Assembly (NCBI RefSeq): GCF_001514065.1
Contig: NZ_KQ948427.1
Coordinates: forward strand, 1 to 64,000
Direction of reading: 5' to 3'
DNA from: Streptomyces antibioticus
Lineage (GTDB): Bacteria > Actinomycetota > Actinomycetes > Streptomycetales > Streptomycetaceae
Length of the DNA stretch: 64,000 nucleotides
Shown: piece after piece, positions 1-64,000 of the stretch
Numbering within the stretch: the first letter of the stretch is position 1
Layout: every line of letters starts with the position of its first letter
Program-made: the position numbers and the translations under genes
Notes under the pieces: model-generated
Database searches by the model: none
What the model saw: only the letters and a program-made list of their open reading frames with translations
Told to the model about the DNA's origin: nothing

Positions 1-1
1 G

Positions 2-580
2 GTCACGTTCGTCTTCGGCGGCCTGACAGGGGTGATGCTCGCGTCCCCGCCCCTCGACTTCGCGGTCTCCGACTCGTACTTCGTGGTGGCGCACTTCCAC
101 TACGTCGTCTTCGGCACCGTCGTCTTCGCGATGTTCTCCGGCTTCCACTTCTGGTGGCCCAAGTTCACCGGCAAGATGCTCGACGAGCGCCTCGGCAAGA
201 TCACGTTCTGGACGCTGTTCATCGGCTTCCACGGCACGTTCCTCGTCCAGCACTGGCTCGGGGTCAACGGCATGCAGCGCCGGATTCCGGACTATCTGGC
301 GGTGGAGGGCCTGACCCCCCTCAACACCCTGTCGAGCATCTTCTCGCTCGTGCTCGGCGCCTCGCTCCTGCCGTTCTTCTACAACATCTGGAAGACGGCC
401 AAGTACGGCAAGCCGGTCACGTCCGACGACCCGTGGGGCCACGGCCGTTCCCTGGAGTGGGCGACCAGCTGTCCCCCGCCGCGCCACAACTTCACCGCCC
501 TGCCCCGCATCCGCAGCGAGTCCCCCGCGTACGACCTGCACCACGCCCCGGCGCCGGCAAGGGAGTTGACCGCGCGATGA
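2..580 (+). CDS. ctaD: Cytochrome c oxidase subunit I, C-terminal part (5' end outside window)
   Basis: The reading frame is open from the window edge, so only about 192 C-terminal residues are present. They contain the heme-copper oxidase signature VAHFHYVV, in which the two histidines of HFH are known ligands of hemes a3 and a, then several hydrophobic helices and a hydrophilic tail. This subunit is the catalytic core of the aa3 oxidase in the plasma membrane. The gene ends in an ATGA overlap with the next small gene and is followed by an unrelated glycosidase. In the usual Streptomyces respiratory cluster ctaD sits with ctaC, ctaE and qcrCAB, so this looks like a second, paralogous ctaD. 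Assignment of the family is secure; the paralogue status is inferred from context. Confidence 0.93.
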
Positions 581-897
581 GGGACACGTTCGTCAACGAC
601 ATCGAGGGCCATCTGCTGCTCGCCGCCACCCGGCAGGAGGGCCGCACGGCCGCCGAGCGGTTCACCGCACCGCTGCACTGGCTGACGGACACTCAGCGGG
701 CCGAGCTGGAGCGCCGCTTCGAGGCGGAGTACCTCGCGCTCGCCCGCACCTCCTGGCAGCGCACGGCGGTGCGGGCCGGGGGTCTCCGGGACGAGTACGA
801 GGCGAGATTCCGGACGTTGCGCCGACGACTGCTGGCGGGTCTCCTGCTCACCTGCGCGGCGGTCGTCGGCGCCTTCGCCCTCTGTTGTGCGCGCTAG
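577..897 (+). CDS. Small one-helix membrane protein translationally coupled to ctaD
   Basis: A 106-residue protein starts at the ATG that overlaps the ctaD stop codon (ATGA), which implies translational coupling. The first 85 residues are hydrophilic and rich in Arg, Glu and Ala, predicted mostly helical. The last 20 residues ([20 protein letters not shown]) form one C-terminal transmembrane helix, so the protein should be tail-anchored with its bulk in the cytoplasm. I do not recognise a named domain. The coupling suggests a role in assembly or stability of the variant oxidase, but this is inference. Its stop codon overlaps the stop codon of the opposite-strand GH27 gene. Confidence 0.75.
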
Positions 898-2861
898 TTC
901 TGCGTCCACTTCTGATTGCTCTGGCCGTTGCACGTCCACAGCACCAGCTGCGTGCCGTTGGCCGTGGCCGCGTTGTAGGCGTCGAGGCAGAGACCGGCGT
1001 TGACGTTGGTGAGGGTGCCGTCGCTGTTGACGTTCCACTTCTGGTTGTTCTGGCCGTTGCAGGTCCAGATGATCACCTTGGTGCCGTTGGCGGTCCCGCT
1101 GTTGTTGGCGTCCAGGCACTTGTCGCCGTACACCACGAGTTCCTTGCGGGAGGTGTACGTCCACTGCTGGTTCTGGCCGCCGTTGCAGTCCCAGAGCTCG
1201 GCCTGGGTGCCGTTGGCAATGGTGTTGTCGTAGACGTCGAGGCAGCGGCCGGACCCGGTCCCGACCACCAGGGTGCTGTTCGCGCCGGGCAGCGGGCGGA
1301 CGGTGATGTCGGCGAGCGTGGGCGCGCCCGTGAAGGTCAGCGTGTTCGAGGAGCCCTTGGACAGGCCGACCATGACCGAGATCGTGCCCTGGGAGGACCC
1401 GGTGGGCGGGAAGGACACGGTCGTCGAACCCTGGCCGTTGACCTTGAGGGTGGCGGTGCGGGCGCCGGCGGTGTTGTTGGTGTAGGCGACGTCGACGGTC
1501 TTGATCCCGGTGCTGCCCGCGGCCACACCGGTGAAGCTCGCCGTGCCGGCGTAGGTACCGGCCGACTGCTCGGTGCCGCCGGTGACCGTCAGCATCACGG
1601 AGCCGCCCGCCGGGACACTCGCGGTGTAACTCGTGCCGTACGAACCGATGTCGGAGCGGGCCCACAGGTCACGGACGGTCGCGTTCGCGTTGGTCAGACC
1701 GAGGTCGGACCAGCGGACGGTGATGTTCTGCGCGGCGGAGGTGCGGTTCATGAGCACGACGGCACGGTTGCCCTGGCCGGTCAGGACCTTGCCGTACACC
1801 TGAAGGCCGGTGACGTCCTCGGCGACCTTGACGCCCTGGAGGCCGCGCGCGTCCTGGTCGACGGCGATGACCTCGGGGTTCTTGAGGATGTTCGCCGTCT
1901 CGGTGGACATGGTGGCCAGGTTGTTGCCCGCGAGGAGGGGAGCGCCGGAGATGGCCCACAGGTTCATGTGGGTGCGGTTCTGGGCGGCGGTGAAGCCGGA
2001 CATGCCGACCATCAGCATGTCGGGGTCGTTGTAGTAGCCGGTGTGCTGGGCGAGCGGGTGCAGGCCCTGGTCGAAATTGGACAGCATGTTCGTCTGGGAC
2101 GGGCTGTTGCCCCAGAAGATGATGTCGGTGCTGGTCCGGTACATCGGCGCGAGCCCCGGGGCCCAGTTCCAGGTGTTCTGGTAGCCCCAGTTGCAGATCG
2201 AGAGGGTGAGCGGTCGCCCGGTGGCGGCCGTGGCCTTGGCCACCGCGTCGCTGATCGACTTGTACGTCGTCGCCGCGTCGAGGCCTTCCGCGTCACCGCC
2301 GCACCAGTCGACCTTCACGAAGTCGAAGCCCCACTGCGAGAACTGGAGCATGTCCTGGTCGTAGTGGCCCTCACTGCCGGAGCCGGGGGCGGCGGGGCGG
2401 CCGGTCGGGTAGTAGTAGCCGCAGCCGTCCTTGCCGGCGTCGGTGTAGATGCCCGCCTTCAGGCCCTTGCTGTGGATGTAGTCGGCGATGGCCTTCATGC
2501 CGCCGGGCCACTCGGACTCGTCGACGGTGATGTTCCCGGCGCTGTCCCGGGTGCCCTGCCACCATCCCTCGTCGATGTTGATGTACCTGTAGCCCGCCTC
2601 GGGCAGCCCCGCCGCCACGAACGCGTCGACCTGCTGCTTGATCACGTCGTGGTCGATGGCGGCGGCGAAGCTGTTCCAGGAGGCCCAGCCCATCGGCGCG
2701 GCGGGCACGGCGATCTGCCGGCCCGTCACCGCCTGGGCCGGGGCGGGCTGGGCGAAGAGCAGGGCGGCGGAGGCGGTCAGAGCGAGCACGACGGCGCGTA
2801 CGACGGCGGATCCGGTACGCCGTACGAGCCCGCCGCGAGGCGTGCGGGGTGGGGGAAACAT
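894..2861 (-). CDS. Secreted GH27 glycosidase with CBM13; probable beta-L-arabinopyranosidase or alpha-galactosidase
   Basis: A 655-residue secreted enzyme. The ATG at 2861 has AAGGAG four bases upstream. A signal peptide ends near residue 45 (AQA). The GH27 barrel follows, with the nucleophile motif FVKVDWC (D185) and the acid/base motif NDPDML (279-283). An antiparallel beta domain and a jelly-roll module come next, then a C-terminal ricin-B/CBM13 trefoil with three QxW repeats (about 530-655). The substrate-pocket motif reads INIDEGW, with Glu98 where alpha-galactosidases usually have Asp (IDD). From memory, this Asp-to-Glu change and this domain order are those of the Streptomyces avermitilis beta-L-arabinopyranosidase of GH27. 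The enzyme would act outside the cell on plant arabinogalactan or galactosides. Family assignment is very secure; the exact substrate is inferred. Confidence 0.9.
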   Translation of the reverse strand: MFPPPRTPRGGLVRRTGSAVVRAVVLALTASAALLFAQPAPAQAVTGRQIAVPAAPMGWASWNSFAAAIDHDVIKQQVDAFVAAGLPEAGYRYINIDEGWWQGTRDSAGNITVDESEWPGGMKAIADYIHSKGLKAGIYTDAGKDGCGYYYPTGRPAAPGSGSEGHYDQDMLQFSQWGFDFVKVDWCGGDAEGLDAATTYKSISDAVAKATAATGRPLTLSICNWGYQNTWNWAPGLAPMYRTSTDIIFWGNSPSQTNMLSNFDQGLHPLAQHTGYYNDPDMLMVGMSGFTAAQNRTHMNLWAISGAPLLAGNNLATMSTETANILKNPEVIAVDQDARGLQGVKVAEDVTGLQVYGKVLTGQGNRAVVLMNRTSAAQNITVRWSDLGLTNANATVRDLWARSDIGSYGTSYTASVPAGGSVMLTVTGGTEQSAGTYAGTASFTGVAAGSTGIKTVDVAYTNNTAGARTATLKVNGQGSTTVSFPPTGSSQGTISVMVGLSKGSSNTLTFTGAPTLADITVRPLPGANSTLVVGTGSGRCLDVYDNTIANGTQAELWDCNGGQNQQWTYTSRKELVVYGDKCLDANNSGTANGTKVIIWTCNGQNNQKWNVNSDGTLTNVNAGLCLDAYNAATANGTQLVLWTCNGQSNQKWTQN

Positions 2862-2896
2862 GCGGCTCCTTCGGAGGGGAAGAACGCTCGGCATGG

Positions 2897-2908
2897 TCGA
2901 TATATCGA
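2897..2908. promoter_or_regulatory. Candidate operator, perfect 12-bp palindrome upstream of the GH27 gene
   Basis: TCGATATATCGA is a perfect palindrome and one of the few AT-rich blocks in this part of the window. It lies 36 bases upstream of the GH27 start codon, where a repressor would overlap the promoter or the 5' leader. No regulator gene is adjacent, so the binding protein is unknown. Sugar-hydrolase genes in Streptomyces are often controlled by LacI or GntR proteins, but I cannot assign one from this motif. Confidence 0.4.
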
Positions 2909-3051
2909 ACTGAGACCGAATTACCGAACGTATCGCGCGCCGAAGGTAGAGCCGCGGGAGTCGCAAGTCAACGGCTGCGACAGGCGTGAACTCGCCGCTT
3001 CCCACGGGTCGTTGCCCTCTGTCGGGCCGCGATCCCGACATACTGGCGCTC

Positions 3052-4296
3052 GTGCGCGTAGCAATCATGACGGCGGGTTCGCGGGGCGATGTGGCCCCCT
3101 TCACCGGTCTGGGGCACGGCCTGCTGCGGGCCGGGCACGAGGTCACCCTGGTCACGCACGGCTCCTTCGAGCCGTTGGTGGCGGGCTCGGGGCTGGGCTT
3201 CCACTCCTTGCCGGTGGACCCCCGAACCGTGCTGGAGTCCGAACGGGGCAAGGGCCTGCACCGCAGCGCCACCGGCCCCGGCAAGCTGCTGCGGGCGGTC
3301 ACGATGGCACGGGCCCTGGCGAGCACGATGGCCGACGACCTGGTGGCGGCGGCCCGTGCCGCCGACGTACTCCTCCTGTCGGCCTCCCTCGCTCCCCTCG
3401 GCCACACCATCGGCGAGGGCCTGTCCCTGCCGACCCTCGGCCTCAGCCTCCAACCGGTCGCGTCGACAAGGGAGTTCGCTCCTCCCATGCTGGGCGGCGG
3501 CTCCTGGGGCGGGCTCGGCAACCGGGCGGCCGGACACGGCGTGAGCATGGCCATCGAGCACGTCTTCTCGTCGGTCGTCCCGGAGGTGCGCACCCGCCTG
3601 GGCCTGGGACAGGTACGAAGCGTCACGGCACTGCGCCGCCGGGAGCGGCGGAACTGGCCCGTCCAGCACGGCTTCAGCCCGCTGGTGGTGGCCAGGCCAC
3701 GTGACTGGCGCCCCGGTCTGGACATCGCGGGCTACTGGTGGCCGTACGACGTGTCGACCGAACTCCCGTCAGAGGTGCGGGACTTCCTGGACGCGGGCCC
3801 GCCCCCGGTCTTCGTCGGCCTCGGCAGCGCCACCGTCCCCGGCCCCGAGCGTCTCAGCGCCGACATCGTGCGCGCGCTGCGGCGGGCGGGGCTGCGTGGG
3901 GTGTTCCAGCAGGGCTGGGCAGGGCTCGCAGCGGACGGCGAGGACATGCTGACCGTCGGCGAGATCGCCCACTCGGCGCTCTTCCCCCACATGGCCGCGG
4001 TCGTTCATCACGCGGGTGCGGGAACGACCGGAGCGGGGCTGAGGGCCGGGGTGCCCGCGGTGCCGGTACCGATCCAGTTCGACGCGGGGTTCTGGTCGCA
4101 GCGCCTGGTCTCCCTGGGCGTAGCCCCGACGACGGTACCGCTCCGCCGCCTGACCACGGACAGACTGGCGTCGGCGCTGAGGACGATCACGCGGGATGCC
4201 GGGTACCGGGAGCGGGCACGGGAGCTGGGGGCACGGATTCGCAAGGAGGACGGGGTAGCTCCTGTGTTGGAGGCGGTGAACTGCCTGAGAGGCTGA
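3052..4296 (+). CDS. GT1-family (UGT/macrolide-type) glycosyltransferase
   Basis: A 414-residue GT-B fold glycosyltransferase. The chosen GTG gives the family's usual N-terminus (VRVAIMTAGSRGD, a first beta strand and glycine loop). The C-terminal donor-binding half contains VFVGLGS near residue 263 and the HHAGAGTTGAGLRAGVPAVP block at about 317-336, the hallmark of MGT/sterol glucosyltransferase-like enzymes. Such enzymes transfer a sugar from a nucleotide donor to macrolides, lipids or other small molecules in the cytoplasm; macrolide inactivation is one known role. No biosynthetic partner lies beside it. It is divergent from the GH27 gene and convergent with the TetR gene. Confidence 0.88.
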   Translation: MRVAIMTAGSRGDVAPFTGLGHGLLRAGHEVTLVTHGSFEPLVAGSGLGFHSLPVDPRTVLESERGKGLHRSATGPGKLLRAVTMARALASTMADDLVAAARAADVLLLSASLAPLGHTIGEGLSLPTLGLSLQPVASTREFAPPMLGGGSWGGLGNRAAGHGVSMAIEHVFSSVVPEVRTRLGLGQVRSVTALRRRERRNWPVQHGFSPLVVARPRDWRPGLDIAGYWWPYDVSTELPSEVRDFLDAGPPPVFVGLGSATVPGPERLSADIVRALRRAGLRGVFQQGWAGLAADGEDMLTVGEIAHSALFPHMAAVVHHAGAGTTGAGLRAGVPAVPVPIQFDAGFWSQRLVSLGVAPTTVPLRRLTTDRLASALRTITRDAGYRERARELGARIRKEDGVAPVLEAVNCLRG

Positions 4297-4308
4297 GCGG
4301 CAACGCCC

Positions 4309-4336
4309 TTAGGGGCGCGAGGAACTGCGCGACCAG
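4309..4336. repeat. Copy of a dispersed intergenic repeat between convergent genes
   Basis: The stretch TTAGGGGCGCGAGGAACTGC at 4309-4328 and the following GCGACCA match, with one base change, the arms of the large inverted repeat at 6478-6592. This sequence is one I recognise as very common in Streptomyces intergenic regions. It sits between the ends of the glycosyltransferase and TetR genes, so it may contribute to transcript ends, although here only one arm is present. Confidence 0.6.
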
Positions 4337-4359
4337 CCCCCACGGCGCCGCACAAGAAG

Positions 4360-5013
4360 TCAGTCCCCCCACCCCACCGGCCGCAAGATCGCCAACAGCT
4401 GCCGCACCAACTCCTCCACCACCTCATCCAACGAGGCGTCCACCCACCCCGAACTCCAGTCGTGGAGCAGTCCGTTCACGGCCCCGATGAACGCCGTCGC
4501 CGGCAGCCGATAGTCCCGAGGCACCGCCTCCCCCCGCGCCACCGCCGCCCCCGCCTCCGCACACACCAGTTCCACCCACTGCGCTCGCCGGGCCAGCCGC
4601 TGTTCCTCCATTCGCGGACTGACCCCGATGATCTCGACGAACGTGATGCGGATCCGGCGCGGGTCACTGGTGACGTTCGCGGCGTAGGCCCGGAAGATCG
4701 CGGCGACCCGCTCGGCCAGCGGCAGCGCATCCGCGTCGGCCACCGCCGTCAGCACCGCCTGCTCCGCCCAGCCGTTGACCTGGAGGTGCAGCGCGACGAG
4801 GACGTCCTCGAGCGTGCGGAACTCCTCGTAGAACTGTCGCGTGGACAAGCCCGCGGCCTCACTCAGCGCCGCCACCGTCGTGTTGCGGTAGCCCGGCGTG
4901 CCGCCGAACAGTTGCAGCGCGGCGTCCAGGAAACGGCGGCGCCGCTCCGCCTGCCGTTCCTCCGCGGTCTTGCCGCCGTAGCGGCCGGTCGGCGCCTTGA
5001 GCCTGCCCGCCAC
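4360..5013 (-). CDS. TetR-family transcriptional regulator
   Basis: A 217-residue regulator. The N-terminal helix-turn-helix spans about residues 20-65 and has the family pattern of an ALQLFG helix, TTVAALSEAAG and TRQFYEEFRTLEDVL. The C-terminal two thirds are helical and should bind a ligand and form the dimer. I chose the GTG at 5013 because GGAGG lies five bases upstream; the in-frame GTG at 5019 overlaps that ribosome-binding site. It is divergent from a secreted beta-propeller gene. The 193-bp gap contains a perfect inverted repeat (5088-5103) that is the natural candidate for its own operator, so it probably represses itself and possibly the propeller gene. Confidence 0.88.
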   Translation of the reverse strand: MAGRLKAPTGRYGGKTAEERQAERRRRFLDAALQLFGGTPGYRNTTVAALSEAAGLSTRQFYEEFRTLEDVLVALHLQVNGWAEQAVLTAVADADALPLAERVAAIFRAYAANVTSDPRRIRITFVEIIGVSPRMEEQRLARRAQWVELVCAEAGAAVARGEAVPRDYRLPATAFIGAVNGLLHDWSSGWVDASLDEVVEELVRQLLAILRPVGWGD

Positions 5014-5087
5014 GGTCACCTCCGTTGATCGTCCACTGGCTCGCCAATTTTGTCGTGCGCGGAGTCTTGTGGACAGGGCGCCCCTTC

Positions 5088-5109
5088 CTTACTTTTCAGT
5101 AAGTTGACT
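5088..5109. promoter_or_regulatory. Candidate TetR operator plus -35 box
   Basis: CTTACT-TTTC-AGTAAG (5088-5103) is a perfect 6-bp inverted repeat in an AT-richer island. It directly abuts TTGACT (5104-5109), a good -35 box for the plus-strand gene starting at 5207; the best-spaced -10 is a weak CAGTTT at 5127-5132. A TetR dimer bound here would block that promoter and could also cover the divergent tetR promoter. Position and symmetry support this; the pairing with the adjacent regulator is inferred. Confidence 0.55.
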
Positions 5110-5206
5110 CTGAAAGCACCCGTATTCAGTTTCCCAGAGCCGCGCCTTTCCGAGTCCTGCTTTGGCATGTCCTACTCATGAACCCCACTCAGAGGAGAGA
5201 GCCGTC

Positions 5207-6454
5207 ATGCCTGCCTTCAGAACCCGGCACCTGTGCCTCCTGGCCGCCACCGTCGCCCTGGCCGCCACCGTCCCGGCGGCATCCGCCGCCTCCGCCGCCG
5301 ATGCCGCCGCCCTGCGCGAGGTGCTGTTCGTCGGCAACAACTGGGACGGCACCGCCGACGTCCTCCAGTCCAGCGGAAGTCTGGCCAAGGTCGGCCGGAT
5401 CAACGTCATCCCCGACAAGGACGCGCGGATGGCGGAGATCAACGCCGATCCGATCAAGTGGATCTACTTCATGGCGATCCGCAACGGTGTCGGCGAGGGC
5501 CACGACCAGTTCGCCGACGACATGTACACCACGCCGGACGGCACCTCGGTCGTCGTCTCCCGGCCGAGCTTCGCCGACGTCGTGTCGATCAACCTGGCCA
5601 CCGGGAAGATCAACTGGCGCTTCCCGGTGTCGGGTTACCGCTCCGACCACATGGCGGTCTCCCCCGACGGCACCCGGGTCGCGGTGTCCGCCTCGACCGC
5701 GAACACCGTGCACGTCCTCGACATCAACACCGGCAAGCAGGTCGGCAAGTTCGCCACCGGCGACAAGCCGCACGAGAACATCTTCACCAAGGACGGCAAG
5801 TACATCTACAACATGTCGATCGGTGACGTGAACACCAGCACCGACGCCCCGTGGCTGGACTGGACGAAGGGCGACCGGCACATCACGGTCGTCGACGCGA
5901 CGACGTACCAGCAGGTCAGAACCATCGACATGCGGCCGAAGCTGGACGCGCTCGGTCTCACCGACTACTCCGACGCGGTGCGCCCGGCCGTGTTCTCGCC
6001 GGACGAGTCCAAGCTGTACTTCCAGGTGTCGTTCTTCAACGGCTTCTTCGAGTACGACCTCGCCACGGACCGGATCACCCGGACGAAGACCCTGCCGAAG
6101 AACCCGGCGACCAGCGACGACCGCACCACGTTCGTCAACGACTCGCGCCACCACGGGCTTTCGATGAGCCCCGACGGCAGCAAGCTGTGCGTCGCCGGGA
6201 CCATGGACGACTACGCGACCGTCGTCAACCGCAGCACCCTCCAGGAGGGCCCGCTGGTCACCGCGTCCAAGCCGTACTGGGCGACGGTCAGCGGCGACGG
6301 CAAGAGCTGCGTCATCTCCGAGAGCGGCGCCGACCAGGTCACGGCGATCGACTTCGCCACCGGCCAGAAGACGGTGTCCGTGCCGGTGGGCGACCATCCG
6401 CAGCGGGTGCGGCTCGGCCATGTCGCCGCGAACTGGACGAGCCCGGCCAGCTGA
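5207..6454 (+). CDS. Secreted YVTN/YncE-like beta-propeller protein
   Basis: A 415-residue exported protein starting at an ATG preceded by AGAGGAGAGAG. Residues 1-33 form a signal peptide (AASAASA cleavage region). The rest consists of repeated beta-propeller blades with recurrent motifs such as AVSPDGTRVAVS, FSPDESKLYF and SMSPDGSKLCVAG, followed by phrases of the type VVDATTYQQVRTIDM. This is the pattern of the YVTN/SMP-30-like beta-propeller superfamily. No catalytic site is evident, and these proteins often have binding or structural roles at the cell surface. It is divergent from the TetR regulator and probably regulated by it. Confidence 0.85.
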   Translation: MPAFRTRHLCLLAATVALAATVPAASAASAADAAALREVLFVGNNWDGTADVLQSSGSLAKVGRINVIPDKDARMAEINADPIKWIYFMAIRNGVGEGHDQFADDMYTTPDGTSVVVSRPSFADVVSINLATGKINWRFPVSGYRSDHMAVSPDGTRVAVSASTANTVHVLDINTGKQVGKFATGDKPHENIFTKDGKYIYNMSIGDVNTSTDAPWLDWTKGDRHITVVDATTYQQVRTIDMRPKLDALGLTDYSDAVRPAVFSPDESKLYFQVSFFNGFFEYDLATDRITRTKTLPKNPATSDDRTTFVNDSRHHGLSMSPDGSKLCVAGTMDDYATVVNRSTLQEGPLVTASKPYWATVSGDGKSCVISESGADQVTAIDFATGQKTVSVPVGDHPQRVRLGHVAANWTSPAS

Positions 6455-6477
6455 GGTTCGGGTTCGGTCGTGGGGCA

Positions 6478-6592
6478 GTGCGGGTGCGTCGTGGCTTGTC
6501 GCGCAGTTCCCCGCGCCCCTAAAAGGCACGACGCCTGGTCCGGCCTCAAGGGGCGCGGGGAACTGCGCGAACGGCCACGACGCGCCCGCACC
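6478..6592. terminator. Large inverted repeat, bidirectional terminator between convergent genes
   Basis: The perfect 22-bp arms at 6499-6520 and 6549-6570 contain GGGCGCGGGGAACTGCGCGA in opposite orientations. With small mismatches the pairing extends outwards to about 6478 and 6592, giving arms of over 40 bp around a 28-base loop. It lies between the 3' ends of two convergent genes. The same sequence occurs once more at 4309-4336. Confidence 0.75.
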
Positions 6593-6607
6593 CGGCACGC
6601 GACCTCC

Positions 6608-8476
6608 TCAGCCGAACTTCGACGCCATCCACGTCGCCAGTTCGGCCTTGGCCGCGTTCAGCACGGTCGCCGACGGCGCGGTCGCCCCATTGGTGACCAG
6701 CGCATAATGCAGGGCACCGGAGTCCCCGTCAGTCAGCAGCAGCCGTCGGCTACCCGTGCCGCCGGGTTCCGGAGCCGTGCCGATCGGGGTCGAGGACGTG
6801 TAGGCCGGCGGAGCGTACGCCGTGCCCAGGTCGGAGACGACCGTGGTCGTCGCGGTCGGGAAGGAGGCGGGCAGGTGCAGTTCGGTGGGGGCGGTGCCGC
6901 TGCCCGAGCGCCACACCAGCAGGCCGTACTGGCCGGAGCCCACCAGCGCGGACAGGTTCGGCAGTGAGCTGGGCACCGGGTTCCAGGACAGGGTCGTGGA
7001 GCCGTCGCGGGAGCGGTCCTCGTAGGTGAAGGCGAGGGTGCTGCCGGAGGTCGCGCTCGGGTAGAGGCGGTCCAGGAGCCTGGCGTCCTGACGAAGCGTC
7101 ACCACACCGTTGTTGTCGAGGCGTACGGCGGACAGGTCCTCGTCGTTCCAGGCGTCCCCGCCGGTCTGCACCTTGTCGGGGTTGCCGTTCATCAGCTCGC
7201 TGTGGCGGCCGTTGTAGATGTCCCACTGCCACTGCGAACCGGACAGGACCGGACCCGAACCGGCGGGCGAGGTCCACCAGTTGGCGCCCTTCACCCGGGA
7301 GTCCAGGGCCTGGTACATGGCTTTGAGGACGGTCGGCGCCTTGCCGGCGGTGGAGCCGTTGAGGGGGTGGCCGAACTCGCTGACGACGGCCGTGGTGCCG
7401 AGCGCCGTGGCGCGGTCGCGGACCGTGCCGAAGTCGCTCACGTACTGGCCGTCCGAGGCATTGCCCCACATCAGGATGCCGGAGATGGCCTTCTGGTCGT
7501 AGAAGTGGGTGTTGAAGACGTACCGGGAGCCGATGGAGCCCGCGTCGAGGAGGCCGCCCTCCTCCTTGCTGACGTTGCCGTTCCAGAAGAGGTTGGGCTC
7601 GACCAGGGCGGGCTTGTCCTGCCAGCCCGCCGCGTCCATACGGGCCCGGAACTTCACATAGAAGGGCCACAGCAGGTCGCGTTCCCAACTGCGGCTGGCC
7701 TGGCCGGAGTCGTAGGTGCCGGCGTACGGCTCGTTGTAGGGGTCGAAGCCGAGGACACCGGCGAACTCCTCGGTGCTCACGTTCTGTTTGACGTACGCCA
7801 TGACCTTCTGCGCCGTGGTGAGGAAGGCGTCCTGGAGGCCGTGGGCGTTGTGCCAGAAGTCGTACTGGGCGGCCTTCACCGCGCCGTTCTGGGTGATGTT
7901 CTGGCCCCACACGAAGCAGATGCCGCAGGATTCGTCGGGGTAATTGCCCAGGTCCACCGCCCACTTGGGGGCGCCGTCACCCGTGTACCAGCTGTCGTCG
8001 TCGAAGAGGTACCGGGAGTAGAGGTCCTGATGGAAGTCGGGGTAGACGCGGATGCCCGCGTCGAGGAAGGCGCGCATCTGGGCGGTGGCGGCGGACAGGT
8101 ACGCGGTGTCGACCTGGCCCTGCACCGGTTCGGCGTACGCCCAGGAGAGCAGGAAGCGGACGGAGTTGCCGCCGCCGAGGGCACGCAGGGCCTTGGCCGA
8201 CTTCTGGGCGTCGGCGACGGAGGCGAAGGGCAGGCCGTGGTTCTCGGCGAGCTTGGTCTCGCCGGAGACGTTGTAGCCGCGCAGCACGACCTCGCGGCCG
8301 TTTCCGTCGACGAAGCGACCGCCGGACACCGTGAGCGCCGTGCCGTCGAAGGGGAGGGAGTCGGAGACGGTGGCCGCGGTGGCGGACGGGGAGCCCGCCA
8401 CCGTGACGAAACCGCAGAGTCCGCAGAGGACAACCAGAACAACCAGCAGACGGGCCCGGATATTCGGCATGTTCAC
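6608..8476 (-). CDS. Secreted GH5 endoglycoceramidase-like glycosidase
   Basis: A 622-residue secreted protein with an N-terminal signal peptide (to about residue 36). The GH5 TIM barrel has the acid/base in DPYNEPY (E249) and the nucleophile in VVSEFGHPL (E367). The motifs FVDGNGREVVLRGYNV and PDFHQDLYSRY are typical of the endoglycoceramidase subgroup, which cleaves oligosaccharides from glycosphingolipids or related glycolipids. After about residue 470 comes a C-terminal beta-sandwich domain, also typical. Start uncertain: GTG at 8476 or ATG at 8470; neither has a clear ribosome-binding site. A promoter-like TTGACG lies just upstream, so a very short leader is possible. Confidence 0.87.
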   Translation of the reverse strand: MNMPNIRARLLVVLVVLCGLCGFVTVAGSPSATAATVSDSLPFDGTALTVSGGRFVDGNGREVVLRGYNVSGETKLAENHGLPFASVADAQKSAKALRALGGGNSVRFLLSWAYAEPVQGQVDTAYLSAATAQMRAFLDAGIRVYPDFHQDLYSRYLFDDDSWYTGDGAPKWAVDLGNYPDESCGICFVWGQNITQNGAVKAAQYDFWHNAHGLQDAFLTTAQKVMAYVKQNVSTEEFAGVLGFDPYNEPYAGTYDSGQASRSWERDLLWPFYVKFRARMDAAGWQDKPALVEPNLFWNGNVSKEEGGLLDAGSIGSRYVFNTHFYDQKAISGILMWGNASDGQYVSDFGTVRDRATALGTTAVVSEFGHPLNGSTAGKAPTVLKAMYQALDSRVKGANWWTSPAGSGPVLSGSQWQWDIYNGRHSELMNGNPDKVQTGGDAWNDEDLSAVRLDNNGVVTLRQDARLLDRLYPSATSGSTLAFTYEDRSRDGSTTLSWNPVPSSLPNLSALVGSGQYGLLVWRSGSGTAPTELHLPASFPTATTTVVSDLGTAYAPPAYTSSTPIGTAPEPGGTGSRRLLLTDGDSGALHYALVTNGATAPSATVLNAAKAELATWMASKFG

Positions 8477-8500
8477 TACAGTCCGGTGATATCAGGACAC

Positions 8501-8525
8501 CGTCAATACCTTCTGACTCATGAGT
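8501..8525 (-). promoter_or_regulatory. Candidate promoter and palindrome upstream of the GH5 gene
   Basis: On the minus strand TTGACG (8506-8501) is a good -35 box only about 25 bases upstream of the start codon. The perfect palindrome ACTCATGAGT (8516-8525) lies just upstream of it. The closeness of -35 to the start predicts a very short or absent 5' leader, consistent with the lack of a ribosome-binding site. No -10 is convincing. Confidence 0.35.
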
Positions 8526-8557
8526 AAGTCTCAGGTTTTCTCGGCCCGTTGACCCCA

Positions 8558-10522
8558 CTACCCTCTTCGACCGGTTACGTTCAGCAGATACTCCTTGCGG
8601 TTGAGCGGGTTGTGGTCGGTCCGCGGACGCTCGGGGACGTCGTCCCCGCCCGCCACCGGCGCGTAGTCCTCGAAGGCGCTCTCCCACTCGGCCTCGCCAC
8701 GGGTCAGCCCGGGCAGCCGCTGTTCGAGGCCGTGCACACGGGCCGCCGGGACCACCCCCTCCAGCACGCACAGCGCGCCCCGCGTCTCGGTCGTCTCCGG
8801 CACCGCGCGCGCCGCGGACAGCACCGGCAGCAGCGCGCCCAGCGTGTCCGCCGGGGCCTCCAGCCGGAAACGGTGCATCGGCTCGTACACCCGGGTGCCC
8901 GCCCGGCGCAGCGCCGCGGCGAGGACCAGCGGGGTCAGACCGCGGAAGTCGGCGCCGGTGCTGGACATGCTCTTGTCGAAGCCCTGGTGGGCGTGGCTCT
9001 GCCGGGGCCAGTAGCCGGAGTGGGTCATGGTGACCGCGCAGTCGGCGACCTGCCAGCCGTGCAGCCCCTGGGCGAGGGTCTCGCGGACGGTGTCCTCGAC
9101 CGCCCGGAAGAAGGCGTACGGCATCGCGCCCAGCTCCACCTCCAGGCCGAAGGTGACGCCGGTACCGGGCGCGGCCGGGTCGACGCGCAGGCCGACCGTG
9201 GCGAGGAAGGGGTTGGCGTCCTTCTTGATGAACTCGGCGGCCGCGCCCGTCCCCACCGGGCGCTCGATGCACAGCGGCGTGGTCTCCCGGAAGCCGACGG
9301 CGAGCCCGAACTCCTCGGCGAGGGTGGCCTCGATGACCTCCTTCTGGACCTCGCCGTAGAGGGAGACGGAGAGTTCCTGGCGCACCTCGTCATGGCGCAG
9401 GTCGATCAGCGGGTCCTGCTCGGCGAGCTGGGTGAGGGCCAGGTGCAGCGACCTGCGGTCGGTGCCCGGGCCGGGGACGACGACGGTCTCCAGGGTGGGC
9501 GGGGAGAAGAAGTGGCCGGGCCGTTTGCGGGGTTCGCCGATCGTGTCGCCGATGCGGATGTCTCCCAGCCCCCACAGCCGCGCGATCCGGCCCGCCGGAA
9601 CCGCGTCCGCACGGACGTCCGTCCCGTGGTCGAAGACGCTGACCGCGGTGACCCGGCCGTCCTCGCGACCGGGACCGAAGGGAACGCGGTCACGGGTGCG
9701 CAGGGTGCCGGAGAACAGCCGCGCGTACGCGACCTTCTCCCCCGCCGGACCCCGCTCGACCTTGAACACGCTGCCGGAGACCGGCGCTTCGGGGTCGCCG
9801 TCGGCGGCGGGCAGCAATTCCTTGATGCCGTCGATCAGTTCGGGCACTCCGGCGCCGGTGACGGCCGAGCCGAAGTACACCGGGTGGACGAGGGCCTGCC
9901 GGGCCTGGGCGGCGAGAGCGGCCCGCAGCCGCTCGTCCGTGAGAGTCCCGTCGACGTAGGCGGCGAGCAACTCGTCGTCGTGGTCGGCGAGGACGTCGGG
10001 CGCCACCGCGCCGGGCACGAACGCCGCCTCCCGCGTGCCGAGTTCCACGGCCCGCCCCATCGGCACGATCGCCGGGGTGAGCCGCTCGGCGAGGGCGTCG
10101 AGGACACCGTCGTACCGTGCGCCGCGGCGGTCGATCTTGTTGACGAAGATCAGCGTGGGGATGCGCAGCCGCTGGAGCGTCCGCATCAGGACGCGGGTCT
10201 GCGCCTGGACGCCCTCGACGGCCGAGACGACCAGGACGGCACCGTCGAGCACGCCGAGAATCCGCTCCACCTCGGCGATGAAGTCGGGGTGGCCGGGGGT
10301 GTCGATGAGGTTGACGGTGACGTCGTCGACCGCGAACGAGACGACGGCCGACTTGATGGTGATGCCGCGCCGGCGCTCCAGCGCGAGGCTGTCGGTCTGC
10401 GTACTGCCGGCGTCGACGCTGCCGATCTCGTCGATCACTCCGACCGAGTGCAGCAGCCGCTCGGTCAGGCTGGTCTTACCGGCGTCGACATGGGCGAGAA
10501 TCCCGAGGTTGAGCAAGTGCAC
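8558..10522 (-). CDS. EF-G-like ribosomal protection protein (tetracycline-resistance type, OtrA/TetM-like)
   Basis: A 654-residue translational GTPase. The G1 loop AHVDAGKTS, G3 DTPGH and G4 NKID lie in the first 130 residues, followed by EF-G domains II-V. It lacks the extended G' subdomain of EF-G and has the length of OtrA/TetM proteins (about 640-665 residues). Such proteins bind the ribosome and dislodge tetracycline; close relatives in non-producers may act on stalled ribosomes generally. The GTG start has AAGGA about nine bases upstream. A short reading frame with a stronger ribosome-binding site overlaps the start in another frame (10476-10586), which may regulate translation. Family secure; the drug substrate is inferred. 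Confidence 0.88.
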   Translation of the reverse strand: MHLLNLGILAHVDAGKTSLTERLLHSVGVIDEIGSVDAGSTQTDSLALERRRGITIKSAVVSFAVDDVTVNLIDTPGHPDFIAEVERILGVLDGAVLVVSAVEGVQAQTRVLMRTLQRLRIPTLIFVNKIDRRGARYDGVLDALAERLTPAIVPMGRAVELGTREAAFVPGAVAPDVLADHDDELLAAYVDGTLTDERLRAALAAQARQALVHPVYFGSAVTGAGVPELIDGIKELLPAADGDPEAPVSGSVFKVERGPAGEKVAYARLFSGTLRTRDRVPFGPGREDGRVTAVSVFDHGTDVRADAVPAGRIARLWGLGDIRIGDTIGEPRKRPGHFFSPPTLETVVVPGPGTDRRSLHLALTQLAEQDPLIDLRHDEVRQELSVSLYGEVQKEVIEATLAEEFGLAVGFRETTPLCIERPVGTGAAAEFIKKDANPFLATVGLRVDPAAPGTGVTFGLEVELGAMPYAFFRAVEDTVRETLAQGLHGWQVADCAVTMTHSGYWPRQSHAHQGFDKSMSSTGADFRGLTPLVLAAALRRAGTRVYEPMHRFRLEAPADTLGALLPVLSAARAVPETTETRGALCVLEGVVPAARVHGLEQRLPGLTRGEAEWESAFEDYAPVAGGDDVPERPRTDHNPLNRKEYLLNVTGRRG

Positions 10523-10586
10523 GAAGCGTCATGTCCTTCGAAGAGGGGGTCATTCCTTCTTGGGTGGACATGCGTGCAGTGCGCAC
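10476..10586 (-). CDS. Candidate 36-codon leader ORF overlapping the ribosomal protection gene start
   Basis: On the minus strand a GTG at 10586 has AAGGAG seven bases upstream (10599-10594), a better site than that of the main gene. The frame stays open for 36 codons and stops at a TAA at 10476-10478, 46 bases inside the ribosomal protection gene but in a different frame. The peptide contains ARMSTQEGM and ends in Arg-rich residues; it resembles nothing I know. Leader peptides control tetM-type genes in other bacteria by attenuation. The arrangement is seen; the regulatory role is inference, and it may be fortuitous. Confidence 0.4.
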   Translation of the reverse strand: MRTARMSTQEGMTPSSKDMTLRALAQPRDSRPCRRR

Positions 10587-10748
10587 TACTGCTCTCCTTC
10601 ATCGATGGCCGACGGCTCCTTTGCAGTGCAGCAGACCGGCGCGCGGGGCGGCAACGGATTAACGCCCCACCCGCGGGTGGAGTGTGGCGATACGGAGCTG
10701 CCGGCGGCCCGGATGCGACGCTTGCTGCGGTCGTGAGAGGAGCGGATC

Positions 10749-11852
10749 GTGCGTGAGATTCTCCCGGCGCTGAGCGCCTGGTACGCGGCGGGGTCGCCGT
10801 TCGGGCTGGCGACCGTCGTGGCCGTGAGCCGCAGTGCGCCGCGTGATCCGGGTGCCGCGATGGCGGTCGGGCCCGGTGACGAGGTCGTCGGCAGTGTGTC
10901 CGGGGGATGTGTGGAGGGGGCCGTGTTCGAGCTGGCGCAGGAGGTGGTGGCGAGCGGGGCGGCACAGCTCCGGACCTTCGGGTACAGCGACGAGGACGCC
11001 TTCGCGGTCGGGCTCACCTGCGGCGGCGAGATCACGCTGCTGGTGCGGCCCGTCACGCCGGCGCTGGACCCGGCGTTCGGCGAGGTCGCCGAGTCCGTGG
11101 CCGCGGGGCGGCCGGTGACCGTGGCCACGGTGACCGACGGTCCGGCGCCGCGCGGTGCGACCCTCGCCGTGTGGCCGGACCGGGTCGCCAGCACCCTCGG
11201 CACGACGGGCCTGGACGTGGCGGTCACCGCCGACGCGCGCGGTGAACTCGCCCTCGGGGCAACGGGTCTGAGGCACTACGGTCCGCGTGGTGAGCGCCGG
11301 GAGGACGCGGTGAGTGTCTTCCTGCACTCCTTCGCCCCGCCCCCGCGGATGCTGGTCTTCGGCGCCATCGACTACGCCGCCGCGGTCGCCCGGATCGGCG
11401 ATTTCCTCGGCTACCGGGTCACGGTCTGCGACGCCCGCCCGGTCTTCGCCACCCCCAAGCGCTTCCCGCCGGGCGTGGAGGTCGTCGTGGACTGGCCGCA
11501 CCGCTACCTCCAGGGCACCGACACCGACGAGCGCACGGTGATCTGCGTCCTCACCCACGACCCCAAGTTCGACGTCCCGCTGCTCCAGGAGGCGCTGCGC
11601 CGGCCCGCCGCGTACATCGGCGCGATGGGCAGCCGGCGTACCCACGACGACCGGATGAAGCGGCTGGTCGACGGCGGGCTGACCGACCGCCGGCTGTCCC
11701 GGCTGCGCTCCCCTGTGGGGCTCGACCTCGGTGCCCGTACGCCCGAGGAGGTGGCCGTCTCCGTCGCCGCGGAGATCGTCGCGCTGCGGTGGGGCGGCAC
11801 GGGCACTCCGCTGACGGCGACCGCGGGCGCCATCCATCCCGAGGCGACCTGA
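10749..11852 (+). CDS. XdhC/CoxI-family protein
   Basis: A 367-residue protein starting at GTG. The N-terminal XdhC/CoxI domain carries VSGGCVEGAV (about residues 49-58), and the C-terminal Rossmann domain carries MLVFGAIDYAAAVA, IGAMGSRRTHDDR and LRSPVGLDLGARTPEEVAVS. XdhC-type proteins bind molybdenum cofactor and help sulfurate and insert it into xanthine-dehydrogenase-type enzymes. No molybdenum hydroxylase gene is in the window, so the client enzyme must be elsewhere. It is divergent from the ribosomal protection gene. Confidence 0.88.
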   Translation: MREILPALSAWYAAGSPFGLATVVAVSRSAPRDPGAAMAVGPGDEVVGSVSGGCVEGAVFELAQEVVASGAAQLRTFGYSDEDAFAVGLTCGGEITLLVRPVTPALDPAFGEVAESVAAGRPVTVATVTDGPAPRGATLAVWPDRVASTLGTTGLDVAVTADARGELALGATGLRHYGPRGERREDAVSVFLHSFAPPPRMLVFGAIDYAAAVARIGDFLGYRVTVCDARPVFATPKRFPPGVEVVVDWPHRYLQGTDTDERTVICVLTHDPKFDVPLLQEALRRPAAYIGAMGSRRTHDDRMKRLVDGGLTDRRLSRLRSPVGLDLGARTPEEVAVSVAAEIVALRWGGTGTPLTATAGAIHPEAT

Positions 11853-11989
11853 CGAAGGAAGTCGTGGACGGCGCTCCTGGACATCGAGCGCATGGCGCCC
11901 TGCACGCCGGGGCGAGCGTCGAGCGGTACCACCGGCCCCGGTGGTCGTGGCCGCCGTCGCGACGGTCCTGGTGGCGCGGCGGATACGTC

Positions 11990-12142
11990 GGTGGCGGCGA
12001 CGCTGAGCCGCAGCACGTATCGCTCGGTCGCGTCGTCCATGCCGGGCTGCGGCACCGGGGCGAGCGGGAGGTGGGCCCATTGCGGGAACCGGGCGGTCAG
12101 CAGACGGCGTACGAGCGTGGTGTCGGTCAGCACGCCGTCCAT
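11990..12142 (-). pseudogene. Remnant of an aminoglycoside-phosphotransferase-like gene
   Basis: On the minus strand, translation from 12142 reads TDTTLVRRLLTARFPQWAHL and continues to about residue 50 with a pattern ending in VLRLSVA. This closely resembles the N-terminus of the APH/choline-kinase-like phosphotransferases common in Streptomyces (helix LVRRLL.AQFPQWADLP then the YRLGD..VRLP strand). After about 50 codons the similarity ends, and no kinase catalytic loop follows in any frame. It therefore looks like a truncated, decayed copy. The rest of the gap 11853-12236 holds no convincing gene, though GC stays high, as expected of decayed coding DNA. Confidence 0.45.
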
Positions 12143-12236
12143 CTCAGCGGGGCGACGGCGGCAGCGTCCGACGAATGGGAGGGTTGAGACCGGCTCCCAG
12201 GGGTAGTCGGCGCGCAAAGGAGGAGGACGTACAGCG

Positions 12237-12344
12237 ATGCGCCTCTTCTTCGGCACACCTCTTTGTGGAAGGAGGTCCGTGACAGCGCACACTCGCAGCG
12301 CCCGGGCCGCTTCCGGACGCACGGAGCGGCCCGGATCCTCGTGA
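12237..12344 (+). CDS. Candidate small protein (35 aa) with two in-frame ribosome-binding sites
   Basis: The ATG at 12237 follows AAAGGAGGAGG (12216-12226), and an in-frame GTG at 12279 follows GGAAGGAGG. The frame encodes MRLFFGTPLCGRRSVTAHTR and then an Arg/Ser-rich tail to a TGA at 12342-12344. There is one Cys and no clear hydrophobic helix. Two near-consensus ribosome-binding sites inside about 60 bases are unlikely in random DNA of this composition, so translation is plausible. The function is unknown; it could be a leader peptide, although nothing on the same strand follows closely. Confidence 0.4.
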   Translation: MRLFFGTPLCGRRSVTAHTRSARAASGRTERPGSS

Positions 12345-12358
12345 GGTGCCGTCGCCGG

Positions 12359-12859
12359 CTACCGCTGAGGCAGCCGGTGCAACAGCACATCGTCCAGGCG
12401 ACCGTCCTCGACGGCCGCCGTCATGTACGTGCAGCGCGGCTGGCGCCGCCGGTCCGTCGGGGAGCCGGGGTTGAGCAGCCTCAGACCGGTCCGGGCGGTG
12501 GTGTCCCAGGGGATGTGACTGTGCCCGAAGACCAGCACGTCGGCGTCGGGGAAACGGGCGGCACAGCGTGCCTCCCGACCCTGCGCGGGGCCGGTCTCGT
12601 GGACCACCGCGAAGCGCAGGCCGTCGAGTTCGGCGTACGCGACCTCCGGCAGCCGGGCCCGCAGGTCCGGTCCGTCGTTGTTGCCGTACACGCCGATGAG
12701 GCGGCGGCTGAGCTGCTCCAGCAGGTCGAGGGTGGCCGTGTCGACCCAGTCCCCCGAGTGGAACACCACGTCGGCGCGCGGGAGTTCGGCCAGCAGCGGA
12801 GCCGGGAGTACTTTGGCGCGCTTGGGCAGATGGGTGTCGGACAGCAGAAGCAGACGCAC
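12359..12859 (-). CDS. YfcE/MJ0936-type metallophosphoesterase
   Basis: A 166-residue single-domain calcineurin-like phosphoesterase with all metal-site motifs in order: SDTHL (7-11), HSGDW (34-38), GNND (59-62), VVHETG and GHSHIPW. This small YfcE/MJ0936-like group hydrolyses phosphodiesters with two metal ions in the cytoplasm; the natural substrate is generally unknown. It stands alone, divergent from the GT2 gene. Confidence 0.9.
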   Translation of the reverse strand: MRLLLLSDTHLPKRAKVLPAPLLAELPRADVVFHSGDWVDTATLDLLEQLSRRLIGVYGNNDGPDLRARLPEVAYAELDGLRFAVVHETGPAQGREARCAARFPDADVLVFGHSHIPWDTTARTGLRLLNPGSPTDRRRQPRCTYMTAAVEDGRLDDVLLHRLPQR

Positions 12860-13018
12860 GCGGTCAGACTATCCGGGGAAGATCGTCAACCTTGACACGA
12901 TCGGTATGCGTTCCGAGCGGTGGTCGCAACATCAACCACTGCGGCGTCGGGTTAGCATCTGGCCACAAGCACCGCACCATGACAGAAACGACAAGCGACC
13001 CAAGGGGGACCGAGCCTC

Positions 13019-14974
13019 ATGCCGGTCAAGGTCAGCGTCGTCGTCCCCGTGTACAACCCCGGGGTTTACATCGAGGACTGCATCGCGTCTCTGAAGAGGC
13101 AGTCACTGCCTCCCGACGAGTACGAAGTGATCTTCGTCGACGACGGTTCCACCGACTCAACGCCCGGCCGGCTCGATGAGCTCGCTGCCGAGGACCCACG
13201 CGTCCGTGTCATCCACCAGGAGAACTCCGGCTGGTCAGGCAAGCCCCGCAACGTGGGGATCGAGGCCGCCCGGGGCGAGTTCGTGATGTTCGTCGACAAC
13301 GACGACTACCTCGGCGACGAGGCCCTGGAGCGGATGTACGACTACGGCGTGGCCAACGGCGCCGATGTGATCGTGGGCAAGATGGCGGGCAAGGGCCGTC
13401 CCGTGCCGGTTGAGCTGTTCCGCCGCAACCGCCCGCACGCGAGCGTCGAGAACGCGCCGCTGATCGACAGCCTGACCCCGCACAAGATGTTCCGCCGGGC
13501 GTTCCTCGACGACATCGGCCTGCGCTTCCCGGAGGGCAGACGGCGTCTTGAGGACCATGTCTTCATCGCCGAGGCGTATCTGCGCGCGGAGAACGTGTCC
13601 GTGCTCAGCGACTACGTCTGCTACTACCACGTACGCCGGGACGACGCCTCCAACGCCGGTTTCCAGCAGTTCGAACCGGCCGGGTACTTCAAGCACCTGC
13701 GCGAGGCCCTCGACGTCGTCGAGACCTACACCAAGCCGGGCGATCTGCGGGACCGGCTCTTCCGGCGCTGGCTGCGCAACGAGATGGTCGAGCGGATGCG
13801 CGGCCGGCGTCTGCTCGGGCTGCCCGAGGACTACCGCCGGGCCCTGTTCGCGGAGATCCACTCGACCGTCGTCGACCGCTTCGGCCCCGGTGTCGCGGCC
13901 GGTCTGCCGCCCGCCCAGCGGGTGGTGGCCGCGCTGATCACCGCCCATCGCTACGACGACCTCGTGGCGTTCGCCGAGTGGGAGGCCGGGATCGCCCTGA
14001 AGGCCGTTCCGGAGGGCGTCGAGTGGCGGGACGGGGTGCTGGAGGTCTCGCTGAGCACCGAGTTCACCTCGGGCGGCGCGCCGATGCGGTTCCCCGCGCA
14101 GGGCGCCCTGGCGAAGGACGCTCCGCCGCTGGAGGCGGCCGAGGCGATCGCCTGGGTGTGCGCCGACTCCGTCGCCCGCTTCGACCAGGCCGCGGGCGAT
14201 CTGCTGCTGCGGGAACGGACCAGCTCCGCCCAGCACTTCCAGCCTGTCCGGGTCGTCCGGGAGACGGTGCCCGAGCAGGGCGGCGACCGGGTGCGGCTCG
14301 TCCTGCGGGCGACGGCGTCCGTCGATCCCGCCACGGCGGCGGGCGGGGCGGCGCCGGACGACGGTCTGTGGGACGCCTTCGTGCGGGTCCGGCTGGGCGG
14401 CTGGACCAAGGAGTGCCGGCTGGGTCCGGCCCCGGCCGAGAACCGGCCCCGGCCGCAGGCCGGTCTGGGCGGCGGGCGCGTGGTGCTGCCGTACTGGACC
14501 CATCCGCACGGCAACTTCGCCCTCGACGTGGACCGGGCGACCAAGCGGCTGGGCCTCGACCGGGTCACTGCGGGCACCGTCGCCGTCGACGGCGCCCGGA
14601 TCAGCACCGCCGTGCCGTTCCAGGTCGCCGAGGAGACCAAGGTGGTGCTGCGGCTCGGCGCGGCCGAGATCGTCGATGTGCCGGGCACCCTCTCCCCCGC
14701 CGCGGACGAGCAGCTGGGGTCGGTGCTGGAGGCCGATCTGCCGCTCGCCGAGCTGAACGGCGCGCGGTGGCGGGTGGCGCTGAGCCCGGTGCCGAACGCC
14801 CCCGAGCCGCGCTTCCTCGTGCTCCCGCTCGCCCTGCGCGTCTCCGGGGACACCGTCCGTCCGGTGGCCGCGCCCGGCCACGGCGCTGCGCAGCGGCTGG
14901 CCCGCAAGGTCCGGCGGACGCTGGGCAGGGTGCTGCGCGGGGCGGCCCACCGGGTCAGGAACCGCGGCAAGTAG
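13019..14974 (+). CDS. GT2 family glycosyltransferase, TarS-like multi-domain
   Basis: A 651-residue protein whose first 250 residues form a GT-A domain: VSVVVPVYNPG, IFVDDGSTDST and FVDNDDYLG (the metal-binding D-x-D) with a downstream EDHVF. The C-terminal 400 residues are beta-rich and end in a basic tail. This layout resembles polyol-phosphate (wall teichoic acid) glycosyltransferases such as TarS, where C-terminal modules bind the polymer and trimerise. The ATG is preceded by AGGGGG. It faces the methyltransferase and dTDP-sugar genes, so it may decorate a cell-wall polymer with the sugar they provide; this link is inferred. Confidence 0.85.
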   Translation: MPVKVSVVVPVYNPGVYIEDCIASLKRQSLPPDEYEVIFVDDGSTDSTPGRLDELAAEDPRVRVIHQENSGWSGKPRNVGIEAARGEFVMFVDNDDYLGDEALERMYDYGVANGADVIVGKMAGKGRPVPVELFRRNRPHASVENAPLIDSLTPHKMFRRAFLDDIGLRFPEGRRRLEDHVFIAEAYLRAENVSVLSDYVCYYHVRRDDASNAGFQQFEPAGYFKHLREALDVVETYTKPGDLRDRLFRRWLRNEMVERMRGRRLLGLPEDYRRALFAEIHSTVVDRFGPGVAAGLPPAQRVVAALITAHRYDDLVAFAEWEAGIALKAVPEGVEWRDGVLEVSLSTEFTSGGAPMRFPAQGALAKDAPPLEAAEAIAWVCADSVARFDQAAGDLLLRERTSSAQHFQPVRVVRETVPEQGGDRVRLVLRATASVDPATAAGGAAPDDGLWDAFVRVRLGGWTKECRLGPAPAENRPRPQAGLGGGRVVLPYWTHPHGNFALDVDRATKRLGLDRVTAGTVAVDGARISTAVPFQVAEETKVVLRLGAAEIVDVPGTLSPAADEQLGSVLEADLPLAELNGARWRVALSPVPNAPEPRFLVLPLALRVSGDTVRPVAAPGHGAAQRLARKVRRTLGRVLRGAAHRVRNRGK

Positions 14975-14979
14975 GTCAC

Positions 14980-15030
14980 AGCGACTGAGCGCGGCCCCCA
15001 GGGAGTTCCTGGGGGCCGCGCTCAGTCGCT
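14980..15030. terminator. Strong hairpin terminator between convergent genes
   Basis: AGCGACTGAGCGCGGCCCCC and its reverse complement form a near-perfect stem of about 23 bp with a short loop around 15004-15007. It lies immediately after the GT2 stop and 20 bases past the stop of the opposite methyltransferase, so it can end both transcripts. There is no U-tract, as is usual for Streptomyces. Confidence 0.85.
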
Positions 15031-15049
15031 GTCCGGGGCGGGACCGGGA

Positions 15050-15868
15050 TCACTTCTTGGCGTAACGCGCCTTCAGCGCACTGCGCTTGTTGGTGCCCTC
15101 GGCGTTCTTGCCCTTCTCGATGATCACCAGGTTGTGGTAGAAGTGCACGCCCACGACGTTGAGGTCCGTGTAGCTGGGCTGGTAGTGCTCGTCCACGAAC
15201 TCCTCGTAGTTGAGGCCGTCCGTCAGCCGCTTGAGCATGGCCATGCTGGTGTTCGGGTCGTCGAGGTCCTCACTGCCCATCCACTCGGGCCAGTACGACG
15301 ACTGGGTGTCCTCGACGACGTAGATGCCGCCGTCCTTGAGGCGCGGGAAGAGCGTGGCGAACGTGGTGAGCACGTGCGGGGGGCGGTGGCTGCCGTCGTC
15401 GATGATGACGTCGAGGTCACCGATCTTGTCGACGACGGCGTTCAGCGACGACGGGTCGGACTGGTCGCCGATGAACGTCGTGATGCGGTCCTCGTCGACA
15501 TGGGACTTGTCCTGGATGTCCATGCCGAAGATCTGCGCCTTCGGGAAGAACGCCTTCCACATGCGCAGCGAGGCGCCGCCCTGGCCGGGCCGGTTGTAGC
15601 CGCCGATACCGATCTCCAGCAGGTTGAACTCCTCGTTCTTCAGGTGCTGGAGGTGCTTCTGGTAGTGCTGGGTGTAGCGGTGCGCGCCCCACTTGTCCGT
15701 CTTGAAGTGCACGGCGAGTTTGTTGAGGTCGTGCGAGATGGCATCGATCCCGGTGGGCTTCTTCTTGACCGGCTGGGGCGGCTGACCGGAGATACGTCGC
15801 TTCAGCTGGCGCACGACACGCACGTTCTTCTCACCCAACACGTTCTTCACAGTTGTTCTGATCGACAT
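15050..15868 (-). CDS. SAM-dependent sugar O-methyltransferase (MycE/TylE-like)
   Basis: A 272-residue class I methyltransferase starting at ATG 15868 with AAAGGAA 11 bases upstream. The SAM-binding glycine motif is LLEIGIGGYNRPGQGGASL; the acidic loop is FGMDIQDKS, and the metal/substrate region is VIIDDGSHRPPH. The N-terminal HFKTDKWGAHRYTQHYQKHL block is typical of the metal-dependent MycE/TylE group, which methylates hydroxyls of deoxysugars or polysaccharide ends. It is the last gene of a block with rmlA and rmlB homologues, so the likely substrate is a dTDP-6-deoxysugar or a glycan containing it. Substrate inferred. Confidence 0.87.
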   Translation of the reverse strand: MSIRTTVKNVLGEKNVRVVRQLKRRISGQPPQPVKKKPTGIDAISHDLNKLAVHFKTDKWGAHRYTQHYQKHLQHLKNEEFNLLEIGIGGYNRPGQGGASLRMWKAFFPKAQIFGMDIQDKSHVDEDRITTFIGDQSDPSSLNAVVDKIGDLDVIIDDGSHRPPHVLTTFATLFPRLKDGGIYVVEDTQSSYWPEWMGSEDLDDPNTSMAMLKRLTDGLNYEEFVDEHYQPSYTDLNVVGVHFYHNLVIIEKGKNAEGTNKRSALKARYAKK

Positions 15869-15923
15869 AGTTCGACGTATTCCTTTCCTGGGGCCGGCGG
15901 TCGGGCCCACGGTCGGACCGTGC

Positions 15924-16898
15924 TTAGTGAGGGGTGATGCGTCGCTTGAGCGGCTCCCACCAGGTGCGGTGGGCGCGGTACCAGGCGACGGTGTCGGCGA
16001 GGCCGGTGGCGAAGTCGTGCCGGGGAGCGTAGCCGAGTTCGGTGCGGATCTTGGTCCAGTCGACGGAGTAGCGCAGATCGTGGCCCTTGCGGTCCTCGAC
16101 GTACTCGACCATGTCCCAGCCGGCGCCGCATGCCTGGAGCAGCAGCCCGGTGAGTTCCTTGTTGCTCAGTTCGGTGCCGCCGCCGATGTTGTAGACCTCG
16201 CCTGCCCGGCCCGCGGTGCGGACGAGGTCGACGCCCTGGCAGTGGTCGTCGACGTGCAGCCAGTCGCGGACGTTGCTGCCGTCGCCGTACAGCGGGACGT
16301 TCCTGCCGTCCAGGAGGTTGGTGATGAAGAGCGGGATCACCTTCTCCGGGAACTGGTGGGGCCCGTAGTTGTTGGAGCAGCGGGTGACACGGACGTCCAG
16401 GCCGTGGGTGCGGTGGTAGGCCAGGGCGAGCAGGTCGGAAGAGGCCTTGGAGGCGGAGTACGGCGAATTGGGCGCGACCGGGTGGGTCTCGGGCCAGGAG
16501 CCCTCGTCGATGGAGCCGTAGACCTCGTCGGTGGACACGTGCACGAACGGGCCGGTGCCGTGCCTCAGGGCGGCGTCCAGCAGGGTCTGCGTGCCGACCA
16601 CGTTGGTCAGCACGAAGTCGCCGGCGCCGGCGATCGAGCGGTCCACATGGGACTCGGCGGCGAAGTGCACGGCCTGGTCCGCGTCGGCCATCAGCTTGTC
16701 GACCAGCTCCGCGTCCCGGATGTCGCCCTGCACGAACTCCAGGCGGGGGTGCTCGAGTTCGAGGTTGTCCAGGGTGCCGGCGTAGGTGAGCTTGTCCAGC
16801 ACGGTGATCCGGGACGCGTCGGAGTCCGCCGAGGCCAGGAGCCTGCGCACGTACTGGGAGCCGATGAAGCCGGCGGCGCCGGTGACGAGGAGGTTCAT
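15924..16898 (-). CDS. rfbB: dTDP-glucose 4,6-dehydratase
   Basis: A 324-residue extended short-chain dehydrogenase. The Rossmann motif is VTGAAGFIGSQYVRRLL; the active site has STDEVYG (Thr, Asp, Glu) and YSASKASSD (Tyr-x-x-x-Lys). RYSVDWTKIRTELGY near the C-terminus is typical of RmlB. It converts dTDP-glucose to dTDP-4-keto-6-deoxyglucose, the second step of dTDP-deoxysugar synthesis. The start overlaps the end of the thymidylyltransferase gene by 4 bp (ATGA). No rmlC or rmlD follows, so the final sugar is undetermined. Confidence 0.94.
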   Translation of the reverse strand: MNLLVTGAAGFIGSQYVRRLLASADSDASRITVLDKLTYAGTLDNLELEHPRLEFVQGDIRDAELVDKLMADADQAVHFAAESHVDRSIAGAGDFVLTNVVGTQTLLDAALRHGTGPFVHVSTDEVYGSIDEGSWPETHPVAPNSPYSASKASSDLLALAYHRTHGLDVRVTRCSNNYGPHQFPEKVIPLFITNLLDGRNVPLYGDGSNVRDWLHVDDHCQGVDLVRTAGRAGEVYNIGGGTELSNKELTGLLLQACGAGWDMVEYVEDRKGHDLRYSVDWTKIRTELGYAPRHDFATGLADTVAWYRAHRTWWEPLKRRITPH

Positions 16899-17962
16899 GA
16901 ACGGATCTGCACCTTGCTGTGGTCTCCGAGCACTAGACGGTGGGCAGCGGGCATACCGGTCGTCGGGGTCACCTCGACGTGCCGGCCGATGAGGGAGGAC
17001 TCTATACGCCCCACGCCCCGGATCGAGGAGTCCCGCAGCACGATGGAGAACTCCAACTCGCTGTCGATGACGCGGCAGTTCTCGGCGACCGAGGTGAAGG
17101 GGCCGACGTAGGAGTCCTCGACGACGGTGCCGGAGCCGATGATCACGGGTCCGACGATGCGGGAGTTGACGATCCGCGCGCCTTCTTCGAGGACGACCCG
17201 GCCGACGAGCTCGGTGCGCTCGTCCACCTCGCCGTCGATGCGGTGCGCGACGGTCTCCAGGACGCTGCGGTTGACCTCCAGCATGTCGGTGACGTTGCCG
17301 GTGTCCTTCCAGTAGCCCTTGATCACCGTGGAGCGGACGTCGGCGCGTGCGTCGATGAGGTGCTGGATGGCGTGGGTGATCTCCAGCTCGCCGCGCCAGG
17401 ACGGGGCGATGGCCCGCACCGCGTCGTGGACGAGGGGCGTGAACAGGTAGACGCCGACCAGGGCGAGATCGCTCTTGGGGGTCTCGGGCTTCTCCTCCAG
17501 GCCGATCACCTGGCCCGCGGCGTCGAGCTCGGCGACACCGAAGGCGCGCGGGTCGGGGACGTGGGTGAGGAGGATCTGCGCGTCGGGACGGTGGGTGCGG
17601 AACTCGTCGACGAGGGCGGCGATGCCGCCGACGACGAAGTTGTCGCCGAGGTACATCACGAAGTCGTCGTCGCCGAGGAACTCCCGGGCGATCAGCACCG
17701 CGTGGGCGAGGCCGAGGGGGCGCTCCTGGGGGATGTAGGTGACCTCCAGACCGAACTTCGAGCCGTCGCCGACCGCTTCCTCGATCTCGGCGGCCGTGTC
17801 GCCGACGATCATGCCGACCTCGGTGATCCCGGCGGCCGCGATGGACTCCAGGCCGTAGAACAGGACGGGCTTGTTCGCCACGGGAACGAGTTGTTTGGCC
17901 GAGGTGTGGGTGATCGGCCGCAAGCGGGTACCGGCACCGCCAGAGAGGACTAGAGCCTTCAT
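16895..17962 (-). CDS. rfbA: Glucose-1-phosphate thymidylyltransferase, long (StrD-type)
   Basis: A 355-residue nucleotidyltransferase starting MKALVLSGGAGTRLRPITHT, the signature NTP-binding loop; KQLVPVANKPV follows. The first 240 residues are the catalytic domain; the remaining 115 form a left-handed beta-helix typical of the long StrD/RmlA-like group of antibiotic producers. It makes dTDP-glucose from glucose-1-phosphate and dTTP, feeding the overlapping downstream dehydratase. The start was set at the SGG motif; upstream codons are not conserved in character. Confidence 0.93.
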   Translation of the reverse strand: MKALVLSGGAGTRLRPITHTSAKQLVPVANKPVLFYGLESIAAAGITEVGMIVGDTAAEIEEAVGDGSKFGLEVTYIPQERPLGLAHAVLIAREFLGDDDFVMYLGDNFVVGGIAALVDEFRTHRPDAQILLTHVPDPRAFGVAELDAAGQVIGLEEKPETPKSDLALVGVYLFTPLVHDAVRAIAPSWRGELEITHAIQHLIDARADVRSTVIKGYWKDTGNVTDMLEVNRSVLETVAHRIDGEVDERTELVGRVVLEEGARIVNSRIVGPVIIGSGTVVEDSYVGPFTSVAENCRVIDSELEFSIVLRDSSIRGVGRIESSLIGRHVEVTPTTGMPAAHRLVLGDHSKVQIRS

Positions 17963-18103
17963 CTGGCTCACCTTAGTCGCGTTCGCCCGTGGCCGACCGT
18001 GCGCGGGGTGGCTCGCATCCGACGGAAAGGCCGAGGTGACGCGGGGTGGCCGCGACCGGCCGGCGCCGTGCGCGATCGGTTCATGGTGCACTCGTACGAG
18101 TGG

Positions 18104-20551
18104 TCAGAACGTGACCTCGCTCCACACCTGTTTGCCGCCACTGACCGGCAGGCTCCCCCAGGCCGCCGACATGGCCTCGACCAGCAGGATGCCGCGGCCG
18201 CCGGTGGCCTCCCAGCCGATGCTGGTCGGCTTGACCGGGGTGCGGGGCGAGGCGTCGGCGACGGCGACGCGCAGGCGGTGGTTGACGAGGATGAGGTCGA
18301 GGCGGACCCGGCCGTCGGTGTGCACGAGGGCGTTGGTGACGAGTTCGGAGACGATGAGCAGGACGGTGTCCTGGGCGTCCTCGGGCACGTTCCAGGAGCG
18401 CAGGGTGCGCCGGGTGAAGCGGCGGGCGTGGCCGACGGCCTGCGGGACCCGCCAGACCGTCCAGTTCTCGCGCAGCGGGTGGGTGGCCATCCCGTCGTAG
18501 CGCACGAGGAGCAGGGCGACGTCGTCGCTGCGGCGGGCGTTGCCGAGCAGGGCGTCGGCGACGAGGCCGAGGTGGGAGGGGTCGGAGGCGGCCAGGCCGT
18601 GGGCGAAGCGGTCCATGCCCTCGTCGATGTCGGCGTCGGCGGACTCCACCAGCCCGTCGGTGGTCAGCGCGATCAGGGTGCCGGGTCGCAGCCGCAGCGG
18701 GGTCATCGGGAAGTCCGCCTGGGCGACGACGCCGAGCGGCGGGCCGCCCTCGGTCTCGGCGATCTCGGTCGTGCCGTCCGGGTGCCGCAGCACCGGCGGG
18801 AGGTGGCCGGCCCGGACGCACCAGGCGGAGCCCTCCTCCATGTCGAGGTCGACGTAGGCGCAGGTGGCGAAGAGGTCGGTCTCCATGTCCGTCAGGAGCC
18901 GGTTGGCGTGCGAGACGACGACGTCCGGGGGGTGGCCCTCGACGGCGTAGGCGCGCAGGGCGGTGCGCATCTGGCCCATGAGGGTGGCGGCGCCGGCGCT
19001 GTGGCCCTGGACGTCGCCGATGACGAGGGCGACGTGGTTGTCGGGCAGCGGGATCACGTCGTACCAGTCGCCGCCGAGCTCCAGTCCGGCCGTGCTCGGC
19101 AGATAGCGGGCGACGGCGATCGCGCCGGGGAGTTCGGGCAGCCTGCGGGGCAGCAGCTGGCGCTGGAGCATGCCGACGAGTTCGTGCTCGGCGTCGAAGG
19201 CGTGGGCGCGCATCAGGGCCTGTCCGGCGAGCCCGGCGGAGGCGGTGAGCAGGGCGCGTTCGTCGGGGCCGAACTCGTGCGGGGCGTCCCAGCCGATCAG
19301 GCAGGCGCCGGCCATGCGTCCCGCGGCGGGCAGCGGCAGCACGGCGAGGCCGCCGGGGCCGACGTCGGCGAGGGCGGGTTCCAGGGCGGTGCCGGCGGGC
19401 CAGATCTGGGCGCGGCCCTCGCTGAGGGCGGCGGCGAGGGTCGGCATGGCGCGCACGGGGGCGTCGGGCCACTCGGTGCGCCACTCCAGGCGCCACAGCT
19501 CGGGCCAGGACTCGGGGTCGGGCGGGTCGAGGACGGTGACGACGAGCCGGTCGTTCTCCAGCTCGGCCAGCGCGATCCGGTCGGCGCGCAGCGGCTTGCG
19601 CAGGGCGGAGACGACGGCCTGGCTGACGTCACGGACGGTGCCGGCGGTGGCGAGGGCGGCGGCCAGGCGCTGGACGCGGGCCACGTCGGTGACGTCGGAG
19701 CGCAGGGTGGAGGCGTCGGCGACGGTGCCGACGAGGCCGGCGGGGCGGCCCTCGCCGCCCGGCAGCAGTCGGCCGCGCAGTCTGAGCCACTTGGGTGGTC
19801 CGGTGGGCTGTAGGGCCCGGAACTCGAGCTCGCGGTCGCCGAGGGACATGTGGTCGGCCTCGGTGACGGACATCAGGCTGGGCAGGTCCTCGGGCACGGT
19901 GAGCGCCAGCAGGGTCTCCACGCGGCCGTCGAAGTCCTCCCTGCGCAGCGCGAACAGGTCCAGGATGTCGTCGCCGACCTCGATGCGGCCGGTGTCCATG
20001 GCGAGGCTGAACGCGCCCGCGGGCAGTTCCCCGCTCTCGGCGGCCGCGGCCGGGGCGGGGCAGGCCACGGCGTCGGCGAGCAGCTCCAGGCACTTGCGGT
20101 CGTCGGTGTCGAAGCCGTCGGGGCGCTCGCTGACGGCGACGAGGCAGCCTCCGCCGTCGCGGCGGGCGGGCAGGACCGCCAGATGGAAGTCCCGGGACGG
20201 CAGCCGCCGTGCCTCGGCGCAGTCGGCGAGCTCCTCCGGGCCCAGCCAGGCCGACCGGCCGCCGCGGTGCACGTCGGCCAGCGGGGAGCCGCCGGCCAGG
20301 GGGTAGGCGTCCCGCAGTCCGTACAGGGTGCGGGGCACCCCGGCCGCGTCCACCAGGCAGAGCAGCTCGCCGTCCTCGCTCGGGGCGTACACGGCGGCGA
20401 GGGAGGCCCTTGCGAAAACGAGCACCTGTTCGAGGACGCTCCGCAGCCGTTCCGGTGAGTCGGGACCGGCCGTGAGCGCTTTGAGGGCAACTTCGGCACG
20501 CAGCGTTCTCGTTCTGCGCCCCGCGGCTCCCTCACTGACCACGTCCGCCAT
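18104..20551 (-). CDS. SpoIIE/PP2C phosphatase with PAS, GAF and HATPase domains
   Basis: An 815-residue regulator. Residues about 25-150 resemble a GAF domain, 165-265 a PAS domain, 280-420 a second GAF, and 440-660 a PP2C/SpoIIE phosphatase with metal-site motifs GGDWYDVIPL, GDVQGHSAGAA, TTDGLVE and RSDDVALLL. The last 125 residues are an RsbW-like histidine-kinase ATPase with ELVTNALVHT and GGRGILLVEAM. Such proteins act on anti-sigma-factor antagonists in partner-switching. It is divergent from the lanthipeptide synthetase gene across 198 bp. The ATG start lacks a clear ribosome-binding site, so it is provisional. Confidence 0.85.
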   Translation of the reverse strand: MADVVSEGAAGRRTRTLRAEVALKALTAGPDSPERLRSVLEQVLVFARASLAAVYAPSEDGELLCLVDAAGVPRTLYGLRDAYPLAGGSPLADVHRGGRSAWLGPEELADCAEARRLPSRDFHLAVLPARRDGGGCLVAVSERPDGFDTDDRKCLELLADAVACPAPAAAAESGELPAGAFSLAMDTGRIEVGDDILDLFALRREDFDGRVETLLALTVPEDLPSLMSVTEADHMSLGDRELEFRALQPTGPPKWLRLRGRLLPGGEGRPAGLVGTVADASTLRSDVTDVARVQRLAAALATAGTVRDVSQAVVSALRKPLRADRIALAELENDRLVVTVLDPPDPESWPELWRLEWRTEWPDAPVRAMPTLAAALSEGRAQIWPAGTALEPALADVGPGGLAVLPLPAAGRMAGACLIGWDAPHEFGPDERALLTASAGLAGQALMRAHAFDAEHELVGMLQRQLLPRRLPELPGAIAVARYLPSTAGLELGGDWYDVIPLPDNHVALVIGDVQGHSAGAATLMGQMRTALRAYAVEGHPPDVVVSHANRLLTDMETDLFATCAYVDLDMEEGSAWCVRAGHLPPVLRHPDGTTEIAETEGGPPLGVVAQADFPMTPLRLRPGTLIALTTDGLVESADADIDEGMDRFAHGLAASDPSHLGLVADALLGNARRSDDVALLLVRYDGMATHPLRENWTVWRVPQAVGHARRFTRRTLRSWNVPEDAQDTVLLIVSELVTNALVHTDGRVRLDLILVNHRLRVAVADASPRTPVKPTSIGWEATGGRGILLVEAMSAAWGSLPVSGGKQVWSEVTF

Positions 20552-20749
20552 TACAGCGCTTATGCGCCATGCGCGCAGCCCCTGTGACCGTTCCGTGGGC
20601 TGTCCGCGGGGGTGGCGCGGGGGTCGGGATCGAAAATCGCCGAACAATTCTTTACGCATGCGTTCCGCACGGTGATCTCGTGACACCGGTGACTGTCCGT
20701 GGCCGCCGTGCCCGCTGGAAGCTCTATGTCGGGCCAAGGAGGGGGAGGC
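20552..20749. promoter_or_regulatory. Divergent control region of the phosphatase and the ram operon
   Basis: The 198-bp gap between divergent genes contains an AT-rich core (about 20630-20665, including AAAATCGCCGAACAATTCTT) and the palindrome ACGCATGCGT just after it. In known ram/amf loci the response regulator RamR/AmfR binds repeated sites upstream of the synthetase gene; this core is the only region here with the low GC expected of such a promoter. A strong AAGGAGGGGGAGG precedes the synthetase start. Confidence 0.5.
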
Positions 20750-23347
20750 ATGGACAAGCGGTACGAGGTGTACGCGCTCGCCGACCGGCACTTCTACGAC
20801 ACGCCGGACCGGCTGTCCGCAGAGGCGCGCCAGGCGGCGCCCCTGTTCGAGGCGGCGCGGCGCGAGGTGCCGCCCGGCTGGGACGCGGCGCGCATCGGCG
20901 ACTGGCTGACGCTGACGCCGCTCGGTCCGGACGGCGGGCCGGTGGCCGGTCCGGCGCAGGGCTGGAAGGTCCACGCCTCGGCCACCCGGGCGAACGCGGA
21001 GCGGATCGCGGCGATCGTCTGGGACTACTGCGTGCCGCGTCGCATCCCGTTCAAGTTCGTGCCGGGACCGCATCTGCTCCACCTGCGGAACACCAAGTAC
21101 GCGGCCCGTGACAGCAGCGGCAAGTTCGTCACCCTGTACCCGGCCGACGAGGAGCAGCTGCACACGGTGCTGCGCGAGCTGGGCCGGCTTCTGGAGGGGT
21201 TCGAGGGGCCGTACATCCTCACCGACCTGCGCTGGGGCGAGGGGCCGCTCTACGTCCGCTACGGGGCGTTCGCACGCCGGTTCGTGGTCGACGAGCGGGG
21301 GTCGCTGGTGCCGGCGGTGCGGGACGGCGAGGGCACCCTGGTGCCGGACCGCAGGGCGCCGTCCTTCCAGGTCCCGGAGTGGGTGACGCTGCCGGCCTTC
21401 CTCGCCCCGCACCTGGCGGCGCGCAACACCACGACGGTGGGCGAGCTGCCGTACCGGATCGAGAAGGCTCTGCACTTCTCCAACGGCGGCGGGGTCTACG
21501 CGGGCACCGACACCCGGGACGGCAGCAGAGTCGTCCTCAAGGAGGGCCGGCCGCACGCGGGCCTCGCCGCGGACGGGGCGGACGCGATCGCCCGGCTGGA
21601 GCGCGAGAAGTACGCGCTGGAGCGGCTGGCGGGGACCGGTGTGGTGCCGGAGGTGCGGGACTGGTTCACGCTCGGCGACCACCGGTTCCTGGTCATGGAG
21701 TTCCTGGAGGGGCGGCCGCTGAACTCGTTCTTCGCCGAACGGCACCCGCTCCTCACCCCCGATCCCGACCCGCGGGCGGTGGCCGACTACACGGCCTGGG
21801 CGCTGCGCGTCCACGCCGGTGTCGAGCGGGCGGTGGCGGCGATCCACGACCGCGGGATCGTCTTCAACGACCTGCACGTCTTCAACATCATGATCGGCCC
21901 CGGCGGGGAGTCGGTCTCCCTGCTCGACTTCGAGGCCGCCGCGCCGATCGAGGAGCAGGGCCGCCAGGTCGTCGCGCATCCGGGCTTCTTCGCCCCGCCG
22001 GACCGCACGGGCGCCGACGTCGACCGTTACGCGCTGGCATGTCTGCGGATCGCCCTGTTCCTGCCGGTCACCACACTCTTCGTGGTCGACCGCGGCAAGG
22101 CGGCCCATCTGGCGGAGGTGATCCTGCGTCAGTTCCCGCACGTGCCGAAGGAGTTCCTGGACGAGGCGGTGGCGGAGATCACCCGGGACACCGGAGGGTC
22201 GGCCCCCGCACTGGTCAAACCCTTCGTCGAGGCCGCCGACTGGCCCTACAGCCGCGACTCCATGGTGAAGGCGATCCTCGCCTCGGCCACCCCCGAGCGC
22301 GAGGACCGGCTCTTCCCGGGCGACATCACCCAGTTCAACGACGGCGGCGGACTCGGCCTCGCGCACGGCGCCGCCGGCGTGCTCCACGCGCTGGACGCGG
22401 TCGGCGCCGAGCGGTACGAGGAGGGCGAACGCTGGCTGCTCGCCCGCACCGCGCCCCCGCCGACGGGCACCCCGCTCGGGCTCTACGACGGGCTCGCGGG
22501 CGTCGCCCACGTGCTGGACCGGCTCGGCCACCGGCAGCGCGCCCTCGACCTGGTCGGCTCGATCCTCGCCGAACGCTGGCAGAACCTCTCCTCCGACCTG
22601 CACGGCGGGCTGGCCGGCCTGGGCCTGGTCCTCGCCGAACTCGCCCGCACGACCGGCGAGTCGGAGCTGCGGGACCGTGCCACGGAGGCCGCCGACATCC
22701 TCGTACGACGTCTCGAAGAGCCTCTTCCGGACAGCACCCGGCGGCGCCGGGCCGGGCTGTTGCGCGGGGCGAGCGGGCCCGCGCTGTTCCTGCTGCGGGA
22801 GTACGAACGCACCGGTGAGGAGCGGCTGTTGAAGGCGGCCGGGGTCGCGCTCCAGCGGGACCTCGACGTCTGTGTCACGCACCCCAACGGGTCGCTGGAG
22901 GTCGACGAGGGCTGGCGGACGCTGCCCTACCTCGGCGAGGGGAGCGCGGGCATCGGGATGGTGCTGGACGACCATCTCGCCCACACGGGGAGCGAGTCGG
23001 CGGACGTCCGGGCCGGCATCCTCACCGCCGCCACCTTCCGCTTCTACGTACAGCCGGGTCTGTTCCAGGGCCGGGCCGGGCTGATCCTGCATCTCGCCCG
23101 TACCTCCACGCCCGGGGCCAGGGACCGGCTCGCCGAGCAGATCGACGGACTCGGCTGGTTCTCCATGTCCTACCAGGGCCAACTGGCCTTCCCCGGACAC
23201 CAGATGATGCGGCTGTCGATGGACCTGGGCACCGGCACGGCCGGCTGTCTGCTCGCGCTCGGCGCGGCCCTCGACGCCGGGGCGGATGCGCATCTGCCCT
23301 TCCTGCCGCCGCTCGGGCGGCCCCCAGAGCGCGGTTCCGCGAGTTGA
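20750..23347 (+). CDS. ramC: Class III lanthipeptide synthetase (LanKC, RamC/AmfT type)
   Basis: An 865-residue trifunctional enzyme. The N-terminal 200 residues form the phospho-Ser lyase domain. About 230-490 is a Ser/Thr kinase-like domain with VVLKEG (Lys), HDRGIVFNDLHVFNIMIG (catalytic loop with N-D-L-H) and LLDFEAA. About 520-865 is a LanC-like cyclase without the zinc ligands, as is normal for class III. It phosphorylates and eliminates Ser residues and forms labionin in the adjacent precursor. The start follows a very strong ribosome-binding site. It heads an operon with the precursor and two ABC transporters, the SapB/AmfS arrangement. Confidence 0.94.
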   Translation: MDKRYEVYALADRHFYDTPDRLSAEARQAAPLFEAARREVPPGWDAARIGDWLTLTPLGPDGGPVAGPAQGWKVHASATRANAERIAAIVWDYCVPRRIPFKFVPGPHLLHLRNTKYAARDSSGKFVTLYPADEEQLHTVLRELGRLLEGFEGPYILTDLRWGEGPLYVRYGAFARRFVVDERGSLVPAVRDGEGTLVPDRRAPSFQVPEWVTLPAFLAPHLAARNTTTVGELPYRIEKALHFSNGGGVYAGTDTRDGSRVVLKEGRPHAGLAADGADAIARLEREKYALERLAGTGVVPEVRDWFTLGDHRFLVMEFLEGRPLNSFFAERHPLLTPDPDPRAVADYTAWALRVHAGVERAVAAIHDRGIVFNDLHVFNIMIGPGGESVSLLDFEAAAPIEEQGRQVVAHPGFFAPPDRTGADVDRYALACLRIALFLPVTTLFVVDRGKAAHLAEVILRQFPHVPKEFLDEAVAEITRDTGGSAPALVKPFVEAADWPYSRDSMVKAILASATPEREDRLFPGDITQFNDGGGLGLAHGAAGVLHALDAVGAERYEEGERWLLARTAPPPTGTPLGLYDGLAGVAHVLDRLGHRQRALDLVGSILAERWQNLSSDLHGGLAGLGLVLAELARTTGESELRDRATEAADILVRRLEEPLPDSTRRRRAGLLRGASGPALFLLREYERTGEERLLKAAGVALQRDLDVCVTHPNGSLEVDEGWRTLPYLGEGSAGIGMVLDDHLAHTGSESADVRAGILTAATFRFYVQPGLFQGRAGLILHLARTSTPGARDRLAEQIDGLGWFSMSYQGQLAFPGHQMMRLSMDLGTGTAGCLLALGAALDAGADAHLPFLPPLGRPPERGSAS

Positions 23348-23408
23348 CGGAGCCGTGATCCGATCCCGTCCCCACGGGTGACGACAACACCGATGAGAGG
23401 AAACCGAC

Positions 23409-23525
23409 ATGGCACTTCTCGACCTGCAGACGATGGAAGCCGACGAGACGACGGGCGGCGGCGGCAACAGCAGCCTCAGCCTGCTGTCCTGCGTCAGCGC
23501 CGCGAGCATCACGCTCTGTCTCTGA
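23409..23525 (+). CDS. ramS: SapB/AmfS-type class III lanthipeptide precursor
   Basis: A 38-residue peptide. The leader begins MALLDLQTME, the recognition helix conserved in AmfS-type precursors, and continues through an acidic and GGGG segment. The core contains two labionin motifs, SSLSLLSC and SAASITLC, each of the form Ser-x2-Ser-x3-Cys, ending in Leu. This predicts two labionin or lanthionine rings giving an amphipathic peptide like SapB, which lowers surface tension so that aerial hyphae can rise. GAGAGGAAA-like sequence precedes the ATG. It lies 61 bp after ramC and is followed by a hairpin before the transporter genes. Confidence 0.95.
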   Translation: MALLDLQTMEADETTGGGGNSSLSLLSCVSAASITLCL

Positions 23526-23546
23526 CGCACGCGTGTGCACAGGGCT

Positions 23547-23583
23547 CCGGGCGGTCCGCTCCCGCGAGGGAGGGGCCGCCCGG
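23547..23583 (+). terminator. Hairpin between precursor and transporter genes (attenuator)
   Basis: CCGGGCGG (23547-23554) pairs with CCGCCCGG (23576-23583), with further partial pairing of the inner GC-rich bases. It sits 22 bases after the ramS stop and before the ramA ribosome-binding site. Partial termination here would give more precursor transcript than transporter transcript, as is common in peptide operons. The stem is seen; the activity is inferred. Confidence 0.5.
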
Positions 23584-23610
23584 GGTCCGTACGTCGGAGG
23601 GAAGGTTCGG

Positions 23611-25308
23611 ATGACCACGCAACCGGCAGCGCGTACGACGATGTTCGGGCTGCTCGGGCCGGCGCCCGGACGGTGTGTGGCCCTGGGTCTGGTGAGCACG
23701 GCCGCCGTCGGTGCCGGGCTGCTGCTGCCCGCCGCGCTGGGCCGCGCCCTCGACCTGCTGCTGACCGCGGCACCGGCGAATCGCTGGGTGGCGTACTGCG
23801 CCGCCCTCGTACTGCTGCTCGCCCTGCTCGACGCGGCCGAGACCGTGCTCGGCGGCACCCTCGACGCCCGCACCACCTCCTGGCTGCGCGAGCGGCTGAC
23901 CGGCCATGTCCTGGCCGTCGGCCCGCGCGCCGCCGCACGCTTCGGGCCCGGCGACCTCGTCGCCCGCCTCGTCGGCAACGCCGCACAGGCCGGCACCGCA
24001 CCCACCGCCCGGGCGGCCCTGCCGGCCGCCCTCGCGAGCCCGGTCGGCGGACTGGTCGCCCTCGCCCTGATCGACCCGTGGCTCGCGGCCGTCCTGCTCG
24101 CCGGGGCACCCGCGCTGGCGCTGCTGCTGCGCGCCTTCGCCCGCGACACCCGCGAGTGCGTCGCCCAGTACCAGCGCGAACAGGGACGGATCGCGGCGGC
24201 GCTCGCGGAGGCCCTCGACGGGCATCGCACCATCCGGGCGGCCGGTGCGGCGGAGCGGGAGAGCGCCCGCATCCTCCGGCCGCTGCCCGCACTGTCCCGG
24301 GCCGGACACCGCATGTGGCGGGTGCAGGGGCGGGCCGCCGGCCAGTCCGTCGCCGTGGCCCCGCTGCTCCAGCTCGGTGTCGTCGCCGTCGCCGGTCTGC
24401 TGCTCGCCAGGCACCGGGTCACCGTCGGCGAGATGCTCGCGGCCTCGCGGTACGCGGTCCTCGCCGGTGGCGTCGGGATGCTCGTCGGGCAGCTCGCCGG
24501 CCTCGCCCGGGCCCGCGCGGCCACCGGCCGGCTCACCGAGGTGCTGGCCGAACCCGCCCGGGTGCACGGCGACCGGCGGTTGCCGCCCGGGCCCGGGCGG
24601 CTGGAACTGCGCGGGGTGACCGCCCGGCGCGGCGACCGGCCGGTCCTGGACGGCGTCGACCTCGTGGTGCCCGGCGGGACGACCCTCGCCGTGGTCGGCC
24701 GGTCCGGCGCCGGCAAGTCCCTGCTCGCCGCGCTCGCCGGACGGCTCGCCGACCCGGACGCCGGGGAAGTGCTGCTCGACGGTGTCCCGCTGCGCGAGCT
24801 GACCCACGACGAGCTGCGCGGGGCGGTCCGGCACGCCTTCGAGCGGCCCGCGCTGCTGGGCGGCACGCTGGAGGAGGAGATCGGCCTCGGTCCCACGCCC
24901 GCCTCCCCCGACCGGGTCCGTGCAGCCGCCCGCACCGCCCACGCCGACGACTTCGTGAACCGGCTGCCCGCCGGGTACGCCACGCTCTGCGCCGACGCCC
25001 CGCGCTCCGGCGGCGAGGCCCAACGCCTGGGCCTGGCAAGGGCGTTCGCCCACGACAGCCGCCTCCTCGTCCTCGACGACGCCCTCTCCAGCCTCGACAC
25101 CGTGACGGAGGCGCAGATCACCGCTTCCCTGCTCGGCTCCGGCACGCACGGCACCCGGCTGCTGATCGCCCACCGCGCGGCGACGGCGGCCCGTGCGGAC
25201 GCGGTGGCCTGGCTGGACGGCGGGCGGGTCCGCGCGGTGGGAGCGCACGCGAAGCTGTGGCAACTGCGGGAGTACCGGGCGGTGTTCGCGGAGGGGGAGG
25301 AGCCGTGA
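23611..25308 (+). CDS. ramA: ABC transporter, permease-ATPase fusion (RamA/AmfB-like)
   Basis: A 565-residue half transporter with five to six transmembrane helices in the first 300 residues, then an ATPase with Walker A VVGRSGAGKSL, a degenerate signature RSGGEAQRLGLARA and Walker B RLLVLDDALSSLD. It starts at an ATG after GGAGGGAAGG. It overlaps the next transporter gene by 4 bp (GTGA) and the two probably form a heterodimer that exports the mature lanthipeptide. Names ramA and ramB are assigned by position. Confidence 0.9.
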   Translation: MTTQPAARTTMFGLLGPAPGRCVALGLVSTAAVGAGLLLPAALGRALDLLLTAAPANRWVAYCAALVLLLALLDAAETVLGGTLDARTTSWLRERLTGHVLAVGPRAAARFGPGDLVARLVGNAAQAGTAPTARAALPAALASPVGGLVALALIDPWLAAVLLAGAPALALLLRAFARDTRECVAQYQREQGRIAAALAEALDGHRTIRAAGAAERESARILRPLPALSRAGHRMWRVQGRAAGQSVAVAPLLQLGVVAVAGLLLARHRVTVGEMLAASRYAVLAGGVGMLVGQLAGLARARAATGRLTEVLAEPARVHGDRRLPPGPGRLELRGVTARRGDRPVLDGVDLVVPGGTTLAVVGRSGAGKSLLAALAGRLADPDAGEVLLDGVPLRELTHDELRGAVRHAFERPALLGGTLEEEIGLGPTPASPDRVRAAARTAHADDFVNRLPAGYATLCADAPRSGGEAQRLGLARAFAHDSRLLVLDDALSSLDTVTEAQITASLLGSGTHGTRLLIAHRAATAARADAVAWLDGGRVRAVGAHAKLWQLREYRAVFAEGEEP

Positions 25309-27152
25309 TCGCCCGGCGCGGGCTGCGCTTTCTCCGGGAGCGGTGGCGGGTCGTCGTGCGGCTCGCCGTCTGGTCGCTGCTGGAGGCCGGGCAGACGTTC
25401 CTCACCGGCTACGCCCCTGCCCGCGCCCTGGACGACGGGTTCCTCGCGGGGCGGCCGGGTACCGGGCTGGCCTGGCTCGGGGTGGCCGGGCTCGGGGTGC
25501 TCTTCGGGGCGTTCGGCACGGCCCGGGTCCACACGGCGGTGGCCGAGCTGGTGGAACCGCTCAGGGACGGGCTGGTGAGGCGGGTCGTGGCGCGCGGGGT
25601 CCGGGAGGGGGACCCCGCGGCGCTGTCCGGGCTCACCCAGCAGACCGAGATCGCCCGGGACGCCTTCGCCGGGCTGGTGATGGTGTCGCGCTCGTTCGTG
25701 TTCACCGCGGCCGGCGCGCTGATCGGCCTGTTCTCGCTCGCCCCGCTCCTCCTCCTGGTCGTCGGCCTTCCCCTGGTCGCCGGCCTCGTCCTCTTCCTGG
25801 CGACGCTGCGTCCGCTGGCCCGCCGACAGGAGGCGTTCCTCGCGGCCGACGAGGCGCTCGCCGAGCGGTACGGCGCGGTCTGCCCGGGGTTGCGGGACAT
25901 CACCGCGGCCGGGGCGGAGGAACGGGTGGCCGCGGACACCGGGCGCCACATCGAGACCGAGCGACGGGCGGCAACCTCGCTGGCCCGCTGGGGCGTGCTG
26001 CGGGTGGCCGCGCTGACGATCGGCGGCGAGCTCCCCATCGTGCTCCTGCTGGTGGCCGCCCCCTGGCTGCTCGGGCAGGGCGTCACCCCGGGCGCCCTGG
26101 TCGGCGCGCTGTCCTACGTCACCCAGTCCCTGCTGCCCGCCCTGCGCAACCTGGTCCACGGCCTGGGCACCAGCGGCTCACGCCTGGTGGTGGTCCTGCG
26201 GCGGCTGCTCCGCGAGGACGGCCCGGCATTCGCCACCCCGACGGGACAGCCACGGCGCCCCGCCGACACCCCGCCCGGCATCCCGGCCCTCACCCTCAAG
26301 TCCGTCACCTTCGCCTACGGCCCCGCCGCGGCCCCCGTCGTCGACGGCCTCGACCTGGAGCTGCCGCCCGGCGCCCATCTGGCCGTCGTCGGCCCGAGCG
26401 GCATCGGCAAGTCCACGCTCACCGCGCTGGTCGCCGGGGTGCTGGAGCCCGGGCACGGCGTGATCCGGGTCTGCGGGTACCCGGTGCCGGGGTCCGAGGC
26501 CGCGGCCCGCCGGGTGCTGGTCCCGCAGGAGGCGTACGTCCACTCCGGCACGCTCGCCGAGAACCTGGGGCTGCTGCGGCCCGACCCCGTGCCCGAGGCG
26601 GAACTCCGCGCCGCCGCCGAGGCGGTGGGCCTGCTCCCGCTGCTCGACGCGCTCGGCGGCCCCGCCGCCACGGTCGACCCGGCGGCGCTCTCCGCGGGGG
26701 AACGCCAGCTGATCGCCCTCACCCGGGCCTGGCTGTCGTACGCCCCGCTCGTCCTGCTCGACGAGGCGACCTGTCATCTGGACCCGTCCGCCGAGGAACG
26801 CGCGGAGCGGGCCTTCGCCGCGCGGCCCGGCGGCACGCTGGTGGTGGTCGCGCACCGCATCAGCTCGGCCCGGCGGGCCGGCCGGGTCCTGGTCATGGAC
26901 GGGCGGACGACGGCGTACGGCACCCACGACGAGCTGCTGGAGCGTTCGGCGCTCTACCGCGACCTCGTCGGCGGCTGGTCGCCGGTGCCGTCACAGCCAG
27001 CCCTCGCCCTGGGAGATCCGGATGGCGTCGACGCGGTTGCGGGCCCCCGTCTTGCGGTTGATGGCCGCCATGTAGTTGCGCACGGTCCCGTGGGACAGGT
27101 GCAGGCTACCGGCGATCTCCGCGACGGAGGCTCCCTCGGCGGCCAGGGATAA
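25305..27152 (+). CDS. ramB: ABC transporter, permease-ATPase fusion (RamB/AmfA-like), 3' end overlaps ramR
   Basis: A 615-residue half transporter starting at the GTG that overlaps the ramA stop. It has membrane helices to about residue 300, then Walker A VVGPSGIGKST, a degenerate signature LSAGERQLIAL and Walker B LVLLDEATCHLD. The family's usual end comes near residue 560 (LYRDLVGGW). Here about 50 extra residues follow, because the frame runs 162 bp into the opposite-strand ramR gene before a stop. The tail is therefore probably recent, non-conserved read-through. It partners RamA in export of the SapB-like peptide. Confidence 0.88.
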   Translation: MIARRGLRFLRERWRVVVRLAVWSLLEAGQTFLTGYAPARALDDGFLAGRPGTGLAWLGVAGLGVLFGAFGTARVHTAVAELVEPLRDGLVRRVVARGVREGDPAALSGLTQQTEIARDAFAGLVMVSRSFVFTAAGALIGLFSLAPLLLLVVGLPLVAGLVLFLATLRPLARRQEAFLAADEALAERYGAVCPGLRDITAAGAEERVAADTGRHIETERRAATSLARWGVLRVAALTIGGELPIVLLLVAAPWLLGQGVTPGALVGALSYVTQSLLPALRNLVHGLGTSGSRLVVVLRRLLREDGPAFATPTGQPRRPADTPPGIPALTLKSVTFAYGPAAAPVVDGLDLELPPGAHLAVVGPSGIGKSTLTALVAGVLEPGHGVIRVCGYPVPGSEAAARRVLVPQEAYVHSGTLAENLGLLRPDPVPEAELRAAAEAVGLLPLLDALGGPAATVDPAALSAGERQLIALTRAWLSYAPLVLLDEATCHLDPSAEERAERAFAARPGGTLVVVAHRISSARRAGRVLVMDGRTTAYGTHDELLERSALYRDLVGGWSPVPSQPALALGDPDGVDAVAGPRLAVDGRHVVAHGPVGQVQATGDLRDGGSLGGQG

Positions 27153-27599
27153 CACGCTCAGCTCGCGGCGGGTCAGCGGCATCTCGGCGGCCTTGAGGAA
27201 GCCGAAGCCCAGCGAGTCGTCGACGAAACGTTTTCCTTCCGAGACCCGGCGGATCCCCCGGACCAGATGCTCGGGCGAGCCCTCCTTGTCGACATAGCCG
27301 AGCACCCCCGCCTCCACGGCCCGTTTCAGCAGGCCGGGGCGGTTCGCGCTGGCGAGGACGAGGAGGCGGGGCGCGGACGTCCCCGCCGACCGGGCACCGA
27401 GGTCGCCGAGCGGCGGGAGCCCGTAGCTGTCCGCGCACTCCAGGTCGGCCGCGCAGACGTCCGGCAGCAGGGATCGCAGACGGCCCGGCGCGCTGCGCCA
27501 CGGGGTGTCGTGGACCGCCAGGTCCGGTTCCCGGCGCAGCCACTCCGCCAGGACCGATCTGACCAGACACTCGTCGTGCACCAGAAGAACCCGGATCAC
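26991..27599 (-). CDS. ramR: LuxR-type response regulator of the lanthipeptide operon (RamR/AmfR)
   Basis: A 202-residue regulator. The receiver half has acidic D9-E10, a candidate phosphoacceptor Asp52 (AADLECAD) and a conserved Lys in GYVDKEG. The C-terminal half is a LuxR helix-turn-helix: LTRRELSVLSLAAEGASVAE, then HLSHGTVRNYMAAINRKTGA. The GTG at 27599 matches the family's start (VIRVLLVHDE) and has AGGGGA upstream; an ATG 12 codons earlier is possible. No sensor kinase is adjacent, as is usual for RamR. It should activate ramCSAB. Its 3' end overlaps ramB in the convergent direction. Confidence 0.9.
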   Translation of the reverse strand: MIRVLLVHDECLVRSVLAEWLRREPDLAVHDTPWRSAPGRLRSLLPDVCAADLECADSYGLPPLGDLGARSAGTSAPRLLVLASANRPGLLKRAVEAGVLGYVDKEGSPEHLVRGIRRVSEGKRFVDDSLGFGFLKAAEMPLTRRELSVLSLAAEGASVAEIAGSLHLSHGTVRNYMAAINRKTGARNRVDAIRISQGEGWL

Positions 27600-27915
27600 T
27601 GCCCGTCCCCTCGCGTTGCCGTTCGCCGGTTCCATGGGTGAGAAACGTCTGCCCCATTGTTCGCGTCCGGCACCTTTCCCGGGCGCGAAGAACCGGCCAT
27701 CAGGGTGCGCGGGGGCGCACGGGCGGCTCTCGTACCCCGCCCCGCGCTTCGAATGCAGGGGCATGGGCCGAGGTTGACGGGGTACAGGCCGCGGCTGCCA
27801 CCGGGGCCTGGTCCGCCTCGCCGTGCGCGTCCCGCCGCCAGGGGGCAGATTTGATCCCGGAGCCCGTCGCACGCCGGGCTCCGGGCCCTTCGGGGCGCGC
27901 GAGGAGGTGGTCGGC
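27600..27915. other. Divergent intergenic region with a hairpin in the phosphatase leader
   Basis: This 316-bp stretch separates ramR (minus) from a SpoIIE-type gene (plus) and I see no gene in it. It contains TTGACG at 27773-27778, a possible -35 for the plus-strand gene, without a convincing -10. A perfect 11-bp stem, CCCGGAGCCCG at 27856-27866 with its complement at 27875-27885, lies 30 bases before the start codon and would fold in the leader. Confidence 0.4.
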
Positions 27916-30051
27916 GTGTCCGACGTGCCGAGGGCCGCGCAGGCGCCGGCGACCGCCCGGACGCGGGTCGGCCGGCCGCTGCTGTCCCTGGCACTGGCCT
28001 CGATGATGGACGAGGTGCACGCCCACTCGGGCGCGGTGTACCTGCTGGCGTCCGGCGAGCCGGTCCTGGAGATGGCGGTGATGGCCGGGCTGCCGCGGGC
28101 CTTCGCGGCGCCGTGGGAGCGGGTCGGGCTCAGCGCGCCGATCCCGGTCGCCGAGGCGGTCCGGGAGCGGCGGCTGGTGTGGGTGGGCGGCGAGGAGGAG
28201 ATGGCCCGCCGCTATCCGCGGATCGCGGTGGTGCTCCCCTACCCGTTCGCGCTGGCCGCGCTGCCGGTGGCGACGGCCACCAAGGTGCACGGCGCGGTCT
28301 TCGTGACCTGGCCCGGCTCACATCCGCCGGAGTTGTCGGACCGGGAGCGGGACCATCTGAGCGCGGCCTGCGGGCGGCTGGCGGTACGCCTGGAGCGGGC
28401 CGCCGAGGAGAGCCGCCCGGTGTTCCCGGAACCGGATCTGCTGGCCGGGACGGCGGTCGGCGGGGCGGCGGGCACGCTCGGCACGGTGGAGGCGGCCCGG
28501 ATGGTGTCCCGGCTGCCGTACGGACTGTGCTCGCTGGATCTGCACGGCCGGATCGCCTTCGCCAACGCGGCGGCGGCCGAACTGATCGGCGTCCCCGTCA
28601 GCAGCCTGCTCGGCACCCAGCCGTGGGCGTCGGTGCCGTGGCTCAACGACCCGGTGTACGAGGACCGTTACCGGGCCGCGCTGATCAGTCAGCAGACGAC
28701 GTCGTTCGTGGCACTGCGGCCGCCCGGCGACTGGCTGTCGTTCCGGCTGTATCCGAGCACGACCGGGCTGAGCGTGCGCATCAGCCGGGCGCGGGCGGTG
28801 GCGGAGATGAGCCGGGGCGCTCCGCAGGGCGACGGCGCCCCCTCCCGGCTCGTGACCATCTCGCAGGTGCTGAGCCTGGCCGGGGCGCTCACCGAGGCGG
28901 CGGGCGTGGAGGACGTGGTGCAGCTGGTCGCGGACGAGATCGTCCCGGCGGTGGGCGGCCAGGCCGTGGCCATGCTCGGGTCCCGGGCGGGGCGGCTGCA
29001 TGTGCTGGGCCACCGCGGCTATCCCGACCCGCATGTCGTGGAGCGGTTCGACGGGCTGCCGCTGACCGAGCCGACGCCGGGGACGCACGCCCTGAACAGC
29101 GGGGTGCCGGCGTTCTTCGACTCGCGGCAGGAGCTGGAGCGCCTGTATCCGGCCCGGAACGCGACCCCGGACGGGTTCGCCGCCTGGGCGTATCTGCCGC
29201 TGATCGCCTCCGGCCGGCCGGTAGGCACATGTGTGCTGGCCTACGCCGAACGGCACCAGTTCCCGGCGGACGAACGGGCGGTCCTGACGAGCCTCGGCGG
29301 GCTGATCGCGCAGGCCATGGAACGGGCGATGCTGTACGACGCCAAGCACCGGCTCGCCCACGGCCTCCAGGAGGCCCTGCTCCCCCACACGCTCCCGGCG
29401 CTGCCCGGCATCCACGCGGCCGCCCGCTATCTGCCGGCCACGCAGGGGATGGACATCGGCGGCGACTTCTACGACCTGGTGCCCTCGCACGGGGTGGCCT
29501 CTGCCGTCATCGGGGACGTGCAGGGGCACAACGTCACGGCGGCCGGGCTGATGGGGCAGATCCGGACCGCGGTACGGGCGTACACGACCGTCGGACAGGC
29601 CCCGCAGGACGTCATGAGCAGCACCAACCGGCTGCTGATCGACCTGGGCTCGGACCTCTTCGCCAGCTGTCTTTACCTCCGGCTGGAGCCGGCCCACGGG
29701 CGGGCCGTGATGGCACGGGCGGGCCACCCCCCGCCGCTGCTGCGCCGCCCGGACGGCAAGGTACGCGTCCTCGACCTGGCCGGCGGCCCGCTGCTGGGCA
29801 TCGACGGCTCGGCGACGTATCCGACGACCGAGGTCGAGCTGGCTCCGGGCAGTGTGCTGGCCCTCTACACCGACGGCCTCATCGAATCGCCCGGGGTCGA
29901 CATAGAGGACGCGCTCGCCGATCTGGGCCGGCTGCTGGCGGAGGCCGGGGATCTGCCGCTGGACGAGTTGGCGGACGAACTGGTGGGGCAGGGTGGGGCC
30001 GCACAGGAGCGGAGCGACGACGTGGCGTTGCTGCTGCTGCGGGCGCGGTGA
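27916..30051 (+). CDS. SpoIIE/PP2C phosphatase with GAF and PAS domains
   Basis: A 711-residue regulator. An N-terminal GAF-like domain (about 15-165) is followed by a PAS domain (about 195-280), a second GAF (about 310-470) and a C-terminal PP2C/SpoIIE phosphatase (about 485-710) with GGDFYDLVPS, GDVQGHNVTAAGLMGQ, YTDGLIESPG and RSDDVALLLL. Unlike the other two such proteins here it lacks the RsbW-like ATPase. It probably dephosphorylates an anti-sigma antagonist in response to a signal. The GTG at 27916 follows GAGGAGG. It is divergent from ramR, so phosphatases flank the lanthipeptide locus on both sides. Confidence 0.85.
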   Translation: MSDVPRAAQAPATARTRVGRPLLSLALASMMDEVHAHSGAVYLLASGEPVLEMAVMAGLPRAFAAPWERVGLSAPIPVAEAVRERRLVWVGGEEEMARRYPRIAVVLPYPFALAALPVATATKVHGAVFVTWPGSHPPELSDRERDHLSAACGRLAVRLERAAEESRPVFPEPDLLAGTAVGGAAGTLGTVEAARMVSRLPYGLCSLDLHGRIAFANAAAAELIGVPVSSLLGTQPWASVPWLNDPVYEDRYRAALISQQTTSFVALRPPGDWLSFRLYPSTTGLSVRISRARAVAEMSRGAPQGDGAPSRLVTISQVLSLAGALTEAAGVEDVVQLVADEIVPAVGGQAVAMLGSRAGRLHVLGHRGYPDPHVVERFDGLPLTEPTPGTHALNSGVPAFFDSRQELERLYPARNATPDGFAAWAYLPLIASGRPVGTCVLAYAERHQFPADERAVLTSLGGLIAQAMERAMLYDAKHRLAHGLQEALLPHTLPALPGIHAAARYLPATQGMDIGGDFYDLVPSHGVASAVIGDVQGHNVTAAGLMGQIRTAVRAYTTVGQAPQDVMSSTNRLLIDLGSDLFASCLYLRLEPAHGRAVMARAGHPPPLLRRPDGKVRVLDLAGGPLLGIDGSATYPTTEVELAPGSVLALYTDGLIESPGVDIEDALADLGRLLAEAGDLPLDELADELVGQGGAAQERSDDVALLLLRAR

Positions 30052-30056
30052 CACGA

Positions 30057-30094
30057 ACGCGGTCCGGCCCTCCCGCCGGAGGGTCGGACCGCGT
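30057..30094. terminator. Hairpin terminator between convergent genes
   Basis: ACGCGGTCCGGCCCTC and GAGGGTCGGACCGCGT form a stem of about 16 bp with one bulge and a six-base loop. It starts six bases after the phosphatase stop and lies 27 bases from the stop of the opposite protease gene, so it can serve both. Confidence 0.8.
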
Positions 30095-30120
30095 GTCCGT
30101 GGAGCGCTGGTGACGCGGGG

Positions 30121-31482
30121 TCAGTGGGTCTCGGTCAGGCCGGAGTCGCCGTTGTCCGCGCCCGCGCCGACGTCCTGGCCGGTGTCCTGGCCGGTGTCCT
30201 GGCCGCCGACCTCCTGACCGGCCTCTTCACCGCCGACTTCCTGGCCGCCGACCTCCTGACCGGCCTCCTCGCCGCCCACTTCCTGTCCTGCGCCGGCTTC
30301 CTCGCCCGCACCGGCCTGGTCACCGGCGCCCGCTTCCTGGCCGCCGCCCGCCGCGTCGCCCGCGCCGAGGGTCGCGCCGACCGCCTCCAGGGCGGTGGTG
30401 ACCGGCTGGAAGAAGGTCTCGCCGCCGACCGTGCAGTCGCCGCTGCCGCCGGAGGTCAGGCCGATGGCCAGTCCGTCCTGGGTGAACAGCGAGCCGCCGC
30501 TGTCGCCGGGCTCGGCGCAGACGTCGGTCTGGATGAGGCCGGTGACGGTGCCCTCCGGGTAGTTCACCGTGGCGTCGAGTCCGAGGACCTGGCCGTCGTT
30601 GAGCCCGGTGGTGCTGCCCATTCTGAAGACCTGGAGGCCCACCTCGGCGTCGGCGGCCTGGGAGATCTGCACAGTCCTGCCGTCGCCGACGTTGACCTCG
30701 CTCGGCGCGACCGTGGCCGGGTCGTCGTACTTCACGAGCGCGAAGTCACCGTCGCCGGGGAACGTGGCCTGGTCGACGGTGGCGATCGGCTGGCCGTCCT
30801 GCGCGTCGGCCCACTCGGCGGCCGCGACCCCGCAGTGACCGGCCGTCAGGAAGGCGGGGCTGCCGTCGCCCGCGGTGACGTTGAAACCGGCCGAGCAGCG
30901 GGCGCCGCCGCCGAAGATGGCGTCGCCGCCGGAGACGAAGGTCTTGAAGGTGCCGGCCGACTTCTTGATGGTCGCCATGCCCGAGCCGAGCGTGTCGACC
31001 GTCGACTCCAGCTGGTCCCACTTGGCGCCGGTGACCGTGCTGTCGGCGGTGACCAGGATCTTGTTCGTCCTGGGGTCGACGGCCCACGAGGTGCCCGGGA
31101 TGGTCGCCTGGGCCTTCAGCGTCTGTGCGCCCGCGGCGAGTTCGGCGAGGCTGTTGTCGACCTCGCGTATCTTCGCGCCGGCCTTCTCGGCCTGGACGAC
31201 CACGTTGTTGTTGTCGCCCGAGATGACGTTGACGACCAGCTGCTTCTGGTCCGTGTCGTAGTACGAACCGGCGAAGGCCTCGCCGAGCAGTTCCTGGAGC
31301 TGTGAGGCGAGATCCGATGCGTCCGACGCCTTCAGCGTCTTCGGGGCGACCGCGGCTCCGTTGGACGAGGAGCCGTCCTGGGAGGCGTTCGCGTTGGGCA
31401 GGAGGATCGCCGCCGCTCCGAGCGCCACCACGCCGCCTGCCGCGATAGCGGCCTTGCGCTTGGGGATTCGCTTGTGACTCAA
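30121..31482 (-). CDS. Streptogrisin-like S1 serine protease with repetitive acidic C-terminal tail
   Basis: A 453-residue preproprotease. The signal sequence (RIPKRKAAIAAGG, cleaved near 34) is followed by an alpha-lytic-type propeptide and a chymotrypsin-fold domain beginning near FGGGARCSAGF. The triad is H216 (TAGHC), D246 (GDFALV) and S328 (GDSGGS). The start is a TTG at 31482 with AGGAGG nine bases upstream; SHKRIPKRK is typical of this family. From about residue 373 comes an 81-residue Gly/Glu/Gln-rich tail with a 14-residue repeat, longer than in usual streptogrisins. The tail lacks an LPxTG or membrane segment. It likely cuts proteins outside the cell. Confidence 0.92.
   Translation of the reverse strand: MSHKRIPKRKAAIAAGGVVALGAAAILLPNANASQDGSSSNGAAVAPKTLKASDASDLASQLQELLGEAFAGSYYDTDQKQLVVNVISGDNNNVVVQAEKAGAKIREVDNSLAELAAGAQTLKAQATIPGTSWAVDPRTNKILVTADSTVTGAKWDQLESTVDTLGSGMATIKKSAGTFKTFVSGGDAIFGGGARCSAGFNVTAGDGSPAFLTAGHCGVAAAEWADAQDGQPIATVDQATFPGDGDFALVKYDDPATVAPSEVNVGDGRTVQISQAADAEVGLQVFRMGSTTGLNDGQVLGLDATVNYPEGTVTGLIQTDVCAEPGDSGGSLFTQDGLAIGLTSGGSGDCTVGGETFFQPVTTALEAVGATLGAGDAAGGGQEAGAGDQAGAGEEAGAGQEVGGEEAGQEVGGQEVGGEEAGQEVGGQDTGQDTGQDVGAGADNGDSGLTETH
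30198..30267 (-). repeat. 42-bp tandem repeat in the protease C-terminal tail
   Basis: The identical 28-base strings at 30198-30225 and 30240-30267 (beginning CCTGGCCGCCGACCTCCTGA on the plus strand) are exactly 42 bases apart. They encode two copies of a 14-residue unit beginning EEAGQEVGG. Related shorter units flank them, so the tail has probably grown by slippage. Confidence 0.75.
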
Positions 31483-31681
31483 ACTTCTCGACCTCCTGAA
31501 GGACGGGGTCAGTGCCACCGTTCGTCGGCGGCTGTTCGGGGCGCCTGGATGGCAGTGGGTACGCAGGAGGCACGTGGGGCGTTCAATTCCGTTTGTTGGC
31601 AGTCTCTTTGCAGTACCGAATCGGCCACGGGACCGGCCGGGGTCCGCGTCCGGCGGCCCGGGAGCGGGAACAATCCCCCAT

Positions 31682-32095
31682 ATGACGATGACCACCGCCG
31701 AAGCCGACAAGATCCTCTCCGCCAACTTCGCCCCTTGGGTGCTCGACCTGGGCCTGTCGGTCGAGTCCCTGGGCGAGGACCGGGCGACCCTGCGACTTCC
31801 CTGGTCGGACCGGCTGTCCCGGGAGGGCGGCGCGCTGTCGGGCCAGGCGCTGATGGCCGCCGCGGACACCGCCACCGTGATCGCCGTGGCGGCGGCGCGG
31901 GGCGGCTACGGGCCGATGACGACCGTGCAGCAGTCGACCTCGTTCCAGCGGGCGGTGTCCGGTTCGGATGTCCTGATCCAGGCGGTGATCACCAAGCTGG
32001 GCCGGCGCATGGCGTTCGCGGACATCACGATGACCGACGCGGAGTCGGGGGAGCTCGCGGCGCGGGCGAGCACGGTCTACGCACTTCTCGCCTGA
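31682..32095 (+). CDS. PaaI/hotdog-fold thioesterase
   Basis: A 137-residue hotdog-fold protein with the PaaI-type core GGALSGQALMAAADTATVIA, where the Asp after AAA is the expected catalytic residue, and a C-terminal beta strand of the type SGELAARASTVYALL. Such enzymes hydrolyse acyl-CoA thioesters in the cytoplasm, often aromatic acyl-CoAs. The ATG at 31682 is followed by an in-frame ATG two codons later. It is divergent from the protease gene and stands alone. Confidence 0.85.
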   Translation: MTMTTAEADKILSANFAPWVLDLGLSVESLGEDRATLRLPWSDRLSREGGALSGQALMAAADTATVIAVAAARGGYGPMTTVQQSTSFQRAVSGSDVLIQAVITKLGRRMAFADITMTDAESGELAARASTVYALLA

Positions 32096-32553
32096 CGACC
32101 GATCTGACACGGTCCGCGATCGGTCGGCAACGGTCCGTCCCGAAGTTCCCGCGGAATCCCGGCTTCAGCGAATCTGCACATCCAATACCCAACCAAGTCA
32201 CCGTGCGCGGCGGATCTGCACAAGCGTGCTCCGCCGCGTACGTCATTGGGGCGGGAGTGTCGGATTCGCTTCCCGGGCCGCAAGTCCTTGTATGAACCGA
32301 AGACGTGCCGGGTGTGAAGAAGTCGGCGCCGAGACGTGCGCACGCCTGCACGGTTCGGCACCTGTGGGACTCAAGTGCCCAGGTGAGGCGGTTGGTTGAT
32401 TGGAAGCCCGCGCCCGGCGCGTGCTTACATCCATCGCACCGCGGCAGCCGCCGAGGCTTTCCGGGAACGGGGGCCTGGCGTCTGCGGCACGCGGTCGCCC
32501 CTGCCAGGGGTCCGCTCCCCCTTGTGAATATCCATATGAAGGGAAGTTCCACC
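32096..32553. promoter_or_regulatory. 458-bp region upstream of the exported-peptide operon, no gene seen
   Basis: No reading frame with convincing codon usage or ribosome-binding site was found. The base composition is less GC-biased than nearby genes between about 32140 and 32400, as expected for regulatory DNA. Promoter-like TTGATT occurs at 32396-32401, but no -10 box lies at normal spacing. AAGGGAAG precedes the peptide start. The operon promoter should lie here. Confidence 0.4.
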
Positions 32554-32769
32554 ATGAACTCCACCCCCCAGGTTGAGACCGTCGAGATCTCCGACGCCGA
32601 GCTCGACAACGTCTCCGGCGGCCTGCAGCTGAACGCCCTGGGCACCGTCACCGGCCTGGTGGACGGCATCGCCCCGGTCTCCGGCCTGGTCGACACGGTC
32701 GTCGGCACGGTCGAGGGCACCACCGGCCTCTCCGTGGCCCCGGTCACGAACCTGGTCGCCGGTCTCTGA
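32554..32769 (+). CDS. Double-glycine-leader peptide exported by the adjacent C39/NHLM system
   Basis: A 71-residue precursor. Residues 1-23 form an acidic leader with the ELDNVSGG ending typical of double-glycine leaders cut by C39 peptidases. The predicted 48-residue core has no Cys, Lys, Arg, His, Phe, Tyr or Trp, only three acidic residues, and consists of Gly/Val/Leu/Thr-rich imperfect repeats (GTVTGLVDG, APVSGLVDT, VVGTVEGTTGLSV, APVTNLVAGL). It cannot form lanthionine. It is followed by an HlyD-like protein and two ABC transporters, but by no modification enzyme. It may be an unmodified bacteriocin-like, surface-active or self-assembling peptide. The family label and leader are well supported; the function is unknown. 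Confidence 0.85.
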   Translation: MNSTPQVETVEISDAELDNVSGGLQLNALGTVTGLVDGIAPVSGLVDTVVGTVEGTTGLSVAPVTNLVAGL

Positions 32770-32785
32770 TCGCACCTCGTGCCGT

Positions 32786-32818
32786 GAGTCCCGGAGCCGC
32801 TCCCCGGCTCCGGGACTC
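32786..32818 (+). terminator. Perfect 14-bp hairpin after the peptide gene (attenuator)
   Basis: GAGTCCCGGAGCCG (32786-32799) and CGGCTCCGGGACTC (32805-32818) form a perfect stem with a five-base loop, starting 17 bases after the peptide stop and 69 bases before the next start. Partial read-through would make the peptide transcript far more abundant than the transporter transcripts. Confidence 0.8.
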
Positions 32819-32886
32819 TCGGATGTCCTGACTCAACCGGCTGCCGACAGCCGGTCCTTCCTCGTTTTCAGGTGAGGGAAAGTTCC

Positions 32887-33693
32887 GTGCAGTTCCGCCA
32901 ACAGGCCCTCGCCAAGCTCCAGTCACCGGAGGACCTCGACCTTCCGGTGCGGTTCGCCCGCCCGCAGGGCTGGCTCGCGCTGTCCGTGACGGTGGTCGTG
33001 ATGGCCGCCGCGTCGGTGTGGGCGGTGACCGGTTCGGTCGCCTCCACCGTGGGCGCGCCCGCCATCCTCACCCACGGGCAGGGCAGTTACATCCTCCAGA
33101 GCCCGGTCGCGGGACAGGTCACCGCCGTCCTCGCGAAGCAGGGCGAGCAGCTGCCCGCCAACTCCCCGGTGCTGAAGGTGCGTACCGCCGACGGCGACAC
33201 CGTCGTCCGGTCGGTCGCCGCGGGCCGCGTCACCGCGCTCGCCGCCACCATCGGCCAGATCATCCAGACCGGCGCCAACGTGGCAGCGGTCGAGAAGGTC
33301 GCGCACACCTCCGATCCGCTCTACGCCACCGTGTACGTCCCCGCCGAGAACGCCGCCTCGATCCCCGCGCACGCCGCCGTGGACCTGACGGTGTCGTCGG
33401 TGCCGACGCAGGAGTACGGCGTGCTGCGCGGCCATGTGAAGTCGGTGGACCGTTCGGCGCAGTCGGCGCAGCAGATCTCCGCGTTCCTCGGCGACAGCCA
33501 GCTCGGCGAGCAGTTCACGAAGGACGGCAGGCCGGTGGCCGTGACGGTGAAGCTGGACAAGTCGTCCGGCACGAAGAGCGGTTACACATGGTCGTCCGCG
33601 GACGGGCCGCCGTTCGCCCTCACCTCCATGACCGTGGCCCAGGGTTCGATCCGTCTCGCCGACCAGCGTCCCATCGATTGGCTGCTGCCGTGA
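32887..33693 (+). CDS. HlyD/NHLM-type membrane fusion protein
   Basis: A 268-residue protein starting at a GTG with AGGGAAAG upstream. One transmembrane helix (about residues 29-55) is followed by biotinyl-lipoyl-like hammerhead halves: GSYILQSPVAGQVTAVLAKQ with QGEQLPANSPVLKV, and SVAAGRVTALAATIGQIIQT. This is the adaptor of the NHLM peptide exporter, which in this single-membrane organism would span from the transporter into the wall. The stop codon overlaps the start of the C39 transporter (GTGA), implying coupled translation. Confidence 0.85.
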   Translation: MQFRQQALAKLQSPEDLDLPVRFARPQGWLALSVTVVVMAAASVWAVTGSVASTVGAPAILTHGQGSYILQSPVAGQVTAVLAKQGEQLPANSPVLKVRTADGDTVVRSVAAGRVTALAATIGQIIQTGANVAAVEKVAHTSDPLYATVYVPAENAASIPAHAAVDLTVSSVPTQEYGVLRGHVKSVDRSAQSAQQISAFLGDSQLGEQFTKDGRPVAVTVKLDKSSGTKSGYTWSSADGPPFALTSMTVAQGSIRLADQRPIDWLLP

Positions 33694-35909
33694 GCACCGC
33701 ACAGGACACTCGCAGCCGCCGCCGGTCCGCCCCGCCGAAGCGCCCGGTGCCGAAGGGCAAGGGAAAGACGGTCCGCACGCCCACCGTTCTCCAGATGGAG
33801 GCCGTGGAGTGCGGTGCCGCGTCCCTGGCGATGGTGCTGGGCCACTTCGGCAAGCACGTCCCGCTGGAGGAGCTGCGCATCGCGTGCGGGGTCTCCCGCG
33901 ACGGCTCGCGCGCCAGCAACCTGCTCAAGGCGGCCCGCAGTTACGGCCTCACGGCCAAGGGCATGCAGATGGACACGGCCGCCCTCGCCGAGGTGAAGGC
34001 ACCGGCGGTGCTGTTCTGGGAGTTCAACCACTACGTCGTCTACGACGGCATGGGCCGCCGCTTCGGCCGCCGCGGGGTCTACATCAACGACCCCGGCAAG
34101 GGCCGCCGGTTCGTGCCGATGGAGGACTTCGACTCCAGCTTCACCGGCGTCGTCCTGATCATGGAGCCGGGCGACGGCTTCACCAAGGGCGGCCGCAAGC
34201 CCGGGGTGCTGGGCGCGATGCCGGCCCGGCTGCGCGGCACCGCGGGCACCATGCCGGCCGCGGTGCTGGCGAGCCTGCTGCTGGTGCTGGTCGGCGCGGC
34301 GGTGCCCGCGCTGAGCCGCGTCTACATCGACATGTTCCTCATCGGGGGCCAGACCTCGCTGCTCGGCGTGCTGTTCGCGTCGATGGGGACGTGTGTGGCG
34401 CTCACCCTGGTGCTGACCTGGCTGCAACAGGCGAACCTGCTGCGCGGCCGGATCATCTCCTCGACCCTGTCCAGCGCTCGCTTCCTGCGCCATCTGCTGC
34501 GGCTGCCGGTGACGTTCTTCTCCCAGCGGAGCCCGGCCGACCTGGTGCAGCGCCTCCAGTCGAACGACGCGGTGGCCGAGACGCTGGCCCGCGACCTCGC
34601 GGCGGCAGGCGTGGACGCGGTGGTCGTCGTCCTGTACGCCGTCCTCCTCTACACCTACGACCCGCAGTTGACGTTCGTCGGCATCGGCGTCGCCCTGCTG
34701 AACATCGTCGCCATGCGCGTGGTCATCCGGCTGCGCGCCACCCGCACCGCCAAACTCCGCGCGGACAGCGCCCGGTTGACCAACACGGCCTACACGGGCC
34801 TTCAGTTGATCGAGACGATGAAGGCGACCGGCGGCGAGGACGGCTACTTCCGAAAGTGGGCCGGGCAGCACGCCACGACCCTGGAGGAGCAGCAGCGGCT
34901 CGGGGTGCCGTCCGCCTGGCTGGGCGTGGTCGCGCCGACGCTGGCCTCGCTGAACAGCGCGGTGATCCTGTGGATCGGCGGCATGCGGGCCGTCGAGGGC
35001 GGCATCTCGGTCGGTCTGCTGGTCGCCTTCCAGTCGCTGGTCACCCGCTTCACCGCCCCGATCACCCGCCTCAACGGCGTCGCGGGCCGCATCCAGGACT
35101 TCGCGGCCGATGTGGCCCGCCTCAAGGACGTGGAGAACTTCCAGGCCGACCCGCTCTACGGCCGCCCCGGCGGCGAGTCGACCCGCCGGCTGCACGGGCA
35201 CGTGGAGCTGCAGAACATCTCCTTCGGCTACAACCCGCTGGACAAGCCCCTGCTGACCGGCTTCGACCTGACGGTCGGCCCGGGTCAGCAGGTGGCGCTG
35301 GTCGGCGGTTCGGGCAGCGGCAAGTCGACGGTCTCCCGGCTGATATCCGGCCTGTACGCGCCGTGGGAGGGCGTCATCCGCATCGACGGCCGGCGCCTGG
35401 AGGACATCCCGCGCGGCGCCCTCGCCTCCTCCGTGTCCTTCGTCGACCAGGATGTCTTCCTCTTCGAGGGCTCGGTCCGCGACAACGTGGCGCTGTGGGA
35501 CCCGTCGATCCCGGACGACGCGGTGGTGGACGCGCTGCGCGACGCGGCCCTGTACGACGTGGTGATGCGCCGCCCCGGCGGCATCAACAGCCGGGTCGAG
35601 CAGGACGGCCGGAACTTCTCCGGCGGCCAGCGGCAACGCCTGGAGATCGCGCGGGCGTTGGTGCGGCGCCCCAGCATCCTCGTCCTCGACGAGGTGACGA
35701 GCGCGCTGGACGCCGAGACCGAGCTGACGGTGATGGACAACCTCCGCAAGCGCGGCTGTGCCTGTGTGGTGATCGCGCACCGGCTGAGCACCGTGCGCGA
35801 CAGCGACGAGATCGTCGTACTCCAGCACGGCACGATCGTGGAACGCGGACGGCACGAGGAGCTGGTGGCACGCGGTGGCGCGTACGCGGCTCTGGTCAGG
35901 GAGCGCTGA
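33690..35909 (+). CDS. C39-peptidase-containing ABC transporter (PCAT, NHLM ABC1)
   Basis: A 739-residue protein with all three parts of a PCAT. The N-terminal C39 peptidase has the catalytic Cys41 (VECGAASLAMVLGHFG), His114 (NHYVVYDG) and Asp134 (YINDPGKG). About six membrane helices span residues 180-440. The ATPase has Walker A LVGGSGSGKST, signature FSGGQRQRLEIARAL and Walker B ILVLDEVTSALD. It removes the leader after the Gly-Gly of the peptide and exports the core. All catalytic residues are intact. It is followed after one base by the second ABC protein. Confidence 0.94.
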   Translation: MSTAQDTRSRRRSAPPKRPVPKGKGKTVRTPTVLQMEAVECGAASLAMVLGHFGKHVPLEELRIACGVSRDGSRASNLLKAARSYGLTAKGMQMDTAALAEVKAPAVLFWEFNHYVVYDGMGRRFGRRGVYINDPGKGRRFVPMEDFDSSFTGVVLIMEPGDGFTKGGRKPGVLGAMPARLRGTAGTMPAAVLASLLLVLVGAAVPALSRVYIDMFLIGGQTSLLGVLFASMGTCVALTLVLTWLQQANLLRGRIISSTLSSARFLRHLLRLPVTFFSQRSPADLVQRLQSNDAVAETLARDLAAAGVDAVVVVLYAVLLYTYDPQLTFVGIGVALLNIVAMRVVIRLRATRTAKLRADSARLTNTAYTGLQLIETMKATGGEDGYFRKWAGQHATTLEEQQRLGVPSAWLGVVAPTLASLNSAVILWIGGMRAVEGGISVGLLVAFQSLVTRFTAPITRLNGVAGRIQDFAADVARLKDVENFQADPLYGRPGGESTRRLHGHVELQNISFGYNPLDKPLLTGFDLTVGPGQQVALVGGSGSGKSTVSRLISGLYAPWEGVIRIDGRRLEDIPRGALASSVSFVDQDVFLFEGSVRDNVALWDPSIPDDAVVDALRDAALYDVVMRRPGGINSRVEQDGRNFSGGQRQRLEIARALVRRPSILVLDEVTSALDAETELTVMDNLRKRGCACVVIAHRLSTVRDSDEIVVLQHGTIVERGRHEELVARGGAYAALVRER

Positions 35910-35910
35910 G

Positions 35911-38727
35911 ATGACGACCGCACCCGAGGGGGACCTCGTCCTCCAGGCCCTCGGCTCGATGGGCACGCCGTACGACCTCGCCGGGCACAACCGCCTGGAC
36001 CTCGAGGGGCCGCAGGTGCTGTGGCTGGTGGCATCGGGGGCCGTGGACCTGTTCGCGGTGGACGCCGAACAGCAGGGCCACTGGCACCACTTGGGCCGCC
36101 TGGAGGCGGGCTCGCTGCTGCTCGGCCCGACGCCTGGACCCCAACACACCCTGGTGGCCCGTCCGTTGCGGGACTGCGTGGTGCACCGCATCGGGCTGCG
36201 CGAGCTGTACCAGCCCGCGAACACGCAGACCTGGTCCTACGACGAGTACGGCAACCCGCAGTACGTCCCGCCGACGACGAGCCCGCTGGAGTACGCCCTC
36301 GCCCTCGGCGTCGGCCGCAGCCTGTCCATCCTCTTCCAGGCGCCGATGGCCAGCGAACGCGCCGCGGAGATCACCGACGACGACGTCTTCTGGATGCAGG
36401 TCCCGCCGGGCAGTGTGCAGTACGGCTCGCTGTACGGCGCGGAGGCCGCCGCCGATCTGCTGATGGACCCCGCGGTGTGGCAGTCCATGGTCGACCAGCA
36501 GTACCGGCTGCTGACCACGCTGGACCGCTGGATCGAGCAGCTGGAGCGCACCCACGAGACGCGCACCGCCGAGGGCATCAAAGCCGGCGAGGCGGTGCGC
36601 GCGCAGGCCGACCGGACGCTGCTGGCGTCGATCGGCAAGCCGTCCGGCAAGCGCGCCACGGCCGCCGACGCGGACGCCTCGTACGCGGCGTGCAAGCTGG
36701 TGGCGCAGGCGGCCGGGATCACCCTGGCCGACCCGGCGCAGTCCGGCACCGGCAGCGACCGGCTCGACCCGGTGGAGCAGATCGCGCTCGCCTCGCGGGT
36801 CCGCACCCGGGCGGTCCGGCTGGACGGCACCTGGTGGCGGGACAACATCGGCCCGCTGGTCGGTCATCGGGCACTGTCGGGGGCGCCGGTCGCGCTGCTG
36901 TGGCGGCGCGGTGGCTATGTGGCGGTGCATCCGGCGACGGGCCGGGAGACGCCGGTCGAGAAGGCCAACGCGGAGGAGTTCGAGCCGCGCGCGGTGATGT
37001 TCTACCGTCCGCTGCCCGACCGGGCGCTCAGTCCGCTGCGGCTGCTGCGGTTCAGCATGCAGAACATGGGCGGCGACCTGACGAACCTCCTGCTCAGCGG
37101 CCTGGTCACGGTGGCGATCGGCGCGATCGTGCCCATCGCCACCGGCAAGGTGCTCGGCGAGTTCGTACCGAAGGCCCAGACGCATCTGATCGTCCAGGTC
37201 TGTCTGGCGGTGATGGTCGCCAGCTTCGTCGCCGCCACCTTCATGCTGCTGCAGAACCTGACGATCCTGCGCCTGGAGGGCCGGATCGAGGCGACCCTCC
37301 AACCGGCCGTGTGGGACCGGCTGTTGAGGCTGCCCACCAAGTTCTTCACCGAGCGTTCCACGGGTGAGCTGGCGAGCGCGGCGATGGGCATCAGCTCGAT
37401 CCGCCGGCTGCTGGCCGGAGTCGGTCCGGTGGTGGCACAGTCGGTGACCGTCGGCGCGATGAACCTGGGGCTGCTGTTCTGGTACAGCGTGCCGATGGCG
37501 TTCGCGGCGATCGGCATGCTGGTCGTGATCGCCGGGGTGTTCCTCGGGCTCGGACTGTGGCAGGTGCGCTGGCAGCGGCGTCTGGTGGTGCTCGGCAACA
37601 AGCTGAACAACCAGGCGTTCCAGACCCTGCGCGGCCTGCCCAAGCTGCGCGTCGCGGCCGCCGAGAACTACGCCTACGCTGCCTGGGCCGCCCAGTTCGC
37701 GCGCAGCCGGGAGCTCCAGCAGAAGGTGGGGCGGATCAAGAACCTCACCACGGTGATGGGCGCGGTGTATCTGCCGGTCTGCACCCTGCTGATGTTCATG
37801 CTGCTGGCGGGCCCGGCCCGCGGGTCGATGTCGGCGGCGGCGTTCCTGAGCTTCAACACCTCGGTGACGATGGTGCTGACGTCCGTGACCCAGCTGACCG
37901 GCGCGTTTGTGTCGGCGGTGGGCGCGCTGCCGCTGTTCGAGGAGATCAAGCCGGTCCTGGAGGCCACCCCGGAGGTGCGCACGGCGAGCACCCGGCCGGG
38001 CCCGCTGACCGGCGGGATCGAGGCGCGCCGGCTGTCCTTCCGGTACTCGGACGACGGCCCGCTGATCCTCGACGACGTGTCCTTCGAGGTGAAGCCGGGC
38101 GAGTTCGTGGCGATCGTCGGCCCGAGCGGCTGCGGCAAGTCGACGCTGCTCAGGCTGCTGATCGGCTTCGACCCGCCGGTCTCCGGCAGTGTGCTGTACG
38201 ACGGGCAGGACCTGGCGGCCCTCGACCAGTCGGCGGTGCGCCGGCAGTGCGGGGTGGTGCTCCAGCACGCCCAGCCGTTCACCGGCTCGATCATGGACGT
38301 CATCTGCGGCACCGAGCCGTACACCCCGGAGGAGGTCATGGCGGCCGCGCAGATGGCGGGGCTCGCGGAGGACATCCAGCGGATGCCGATGGGTCTGCAC
38401 ACGATCGTCTCCGGCAGCGGTGCCGTCTCCGGCGGCCAGCGTCAACGGCTCATAATCGCCCAGGCGTTGATCCGCCGGCCGCGCATCCTGTTCTTCGACG
38501 AGGCGACCAGCGCCCTCGACAACGAGACGCAGCGCACGGTCATCGAGTCCACCAAGGCCCTCAACGCCACCCGCATCGTCATCGCGCACCGCCTGTCCAC
38601 GGTGCTGGACGCCGACCGGGTGATCGTGATGGAGGACGGCAAGGTCGCCCAGCAGGGCCCGCCCGCCCAACTCCTCGCGGACACGAACGGACGGCTGCAC
38701 GAGCTGGTGCGGCGGCAGATGGCGTAG
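35911..38727 (+). CDS. NHLM-type second ABC transporter with cyclic-nucleotide-like N-terminal domain
   Basis: A 938-residue protein of the NHLM ABC2 type. Residues 1-110 resemble a cNMP-binding beta-roll, followed by a degenerate region (about 110-370) that may derive from an inactive peptidase, about six transmembrane helices (about 390-660), and an ATPase with Walker A IVGPSGCGKST, signature VSGGQRQRLIIAQAL and Walker B ILFFDEATSALD. It should work with the C39 transporter as a heteromer. It ends three bases from the convergent hydrolase gene, with no terminator visible between them. Confidence 0.9.
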   Translation: MTTAPEGDLVLQALGSMGTPYDLAGHNRLDLEGPQVLWLVASGAVDLFAVDAEQQGHWHHLGRLEAGSLLLGPTPGPQHTLVARPLRDCVVHRIGLRELYQPANTQTWSYDEYGNPQYVPPTTSPLEYALALGVGRSLSILFQAPMASERAAEITDDDVFWMQVPPGSVQYGSLYGAEAAADLLMDPAVWQSMVDQQYRLLTTLDRWIEQLERTHETRTAEGIKAGEAVRAQADRTLLASIGKPSGKRATAADADASYAACKLVAQAAGITLADPAQSGTGSDRLDPVEQIALASRVRTRAVRLDGTWWRDNIGPLVGHRALSGAPVALLWRRGGYVAVHPATGRETPVEKANAEEFEPRAVMFYRPLPDRALSPLRLLRFSMQNMGGDLTNLLLSGLVTVAIGAIVPIATGKVLGEFVPKAQTHLIVQVCLAVMVASFVAATFMLLQNLTILRLEGRIEATLQPAVWDRLLRLPTKFFTERSTGELASAAMGISSIRRLLAGVGPVVAQSVTVGAMNLGLLFWYSVPMAFAAIGMLVVIAGVFLGLGLWQVRWQRRLVVLGNKLNNQAFQTLRGLPKLRVAAAENYAYAAWAAQFARSRELQQKVGRIKNLTTVMGAVYLPVCTLLMFMLLAGPARGSMSAAAFLSFNTSVTMVLTSVTQLTGAFVSAVGALPLFEEIKPVLEATPEVRTASTRPGPLTGGIEARRLSFRYSDDGPLILDDVSFEVKPGEFVAIVGPSGCGKSTLLRLLIGFDPPVSGSVLYDGQDLAALDQSAVRRQCGVVLQHAQPFTGSIMDVICGTEPYTPEEVMAAAQMAGLAEDIQRMPMGLHTIVSGSGAVSGGQRQRLIIAQALIRRPRILFFDEATSALDNETQRTVIESTKALNATRIVIAHRLSTVLDADRVIVMEDGKVAQQGPPAQLLADTNGRLHELVRRQMA

Positions 38728-38730
38728 GCG

Positions 38731-39579
38731 TCAGCCACTGCGTCGCCCGGGTGCCGGTCCAGCGTATCCACGCGGGCCTTCACTCGACATCCGTGCCAGC
38801 ACCGCGCGCAGTGCCGTCGCGAACCGGGCCGGATCGCGCAGGAACTCCATGTGGATGCCGGGGAACTCCACCCAGGGCGCTCCGATCCTGCGGGCGATCT
38901 CGACGGAGGGGCGGGCGTAGTAGGTGTCGCGGTCCTCCGCGCCGGCGGCCAGGACGATCGGGAAGGGCGCCGACCTGAGTGCGTCCTCGTCGGGCCGGAA
39001 GCCGGCGAAGCCGGGCCACTCGGTGCCGAAGAGATGGTCCTGGTTGCCCAGGAAGCGCCGCCACAGATCGTCCGGCCAGCGATACGTCCCCTCGCCGCGG
39101 ACCGTCTCGGCGAACCGGCGCCCCGCGGCCGGGGCGCCGCCCCGCGCGTAGCGGTCGGCGACGTCGGCGAAGAAGCCGTGCTCCGGATCGTCGGCGGGCA
39201 GGACGTTCACGGCCGGCGGTTCGTGGGCGACGAGCCCGGCCAGGCACTCGGGATGGAGCGCCGCCAGCGTCAGCCCGATGATCGCGCCCGCACTGTTGCC
39301 GAACACCAGCGCCCGGCCGCCGGCCGGCCCGTCGATGAGCGCGCGGGCGTCGGCCGCCTGCTCGGCGAGGTCCATCGGCGCCCCGGTATGGCCCGTGCTG
39401 CGGGAGTTGCCGCGGCGGTCGTAGGTGATGACCGTGAACGCGTCGGCGAGGTCGGTCGCGACCTGCGTGTAGTAGCCCGCGTCCCCGCCCGCCCCGCTGA
39501 TCATCAGCAGCGGCGGACCGCTCCCCCGCAGCTCGTAGTACAACTCCGCGTTCTCGACCTCGAACGTGTCGCTGGTCAC
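38731..39579 (-). CDS. Alpha/beta hydrolase
   Basis: A 282-residue alpha/beta-fold hydrolase. The oxyanion region is LLMISGAGGDAGYY, the nucleophile elbow is FGNSAGAII (Ser95) and the catalytic His is probably in PGIHMEFL near residue 243. The GTG start has GGAGGGAG nine bases upstream. It is divergent from an MFS exporter, and the two share a promoter region with two palindromes (39595-39657), so they are probably co-regulated; drug detoxification and efflux is one reading. The substrate is unknown. Confidence 0.85.
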   Translation of the reverse strand: MTSDTFEVENAELYYELRGSGPPLLMISGAGGDAGYYTQVATDLADAFTVITYDRRGNSRSTGHTGAPMDLAEQAADARALIDGPAGGRALVFGNSAGAIIGLTLAALHPECLAGLVAHEPPAVNVLPADDPEHGFFADVADRYARGGAPAAGRRFAETVRGEGTYRWPDDLWRRFLGNQDHLFGTEWPGFAGFRPDEDALRSAPFPIVLAAGAEDRDTYYARPSVEIARRIGAPWVEFPGIHMEFLRDPARFATALRAVLARMSSEGPRGYAGPAPGRRSG

Positions 39580-39594
39580 ACCCGAACTCCCTCC

Positions 39595-39657
39595 CCAGCG
39601 AAACGTTGCCGTTTCGCTGGAAGTGCTCTAGCCTCGACGTGTACGAAACAGTTTCGT
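39595..39657. promoter_or_regulatory. Divergent promoter with two related palindromic operators
   Basis: CCAGCGAAACG (39595-39605) pairs perfectly with CGTTTCGCTGG (39610-39620) across four bases. A second palindrome, ACGAAACAGTTTCGT (39643-39657), repeats the CGAAAC/GTTTCG core. Between them a plus-strand promoter is plausible: TTGCCG at 39606-39611, 17 bases, then TAGCCT at 39629-39634. The first operator thus covers the -35 and the second the start point, ideal for repression of the MFS gene. The form suits a TetR or MarR repressor, but none is encoded nearby. Confidence 0.7.
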
Positions 39658-39703
39658 TTACGACTTTGTGAAATCCGAACGACTTCCCTGGAGTGGTTCT
39701 TCC

Positions 39704-41209
39704 ATGTCCCAGAAGACCCTGACCGAGAACGCCCAGGCGGGCGCGGTCGAGGCGCCGTCCGACGCCTCCTCGAACAAGCGGTGGTGGATCCTCGCCGTCA
39801 TCGCCCTCGCCCAGCTGATGGTGGTCCTCGACGCCACCATCGTGAACATCGCCCTGCCCTCGGCACAGGCCGACCTCGGGTTCTCCGACGGCAACCGGCA
39901 GTGGATCGTCACCGCCTACGCGCTGGCCTTCGCCTCCCTTCTGCTGCTCGGCGGCCGCATCGCCGACCTCTTCGGCCGCAAGACGGCGTTCCTGATCGGA
40001 GTGGTCGGCTTCGCCGCGGTCTCCGCCCTCGGTGGTGCCGCGACCAACTTCGAGATGCTGGTCACCGCCCGTGCTCTCCAGGGTGCCTTCGGTGCCCTCC
40101 TCGCGCCCGCCGCGCTGTCGCTCCTGAACACGACGTTCACCGACGCCAAGGAGCGCGCCAAGGCCTTCAGCGTCTACGGCGCCATCGCCGGCGCCGGCGG
40201 TGCGGTGGGTCTGCTGCTCGGCGGCATCCTGACCGATGCCTTCGACTGGCGCTGGACGCTCTACGTCAACGTCGTCATCGCCGTCGTCGCCTTCGCCGGC
40301 GGCTGGCTCCTGCTGCACAACCACCGCGACGCCGAGAACGCCAAGCTGGACGTCCCGGGCACGGTCCTGGTCGCCGCCGGTCTGTTCTCCCTGGTCTACG
40401 GCTTCTCCAACGCCGAGACCCACGACTGGGACTCGCCCGCCACCTGGGGCTTCCTGATCGCCGGCGGTGTCCTGCTGGTCGCCTTCACCTGGTGGCAGAC
40501 CAAGGCCGCGCATCCCCTGCTGCCGCTGCGCATCCTGCTCGACCGCAACCGCGCCGCCTCCTTCCTCGCCGTGCTGATCTCCGGCGGCGGCATGTTCGGT
40601 GTGTTCCTCTTCCTCACCTACTACCTCCAGCTCAACCTCGGCTTCAGCCCGACGAAGACCGGTGTCGCGTTCCTGCCGATGGTCGCCGCGCTGATGATCG
40701 CCGCCCAGGTCGGCACGACCCAGCTGGTGCCGCGGCTGGGCCCGAAGGCCGTCATCCCGCTGGGCTTCGGCATCGCCGCGGTCGGCATGGCCTGGCTGAC
40801 CGGCATCGGGGTCGGGTCCTCGTACTCCAGCGCGGTGCTGCCGCAGCTGATCGTGGTCGGTTTCGGACTCGGTCTGGTCATGCCGCCCGCGATGCAGCTG
40901 GCCACCGGCGGAGTCGCCGCGGAGGACGCCGGTGTCGCCTCCGCCACCGTCAACGCCATGCAGCAGGTGGGCGGTTCGATCGGTACGGCGCTGCTGAACA
41001 CCCTGGCCGCGAGCGCCGCGACCGACTACCTGGCCGGCAAGGACCCGAGCAACAAGCTGGTCCAGGCCCAGGCCACCATCGAGAGCTACACCACCGCCTT
41101 CTGGTGGTCGGCGGGCCTGTTCGCGGTCGGCACGCTGATCGCGTTCCTGCTCTACCGCCGCGGAGTGCCGGAGCAGGACCCGGACGCCGCGACCGTGGTC
41201 CACATGTAG
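39704..41209 (+). CDS. MFS exporter, DHA2 (14-TM drug:H+ antiporter) family
   Basis: A 501-residue membrane protein with about 14 hydrophobic helices. DHA2 motifs are clear: LDATIVNIALPSAQADLGFS in helix 1 and GGRIADLFGRK in the first cytoplasmic loop (motif A), then the GALLAPAALSLL region. It should export drugs or cationic metabolites in exchange for protons. I chose the ATG at 39704 (MSQKTLTE); an in-frame GTG 12 codons upstream would place the start inside the leader. Two operators in the promoter indicate tight repression. A strong terminator follows. Confidence 0.9.
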   Translation: MSQKTLTENAQAGAVEAPSDASSNKRWWILAVIALAQLMVVLDATIVNIALPSAQADLGFSDGNRQWIVTAYALAFASLLLLGGRIADLFGRKTAFLIGVVGFAAVSALGGAATNFEMLVTARALQGAFGALLAPAALSLLNTTFTDAKERAKAFSVYGAIAGAGGAVGLLLGGILTDAFDWRWTLYVNVVIAVVAFAGGWLLLHNHRDAENAKLDVPGTVLVAAGLFSLVYGFSNAETHDWDSPATWGFLIAGGVLLVAFTWWQTKAAHPLLPLRILLDRNRAASFLAVLISGGGMFGVFLFLTYYLQLNLGFSPTKTGVAFLPMVAALMIAAQVGTTQLVPRLGPKAVIPLGFGIAAVGMAWLTGIGVGSSYSSAVLPQLIVVGFGLGLVMPPAMQLATGGVAAEDAGVASATVNAMQQVGGSIGTALLNTLAASAATDYLAGKDPSNKLVQAQATIESYTTAFWWSAGLFAVGTLIAFLLYRRGVPEQDPDAATVVHM

Positions 41210-41221
41210 TCCCCCCCCCGA

Positions 41222-41263
41222 GCAGAGGGGCCGCCGTCATCAGGGAGACGGCGGCCCCTCTGC
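41222..41263 (+). terminator. Perfect 17-bp hairpin terminator of the MFS gene
   Basis: GCAGAGGGGCCGCCGTC (41222-41238) and GACGGCGGCCCCTCTGC (41247-41263) form a perfect stem with an eight-base loop, starting 13 bases after the exporter stop codon and a run of C. Confidence 0.9.
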
Positions 41264-41342
41264 GCTGCCGTGCCTGGCCGGTTAGCGCGCTTCACACCCC
41301 GGCGCGGTGAGGGAACGCCCCAAAGCGGGTACTCACGGGTCC

Positions 41343-42350
41343 ATGCGAATCAGCGTGGTGGATGTGGGGTCGAACACGGTCCGGCTCATGGTGGCGGACG
41401 CCGAGGGCGGGGTGCCGCTGCCCGTGCACACCGCGAAATGGCGGCTCCGCCTGTCCGAACAGGTCAAGCCGGGCGGCTCCGTGCCCGAGGAGGCGGTCGA
41501 CAGACTGGTCGCCGCCGTGGCCGAGGCGGACCGGACGGCGACCGAGTGGGGCTCGGCCCCTCCGCTGGCCTTCGCCACGGCCGTGGTGCGCAGCGCGCCG
41601 AACCGCCGAGACGTGCTGCGCGCCGTACGGACCCGCACCGGGGTCGAGCTGTGCACGCTGCCGGGCGAGCTGGAGGCGGAGCTGACCTTCCTCGGGGCAC
41701 GACGCTGGATGGGCTGGCGGTCGGGGCCGCTGGCCCTGCTGGACATCGGGGGCGGCTCCCTCGAAGTGGCCTTCGGACGCGGGAGGCTGCCGGACTTCGT
41801 GGCCTCGCTGCCGCTGGGCGCGAACCGGCTGACCCATGAGTTCTTCCGCGGCGAGGACCCGCCGTCGCCGGAGCTGCTGCGGGCGCTGCGGCGCCGGGTC
41901 CGGCATCAGCTGCGGGACGTGGCGGCCCGGATCCGCTGGGAGGGGCCGCACACGGCGGTGGCCACATCCCGTACGTTCCAGCAGCTGGGCCGGCTGTGCG
42001 GGGCGCCGCCCGGGCGGCACGGACCGTTCATGCAACGGGAGTTGCGCCGCGCCGACCTGGGGGCCGCGATCACCCGGCTCGCCACCCTGCCCGCCGCCGA
42101 GCGCGCCCTGCTCCCCGGCATCTCCGCGCCCCGGGCCGCCCAGAGCCTGGCCGGCGCGCTGGTCGGCCACACGGCCCTGAAGCTGGCCGGCATCAAGACC
42201 GTCAGCATCTGCCCGTGGGCGATCCGCGAGGGCGTCCTGCTGCGCCACATCGAGGACGGCCCGTCCTGGTGGGCGGGGGTCAGCCGCCGCAGCGAGGAGA
42301 ACGGCGAACAGGAATTCGTGCCGCTGCGCATCGCGGCCGCGACGACCTGA
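41343..42350 (+). CDS. Ppx/GppA-family phosphatase
   Basis: A 335-residue ASKHA-fold protein starting at MRISVVDVGSNTVRLMVAD, the first phosphate loop of the Ppx/GppA family; ALLDIGGGSLEVAFG is the second. Members hydrolyse polyphosphate or pppGpp. At 335 residues it has only the two catalytic domains and lacks the C-terminal HD-like and helical domains of long enzymes, like the shorter Ppx proteins of actinobacteria. A small acidic protein gene follows 16 bp downstream. The start was chosen at the conserved motif; the ribosome-binding site is weak. Confidence 0.88.
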   Translation: MRISVVDVGSNTVRLMVADAEGGVPLPVHTAKWRLRLSEQVKPGGSVPEEAVDRLVAAVAEADRTATEWGSAPPLAFATAVVRSAPNRRDVLRAVRTRTGVELCTLPGELEAELTFLGARRWMGWRSGPLALLDIGGGSLEVAFGRGRLPDFVASLPLGANRLTHEFFRGEDPPSPELLRALRRRVRHQLRDVAARIRWEGPHTAVATSRTFQQLGRLCGAPPGRHGPFMQRELRRADLGAAITRLATLPAAERALLPGISAPRAAQSLAGALVGHTALKLAGIKTVSICPWAIREGVLLRHIEDGPSWWAGVSRRSEENGEQEFVPLRIAAATT

Positions 42351-42366
42351 GAGAGGACAGAGAGCG

Positions 42367-42537
42367 ATGACCCACGAGAACAAGCGCCCCGAGACGGCCA
42401 CGGAGCAAGTCCTGCGCAAGATCGAGGAGGCGGAGCGCCACACCCGGGAGACCGAGGAACAGCGCCGCCGGCAGGGCGAGGCCGGCGAGGCCATCACCCC
42501 CAACACCCGCGCCCAGGAGGAGTCCGAGGGCGACTAG
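42367..42537 (+). CDS. Small charged hypothetical protein (56 aa)
   Basis: The ATG follows GAGAGGACAGAG at ideal spacing, 16 bp after the phosphatase stop, so it is probably in the same transcript. The 56 residues are almost all charged or polar (rich in Glu, Arg and Gln); the middle section LRKIEEAERHTRETEEQRRR should form one long helix or coiled coil, with an acidic end. There is no signal or membrane segment. I recognise no family; a stress-related or regulatory helper of the phosphatase is only a guess. Confidence 0.7.
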   Translation: MTHENKRPETATEQVLRKIEEAERHTRETEEQRRRQGEAGEAITPNTRAQEESEGD

Positions 42538-42541
42538 GGCG

Positions 42542-42566
42542 CTAGGCCCTGTCTGACAGGCCCTAG
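42542..42566. terminator. Short imperfect hairpin between convergent genes
   Basis: CTAGGCCCTGTC (42542-42553) pairs with GACAGGCCCTAG (42555-42566) with one mismatched pair around a minimal loop. It starts four bases after one stop codon and includes the stop of the opposite gene, so it may end both transcripts. Confidence 0.55.
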
Positions 42567-43039
42567 TGCACCCTGCGCGGGGACACGCTGTCGTCGGCCC
42601 CGGCGGACCAGACGCCGTGCCACACCACCCAGACGTGGCCCTCGGGTCCGTGGTGGATGTGCAGCCCGTCGACGACGGCTGACACGGGCAGGTCACGGGT
42701 CCCGTCCTCGTAGGCGCGGTCCAGGGTGATCGTCGTGTCGTCGGTGCCCGCGACGGTGATGCCGGCGCGGTCCGCGGTGAGGACGATCCGGCAGATCTCG
42801 GCCGTCGTACGGGCCAGGAGGCAGCCGTTCACTCGGTGCGCGGCGTCCAGGAGGGCGACGACGAAGGCCGTCGGGGCCTCGATCACGCCGATGACCGCGG
42901 CAGCGGCGGCGTCCGAGGCGGCCGTACCGCCCTCGCGCGGGAAGTGCGCCGTGAACTCCATCTCCAAGGCGGGCTCCGAGAGCCCGAACTCGGTGAGCAG
43001 CGGAGGCTCCTCCGCGCTCGTCCGTACCGGCGTGCCCAC
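42563..43039 (-). CDS. Hypothetical protein (158 aa)
   Basis: An apparently soluble 158-residue protein of mixed alpha/beta character: an acidic N-terminus, a helix-rich middle (ASDAAAAAVIGVIEAPTAFV) and a C-terminal beta-rich part with VDGLHIHHGPEGHVWVVWHG. I do not recognise a domain. The GTG start at 43039 is chosen because upstream codons lose the coding bias; a GGGGGTGGGG run precedes it. A perfect palindrome lies 100 bases upstream (43139-43153). Codon usage supports a real gene. Confidence 0.6.
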   Translation of the reverse strand: MGTPVRTSAEEPPLLTEFGLSEPALEMEFTAHFPREGGTAASDAAAAAVIGVIEAPTAFVVALLDAAHRVNGCLLARTTAEICRIVLTADRAGITVAGTDDTTITLDRAYEDGTRDLPVSAVVDGLHIHHGPEGHVWVVWHGVWSAGADDSVSPRRVH

Positions 43040-43138
43040 GCCCCACCCCCTGCGTCGAAGCGGATGCGGCCGGGGACCGGGGCAGCACCGCGACTGTACG
43101 ACGCCGGGGAGCGCTTGAACAGGGCACCCTGCAAGGGC

Positions 43139-43153
43139 TTCCAGCAGCTGGAA
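43139..43153. promoter_or_regulatory. Candidate operator, perfect 15-bp palindrome
   Basis: TTCCAGCAGCTGGAA is fully symmetric, and a related half site (GGCTGGAAGG) follows within ten bases. It is 100 bases upstream of the hypothetical gene ending at 42563. The rest of the gap 43040-43359 holds the terminator of the protease-inhibitor gene and nothing else that I can see. Confidence 0.4.
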
Positions 43154-43226
43154 AACCGGCTGGAAGGCAACCCGACGGCAGGCCCGGGACCTGACGTCGT
43201 CGGGAAGTTCGTGTATACGACGGCTG

Positions 43227-43269
43227 CGAGGGCCGGCCGGATGGCCCCACTCCGCCCGGCCGGCCCTCG
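43227..43269 (-). terminator. Hairpin downstream of the SSI-type inhibitor gene
   Basis: CGAGGGCCGGCCGG (43227-43240) and CCGGCCGGCCCTCG (43256-43269) form a perfect 14-bp stem with a 15-base loop about 90 bases past the inhibitor stop on the minus strand. Confidence 0.65.
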
Positions 43270-43359
43270 GTGCGAGATCGCGGGTGTCCTCGTGACGGCG
43301 CCCGCGCTCCCCAGCCACGGGCGGCCGTCCGGTTTCACGGGAACCCCGCGACCCCGGCT

Positions 43360-43782
43360 CTAGAAGGTGAAGAGGCTCGACTCGAGGGAGCCCTTCACAC
43401 ACTCGTTGGCGAAGGTGCGCTCGTAGGAGACGCGCCTGCCCTGCCAGACACCGTCGACGGTGACGACCACCGGGTCGTACTGCTTGGTGCAGTGCACGTC
43501 GTCACGGGCCTGGAACGCGTCGAGGTCGCCGCCCGCGCCGCGCAGTTCGGCGCAGGCCAGAGCCGCCGCGGGATGCGTCCCGGAGGCGGTCGGGGCGCAG
43601 GTCAGGGTGACGGCGCGGGCCGGGGTGGCGGTGGCGGCGCTCTCGCCGTGGCCCAGGGTGAGGACCAGGGCGGAGGGGGCGTAGAGCGAGTCCGGGGCGG
43701 CCAGCGCGGCTCCGGTGAGGGGGCCGCAGACGGCGCCGGCCGTGAGGGCGAGGGTCGCTGCCCAGCGCGCGGTGTTCCGCAT
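43360..43782 (-). CDS. Subtilisin-inhibitor-like (SSI) secreted protease inhibitor, P1 Lys
   Basis: A 140-residue secreted protein: signal peptide to about residue 28 (GAALA), then the SSI fold with two disulfide pairs (Cys62/77 and Cys98/128 by family). The reactive loop [20 protein letters not shown] places Lys100 at P1, which in plasminostreptin/LTI-type members gives inhibition of trypsin-like proteases as well as subtilisin. The ATG at 43782 follows GGAAGG. SSI proteins are abundant extracellular inhibitors that restrain the producer's own proteases; the streptogrisin-like protease 12 kb away is one possible target. Function well supported. Confidence 0.95.
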
Positions 43783-44106
43783 GGTGTGCATCCTTCCGCT
43801 GATACGAGGGTGGTGCCGCGCCCGGCACGGTCGGTGCCGGGGCGGCGAGCGCGAGTCTGCCGAGTCCGCGGCCGGAACACACATCGACCCCACGCGTTTC
43901 AGTAACCTTTCGTGTTGAATCAGTGGCGCGAAGTCACGGAATTCGAACACCGGAGCCCAGTAACCACGCGGTTCTTGATCGTCGTCACCGACCGAATGGC
44001 CGGTTCACACCCTCTCTGCAATCGGCCTGAAACATTCCGGTTGAGCTCTCGGCGCACTCCGTCCCGTTCCCTTGCGTTCATGTCCGGGTGGAGTAATCGT
44101 CATTAC
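43783..44106. promoter_or_regulatory. 324-bp divergent intergenic region, no gene seen
   Basis: It separates the inhibitor gene (minus) from a hypothetical gene (plus). GC is lower than in the genes. The octamer CAGTAACC occurs twice, at about 43900 and 43959, which may mark a regulator-binding pair. I see no reading frame worth calling. Confidence 0.35.
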
Positions 44107-44679
44107 ATGATTACGACCGAGCAACGAGAGAAACTGCGCGGCTGGTTCGCCGGCCGCCTGCCCGACGACCTCTTCGAGGAACTGGCCGAACTGACCGTCG
44201 ACCGCGAGGAGATCACCGTCATCGGCCGCATCCCCGCACCCCGGCTGACCGAGGACGCCTCGGCCACCGAACGGGAGGCGGCCGTGCGGAGCCGGATGCA
44301 GGAGTTCCGGGAGCGCACCCGCGAGACCCGGATCGAGGTGGCCCGCGAGGCCGAGCACCGCTTCCGCCGCAAGGTGTCGTGGGGCGTGGAGTGCGCCGGG
44401 GAACGGGCCCTGTTCACGCATGTGGCCGCGCCCGTGATGACCCGGCTGCGGCAGCCCGAGCGCCAGGTGTTGGACACGCTGATCGCGGGCGGCGTGGCCC
44501 GCAGCCGCAGCGACGCGCTCGCCTGGTGCGTCCGCCTGGTCCAGAAGCACACCGACGACTGGCTCACCGAACTGCGCGACTCCCTCGAGCACGTGCAGCG
44601 GGTCCGCGCCCAGGGCCCCGACGCCGAACCGGAGGACGCCCCGACGGATACGAGCGAGGGAGGCACCGCCCCCGAGTGA
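44107..44679 (+). CDS. Hypothetical cytoplasmic helical protein (190 aa)
   Basis: A 190-residue charged protein beginning MITTEQREKLRGWFAGRLPD. The C-terminal half includes VLDTLIAGGVARSRSDALAW followed by CVRLVQKH, which resembles a ribbon-helix-helix-like or helical domain that also occurs in DUF-type actinobacterial proteins. The first half has a beta strand with EITVIGRIP and a long Arg/Glu helix. No membrane or signal segment. Preceded by GGTGGAG at an unusually long distance. Real by codon bias; function unknown. Confidence 0.7.
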   Translation: MITTEQREKLRGWFAGRLPDDLFEELAELTVDREEITVIGRIPAPRLTEDASATEREAAVRSRMQEFRERTRETRIEVAREAEHRFRRKVSWGVECAGERALFTHVAAPVMTRLRQPERQVLDTLIAGGVARSRSDALAWCVRLVQKHTDDWLTELRDSLEHVQRVRAQGPDAEPEDAPTDTSEGGTAPE

Positions 44680-44885
44680 TGGAGGTTTCGCACATCCCCG
44701 ACACGCATGATGGATGAACCGTCCTCTGGTGCGGCCCTCGACCCCGGCCTTACCGTCGGCAGACCCCCGAGAGGACGGCCTCCTCTCCCGCCGCACACCC
44801 CCGCGACGACGACCGGCCGCCCCCGACAAGCCCCTCCCCCGCGCCACGACGCGCTCCACCGCCGGTCCCCCTCGCTGGAGCCCCC

Positions 44886-46505
44886 TTGTCCTCGCAGTCC
44901 CCGCAGTCCTCGCAGTCCCCGCAGCCCTCGCAGCCCGACCCCTCGTCCGCGCCGTCCCTGACCGAGGTCGAGACCCACGGTGTGGACCGCATCCCCGACG
45001 CGGACCGCACCGCCACCCCGCTGGACCTGTTCCGGCTCGCCTTCGGCGGCGCCAACACCTTCTCCACCTGTGTGCTGGGCGCCTTCCCGATCCTGTTCGG
45101 CCTCTCCTTCTGGCAAGGCCTCGCGGCCACCCTGCTGGGCGTCGTCGCGGGCGCGCTGATCCTGTGTCCGATGGCGGTGTTCGGGCCGGTCAACGGCACC
45201 AACAACGCCGTCTCCTCCTCGGCTCACCTGGGTGTGCACGGCCGCGTGGTCGGCTCGTTCCTCTCCCTGCTGACGGCGATCGCGTTCTTCTCCATCTCGG
45301 TGTGGAGCTCCGGCGACGCCCTGGTCGGCGGCGCCCACCGGCTGTTCGGACTGCCGCGCGGCGATCTCAGCTACGTCGTCGCCTACGCGCTGTTCGCCTG
45401 TCTGGTCCTCGCCGTGTGCGTGTACGGCTTCCGGTTCATGCTGTTCGTCAACAAAGTGGCGGTGACTTCGGCGAGCGTGCTGTTCCTGGTCGGCGCGATC
45501 GCCTTCGCCGGCGACTTCGACCCGTCGTACGCGGGCGTCTTCACGGACTCGGCGGACGCGGCGACGCAGTCCCTGTTCTGGCCGTCCTTCATCGGCGCCG
45601 CGCTCATCGTGCTGTCGAACCCGGTGTCGTTCGGCGCGTTCCTCGGCGACTGGTCGCGCTACATCCCGGCGAGCACCCCGCGCCGCCGCGTCATCGGCGC
45701 CGCGTTCCTGTCGCAGATCGCCACGCTGCTGCCGTTCCTGTTCGGCCTGGCGACCGCCAGCATCATCGCGACCGAGGCACCGGACTACGTCGACCCGGCC
45801 GCCCCCGACTTCGTGGGCGGACTGCTCGCCATCTCGCCGAGCTGGTTCTTCCTGCCGGTGTGTCTGCTGGCCCTGATCGGCGGCATGTCGACGGGCACGA
45901 CCGCGCTGTACGGCACCGGCCTCGACTTCTCCTCGGTGTTCCCGCGGCTGTCCCGGGTGCAGGCGACCCTGCTGGTCGGCGTCGCGTCGATCGCGTTCAT
46001 CTTCATCGGACGCTTCGGCCTGAACCTCGTCCAGTCGATCTCGACGTTCGCCACGATGATCATCACCTGCACCACGCCGTGGATGGTCGTGATGATCCTG
46101 GGTTTCTACACCCGGCGCGGCTGGTACGACCCTGACGCGCTCCAGGTCTTCAACCGCCGTCAGCGCGGCGGCCGTTACTGGTTCGCGCACGGCTGGAACT
46201 GGCGCGGCATGACCGCCTGGTGGGTCTCCGCGCTGCTCGGTGTGCTCTTCACCGACATCCCGGGCCAGTTCGTGGGCCCGCTGGGCGACCTCGCCAACGG
46301 TGTCGACATCAGCCTGCCGCTGTCGCTGGTGGTCTCCGCGGTGCTGTTCCTGACGCTGCTGCGGGTGTTCCCCGAACCGCGGGCCGTGTACGGGCCGGAG
46401 GGCGCGCGGCTGGCGCGGACCGTCGACGTGCCGGTGCCGGCCATCACCGGGCCGGGCGCGGAGTCCGCCGAACCGGCGCCGGTCAGCGCGGCGAACGGCG
46501 GCTGA
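44886..46505 (+). CDS. NCS1-family purine/cytosine permease
   Basis: A 539-residue membrane protein with about 12 helices. NCS1 motifs: FGGANTFSTCVLGAFPILFG in helix 1, GPVNGTNNAVSSSAHLGVHG after helix 2, and FGAFLGDWSRYIP in the middle. Such symporters take up cytosine, purines, allantoin or similar nucleobase derivatives. The start is a TTG with GGAG six bases upstream; the first 16 residues are a slippery SQSPQ repeat encoded by near-identical 18-bp units. An FMN oxidase and an NAD dehydrogenase follow on the same strand 81 bp later. Confidence 0.87.
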   Translation: MSSQSPQSSQSPQPSQPDPSSAPSLTEVETHGVDRIPDADRTATPLDLFRLAFGGANTFSTCVLGAFPILFGLSFWQGLAATLLGVVAGALILCPMAVFGPVNGTNNAVSSSAHLGVHGRVVGSFLSLLTAIAFFSISVWSSGDALVGGAHRLFGLPRGDLSYVVAYALFACLVLAVCVYGFRFMLFVNKVAVTSASVLFLVGAIAFAGDFDPSYAGVFTDSADAATQSLFWPSFIGAALIVLSNPVSFGAFLGDWSRYIPASTPRRRVIGAAFLSQIATLLPFLFGLATASIIATEAPDYVDPAAPDFVGGLLAISPSWFFLPVCLLALIGGMSTGTTALYGTGLDFSSVFPRLSRVQATLLVGVASIAFIFIGRFGLNLVQSISTFATMIITCTTPWMVVMILGFYTRRGWYDPDALQVFNRRQRGGRYWFAHGWNWRGMTAWWVSALLGVLFTDIPGQFVGPLGDLANGVDISLPLSLVVSAVLFLTLLRVFPEPRAVYGPEGARLARTVDVPVPAITGPGAESAEPAPVSAANGG

Positions 46506-46586
46506 CCCCGGTGTGCTGACCGGCCCTTACCCGCCAGTATCGTCGGAGCGCAACGCGTTCTCAGCGACGAGAGGCGGAACCCACGG

Positions 46587-47756
46587 ATGGCCAAGCACTG
46601 GGCGGACTTCCAGTACGAGATCTATCTCAACGGGCTCTCGGGGGCCGTACCGCGGCTCCCGACCGATCTGACCCGCCTGGAGGAGCTCACCGAGCAGCGG
46701 CTCGGGCCGGGGCCGGTCGGGTACGTGGCGGGCAGCGCGGGCGACGGCAGCACGGCCCGGGCCAACCGGGCGGCGCTGGAGCGCCGGCGGATCGTGCCGC
46801 GCATGCTGCGGGACGTGCACGAGCGGGACCTCGCCGTCGAGGTCCTCGGCCGGTCCCTGCCCGCCCCGCTGGCCCTGGCACCGGTCGGCGTGCTGTCGAT
46901 CATGCATCCGGACGCCGAGTCGGCCGCCGCCCGGGCCGCGGCCGCGCAGGGCGTGCCGTACATCCTGTCCTCCGCCTCCAGCACTCCGATGGAGCAGGTC
47001 GCGGAGGCGATGGGGGACGCCGAGCGCTGGTTCCAGCTGTACTGGCCCAAGGACCCTGAGGTCGCCCGGAGCTTCCTGCGGCGGGCCAAGGCGTCCGGGT
47101 TCACGGTGCTCGTCGTCACGCTGGACACTCCCCTATTGGCGTGGCGGCCCCGTGACCTGGACCAGGCGTACCTGCCGTTCCTGCACGGCGTCGGCACCGC
47201 CAACTACTTCTCCGACCCGGCGTTCCAGGCGGCCCTGGCCAAGCCGGTGCACGAGGACCCGAACGCGGCGGTGCTGCACTTCGTGGGCATGTTCGCGGAC
47301 CCCGCAAAGACCTGGCCGGACCTGGCGTTCCTGCGCGAGAACTGGGACGGCCCCATCGTCCTGAAGGGCATTCAGCACCCGGACGACGCGCGGCTGGCCG
47401 CCGATGCCGGGATGGACGGCGTGGTGGTCTCCAACCACGGCGGCCGGCAGGTCGCCGGGGCGATCGGCGCGGCCGACGCGCTGCCCCTGGTCGCCGAGGC
47501 GGTCGGGGACCGGCTCACCGTCCTGTTCGACAGCGGCGTCCGCACCGGCGACGACGTCTTCAAGGCACTCGCGCTCGGCGCGCAGGCGGTGCTCGTCGGA
47601 CGGCCGTACGTCTACGGTCTCGGCCTCGACGGTCAGTCCGGCGTCGAGCACGTGATCCGCTGTCTGCTCGCCGAACTCGACCTCACCCTCGCCCTGTCCG
47701 GACACGCCACACCCACCACGGTGGGCCCCGCCGACCTGGTCGAGGGCCCCGCATGA
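46587..47756 (+). CDS. FMN-dependent 2-hydroxyacid oxidase (lactate 2-monooxygenase-like)
   Basis: A 389-residue TIM-barrel flavoenzyme. The FMN and substrate site shows VSNHGGRQVAGAIGA with the catalytic His, preceded by the Lys of IVLKGIQHPDDA and followed by DSGVRTGDDVFKALALGAQA and VGRPYVYGL. LAPVGVLSIMHPDAESAAAR in the N-terminal third is typical of lactate 2-monooxygenase relatives. It oxidises L-lactate or another 2-hydroxyacid. It overlaps the following D-2-hydroxyacid dehydrogenase by 4 bp (ATGA), suggesting a joint role in 2-hydroxy or 2-keto acid metabolism. Confidence 0.9.
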   Translation: MAKHWADFQYEIYLNGLSGAVPRLPTDLTRLEELTEQRLGPGPVGYVAGSAGDGSTARANRAALERRRIVPRMLRDVHERDLAVEVLGRSLPAPLALAPVGVLSIMHPDAESAAARAAAAQGVPYILSSASSTPMEQVAEAMGDAERWFQLYWPKDPEVARSFLRRAKASGFTVLVVTLDTPLLAWRPRDLDQAYLPFLHGVGTANYFSDPAFQAALAKPVHEDPNAAVLHFVGMFADPAKTWPDLAFLRENWDGPIVLKGIQHPDDARLAADAGMDGVVVSNHGGRQVAGAIGAADALPLVAEAVGDRLTVLFDSGVRTGDDVFKALALGAQAVLVGRPYVYGLGLDGQSGVEHVIRCLLAELDLTLALSGHATPTTVGPADLVEGPA

Positions 47757-48838
47757 CCGCGCCCGAGGCCGAAGGGCCCGCCGCAACCACTCCCGGAGCG
47801 GAAGAGCCCGCCCCAACCACCCCCGAGCCCCAAGGGCCCGCCATGACCGTCCCGAAGAACGTACTCGCCGTCATCGCCCCGCACGTCGGCGGCCGGACCG
47901 CCGGAGCCGGGCTCGCCACGCTCTTCCCCAGCGAGGCCGAGGTCACGGTCGTCGAGCGAGCGGACGAGAACCCGGCGGCGCTGCGCGCGGCGCACATCAT
48001 CGTCACGGGCCTCGCCCCGGTCACCGCCGAACACCTCGCCGCCGCACCCGAGTTGCGGCTGGTGCAGTGCGCGAGCCACGGCTTCGACTACGTCGACGTC
48101 GAGGCCGCCCGGGATCTCGGTGTGCCGGTCTGCACCATCGGCTCCAGCGGCGCCGAGGCGCAGAACGTGGCCGAGCAGACCTTCGCCCTGATGCTCGCGC
48201 TGGCCAAGCAGCTGGTGCCGGCCCACACCGCGCTCGTCGAGGCCGACTGGGCGCTCCCCCGACTCCAGCGGTCCCTGACCGAGCTGTCGGGCAAGACGCT
48301 GGGCATCGTCGGCCTGGGGCAGATCGGGCGCGAAGTCGCCCGGCGCGCGGTCGCGTTCGACATGAGCGTCGTCTACGCGGGACGGCGCCGGGTGCCGGCG
48401 GAGACGGAGGCGCTGTTGGGCGGCGCCCGCCATGTGCCGCTCGACGAACTGCTGCGGGTCTCGGACTACGTCTCGCTGCACGCGCCCCTGACCGACGACA
48501 CCCGCAACCTCCTCGACGCCCCGCGGCTCGCGCTGCTCAAGCCGACCGCGTTCGTCGTCAACACCGCGCGGGGCGCGCTGATCGACCAGGACGCCCTCGC
48601 CGACGCCCTGGAGAAGGGCGCCCTGGCCGGGGCGGGCATCGACGTCTTCGACCCCGAACCGCCCACCCCGGCCCTGCGGTTGCTGCGCGCCCCGAACGTG
48701 GTGCTGTCACCCCACGTCGGGGGCGTCACCCGCGAGACGCTGGTGCGGATCGCCCTGGCCGCCGTCCAGAACGTGGCCGGCTACCTGGCGGGCGATCCGC
48801 CCCGGGACATAGTCAGCGGGCCCGGCCCTGCTCGCTGA
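47753..48838 (+). CDS. D-isomer-specific 2-hydroxyacid dehydrogenase (NAD)
   Basis: A 361-residue dehydrogenase. The NAD-binding loop is LGIVGLGQIGREVARRA, the substrate Arg lies in VVNTARGALIDQDAL, the Glu in GIDVFDPEP and the catalytic His in LSPHVGGVTRETL. The first 30 residues are a low-complexity Pro/Ala/Glu/Thr extension of tandem repeats; an internal ATG at 47843 with AAGGG in front gives the family's normal start (MTVPKNVLAVIAPH), so two starts are possible. Its 3' end overlaps the convergent ricin-domain gene by 26 bp. Confidence 0.88.
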   Translation: MTAPEAEGPAATTPGAEEPAPTTPEPQGPAMTVPKNVLAVIAPHVGGRTAGAGLATLFPSEAEVTVVERADENPAALRAAHIIVTGLAPVTAEHLAAAPELRLVQCASHGFDYVDVEAARDLGVPVCTIGSSGAEAQNVAEQTFALMLALAKQLVPAHTALVEADWALPRLQRSLTELSGKTLGIVGLGQIGREVARRAVAFDMSVVYAGRRRVPAETEALLGGARHVPLDELLRVSDYVSLHAPLTDDTRNLLDAPRLALLKPTAFVVNTARGALIDQDALADALEKGALAGAGIDVFDPEPPTPALRLLRAPNVVLSPHVGGVTRETLVRIALAAVQNVAGYLAGDPPRDIVSGPGPAR

Positions 48839-50429
48839 GGTCGACGGCCCGCACGGACGGGGCGCCGGAGCCGCCTTCCGACAGGGCGCCGGCGCTGGGT
48901 GAGACGGAGTCCGTCACCCAGCGCTGCTGGTCGGAACCGTCACGGACCTTGACGACGATGTCAGAGTCCGGCTCACCGCTGGTGGAGGTGACGGCGAGCT
49001 GATCGTCCCAGCGGGTGAGCAACTCGCCCTGCACCGTGATGTCGTAGCGCACGTCGGCGGCCCGCTTGCCCTTGTCGCCTGCGCAGGTGCCGAGGATGAC
49101 CACACCAGCGTCGGCGTGCGAGTCGAGGCACAGGTCGGGGTCGGCGGCACTGCGCAGCAGCCCGTCGTCCTCGTCGTACGTCCATTTCTGGGTCTCGTCG
49201 TCCGAGCAGGCCTCCAGCTCGGTCGCGGCGCCCTTGCGCACCGCGCCCCGGATGTCGAGGCAGAGGTCGGAGCCGACGTTGCGCAGCCTGGATCTGCTGG
49301 GCACGAGGGGGAGTTGGGCGGTGCCCGGTGGCGACGCGGAGACCCCGTCCGGGGCCGACTCGCTGCCGGTGGCGCTGGTGGAGGCGGCCGGGTCGGCGCC
49401 GCCGTCGTCCGACCACAGGCTCGCGGTGAACACGCTGGCGATCAGCCCGGCGGAGGCGAGACCCACACCGGTGAGCAGCACCCGGGAGGCGCGGGGGCCC
49501 TCGGGGGGACGGCGGCCGGGCGAGGGGATGCGGGACAGCAGTCGTCGGCGTCCGCCGCCGTGGCGGCCGCCGCCCTGTGCGCGGGAGTCCAACGCGCCTT
49601 GCCCGCGCCGGGAGTCGAGATAGCGGCGGGCTCCCCAGCCGAGCACCGCCTCGGCGAGCAGCAGGCCCAACCCGCCCTCGAAATGACTGAGTTGTTCGGC
49701 GGCGAATCGGCAGTAGGGGCACTCGTCCAGATGCTGCTGGACATCCGGCAACAGCGCTCCGCCGCGGCGAATGGGGACGTCGAGGAGGCGGTTGTAGAAC
49801 CGGCAATCCTTGGTCGGCGCGAGTTCCCGATGGGCATGTACACAACCCTCGCGGAATTTGTCACGCGCCTGTTCGAGAGCGGCCGAGGCGCTGACGGTGT
49901 CCATACCGAGCAGGGCGGCGGGGACGGCTATCGGCTCGGACTCGACCTCGGTGTGCCAGAGCAGACAGCGGGCGAGTCCGGGCAGCGCGAGGAATGACCG
50001 CTCGGCGAGTTTGCGGTTTTCGGGCGTCATGGACTTCGCCGCCCGCATACCGCGACCGCCGGCGGGTTTCGCGAGGTCCGGAAGAACGCCGGATATTCGG
50101 TCCTCGGCCGACCACTCCCGGACGGTGTCCCGGGCGCGAACGAGGAGGCGGGGACGCAGCGCGGTGGCGGGCTCGCCGAGGGCGAGCCGGTCGAGGACTT
50201 GGTGGAAGGCGGCCGCGGTGACCATGGCGGCCACCTCCGAGCGGGCGGCCAGGCAGATGACGGCGTACTCGTGGACCGGCTGCCAGTGACGCGCCATCAA
50301 GAGCGCGGCCGACTGGGCCGCCTCGCCGTCCGGACGGCCGCGCAGATGGGCGGCGAGGTCGTCGTCGGATTCCCCCGGAACCCCGCCGGGCGGCGGGTAC
50401 GGAGGGCGAGGGGGGTGGGGGGTGGGCAC
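48813..50429 (-). CDS. Sigma-like/zinc-finger membrane protein with C-terminal ricin-B (CBM13) domain
   Basis: A 538-residue mosaic. The N-terminal half (about 30-150) has the helical pattern of a sigma-70 region 2 (ALLMARHWQPVHEYAVICLA), then a Cys-rich spot HLDECPYCRFAAEQL reminiscent of zf-HC2 anti-sigma domains, a basic region, one transmembrane helix (about 300-325), and outside it a ricin-type trefoil with QKW and QRW repeats and the ASTSATGSESAPDG linker. Such proteins are frequent in Streptomyces; the role is unknown, perhaps sensing extracellular glycans. The GTG at 50429 follows AAGGAA and is preferred to a TTG 14 codons upstream. Confidence 0.75.
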   Translation of the reverse strand: MPTPHPPRPPYPPPGGVPGESDDDLAAHLRGRPDGEAAQSAALLMARHWQPVHEYAVICLAARSEVAAMVTAAAFHQVLDRLALGEPATALRPRLLVRARDTVREWSAEDRISGVLPDLAKPAGGRGMRAAKSMTPENRKLAERSFLALPGLARCLLWHTEVESEPIAVPAALLGMDTVSASAALEQARDKFREGCVHAHRELAPTKDCRFYNRLLDVPIRRGGALLPDVQQHLDECPYCRFAAEQLSHFEGGLGLLLAEAVLGWGARRYLDSRRGQGALDSRAQGGGRHGGGRRRLLSRIPSPGRRPPEGPRASRVLLTGVGLASAGLIASVFTASLWSDDGGADPAASTSATGSESAPDGVSASPPGTAQLPLVPSRSRLRNVGSDLCLDIRGAVRKGAATELEACSDDETQKWTYDEDDGLLRSAADPDLCLDSHADAGVVILGTCAGDKGKRAADVRYDITVQGELLTRWDDQLAVTSTSGEPDSDIVVKVRDGSDQQRWVTDSVSPSAGALSEGGSGAPSVRAVDLSEQGRAR

Positions 50430-50998
50430 TGAGCGGGTTCCTTCCCACGCGCATGTGGTTCGGTGGTTCAACTCGCCGAAAAGGAGCGGGGACGGATGCG
50501 TCCTCTTCGGTGAGGCGCGAGGAGCGTGAATTCACGGCGGCTCGTCCGGCCCGGTTCCCCACGGGACGAATGAAGACCCGGCCAATACCCCCCGCACGGG
50601 TAGTTCACCCTTGCACAACGGGGTCATGACCAACAAGGCACTTGAGCAACATCAGCATCATTGAAAGATAGTCAGAAACAACGTCCGTGCAGCTCTCACC
50701 GCCTGGCTTTCGGTATTCCACACGCCCCGTGTGAAACACGCGCACGCGCCGGGGCATCGCGCACGCTCCCGGCGCGCACCACCCCGTAGTGCACTGGTAT
50801 CGGCCCCTCGGAGGCCACGCACAGGACGGCGGCTCTCCTGTGCGCAACCGGCCGCCGACCCCGATCCTCCCGCCCTCGGTCGGCGGCCCCGAGGGCAGAC
50901 CGGGGTCGGCCAGGCCGGCCGACGCCTGGCGCGGCCGCGTCTCAGATCTGCCGGCCGGTCCGCCAGTGCCTCATACGGCGGCGTCTCGGCCTCGCGTC
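50430..50998. promoter_or_regulatory. 569-bp intergenic region upstream of the ricin-domain gene
   Basis: The section 50610-50730 is the most AT-rich stretch in this part of the window and probably contains the promoter of the minus-strand ricin-domain gene. An 80-codon minus-strand frame (50605-50847) exists but lacks coding bias and a ribosome-binding site. The end of the region carries a 17-bp direct repeat of the following gene's 3' end. Confidence 0.4.
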
Positions 50999-51009
50999 TC
51001 AGATCTGCC
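50936..51009. repeat. 17-bp direct repeat duplicating the end of the Fic-like gene
   Basis: CGCGTCTCAGATCTGCC occurs at 50936-50952 and again at 50993-51009, 57 bases apart. The second copy contains the stop codon and last codons (SWQI region) of the Fic-like gene; the first is outside it. It could be a scar of deletion, insertion or a small duplication. Confidence 0.6.
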
Positions 51010-51376
51010 AGGAGCGCAGCCGGTCCGCAGCGCCGTAGACGTCGGTCTTGCCAGAGATCAGATCGCGGGCGAGGTCGACGAGGGCGCCGTAGGGCGGGTC
51101 GATGCCGACGCCGCTGACGAACATGTACGCCACCGCCGTCGCGCAGGCGAAGCGGGCGTTGGCCGCGGGCAGCGGCTTGAGCAGGGCGAGGGTGTGCAGC
51201 AGCGCGGCGGCCCGCCAGGCGGGGTCGGAGTCCACGCCGAGCCGGGGCGGGTCGACGCGGTGCCGCGCGACGGCGGCCACCAGCGCCGAGAAGTCGTTGA
51301 TCGTGGGCTGGTCCGGCAGGACCTCTTCATGACGCTGGAGCAGCCAGGGGACGTCGATGTGGACGACGGAGGCCAT
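50999..51376 (-). CDS. Fic/Doc-like toxin of a toxin-antitoxin pair, degenerate active site
   Basis: A 125-residue protein of Doc length and layout, encoded three bases after a ribbon-helix-helix antitoxin. The Doc motif H-x-F-x-D-A-N-K-R appears as KPLPAANAR (67-75): Asn73 and Arg75 remain, but the catalytic His is Lys67 and the Asp is Ala71. Doc phosphorylates EF-Tu; Fic proteins AMPylate targets. With these changes neither chemistry is expected, so the protein may act by binding, be inactive, or use other residues. Family by motif spacing, position and size; activity doubtful. Confidence 0.75.
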   Translation of the reverse strand: MASVVHIDVPWLLQRHEEVLPDQPTINDFSALVAAVARHRVDPPRLGVDSDPAWRAAALLHTLALLKPLPAANARFACATAVAYMFVSGVGIDPPYGALVDLARDLISGKTDVYGAADRLRSWQI

Positions 51377-51379
51377 CGG

Positions 51380-51625
51380 TCAGACGGCCCGCCGCTCGCC
51401 GTGCCCGGCTGGTTCGTCGTCGGGAAAGGCGGCCGCGAACTCGTCGGCATGGGTCGCGAAGAACCGCCGGAACGCCTCCGCGCCCTCCTTCAGGGCGCGA
51501 TGCCGCGCGATGTCGGCGGCGGCCGCCTCCCGGACGAGGGCCTTCATCGACGTACCGCGCTCCTTGGCGATCTGCCGCAGGTCCTCTAGCTCACGATCAC
51601 TGAACTCCACGTTGAGAGCTGGCAT
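51380..51625 (-). CDS. Ribbon-helix-helix antitoxin (CopG/ParD-like)
   Basis: An 81-residue protein. MPALNVEFSDRELEDLRQIA, then KERGTSMKALVREAAAADI, is a classic ribbon-helix-helix fold (strand, helix, turn GTS, helix); the C-terminal 35 residues are acidic and Phe-rich and should wrap the toxin. The first gene of the pair, as usual for type II antitoxins. A 20-bp near-palindrome directly precedes the start codon and is the likely autoregulatory operator. No ribosome-binding site is apparent, suggesting a leaderless or short-leader transcript. Confidence 0.88.
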   Translation of the reverse strand: MPALNVEFSDRELEDLRQIAKERGTSMKALVREAAAADIARHRALKEGAEAFRRFFATHADEFAAAFPDDEPAGHGERRAV

Positions 51626-51626
51626 G

Positions 51627-51646
51627 CCCCAACGGTACCGCTGGGG
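51627..51646. promoter_or_regulatory. Operator-like palindrome at the antitoxin start
   Basis: CCCCAACGGTACCGCTGGGG is symmetric except for one base pair and ends one base from the antitoxin start codon. On the minus strand TACCGT within it could be a -10 box, with the transcript starting at or near the start codon. Binding of the antitoxin here would repress the operon. Confidence 0.65.
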
Positions 51647-51761
51647 TACTGGCCCGTAAATACCCCCAGCTCAAAGCCACTATCGACGGGTACCTCGGGC
51701 GCTCAGCACGACGTCCGAATCCCGCCGGTGACGAGCCGCCCGGCGCAGCAGACTCGTAGCC

Positions 51762-52289
51762 ATGGACACACACGCTGACACGGACACGACCACGGACACG
51801 ACGACCTTCACGACGCTCGAGAGCCCCCTCGGCGAACTGCTCCTCGTGGGCCGGGCCGGGATGCTCACCTCGCTGTCGATGCCGGGGCAGCGCACCGCCC
51901 CGGCCGTCCGCCCCGGCTGGCGGCGCGACGACGACGCCTTCCCCGAGGCCACCGCCCAGCTCGCCGCGTACTTCGCGGGCCGGCTCACCCGCTTCGACCT
52001 GCGGTTCGCCGCCGACGGCACGGACTTCCAGCGCCGCGTGTGGCAGGCGGTCGACGCGATCCCGTACGGCACCACGACGACGTACGGCGCGCTCGCCACG
52101 CACCTCGGTGTGGCGCGGGCCGACACCCCGGCCGTGGGCGCGGCACTCGGCGCCAACCCTCTGCTGATCGTGCGGCCCTGTCACCGGGTGATCGGCGCCG
52201 ACGGCTCGATGCGCGGGTACGCGGGCGGCGTGGAGCGCAAGGTACGGCTGCTCACGCACGAGGGCGCGCTGCAACCGACGCTCCTCTGA
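51762..52289 (+). CDS. ogt: Methylated-DNA-protein-cysteine S-methyltransferase
   Basis: A 175-residue suicide repair protein. The active site PCHRVIGADGSMRGYAGG contains the acceptor Cys; FQRRVWQAVDAIPYGTTTTY is the helix-turn-helix that binds DNA. It removes methyl from O6-methylguanine. The first 15 residues are a Thr/Asp-rich stretch (repeat of GACACGAC-like units), so the true start may be slightly downstream. It is followed 13 bp later by a 2OG-dependent oxygenase in the manner of an alkylation-repair operon. Confidence 0.95.
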   Translation: MDTHADTDTTTDTTTFTTLESPLGELLLVGRAGMLTSLSMPGQRTAPAVRPGWRRDDDAFPEATAQLAAYFAGRLTRFDLRFAADGTDFQRRVWQAVDAIPYGTTTTYGALATHLGVARADTPAVGAALGANPLLIVRPCHRVIGADGSMRGYAGGVERKVRLLTHEGALQPTLL

Positions 52290-52302
52290 CGGGAGGACCC
52301 TC

Positions 52303-53034
52303 ATGACCCTCACCCCCCTCACCCTGAACCAGGCCCGCCGCCGCGTCGCCGGGACCGAATGGGACACGCTCGCCGCGGAGCTGGACGAGTACGGCAGCGC
52401 GTCCACGGGGCCGTTGCTGACGCCCGCGGAGTGCCGTGACCTGGCGGCCCTGTACGAGAAGCCGGAGCTGTTCCGCACGACCGTCGACCTGGCCCGGCAC
52501 CGCTTCGGTTCCGGCGAGTACCGGTACTTCACCCACGACCTGCCCACCCCGGTCGCCTCGCTGCGGGCCGCCCTCTACCCGCGGCTGCTCCCGGTCGCCC
52601 GGGAGTGGGCGGCCCGGCTGGGTCGTCCGGCGCCCTGGCCGGACTCCCTCGCCGAGTGGCTGGAGCGCTGCCACGCGGCCGGGCAGGACCGGTCGGCGCA
52701 GATCCTGCTGCGGTACGGGGCGGGCGACTGGAACGCCCTGCACCGGGACTTGTTCGGCGAGTTGGTCTTTCCGCTCCAGGTCGTCGTCGGGCTCGACGTG
52801 TACGGCACGGACTACACGGGCGGCGAGTTCCTGATGGTGGAGCAGCGGCCCAGGGCGCAGTCCCGGGGGACGTCGACCGTGCTGCGGCAGGGCCACGGCC
52901 TGGTCTTCACCACCCGGGACCGGCCGGTGCGCACCCGGCGCGGCTGGTCCGCCGGCGCGATGCGGCACGGTGTGAGCACGGTCCGCTCGGGCCACCGGCA
53001 CACCCTGGGCCTGGTCTTCCACGACGCTTCCTAG
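52303..53034 (+). CDS. 2OG-Fe(II) oxygenase, AlkB-like
   Basis: A 243-residue double-stranded beta-helix oxygenase. The iron triad is suggested by NALHRDLFGE (H-x-D) and the distal His of MRHGVSTVRSGHRHTLGLVF, which also supplies the Arg for 2-oxoglutarate. Relatives annotated as 2OG-Fe(II) oxygenases commonly follow ogt in Streptomyces and are thought to repair alkylated bases. GGGAGG precedes the ATG. The stop codon overlaps that of the convergent hemerythrin gene inside CCTAGG. Confidence 0.85.
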   Translation: MTLTPLTLNQARRRVAGTEWDTLAAELDEYGSASTGPLLTPAECRDLAALYEKPELFRTTVDLARHRFGSGEYRYFTHDLPTPVASLRAALYPRLLPVAREWAARLGRPAPWPDSLAEWLERCHAAGQDRSAQILLRYGAGDWNALHRDLFGELVFPLQVVVGLDVYGTDYTGGEFLMVEQRPRAQSRGTSTVLRQGHGLVFTTRDRPVRTRRGWSAGAMRHGVSTVRSGHRHTLGLVFHDAS

Positions 53035-53642
53035 GTGCGCGCCCAGAGCCCCTTGCGCCGGTAACCGCCCTCCCAGAAGAGCCGGTTGAGGACGCGGACC
53101 GGCGGTGGCATGCTGCCGAGGAACTTGGCGCGGTCGGCGGGTCGGGCGCCGTCGACGACCCACGGCACGAACAGCGCGGCGCCGCGCACCCCTTGGGTCT
53201 CCCGAATGCGGCCGATGAAGGTGCCCCAGTCGGCGTCCGTCAGAACATCCTGGATCAAGGGCAGGGCATCGTCCTCCTCGTGCTTGAGGTGATCGTCGAG
53301 CGTGGCGGTCAACGCCCGCACCAGATCTCCGAGTTCGGGCGCGCAGTCGGCCAGCGCGCTGTCGACGGCGGCCAGCAGCGGGTCGATGCGGGAGTGCTCG
53401 TCCTCCATCGCGTCGAGCAGCGCGAGCTCGCGCGGCCGCCCGGCGACCCGCTCCCTGACGCGCGGCCACAGCCCGGCGTCCTCGGCGGTGTGGTGGACGT
53501 GCAGCTGGTGCTGGAAGTTCCGCCAGCCGGCCCGGACCGCGGATGTGCCGGCCCGTCCTTCGGCGACGGCGTCGGCCAGCCGGGCCAGATCGCGGCGGAA
53601 GGCGTCGTGGGACGCGTACATGGCGGTGAAGTCGATGGTCAC
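53031..53642 (-). CDS. Hemerythrin-domain protein
   Basis: A 203-residue protein with a four-helix hemerythrin fold in the first 150 residues. Metal-ligand motifs are ASHDAFRRDL (His12), HVHHTAEDAGLWP (His and Glu), MEDEHSRIDPLL and DDHLKHEEDDALPL. It should bind a di-iron centre and sense or carry O2, NO or reactive oxygen in the cytoplasm. About 50 C-terminal residues form an extra tail ending in a basic segment. It is divergent from the ECF41-type sigma factor gene across 172 bp. Confidence 0.9.
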   Translation of the reverse strand: MTIDFTAMYASHDAFRRDLARLADAVAEGRAGTSAVRAGWRNFQHQLHVHHTAEDAGLWPRVRERVAGRPRELALLDAMEDEHSRIDPLLAAVDSALADCAPELGDLVRALTATLDDHLKHEEDDALPLIQDVLTDADWGTFIGRIRETQGVRGAALFVPWVVDGARPADRAKFLGSMPPPVRVLNRLFWEGGYRRKGLWART

Positions 53643-53754
53643 CGGTCCTCCTCAAGGCCCACGTGTGCGGACTCGCGGTCAAGAGGCCGGGGCGTCGCGG
53701 CGGTGTGACACGGCGCCCTCTCGGTGAGGCGCACGTCACATTCCGGCCGTCCGA

Positions 53755-53782
53755 TGTCACATTCGCGCCCCCGGAAGCCGTC
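53755..53782 (+). promoter_or_regulatory. ECF41-type promoter upstream of the sigma factor gene
   Basis: TGTCACA (53755-53761), 17 bases, then CGTC (53779-53782). This matches the -35 TGTCACA and -10 CGTC that I recall as the ECF41 consensus, and lies 33 bases upstream of the sigma start, so the sigma factor probably drives its own operon. A second CGTCACA occurs 20 bases earlier, and the mirror sequence TGTGACA at 53704-53710 points toward the hemerythrin gene. Confidence 0.75.
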
Positions 53783-53814
53783 GCAGTGGTGAGCGCGTAC
53801 CGGGAGGCCCACGC

Positions 53815-54738
53815 ATGTCCGAGATTCGTTTCCCCGAGGCCGACGAGGCGACGGACGTCTTCGTCGGCCATCGTGAGCTGCTGTTCGGCATCGTCTACAA
53901 CATGCTGGGCAGCGTCGCCGACACCGAGGACGTCCTTCAGGAGACCTGGCTGTCCTGGACGGCCCGGCGCCGGGTCACCGCCTCGCCGATGGACGGGATC
54001 GCCAACCCGCGCGCCTATCTCGTCCGTATCGCCGTGAACCACGCCCTAGGCCGTCGTGCCGCGATCAACCGGCGGCGCGAGACGTACGTCGGCCCGTGGC
54101 TGCCCGAGCCGCTGGTCGCGGACGACGACGCCGAAGACACCGCGGTGCGCACCGAGTCGGTCTCCCTGGCGATGCTGGTGGTCCTGGAGTCCCTGACCCC
54201 GCTGGAACGCGCGGTGTTCGTGCTGAACGAGGTGTTCGGGTATCCGCACACCGAGATCGCGGAGATCCTCGACCGCACCCCGGCAGCGGTTCGGCAGGTG
54301 GCGCACCGGGCCCGGGACCATGTGCATGCGCGGCGGCCGCTGTACGAGGCGCATCCGCGGGTGCGGCGGGAGGCGACCGAGCGGTTCGTGGAGGCCGCGC
54401 TCGGCGGGGACATCGGGGCGCTGATGGAGATCCTCGCGCCGGACGTGACGGTGTGGACGGACGGTGGCGGCAACCGCCGGGGGGCGGGGTTGCGCCCGGT
54501 GCGCGGCCGGGACAAGGTCGCGCGTCTCATCGACGGGTTCCGCTCCCGCGGTGCCTCGCTCGACCTGGAAGTGCGCTACGGGCAGGCCAACGGCGACGCG
54601 GCGGCCGTGCTGTTCGAGGACGGGGCGCCGTACGCGGTGATGGTCATGGACCTCACATCCGAGGGCGACCGGGTGTCCGACATCTACGTCGTCACCAACC
54701 CCGACAAGCTCGGGCACGTAGAGCGGGAGGAGCGATGA
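53815..54738 (+). CDS. ECF41-type (SigJ-like) RNA polymerase sigma factor
   Basis: A 307-residue ECF sigma factor. Region 2 is in the first 90 residues (LFGIVYNMLGSVADTEDVLQ), region 4 at about 115-180 (LESLTPLERAVFVLNEVFGY, with an HTEIAEIL helix), and a SnoaL-like C-terminal domain of about 120 residues with the ECF41 marks DGGGN and NPDKL near the end. That C-terminal domain is known to regulate ECF41 activity in place of an anti-sigma factor. It overlaps qcrB by 4 bp (ATGA). ECF41 genes are usually next to a COE-type oxidoreductase or decarboxylase, so a cytochrome b partner is unusual. Confidence 0.92.
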   Translation: MSEIRFPEADEATDVFVGHRELLFGIVYNMLGSVADTEDVLQETWLSWTARRRVTASPMDGIANPRAYLVRIAVNHALGRRAAINRRRETYVGPWLPEPLVADDDAEDTAVRTESVSLAMLVVLESLTPLERAVFVLNEVFGYPHTEIAEILDRTPAAVRQVAHRARDHVHARRPLYEAHPRVRREATERFVEAALGGDIGALMEILAPDVTVWTDGGGNRRGAGLRPVRGRDKVARLIDGFRSRGASLDLEVRYGQANGDAAAVLFEDGAPYAVMVMDLTSEGDRVSDIYVVTNPDKLGHVEREER

Positions 54739-56180
54739 GCGGGGAGCGGATCGCCGACTGGTTGGACGGCCGCCTCGGCCTGCACTCCCTGGGCCGGCGT
54801 TATCTGCGCAAGGTCTTCCCGGACCACTGGTCGTTCCTGCTGGGCGAGATCTGCCTGTACAGCTTCGTCATCCTGATCCTCACCGGGGTGTGGCTGACGC
54901 TGTTCTTCCATCCCTCGATGAACGAGGTGACGTACCACGGCAGTTACGTCCCGCTCAACGGGGTGCGGATGTCCGAGGCGTACGCCTCCACGCTGGAGAT
55001 CAGCTTCGACGTGCGGGGCGGTCTGCTGATCCGGCAGTTGCACCACTGGTCGGCGCTGGTGTTCGTGGCCGGGATGCTGACGCACATGATGCGGCACTTC
55101 TTCACCGGTTCGTTCCGCAAGCCGCGGGAGGTCAACTGGGTGTTCGGCTGGACCCTGTTGTTCCTCGGGCTGTTCGAGGGCCTCTTCGGCTACTCGCTGC
55201 CGGACGACCTGCTGTCGGGGACCGGGCTGCGGTTCGTCAACGGGGCGCTGCTGGCGGTGCCGGTCGTGGGGACGTATCTGTCGATGTTCCTGCTGGGCGG
55301 TGAGTTCCCCGGGAACGACATCGTGGCCCGGTTCTACTCACTGCACATCCTGGTGATCCCGGGCATCATGGCGGCCCTCGTCGTGGCCCACGTCCTCCTG
55401 GTCGTGTATCACAAGCACACGCAGTTCGCGGGCCCCGGCCGGACCGAACGCAACGTGGTGGGCGCCCCGTTCATGCCGGTCTACCTGGCGAAGGCGGGCG
55501 GTTTCTTCTTCCTGGTCTTCGGCGTCCTGACGCTGATCGCGGCCGTGGCGAACATCAACCCCGTGTGGCAGTACGGTCCCTTCCGCGCCGACCAGGTCTC
55601 CACGGGCGCCCAGCCGGACTGGTACCTGGGCTTCGCCGAGGGTCTGGTGCGGATCATGCCGGGCTGGGAGATCACCCTGTGGGGGCACACGCTCGTGCTG
55701 GGCGTCCTGATCCCGATCGTGGTGTTCCCGCTGCTGCTGATCTTCATCGGCGTCTACCCGTTCGTGGAGGCCAGAATCACCGGCGACCGGCGCGAGCACC
55801 ACCTCTTGGACCGCCCCCGCAACCGCCCCGTCCGCACCGCGATCGGCGCGGCCTGGATCAGCCTCTATCTGATCCTGCTGGCAGGCGGCGGCAACGACAT
55901 CGTGGCGACCCGCCTCCACCTGTCGATCAACACGGTGACCTGGGTGGTGCGGATCGGGGTGTTCGCCGTCCCGGCGGCGGTCTTCGTCGTCACCCGGCGC
56001 ATCTGCCTGGGCCTGCAGCTCCGCGACCGGGAGCTGGTGTCGCACGGCCGGGAGACGGGCGTGATCAAACGCCTCCCGCACGGCGGGTACGTCGAGATCC
56101 ACGAGCCCCTGGACCAGGCCAGGCTGCACACCCTGACCGCCCATGAACGGCCGAAGGAGCTCGTGGAGCACGAACGCTAG
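54735..56180 (+). CDS. qcrB: Cytochrome b subunit of the cytochrome bc complex, orphan copy
   Basis: A 481-residue membrane protein of actinobacterial QcrB type, about nine helices. Heme-ligand histidines lie in RQLHHWSALVFVAGMLTHMM and in FYSLHILVIPG with VAHVLLVVYHKH; the quinol-site loop is PDWYLGF (usually PEWY). A C-terminal extension of about 100 residues is normal for actinobacteria. No qcrA or qcrC is adjacent, so it is a second copy outside the respiratory cluster. Translational coupling to an ECF41 sigma factor suggests stress-inducible expression. A MITE-like element starts at the last base of its stop codon. Confidence 0.92.
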   Translation: MSGERIADWLDGRLGLHSLGRRYLRKVFPDHWSFLLGEICLYSFVILILTGVWLTLFFHPSMNEVTYHGSYVPLNGVRMSEAYASTLEISFDVRGGLLIRQLHHWSALVFVAGMLTHMMRHFFTGSFRKPREVNWVFGWTLLFLGLFEGLFGYSLPDDLLSGTGLRFVNGALLAVPVVGTYLSMFLLGGEFPGNDIVARFYSLHILVIPGIMAALVVAHVLLVVYHKHTQFAGPGRTERNVVGAPFMPVYLAKAGGFFFLVFGVLTLIAAVANINPVWQYGPFRADQVSTGAQPDWYLGFAEGLVRIMPGWEITLWGHTLVLGVLIPIVVFPLLLIFIGVYPFVEARITGDRREHHLLDRPRNRPVRTAIGAAWISLYLILLAGGGNDIVATRLHLSINTVTWVVRIGVFAVPAAVFVVTRRICLGLQLRDRELVSHGRETGVIKRLPHGGYVEIHEPLDQARLHTLTAHERPKELVEHER

Positions 56181-56432
56181 GGCCTGTCCGGCGGATCAGG
56201 TCGCAGGAAAGCGCGGCACCTCATATGGCGCTGGTGAGCGGGGTCTGGTGCTCCCCCACTGCCTTAAGGGCGTGGGAGGTACCCCCAGACTGCAAGGCGG
56301 AGGAGGGCGGCGACGCGATGAGGCCCCTCCCGCGCGAGGTTGTTCGAGCGTGGAGGAGTCGGCAACCGACGACAACGCCGCAGGCCGGCGTGCCAGACCC
56401 CGCGTCCGCGGCATGATCCGCCGGACAGGCCC
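56180..56432. mobile_element. MITE-like element, about 253 bp, with 19-bp terminal inverted repeats
   Basis: GGGCCTGTCCGGCGGATCA (56180-56198) and its exact reverse complement (56414-56432) bound a non-coding segment. I recognise this terminal sequence as frequent in Streptomyces genomes, probably derived from an insertion sequence. Inside is another common hairpin (56243-56290, ends GTCTGG and CCAGAC). There is no transposase. No clear target duplication is visible (flanks CTA and CAG). It abuts the qcrB stop and could act as its terminator. Confidence 0.7.
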
Positions 56433-56435
56433 CAG

Positions 56436-56900
56436 TCACCAGGCCGGGCGCGGGTCGCGCAGGTGTTCCGGGGTCTGCTCGGGGCGCCAGTCGTTGTCCT
56501 GCTGGTCCGTGCGGACGAGGTAACCCGGGCTCGGCGCGAACTCGAAGGTCTCCGGGGCCGGGTCGTGGAGGCGTACGGTCCGCGGGAGTTCGATCTCGAC
56601 CAGTTTCCCGTCGTGGATCATCCAGAGCCCGAAGCAGTCGTCCTCCTCGTCGTGGATGAGGACCTGCACGGACTCCGGACGGTCCCACGGCAGCGACTCC
56701 AGATGCTTCAGCAACCCCGTGCGCGATCCCACCCGGACGAACTCCGAGGCCCAGCTGTACATCGTGCCGGCGCCGAGGGAGCTGGGGACGGGCACGAACC
56801 TGCCCTTCCAGCTCCGCTCGTCGTCGTACTCCAGAAGGGGCCCCATGACCTTCCCTGAATTGCCCAGTGCCAGCACGATGACCTCCGCGATTCTGCTCAT
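56436..56900 (-). CDS. Hypothetical cytoplasmic protein (154 aa)
   Basis: A 154-residue soluble protein beginning MSRIAEVIVLALGNSGKVMG, with the central stretch VQVLIHDEEDDCFGLWMIHD followed by KLVEIELPR and a Pro/Asp/Arg-rich end. The beta-rich pattern and size resemble immunity or SMI1/SUKH-like proteins, but no motif is decisive. It lies 48 bp downstream of the cellulase on the same strand and so might be co-transcribed, and is convergent with qcrB. Confidence 0.6.
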   Translation of the reverse strand: MSRIAEVIVLALGNSGKVMGPLLEYDDERSWKGRFVPVPSSLGAGTMYSWASEFVRVGSRTGLLKHLESLPWDRPESVQVLIHDEEDDCFGLWMIHDGKLVEIELPRTVRLHDPAPETFEFAPSPGYLVRTDQQDNDWRPEQTPEHLRDPRPAW

Positions 56901-56948
56901 GGGCGGAGTATCACCGTGCGCGTGGAGCCCCCGCGAACCGTTTTCCGC

Positions 56949-59192
56949 CTACGTCTGGTCCGCCACGAAGGACGCCATCCGGGCCAGCGCCGAGTTCCAG
57001 TTGATGGTGTGCTCGTTGGTCGACCAGGACTGGATGTCGTCGATGTAGCAGAACTGGCCGACGCAGCCCTGGAGTTTGCTCTGCGCGTAGGGGTCCTGAA
57101 TGCCCGAGTTCGGTCCGCCGGCGAGAGTGCCCTTGGGCGGGTTGGGGAGGTTGGGGTCGAGCTGGTGGGCGTACCAACGGCTGTGCTGGTTGTGGGAGTT
57201 CACCTCGCCGTAGCCGGTCACGTACGACATGTTCAGCGCGTTGCGCCCGAAGAGGTAGTCGACGCTCTGGAGGGCGCCGTCCCGGTACTTGGAGCCGCCG
57301 GTGATGTCGTACGCGGTGGCGATGACGATGCCGTTGTGCAGGATCTGGTGGTTGGAGCCCCAGTCGTAGAGGTTGTCGGTGGGCGCGTACGGCATGCCGT
57401 ACGCCTGCGAGTTCAGCGTGGCGAGGTAGCGGTCGGCGCCCTTGACGACCGACTGGCGGACCTTGTCGCGGCCGGGCAGCTTGCTCGGCACGGTCGCGAG
57501 GTCGAGGCGGGCCGCGGCGGCGGTGCGGGCCCAGTCGTAGCCGAGCGGGCCGAAGATGTCGGCCGTGTGGACGGGCGAGTTGAGGACGTAGTCCGCGAAC
57601 TGCTTCTCCCCGGTGGTGAGATACAGCTCGGCCGCCGCCCAGTAGAACTCGTCGGTGGCGTCGGTGTCGGGGTAGGCGCCGCCGCCTGTGCCGTCGTTCG
57701 GATCGGCGTGCAGGGCGGGGTGCGCGAGCGCCGCGGTCCAGGCCGTGCGGGCGGCGGCCAGGGTCTTCGCCGCGAACGCTTTGTCGTAGGGCTTGTAGAG
57801 TCGGGCCGCCTGCGCCGCGGTGGCCGCGAGGTTCAGGGTCGCCTCGGTGGTCGCCGGGTGCAGTTCACGCTTCTGCGGGTCCTCGCTCGGCAGCAGCGGC
57901 AGGCCGGTCCACGCCTGGTCGTGGATCTTGTGGTGGGCCATCCCGGCCAGCGGCTGCCCCGCGGGCACCTGCATCTTCAGCAGGAACTCCAGCTCCCAGC
58001 GGCTCTCGTCGAGGATGTCCGGCACCTTGTTGCCGCTCTCCGGGATGGCGAGGGTGCCGTCGCCGAGCTTGCCGGGCCGGCCGGTGCGGGCGTGCAGGGC
58101 CCGCTCGTAGGTGCTCAGCAGCTCCCAGGTGGAGATGCCGCCGTTGACGACGTACTTGCCGTGGTCACCGGCGTCGTACCAGCCGCCGGTGACGTCGAGC
58201 TTGTAGTCGCAGACGCCGGGCTGGCAGGGGACGGCGGAGTCGCCCTGGTTGGGGGCCACGTCGACATGGCCGGCGGCGCGGCCGTAGCCGGGGCGCAGGT
58301 CGTCGCGGATCGCGATGCCGCTGCGCTGGGTGTAGTAGTACTTCAGTGCGTCCAGGCGGAGCTGCCGGTAGGCGGCGGTGCCGATGTCGAAGGGGCGGCT
58401 GGTCTCGCCGTCGGCGACCAGCGTGTAGCCGGTGCCCTCCCTGCGGTACGACCCGAAGTCGATCGAGTGGACGTTCTGCCCGGAGGACGCGTCGAGCCCC
58501 CGCGGCGTGGTCGACCCCTTGGCCACGACGGTCCCGGAGGCGTTCTTCAGCTGCCAGGGCAGCTTGCCCGTCGCGGCCGTGACGAGCGTGGCGTTCTTGG
58601 GACCGGACGGCAGATAGGCGACCTGGTTCACGCGCACGCGCGGCCCGGTGTCGGGCTCGTACACCTCCGGCGGCACCCCGCCGAGCAGGGACACGTCGTC
58701 CATGCAGAACTTCCAGGCGTCCGCGCTGCCGCCGAGCTGGAAGCCGACCTGCGCCTGGGTGGCGTCCACGGGCGAGGTGAAGGTGTACGAGTACGTGTTG
58801 CCGGAGACACTGAGCTGCGGGCTGACCTCGAAATAGGTGTCGTACGGCGCCACTTGGAGCCCCACGATCGCCCGCACGACGTGTCCGTCGGGCGAACTGT
58901 TCGCGGTGAAGGCGAACTTGTACGACTCCCCCTTGACCAGCGTGACGTCGTTCTGGCCGACGGCGGCGTCCCAGCGGTTGGCGGTGCCACCCGGCACGTC
59001 CGCGCACAGCTGCCCGCCGGACAGGCCCGCAGTGACGTTGCTGGTCGCCCACCAGGGCTCGGTGGTGGTGTCGAAGGTGCCGTTCTTGAGCTGCTCGACC
59101 TCGTCGGCGGTGGCCGGCGAGGACGGCGCGGCGACAAGTACCGCTCCCAGCAGGGCCGTCAGGGACAGCAGGGTGGTGTTGCGTCTTTTCAC
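56949..59192 (-). CDS. Secreted GH9 endoglucanase with CBM4/9 and Ig-like domains
   Basis: A 747-residue cellulase. The signal peptide ends near residue 29 (PATA). Residues 30-175 form a CBM4/9-type jelly roll ([21 protein letters not shown]), 185-270 the Ig-like CelD N-terminal domain, and 280-745 the GH9 (alpha/alpha)6 barrel. Catalytic residues appear in [17 protein letters not shown] (Asp340, Asp343) and [14 protein letters not shown] (Glu727). The GTG follows GAGGAG. A perfect CebR operator lies 38 bases upstream of the start, so cello-oligosaccharides should induce it. It attacks cellulose outside the cell. Confidence 0.95.
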
Positions 59193-59229
59193 GTCCGGGC
59201 TCCTCGGTGAGCTACGGGCGGCGCTCGAA

Positions 59230-59243
59230 TGGGAGCGCTCCCA
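59230..59243. promoter_or_regulatory. CebR operator of the GH9 cellulase gene
   Basis: TGGGAGCGCTCCCA is exactly the 14-bp palindrome bound by the LacI-family repressor CebR in Streptomyces, released by cellobiose or cellotriose. It is 38 bases upstream of the cellulase start. The remaining DNA of the gap 59193-59541 contains no gene that I can see; the right part should carry the promoter of the divergent SpoIIE gene. Confidence 0.92.
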
Positions 59244-59541
59244 AGAGACGGTCGGAGGCCATGCTTGTTGCAGGCATGACACCTCGTCAACGGTCCGGAC
59301 GGGACTGGTTGGTCAGATCGTCCGGACCGTGTCGAACTCCGGCGCCCCGCAGGATCGTCGAGAGCGCGGAGCCGTCCGACCGCCCCAACCCGCCACATCG
59401 GCCGGTTTTCCCCCTTGACCCGGGGCGTCCTCGCCACCGGGTGGCTGAGGGGGTTCCCGTCCGCGCCCGGGCCGGACGCACTAGGCTGGAACTCAAGTGA
59501 CTGCCTTGTTCACTGTGAGTGTCCGCAATGGAGTGGCGACG

Positions 59542-61923
59542 ATGACCCCGGACTACCCGTTCGACGATGCCGCGACGGCACGGGCTGTCATCGACGAGCG
59601 AGGCAGGGTCGTGGAGTGGAACGGCGGCGCGGAGCGGCTGCTCGGGCACCCGGCCACCGACGTCGTGGGCCGTCCCGCCGAGAACCTCCTGGCCGACCGC
59701 GGTGCGGGGGCGGCCTTCGCCCCGGCCGGCGCCCGCTGGGACGGCACGGTCACACTGCGCCACCGCGACGGCGGCGCCGTGTCCGTGTGGCTGCTGGCGC
59801 ACCACCGCCCCTCCGACGACGGCACGCCGGGCCGGTGGCTCGTCGTCACCCCGCTGGAGGGCGACGGCCCCCCGACCGGCGACGACCCCCTGGCGACCGC
59901 GGCGCTCGTGCAGTCGCCGTGCGCCGTGGCGGTCTACGACGAGCGGCTGCGGCTGAGCCATCTCAATGACGCCATGGCCGAGGTGATAGGGCTCCCGGAG
60001 GAGCGCATCCGCGGCCTGCGGCTGTCGGAGATCGGCGGCAAGCCGCAGAGCGCGGAGCTGGAGGGGCATCTGCTGCGGGTGCTCACCTCCGGCCGGGCGG
60101 AGGACGTCCAGACCTACATGCGCACCGGCGGCGAGTCCCTGGCACACGCCTGGCTGGCCCGGATGGCCCCCGTCACCGACCGCGAGGGACGGGTGCGGGG
60201 CGTCTGCCTCGCGGCGCACGACTTCACCGAGAACTACCTCGCGCGCGAGCGGCTGCAACTGGTCAACGAGGCGAGCGTCCGTATCGGCAGCACGCTCGAC
60301 GTCACACGGACGGCTCAGGAGCTCGCCGACGTGTGCGTGCCCGCGCTCGCCGACTTCGTCAGCGTCGACCTGCTGGACCCGCAGGAGAACGGCGAACCGC
60401 TGCCACCGGTCGCCGCGCCGATCGCACTGCGCCGGGCCGCCCACCAGTCGGTCAACCCGGGCACCCCGGAGGCGGTGATCAAGCCCGGGCAGGCAGAGGT
60501 GTACCCCGCCTCCTCGCCGCAGGCGGACTCACTGGTGGCGGGCCGTACGATCGTCGCCACCGTGGCCTCCGGGCAGCTGGACGAGTGGCTGAACTGGAAC
60601 CGGGCGCGCGGCGAGGCCGTCCGGCAGCTAGGCGTCCACTCCACGATGTCGGTGCCGATCCAGGCCCGCGGTCTCACCCTCGGGGTCGCGGTGCTGACCC
60701 GCTTCCGGCGGCCCGATCCGTTCACGCCGGACGACGTGCTGCTGGCCGAGGAGGTCACGGCCCGCGCGGCCGTCTGCATCGACAACGCCCGCCGGTTCTC
60801 CCGCGAGCGGGAGACCGCGCTCGCGCTCCAGCGCAGCCTGCTGCCCCGCTCACTGCCGCGTACCGCGGCCGTGGCGGCGGCCTCCCGGTATCTGCCGGCC
60901 GCGCGGGCGGGCGTGGGCGGCGACTGGTTCGACGTGATCCCGCTGTCCGGGATGCGGGTCGCGATGGTCGTCGGCGACGTGGTCGGTCACGGCATCCAGG
61001 CCTCGGCCACCATGGGCCGGCTGCGCACCGCCGTGCGCACCCTCGCCGACATCGACCTGGCCCCGGACGAGCTCCTCACCCACCTCGACGACCTCGTCGT
61101 ACGGCTGTCCGCGGAGGCCGGTGCCGAGGGCAGTCCGGGCGAGGTCGGGGCGACCTGTGTGTACGCGGTCTACGACCCGGTCTCACGGCGCTGCACGCTG
61201 GCCCGGGCCGGGCATCCGGCGCCGGTGCTGATCCGGCCCGGCGGCGCGCCCGAGCAGCTCGACCTGCCGTCCGGGCCGCCGCTGGGCGTGGGCGGGCTGC
61301 CCTTCGAGTCGGCCGAGCTGGAGCTGCGCGAGGGCTCGGTGCTGGCGTTCTACACGGACGGGCTGGTCGAGTCCCCGGAACGCGACATCGACGCCGGGCA
61401 CGAACTGCTGAGCCAGGCGCTGGCGGTGTTCTCCGACTCGCTGGACGAGACCTGCGACCGGGTCCTGCACGCCCTGCTGCCGGCCGGCGGCTCCACCGAC
61501 GACGTGGCCCTGCTGCTGGCCCGCACCCGGGGACTGCCGTCGTCCCAGGTGGCGACCTGGCACATCCCCGCCGACCCCGCGCTCGTCGCCCCCATCCGCA
61601 AGCAGGTCGTCGACCAGCTCGCCACCTGGGAGATGTCGGAGGCGTCGTTCACGGCGGAACTGGTGGTCAGCGAACTCGTCACCAACGCCATCCGGTACGG
61701 CGCCCACCCCATCCGGCTGCGCCTGATCCACGACGCGACCACACTGATCTGCGAAGTGTCCGACACCAGCCACACGGCGCCGCATCTGCGCCGCGCCAAG
61801 ACCTGGGACGAGGGCGGCCGCGGGCTGCTGCTGGTCGCCCAGCTCACCCAGCGCTGGGGCAGCCGGCACACGACCGACGGCAAGACCATCTGGGCGGAGA
61901 TCGGGCTGCTCGAGGAGGAGTGA
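59542..61923 (+). CDS. SpoIIE/PP2C phosphatase with PAS, GAF and HATPase domains
   Basis: A 793-residue regulator with two PAS domains (about 5-110 and 120-230), a GAF domain (about 245-425), a PP2C/SpoIIE phosphatase (about 430-655; GGDWFDVIPL, GDVVGHGIQASATM, YTDGLVESP, STDDVALLLA) and a C-terminal RsbW-like ATPase (about 665-793; ELVTNAIRYG, GRGLLLVAQL). It senses a signal through PAS/GAF and controls an anti-sigma antagonist. The ATG at 59542 has GGAG nine bases upstream; a GTG 15 codons earlier (59497) is an alternative. The convergent sigma gene ends four bases away. Confidence 0.85.
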   Translation: MTPDYPFDDAATARAVIDERGRVVEWNGGAERLLGHPATDVVGRPAENLLADRGAGAAFAPAGARWDGTVTLRHRDGGAVSVWLLAHHRPSDDGTPGRWLVVTPLEGDGPPTGDDPLATAALVQSPCAVAVYDERLRLSHLNDAMAEVIGLPEERIRGLRLSEIGGKPQSAELEGHLLRVLTSGRAEDVQTYMRTGGESLAHAWLARMAPVTDREGRVRGVCLAAHDFTENYLARERLQLVNEASVRIGSTLDVTRTAQELADVCVPALADFVSVDLLDPQENGEPLPPVAAPIALRRAAHQSVNPGTPEAVIKPGQAEVYPASSPQADSLVAGRTIVATVASGQLDEWLNWNRARGEAVRQLGVHSTMSVPIQARGLTLGVAVLTRFRRPDPFTPDDVLLAEEVTARAAVCIDNARRFSRERETALALQRSLLPRSLPRTAAVAAASRYLPAARAGVGGDWFDVIPLSGMRVAMVVGDVVGHGIQASATMGRLRTAVRTLADIDLAPDELLTHLDDLVVRLSAEAGAEGSPGEVGATCVYAVYDPVSRRCTLARAGHPAPVLIRPGGAPEQLDLPSGPPLGVGGLPFESAELELREGSVLAFYTDGLVESPERDIDAGHELLSQALAVFSDSLDETCDRVLHALLPAGGSTDDVALLLARTRGLPSSQVATWHIPADPALVAPIRKQVVDQLATWEMSEASFTAELVVSELVTNAIRYGAHPIRLRLIHDATTLICEVSDTSHTAPHLRRAKTWDEGGRGLLLVAQLTQRWGSRHTTDGKTIWAEIGLLEEE

Positions 61924-61927
61924 CCTG

Positions 61928-62479
61928 TCACGGCGCCTCGGCCAGCCAGGGTCTGACCTGCCGACGTGCCTCGTGCAGACGGGACTTGAAGGTGCCCAGC
62001 GGGATGCCGACCCGTTCGGCCGCCTCCGCGTACTCCAGCCGGCAGATGTCCCGGTACACCAACGGCTCGACCAGCAACGGGTGTTCGCGCTCCAGCCGGT
62101 CCAGCGCCTCCAGCAGGTCGATCCGCGAACCGGCGATGACACTCGTGGTGCGCGGGTCGGCGCGGAGGTCGTCGACCGTGGGGGCCGGCTGTTCGGCGGA
62201 GCGCCGCCTGAGTTCGCGGTACTTCTGCCGGCAGCAGTTGGCCACCACGGTGTGGAGCCAGGTGCCGAAGCGGCTGCGGCCCTCGAACGTGCCGATCTTC
62301 CGGGCGACTTGGAGCAGCACGTCCTGCGCGGCCTCCTCGGCGTCCTCGCGGCAGGGCAGGAACCGGCCGCAGCGCCGGACGACCTCGGGGCGGATCGCCG
62401 CGAGCAGCGCGTCGAGAGCGGCCCGGTCACCGCCGGCCGCGCGCCGGGCGAGGTCCTCGGTCGGCGGCTGGTCCGGCAC
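61928..62479 (-). CDS. ECF RNA polymerase sigma factor
   Basis: A 183-residue ECF sigma factor. Region 2 covers about 15-85 (CREDAEEAAQDVLLQVARKI, then FGTWLHTVVANCCRQKYREL) and region 4 about 115-180 (EYAEAAERVGIPLGTFKSRL). It lacks an adjacent anti-sigma gene; instead it is divergent, with only 44 bp between starts, from a membrane Ser/Thr kinase. That genomic pairing occurs in ECF groups activated by phosphorylation. The GTG start follows GAGGGAG. Confidence 0.9.
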   Translation of the reverse strand: MPDQPPTEDLARRAAGGDRAALDALLAAIRPEVVRRCGRFLPCREDAEEAAQDVLLQVARKIGTFEGRSRFGTWLHTVVANCCRQKYRELRRRSAEQPAPTVDDLRADPRTTSVIAGSRIDLLEALDRLEREHPLLVEPLVYRDICRLEYAEAAERVGIPLGTFKSRLHEARRQVRPWLAEAP

Positions 62480-62523
62480 GGCTGCTCCCTCGGTGTGGTC
62501 GGTGCGGCAGGCATGATAGTCGT

Positions 62524-63876
62524 ATGCACTCCGTCGAGCGGATCGGCCGCTACCGGATCCAACGGCCCCTGGGGGCGGGCGCGTTCGGGACGGTGTGGCT
62601 CGCGTACGACGACACGCTCGACGCGCCGGTGGCCGTGAAGGTGCTCGCCGACAACTGGTCGCACCGGCTCGACGTCCGCGAACGCTTCCTGACCGAGGCG
62701 CGGTTGCTGCGCCGGGCCGCGTCGCGGCGTGTGGTGCAGGTCCACGACATCGGTGAACTCCCGGACGGCCGACCGTACTTCGTGATGGAGTACGTCGACG
62801 GCGGCACTCTCGCCGAGCTGCTCGTCGACGGCCCGCTCCCCGTCGACGAGGCGCTGCGGCTGACGGCGTCGGCGGCACTCGGGGCCGCCGCACTGCACGA
62901 GGCCGGGATCGTGCACCGGGACATCAAGCCGTCCAACCTGCTGCTGCGCACCGGCCCTGACGGCGCCCGTCAGGTGCTGCTGGCCGACCTCGGACTGGCC
63001 AAGATCCTGGCCGAGGCGTCGGGGCTGACGCTGGCCGCCGGTTCGGCGGGGTACCGGCCGCCCGAGCAGGCCGAGCCGGGCACCGGCATCGACGCGCGTG
63101 CCGACGTCTACAGCCTGGGCGCGGTCGGCTACCACCTGATCACCGGGGCGGTACCGGCCGCACCCGGCAAGGTGGTACGCCCCGACCGGCTGCGTCCGGG
63201 CCTGGACCCCGGTGTCCGCCGGGCCCTGCTGCGCGCCCTGCGTCCGGACCGTACGCGGCGCTGGCCCGACGCGCGGGCGTTCGCGGCCGAGCTGGAACGG
63301 CTCGCGACGGGACGGCGGTCCCGGCGGCGGCCCGCCCTCCTCGCCGGGTCGGCGGTGACGGCGGCGCTGATCGGCGCGACCTTCGCACTGTGGCCGCACG
63401 GTTCCGCGTCCACCGACCGGCGGATCGTGGACGTGACGGGGCGGGTGTCGGCCGACGTGCCCGCCGCCTGGGCCGGTCAGGTGCGCGACACGGGCTGGGA
63501 CCCGGCCGTCCTCGGTCTGCGCGCCGGGCACGAGCCGGGGTTCGCCATCGCCGACGACCTGGCGAAGTGGCCGGACCTCGGCGCGGGCGTCAACGGCGTC
63601 TTCGCCGGGGTACTGGAACACGGTGACGTGAGAGCCGTGGTGAACCGCCTCGCCCATCCCGAGTGCCACTACGACGGCGCCCGTGACCGCACCCTGGCCG
63701 TGGGGCACGGCAGGGTCCGCACCTGGAGCGACTGCCCGGGCGGCGGCTCGGTCGTCGAGGCCGGGCTCACTCCCCCGGACGGGGGCGGGCGGCCGCAGGT
63801 GTACGTGCAGATCAGGACGGACGGCGACGGTGCGGCGGCTGGGGACGTCCTCGGCTCGGTGCGGGTCGGGGGCTGA
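62524..63876 (+). CDS. Membrane Ser/Thr protein kinase (Hanks/PknB type)
   Basis: A 450-residue protein. Kinase motifs: GAGAFGTVW (P-loop), VAVKVL (Lys), HRDIKPSN (catalytic loop), DLG in place of DFG, and SAGYRPPEQA (APE-like). After about residue 270 comes a basic stretch (RRSRRRP), one transmembrane helix (about 278-296) and an extracellular domain of about 150 residues with two Cys that I cannot assign; there are no PASTA repeats. It probably senses an external signal and phosphorylates a cytoplasmic partner, plausibly the divergent ECF sigma factor. The partner is inferred from position. Confidence 0.9.
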   Translation: MHSVERIGRYRIQRPLGAGAFGTVWLAYDDTLDAPVAVKVLADNWSHRLDVRERFLTEARLLRRAASRRVVQVHDIGELPDGRPYFVMEYVDGGTLAELLVDGPLPVDEALRLTASAALGAAALHEAGIVHRDIKPSNLLLRTGPDGARQVLLADLGLAKILAEASGLTLAAGSAGYRPPEQAEPGTGIDARADVYSLGAVGYHLITGAVPAAPGKVVRPDRLRPGLDPGVRRALLRALRPDRTRRWPDARAFAAELERLATGRRSRRRPALLAGSAVTAALIGATFALWPHGSASTDRRIVDVTGRVSADVPAAWAGQVRDTGWDPAVLGLRAGHEPGFAIADDLAKWPDLGAGVNGVFAGVLEHGDVRAVVNRLAHPECHYDGARDRTLAVGHGRVRTWSDCPGGGSVVEAGLTPPDGGGRPQVYVQIRTDGDGAAAGDVLGSVRVGG

Positions 63877-63954
63877 GGGCGCGAACTTTTCCGGCCGTGG
63901 GCGCATCGGACTCTCATGACGGGGCACAACGCGCCGTACGAGGAGTGAGACGAC

Positions 63955-64000
63955 ATGGTGAACACGTACCGGCCCGTACACCGGGCGGCCCTGCTCGCGA
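63955..64000 (+). CDS. Start of a gene cut by the window edge
   Basis: An ATG with GAGGAG nine bases upstream opens a frame that continues to the end of the window: MVNTYRPVHRAALLA. The basic and then hydrophobic start could be a signal or anchor. Too short to identify. Confidence 0.45.
   Translation, partial: MVNTYRPVHRAALLA

Follow-up and report, generated by a model that had tools for sequence, protein, structure and literature searches.

The closest described counterpart of the system analysed here is the SCO0753-0756 gene cluster of Streptomyces coelicolor, which, according to the openly accessible part of the 2019 report, encodes a hydrophobic peptide without Cys and a type-I-like exporter, and for which expression data were presented (PMC6629963). 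In a dispersed-growth kinase mutant no gene was induced more strongly than SCO0753, which, together with its exporter genes, was almost silent in the null mutant (PMC6629963). The same report mentions SapB and the chaplins, hydrophobic surface peptides and proteins of Streptomyces whose likeness to the peptides discussed below is one of functional analogy only. At the level of the exporter, the NHLM/NHLP module, for which 1 to 12 NHLP precursors per genome have been reported, combines the families TIGR03794, TIGR03796 and TIGR03797 with TOMM or lanthipeptide enzymes (PMC2887384, as far as its accessible text goes). The pneumococcal RtgAB and ComAB/BlpAB transporters are likewise peptidase-containing ABC exporters for sets of GG-peptides; their specificity resides in signal-sequence motifs, and the RtgAB set is co-regulated (accessible portion of PMC7018657).

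The window, a 64,000-nucleotide stretch of Streptomyces antibioticus DNA, carries a related operon between positions 32554 and 38727. As in SCO0753-SCO0756, a Cys-free hydrophobic peptide is encoded upstream of a HlyD-type adaptor and two ABC proteins (PMC6629963). SCO0753 is given as 77 aa and the precursor found here has 71 aa; the counterpart is matched by gene order. The S. coelicolor operon is followed by the exopolyphosphatase gene SCO0757 (PMC6629963), and a Ppx/GppA-family gene (a family call made from one scanned member) lies 3' of the operon in 26 of the 81 loci studied here. Since this counterpart in gene order is already in print, the operon is not new, and the idea in the initial annotation of a distinct class of exported peptide is not supported. 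The available text of the S. coelicolor account deals with the cis-encoded peptide and mentions neither precursors in trans nor a shared upstream element. The exporter families are those of the NHLM/NHLP module, but the leader is a 23-aa double-glycine leader instead of a long NHLP or Nif11 leader, and no linked TOMM or LanM enzyme was found (compared with the accessible part of PMC2887384). Unlike the pneumococcal systems, as described in the accessible part of PMC7018657, the exporter is of the NHLM type with two ABC proteins, and its candidate substrates are scattered over the large chromosome of members of the genus Streptomyces.

The export operon and its conservation

The order of precursor, adaptor, peptidase-containing exporter and second ABC protein proposed in the initial annotation agrees with the open reading frames and with the TIGR and Pfam profile matches (Table 1). 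Its statement that the genes are joined by overlaps or very short gaps holds for the adaptor stop and the start of the C39-ABC gene, which overlap by 4 nt, and fails for precursor and adaptor, between which 117 nt separate the precursor stop from the start at 32887.

Table 1. Features of the S. antibioticus operon and its upstream region
Feature	Position	Strand	Basis or remarks
Bipartite promoter-like element TTGG-N16-CGTGCTTACATC (32400-32431) with conserved downstream block	32400..32442	+	pattern match, alignment
Double-glycine precursor peptide	32554..32769	+	23-aa leader and 48-aa core; found in 80/80 fetched relatives
14-bp hairpin, probable attenuator or partial terminator without U-run	32786..32818	+	fold and conservation
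HlyD-like adaptor, 268 aa	32887..33693	+	TIGR03794 E 9.6e-44; PF13437 above cut-off
C39-peptidase ABC exporter, NHLM ABC1	33690..35909	+	TIGR03796 1021.5 bits, cut-off 853.3; PF03412; residues intact
Second NHLM ABC protein, ABC2	35911..38727	+	TIGR03797 896.7 bits, cut-off 709.4

The precursor consists of MNSTPQVETVEISDAELDNVSGG followed by the core, which contains no Cys, Lys, Arg, Met, Phe, Tyr or Trp; TIGR03793 and TIGR03798 (NHLP, Nif11) were not among its matches up to an E value of 1. The adaptor starts with a GTG codon preceded by a AGGGAAAG ribosome site, with a longer reading from 32872; it reaches 149.9 bits against TIGR03794 (cut-off 156.2), by far its best family, with the best stretch at residues 109-273. 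Both ABC proteins exceed the cut-offs of their families, as expected of an NHLM-type export module, and show Walker A, signature and Walker B motifs; in ABC2 the TIGR03797 profile covers residues 255-937, leaving about 250 N-terminal residues beyond it. The peptidase residues, described as intact in the initial annotation, are indeed all there (Gln35, Cys41, His114, Asp134), and we take them to be the catalytic residues of the C39 peptidase. Intact peptidase residues and a Gly-Gly leader together are those of a peptidase-containing ABC transporter with a double-glycine substrate, and the sequence thus supports an intact export system.

The best 80 of 218 relatives were fetched and give, with the window, 81 cis loci. 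All of them have a precursor gene 5' of the adaptor gene, which is not a chance arrangement. The gene caller used on these loci had a minimum of 70 aa and merges the ABC proteins, and the profile scan of flanking families took in the larger ones but not several smaller ones; the conserved flanking families identified in this way comprise a secreted S1-type protease, a SpoIIE/GAF phosphatase, an MFS protein, a thioesterase, a LuxR-type regulator (present in 29/81 loci), the Ppx/GppA phosphatase and an alpha/beta hydrolase. Across 25 aligned species the cis core is well conserved; median dN/dS values of 0.585 for cores and 0.329 for leaders suggest a modest constraint on the core. AlphaFold2 gave a poor model for 25 precursors (pLDDT 57.8, pTM 0.23).

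The gap between precursor and adaptor contains the hairpin. Folding of positions 32767-32890 yields a z score of -4.8, a stem of 9 bp or longer lies 3' of the precursor in 79/81 loci against 58/405 random windows, and 3 of the 12 pairs show changes on both sides among 35 sequences. The structure is probably an attenuator or partial terminator.

Unlinked precursors and a shared upstream element

The S. antibioticus genome encodes a further precursor on a different contig; the two share the leader, but their cores are unrelated. Upstream of the precursor genes lies a common element of the form YTGG-N15/16-CGTGCTTTGATC, and the pattern YTGGN{15,18}CGTGNTTNSATC has exactly two matches in the 10.1-Mb genome, each 5' of a precursor, with none for the reversed-pattern control. 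The main biology of this system, which the initial annotation did not take in, is found outside the operon itself, in unlinked precursors that share its leader and its upstream element.

Among 150 Streptomyces genomes searched with the leader profile and for the exporter at E 1e-4, 106 had both, 3 the exporter only, 2 the leader only and 39 neither; at E 0.1 the figures were 106, 3, 5 and 36. These are raw genome counts that ignore kinship, and the leader profile includes leaders from the same genomes. The leader had no match in 3 exporter-bearing genomes of this genus sample, nor in 2 of the 24 ABC2-matching Streptomyces of a class sample. Among the 150 leader matches listed, 95 lie within 6 kb of an exporter and 55 farther away (46 genomes). 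Four of these are at the end of a contig or in a genome that lacks a complete exporter; without them there are at least 51 unlinked precursors in at least 42 genomes, lower bounds that derive from the leader matches listed plus the exact-match element pattern.

Fifty trans candidates (L131-L180) were fetched, of which L148 and L149 are cis precursors at contig ends and were left out, giving 48 trans loci. The strict element pattern occurs in 73/81 cis and 26/48 trans loci; a loosened bipartite element with N16-17 before GTG occurs in 77/81 and 38/48, and in none of 1754 windows taken at random from the trans loci. With a matrix built from the cis sites only, 40/50 fetched loci exceeded the 95th percentile of random windows. 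An earlier regular expression for the downstream half of the element matched 45/50 loci; as a search pattern, the downstream part alone (TTKATCCNNCGCACCGC) was rejected as too loose, because at two mismatches it matched 80 times and its reversed form 18 times. Across the 150 genomes, which include the loci from which the pattern was derived, the strict element has 123 matches against 6 for the reversed pattern: 94 no more than 400 nt from a listed leader match, 8 beside an exporter and 21 elsewhere. It is present in 85/150 genomes, compared with 106 that have leader and exporter.

The leader of about 23 aa, ending in S/A-G-G, is common to cis and trans precursors. The cores of 42-56 aa are rich in small residues, notably Ser/Thr/Gly, hydrophobic and on average acidic. 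The 62 distinct cis cores (nearest 80 of 218 relatives plus the window, a set that omits more divergent cis peptides such as those of L181-L184) are without Cys, Lys or Arg and have a mean charge of -2.6 and a GRAVY of 0.97; among the 48 trans cores, seven have a single Cys and none has two. We found no account of unlinked precursors of this leader family in the literature searched, which consisted mostly of open titles and abstracts and does not establish their absence from print. What is new here is that the likely substrates of the exporter belong to a dispersed family.

Modified or unmodified products

No modifying enzyme was recognised beside the operon in the window, as the initial annotation had stated for the stretch from the upstream thioesterase gene to the downstream alpha/beta hydrolase gene; it had proposed a look for conserved extra genes in homologous loci, and no such enzyme was recognised among the scanned flanking families of the 80 relatives. 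The 40 neighbours of 20 trans precursors gave no Pfam match at 1e-5 to LanC, YcaO, radical SAM or ATP-grasp proteins; 14 were without any Pfam match, and among the rest a few single genes encode oxidoreductases. A linked or dedicated enzyme, the mark of a modified RiPP, was thus found neither among the scanned flanking genes nor among these neighbours. With cis and trans precursors alike unaccompanied by a recognised dedicated enzyme, unmodified products are the most likely outcome.

We consider it unlikely that the peptides are instead modified before export by an unlinked enzyme, for instance a YcaO, radical SAM, ATP-grasp or general protein-modifying enzyme. A lanthipeptide was ruled out for the cis cores, because the S. 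antibioticus genome has no LanC-like gene at 1e-8 and none of the 62 cores has Cys. Of the two options left by the initial annotation, modification by an unlinked enzyme accordingly becomes the less likely, with three YcaO matches in this genome remaining in its favour, as do the cores rich in Ser/Thr/Gly and the weak resemblance of the leaders, below cut-off, to an ATP-grasp target model. Related NHLM exporters also accompany TOMM-type genes: L185, from another family, has YcaO and SagB genes and an NHLP-type leader below cut-off, and L190, from the same genus as the Streptomyces loci, has a SagB gene; neither has a leader of the S. antibioticus type by regular expression or by profile at 1e-3. 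L186-L189, L191 and L192 were scanned for leader-like ORFs only, and in L196 (S. cadmiisoli), with an exporter 57% identical, hypothetical proteins are annotated upstream; the L195 record is unannotated. Against unlinked modification stand the neighbours of the trans loci and 14 of the 109 exporter-bearing genomes, in which neither LanC (1e-8) nor YcaO (1e-15) was found; the genome-wide searches covered these two enzymes, and radical SAM and ATP-grasp were checked among the trans neighbours.

Proposed mechanism and function

Gene order, intact motifs, the shared leader, co-occurrence, the shared element, the hairpin and the lack of a recognised enzyme beside the examined genes are read from the sequence. 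We think it fairly probable that they reflect a genus-wide family of secreted Streptomyces peptides, dispersed in the genome but regulated together, that is served by one NHLM-type exporter, is probably unmodified and perhaps acts at the hyphal surface. The shared promoter-like element would drive the operon and the unlinked precursor genes, and the hairpin after the first gene would allow an excess of peptide over pump. During export, the C39 domain would remove the leader of about 23 aa after S/A-G-G; the peptides would leave through the ABC/HlyD assembly, with trans precursors using the same exporter, and cores of 42-56 aa would be released, most plausibly acting at the hyphal surface or in the extracellular matrix. 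The S. coelicolor expression data speak for this reading; against it count the modest constraint on the cores, the genomes and trans loci with no match to the strict element, the matches of that element that lie elsewhere, the exporter-bearing genomes with no leader match, and the three YcaO matches.

Class II-like bacteriocins directed against other bacteria are, in our view, an improbable identity for these products. A double-glycine leader combined with C39/ABC export is the classic bacteriocin arrangement, the leaders match bacteriocin models weakly, below cut-off, and dispersed, divergent cores would suit an arsenal. Most class II bacteriocins are cationic, however, and the composition of the net acidic cis cores, without Lys or Arg, argues against this function. 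Moreover, no conserved small immunity-like gene was recognised beside the operon in the 81 loci (ORFs of at least 70 aa, families scanned), and a cis core conserved in 25 species would be unusual for a competition toxin. A role as intercellular signals is less probable still: some of the GG peptides that leave cells through peptidase-containing ABC transporters are signals (accessible part of PMC7018657) and the cis core is conserved across species, but no adjoining receptor kinase was recognised, the signalling-like neighbours identified being the SpoIIE/GAF and, in part of the loci, LuxR-type proteins, and hydrophobic cores of 48 aa seem long for pheromones.

Returning to the dispersed peptide family, we tentatively offer a stronger version: one NHLM-type hub might cut and export all peptides of a dedicated regulon, unmodified, encoded by scattered genes and switched on together by a single specific promoter element. 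These might constitute a third kind of morphogenetic peptide of the surface or matrix, next to SapB, which is a lanthipeptide, and the chaplins, which use Sec export.

Implications

An isolated "bacteriocin" annotation may in this way become a testable, genus-wide secretion regulon with one exporter, many unlinked substrates and one promoter element. The precursors provide a defined peptide set for a mass spectrometry search, and the leader may serve as an export tag. The findings suggest that a natural product exported by an NHLM system is not necessarily modified, and the system would offer a handle on the dispersal versus clumping of Streptomyces hyphae.

The export operon and its conservation

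The window forms the beginning of contig C6 in the 10.1-Mb S. antibioticus genome. The same four genes that the initial annotation had assigned to an NHLM-type export operon were recovered, with both ABC proteins scoring above the curated NHLM cut-offs, and its observation was confirmed. The peptidase and ATPase motifs of the exporter proteins are intact, including the peptidase residues from which the initial annotation had judged the system to look active.

Features of the operon and its upstream flank
Feature	Position	Strand	Remark
SpoIIE/GAF/PAS phosphatase	27823-30051	+	
Secreted S1-type protease	30121-31875	-	alpha-lytic prodomain
Precursor	32554-32769		double-glycine peptide
Hairpin	32786-32818		14 bp, between precursor and adaptor
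HlyD-like adaptor	32887-33693		149.9 bits, slightly under curated NHLM cut-off 156.2
C39-ABC exporter	33690-35909		above curated NHLM cut-off
Second ABC protein	35911-38727		above curated NHLM cut-off
N-terminal part of second ABC protein	35911-36670		~250 residues beyond the TIGR03797 match (255-937)

With the adaptor as query, 218 related stretches were obtained, of which the best 80, every title naming Streptomyces, were kept; the closest fetched relative is Streptomyces justiciae (adaptor identity 98%). A precursor gene precedes the adaptor (in cis) in all of these best 80 and in the window, and 64 distinct precursors occur among the 80 kept relatives. The 62 distinct cis cores contain no Cys, Lys, Arg, Met, Phe, Tyr or Trp, with a mean charge of -2.6 and a GRAVY value of 0.97, and the median dN/dS over 78 precursors of equal length amounts to 0.585 in the cores and 0.329 in the leaders. 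After the precursor gene, a stem of at least 9 bp is present in 79 of the 81 loci versus 58 of 405 random windows, and 3 of 12 pairs carry changes on both sides (35 sequences).

Precursors encoded apart from the exporter

A second precursor of the same genome (C8:87011, on another contig) shares its leader with the first, and its core is unrelated. Used as a query, it found matches in 93 of 150 Streptomyces genomes (E 0.01), many of them distant from the exporter; in the precursors read from 54 fetched stretches, the leader is kept and the cores belong to several groups that are unrelated to each other. A profile of the leader, 23 positions long, matched 111 of the 150 genomes at E 0.1, and 109 possess exporters above the cut-off. 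At E 1e-4, leader and exporter co-occur in 106 genomes, three have the exporter only, two the leader only and 39 neither (Fisher p 5.6e-30, kinship among genomes being ignored). The two leader-only genomes are weak exceptions, since G001 has a completeness of 79% and, in G119, the match to the exporter falls into two pieces. Among the 150 leader matches listed, 95 lie within 6 kb of an exporter and 55, spread over 46 genomes, do not. Four unlinked matches were set aside, namely those of G001 and G119, and those of G081 and G002 because an adaptor-sized ORF follows near the contig end; at least 51 in at least 42 genomes remain among the matches listed. Of the 28 Streptomyces in a sample of 296 genomes drawn from the whole class, 22 have the leader at 1e-3; one of the 268 others has it, weakly (7e-4). 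Relatives of the second ABC protein reach further: TIGR03797 was found at 1e-150 in 24 of the 28 and in 10 of the 268.

A shared upstream element

Alignment of the trans (unlinked) paralogue with the upstream regions of the 81 cis loci revealed a common block. Used as an anchor, this block led to the element YTGG, 15-16 nt, CGTGCTTTGATC; in those trans loci that were fetched, it lies 58-170 nt 5' of the start codon. The whole element, tested as TGG-N16/17-GTGNTTNNATC, occurs in 77/81 cis and 38/48 trans loci and in 0/1754 random windows taken from the trans loci. Under the strict pattern, 73/81 cis loci match, always with a spacing of 16, as do 26/48 trans loci with a spacing of 15 (18 loci) or 16 (8 loci); a matrix built from cis sites alone gives 40 of the 50 fetched loci a score that exceeds the 95th percentile for random windows. 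In S. antibioticus, YTGGN{15,18}CGTGNTTNSATC has two matches, one before each precursor (reversed control: none). Across the 150 genomes there are 123 matches versus 6 for the reversed pattern, of which 94 lie at most 400 nt from one of the leader matches listed, 8 beside an exporter and 21 elsewhere; as the strict pattern occurs in only 85 genomes, it misses many precursors. We infer that the element could serve as an activator site or as a promoter recognised by a specific sigma factor. In one trans group (L151, L154, L156, L159, L165), the precursor is followed by a gene that by eye resembles a sigma-70 family regulator and could bear on the control of the element.

Flanking genes and the question of modification

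Several flank families, one member of each being named by Pfam, were counted over the 81 loci: S1-type secreted protease (76), SpoIIE/GAF phosphatase (76), MFS protein (41), thioesterase (33, with a rough gene caller), LuxR-type regulator (29), Ppx/GppA phosphatase (26) and alpha/beta hydrolase (9). No known peptide-modifying enzyme is among these seven families, in line with the earlier claim of an operon devoid of one. The upstream protease could trim the exported peptide.

Among the 40 neighbours of 20 trans precursors, Pfam identified no LanC, YcaO, radical SAM or ATP-grasp protein; AraC, MFS, kinase, permease, arginase and CNNM are among the unrelated families found, together with single oxidoreductases and 14 proteins without a match. 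Tandem CNNM/CBS-type membrane protein genes (one scanned) immediately precede the precursor in L161, L162 and L180, and the neighbours in another trans group (L160, L163, L167, L171) look WXG100- and Tad-type by eye.

Azole chemistry on Ser/Thr residues of these peptides is formally possible, given three YcaO matches in the S. antibioticus genome. Lanthionine is excluded there, because no LanC-like gene was found at 1e-8 and the cis cores lack Cys. Of the 109 exporter-bearing genomes, 32 lack LanC (1e-8), 43 lack YcaO (1e-15) and 14 lack both; LanC was found in 37 and YcaO in 34 of the other 41.

Prior description and working model

In S. coelicolor, SCO0753-0756 shows the identical gene order, on which the match is based, and is followed by the exopolyphosphatase gene SCO0757. 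According to PMC6629963, no gene is induced more strongly than SCO0753 in a strain that grows dispersed and whose SCO5282 kinase is activated (log2 values of 6.3 in RNA-seq and 8.1 in qRT-PCR), it and its exporter genes are nearly silent in the null mutant, and its peptide is hydrophobic and without Cys. The dependence of SCO0753 on the SCO5282/5283 two-component system makes this system a candidate for control of the shared element, direct or indirect. Further papers catalogue the locus as bacteriocin or efflux. Since SCO0753-0756 was already in print, the operon itself is known: the initial interpretation is partly supported, in that the lack of a known modifying enzyme in the identified flanks stands and the suggested novelty finds no support.

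In our working model, the shared element would co-express cis and trans precursors, the leader would direct their export and cleavage through one exporter, and unmodified, hydrophobic, acidic cores would be released, probably to act on the hyphal surface or matrix, as their composition and one published mutant suggest. Such a system would work like RtgAB or ComAB/BlpAB of pneumococcus, in which a single peptidase exporter handles a whole set of GG peptides (PMC7018657); unlike these, the Streptomyces exporter is NHLM-type with two ABC proteins, a type that has otherwise been reported together with TOMM and lanthipeptide enzymes. That a genome may encode several precursors for the NHLM module had been described before (PMC2887384). 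Two loci without the leader, L185 from another family (NHLM-related exporter, YcaO and SagB genes, NHLP-like leader) and L190 from Streptomyces (NHLM-related exporter and SagB gene), are apparently TOMM clusters. No paper on the dispersed precursor family came up among the titles and abstracts that the literature searches listed. The new part is this dispersed, apparently co-regulated family of substrates of a previously described operon, and the SagB-bearing exporters offer a natural contrast to the enzyme-free operon of Streptomyces.
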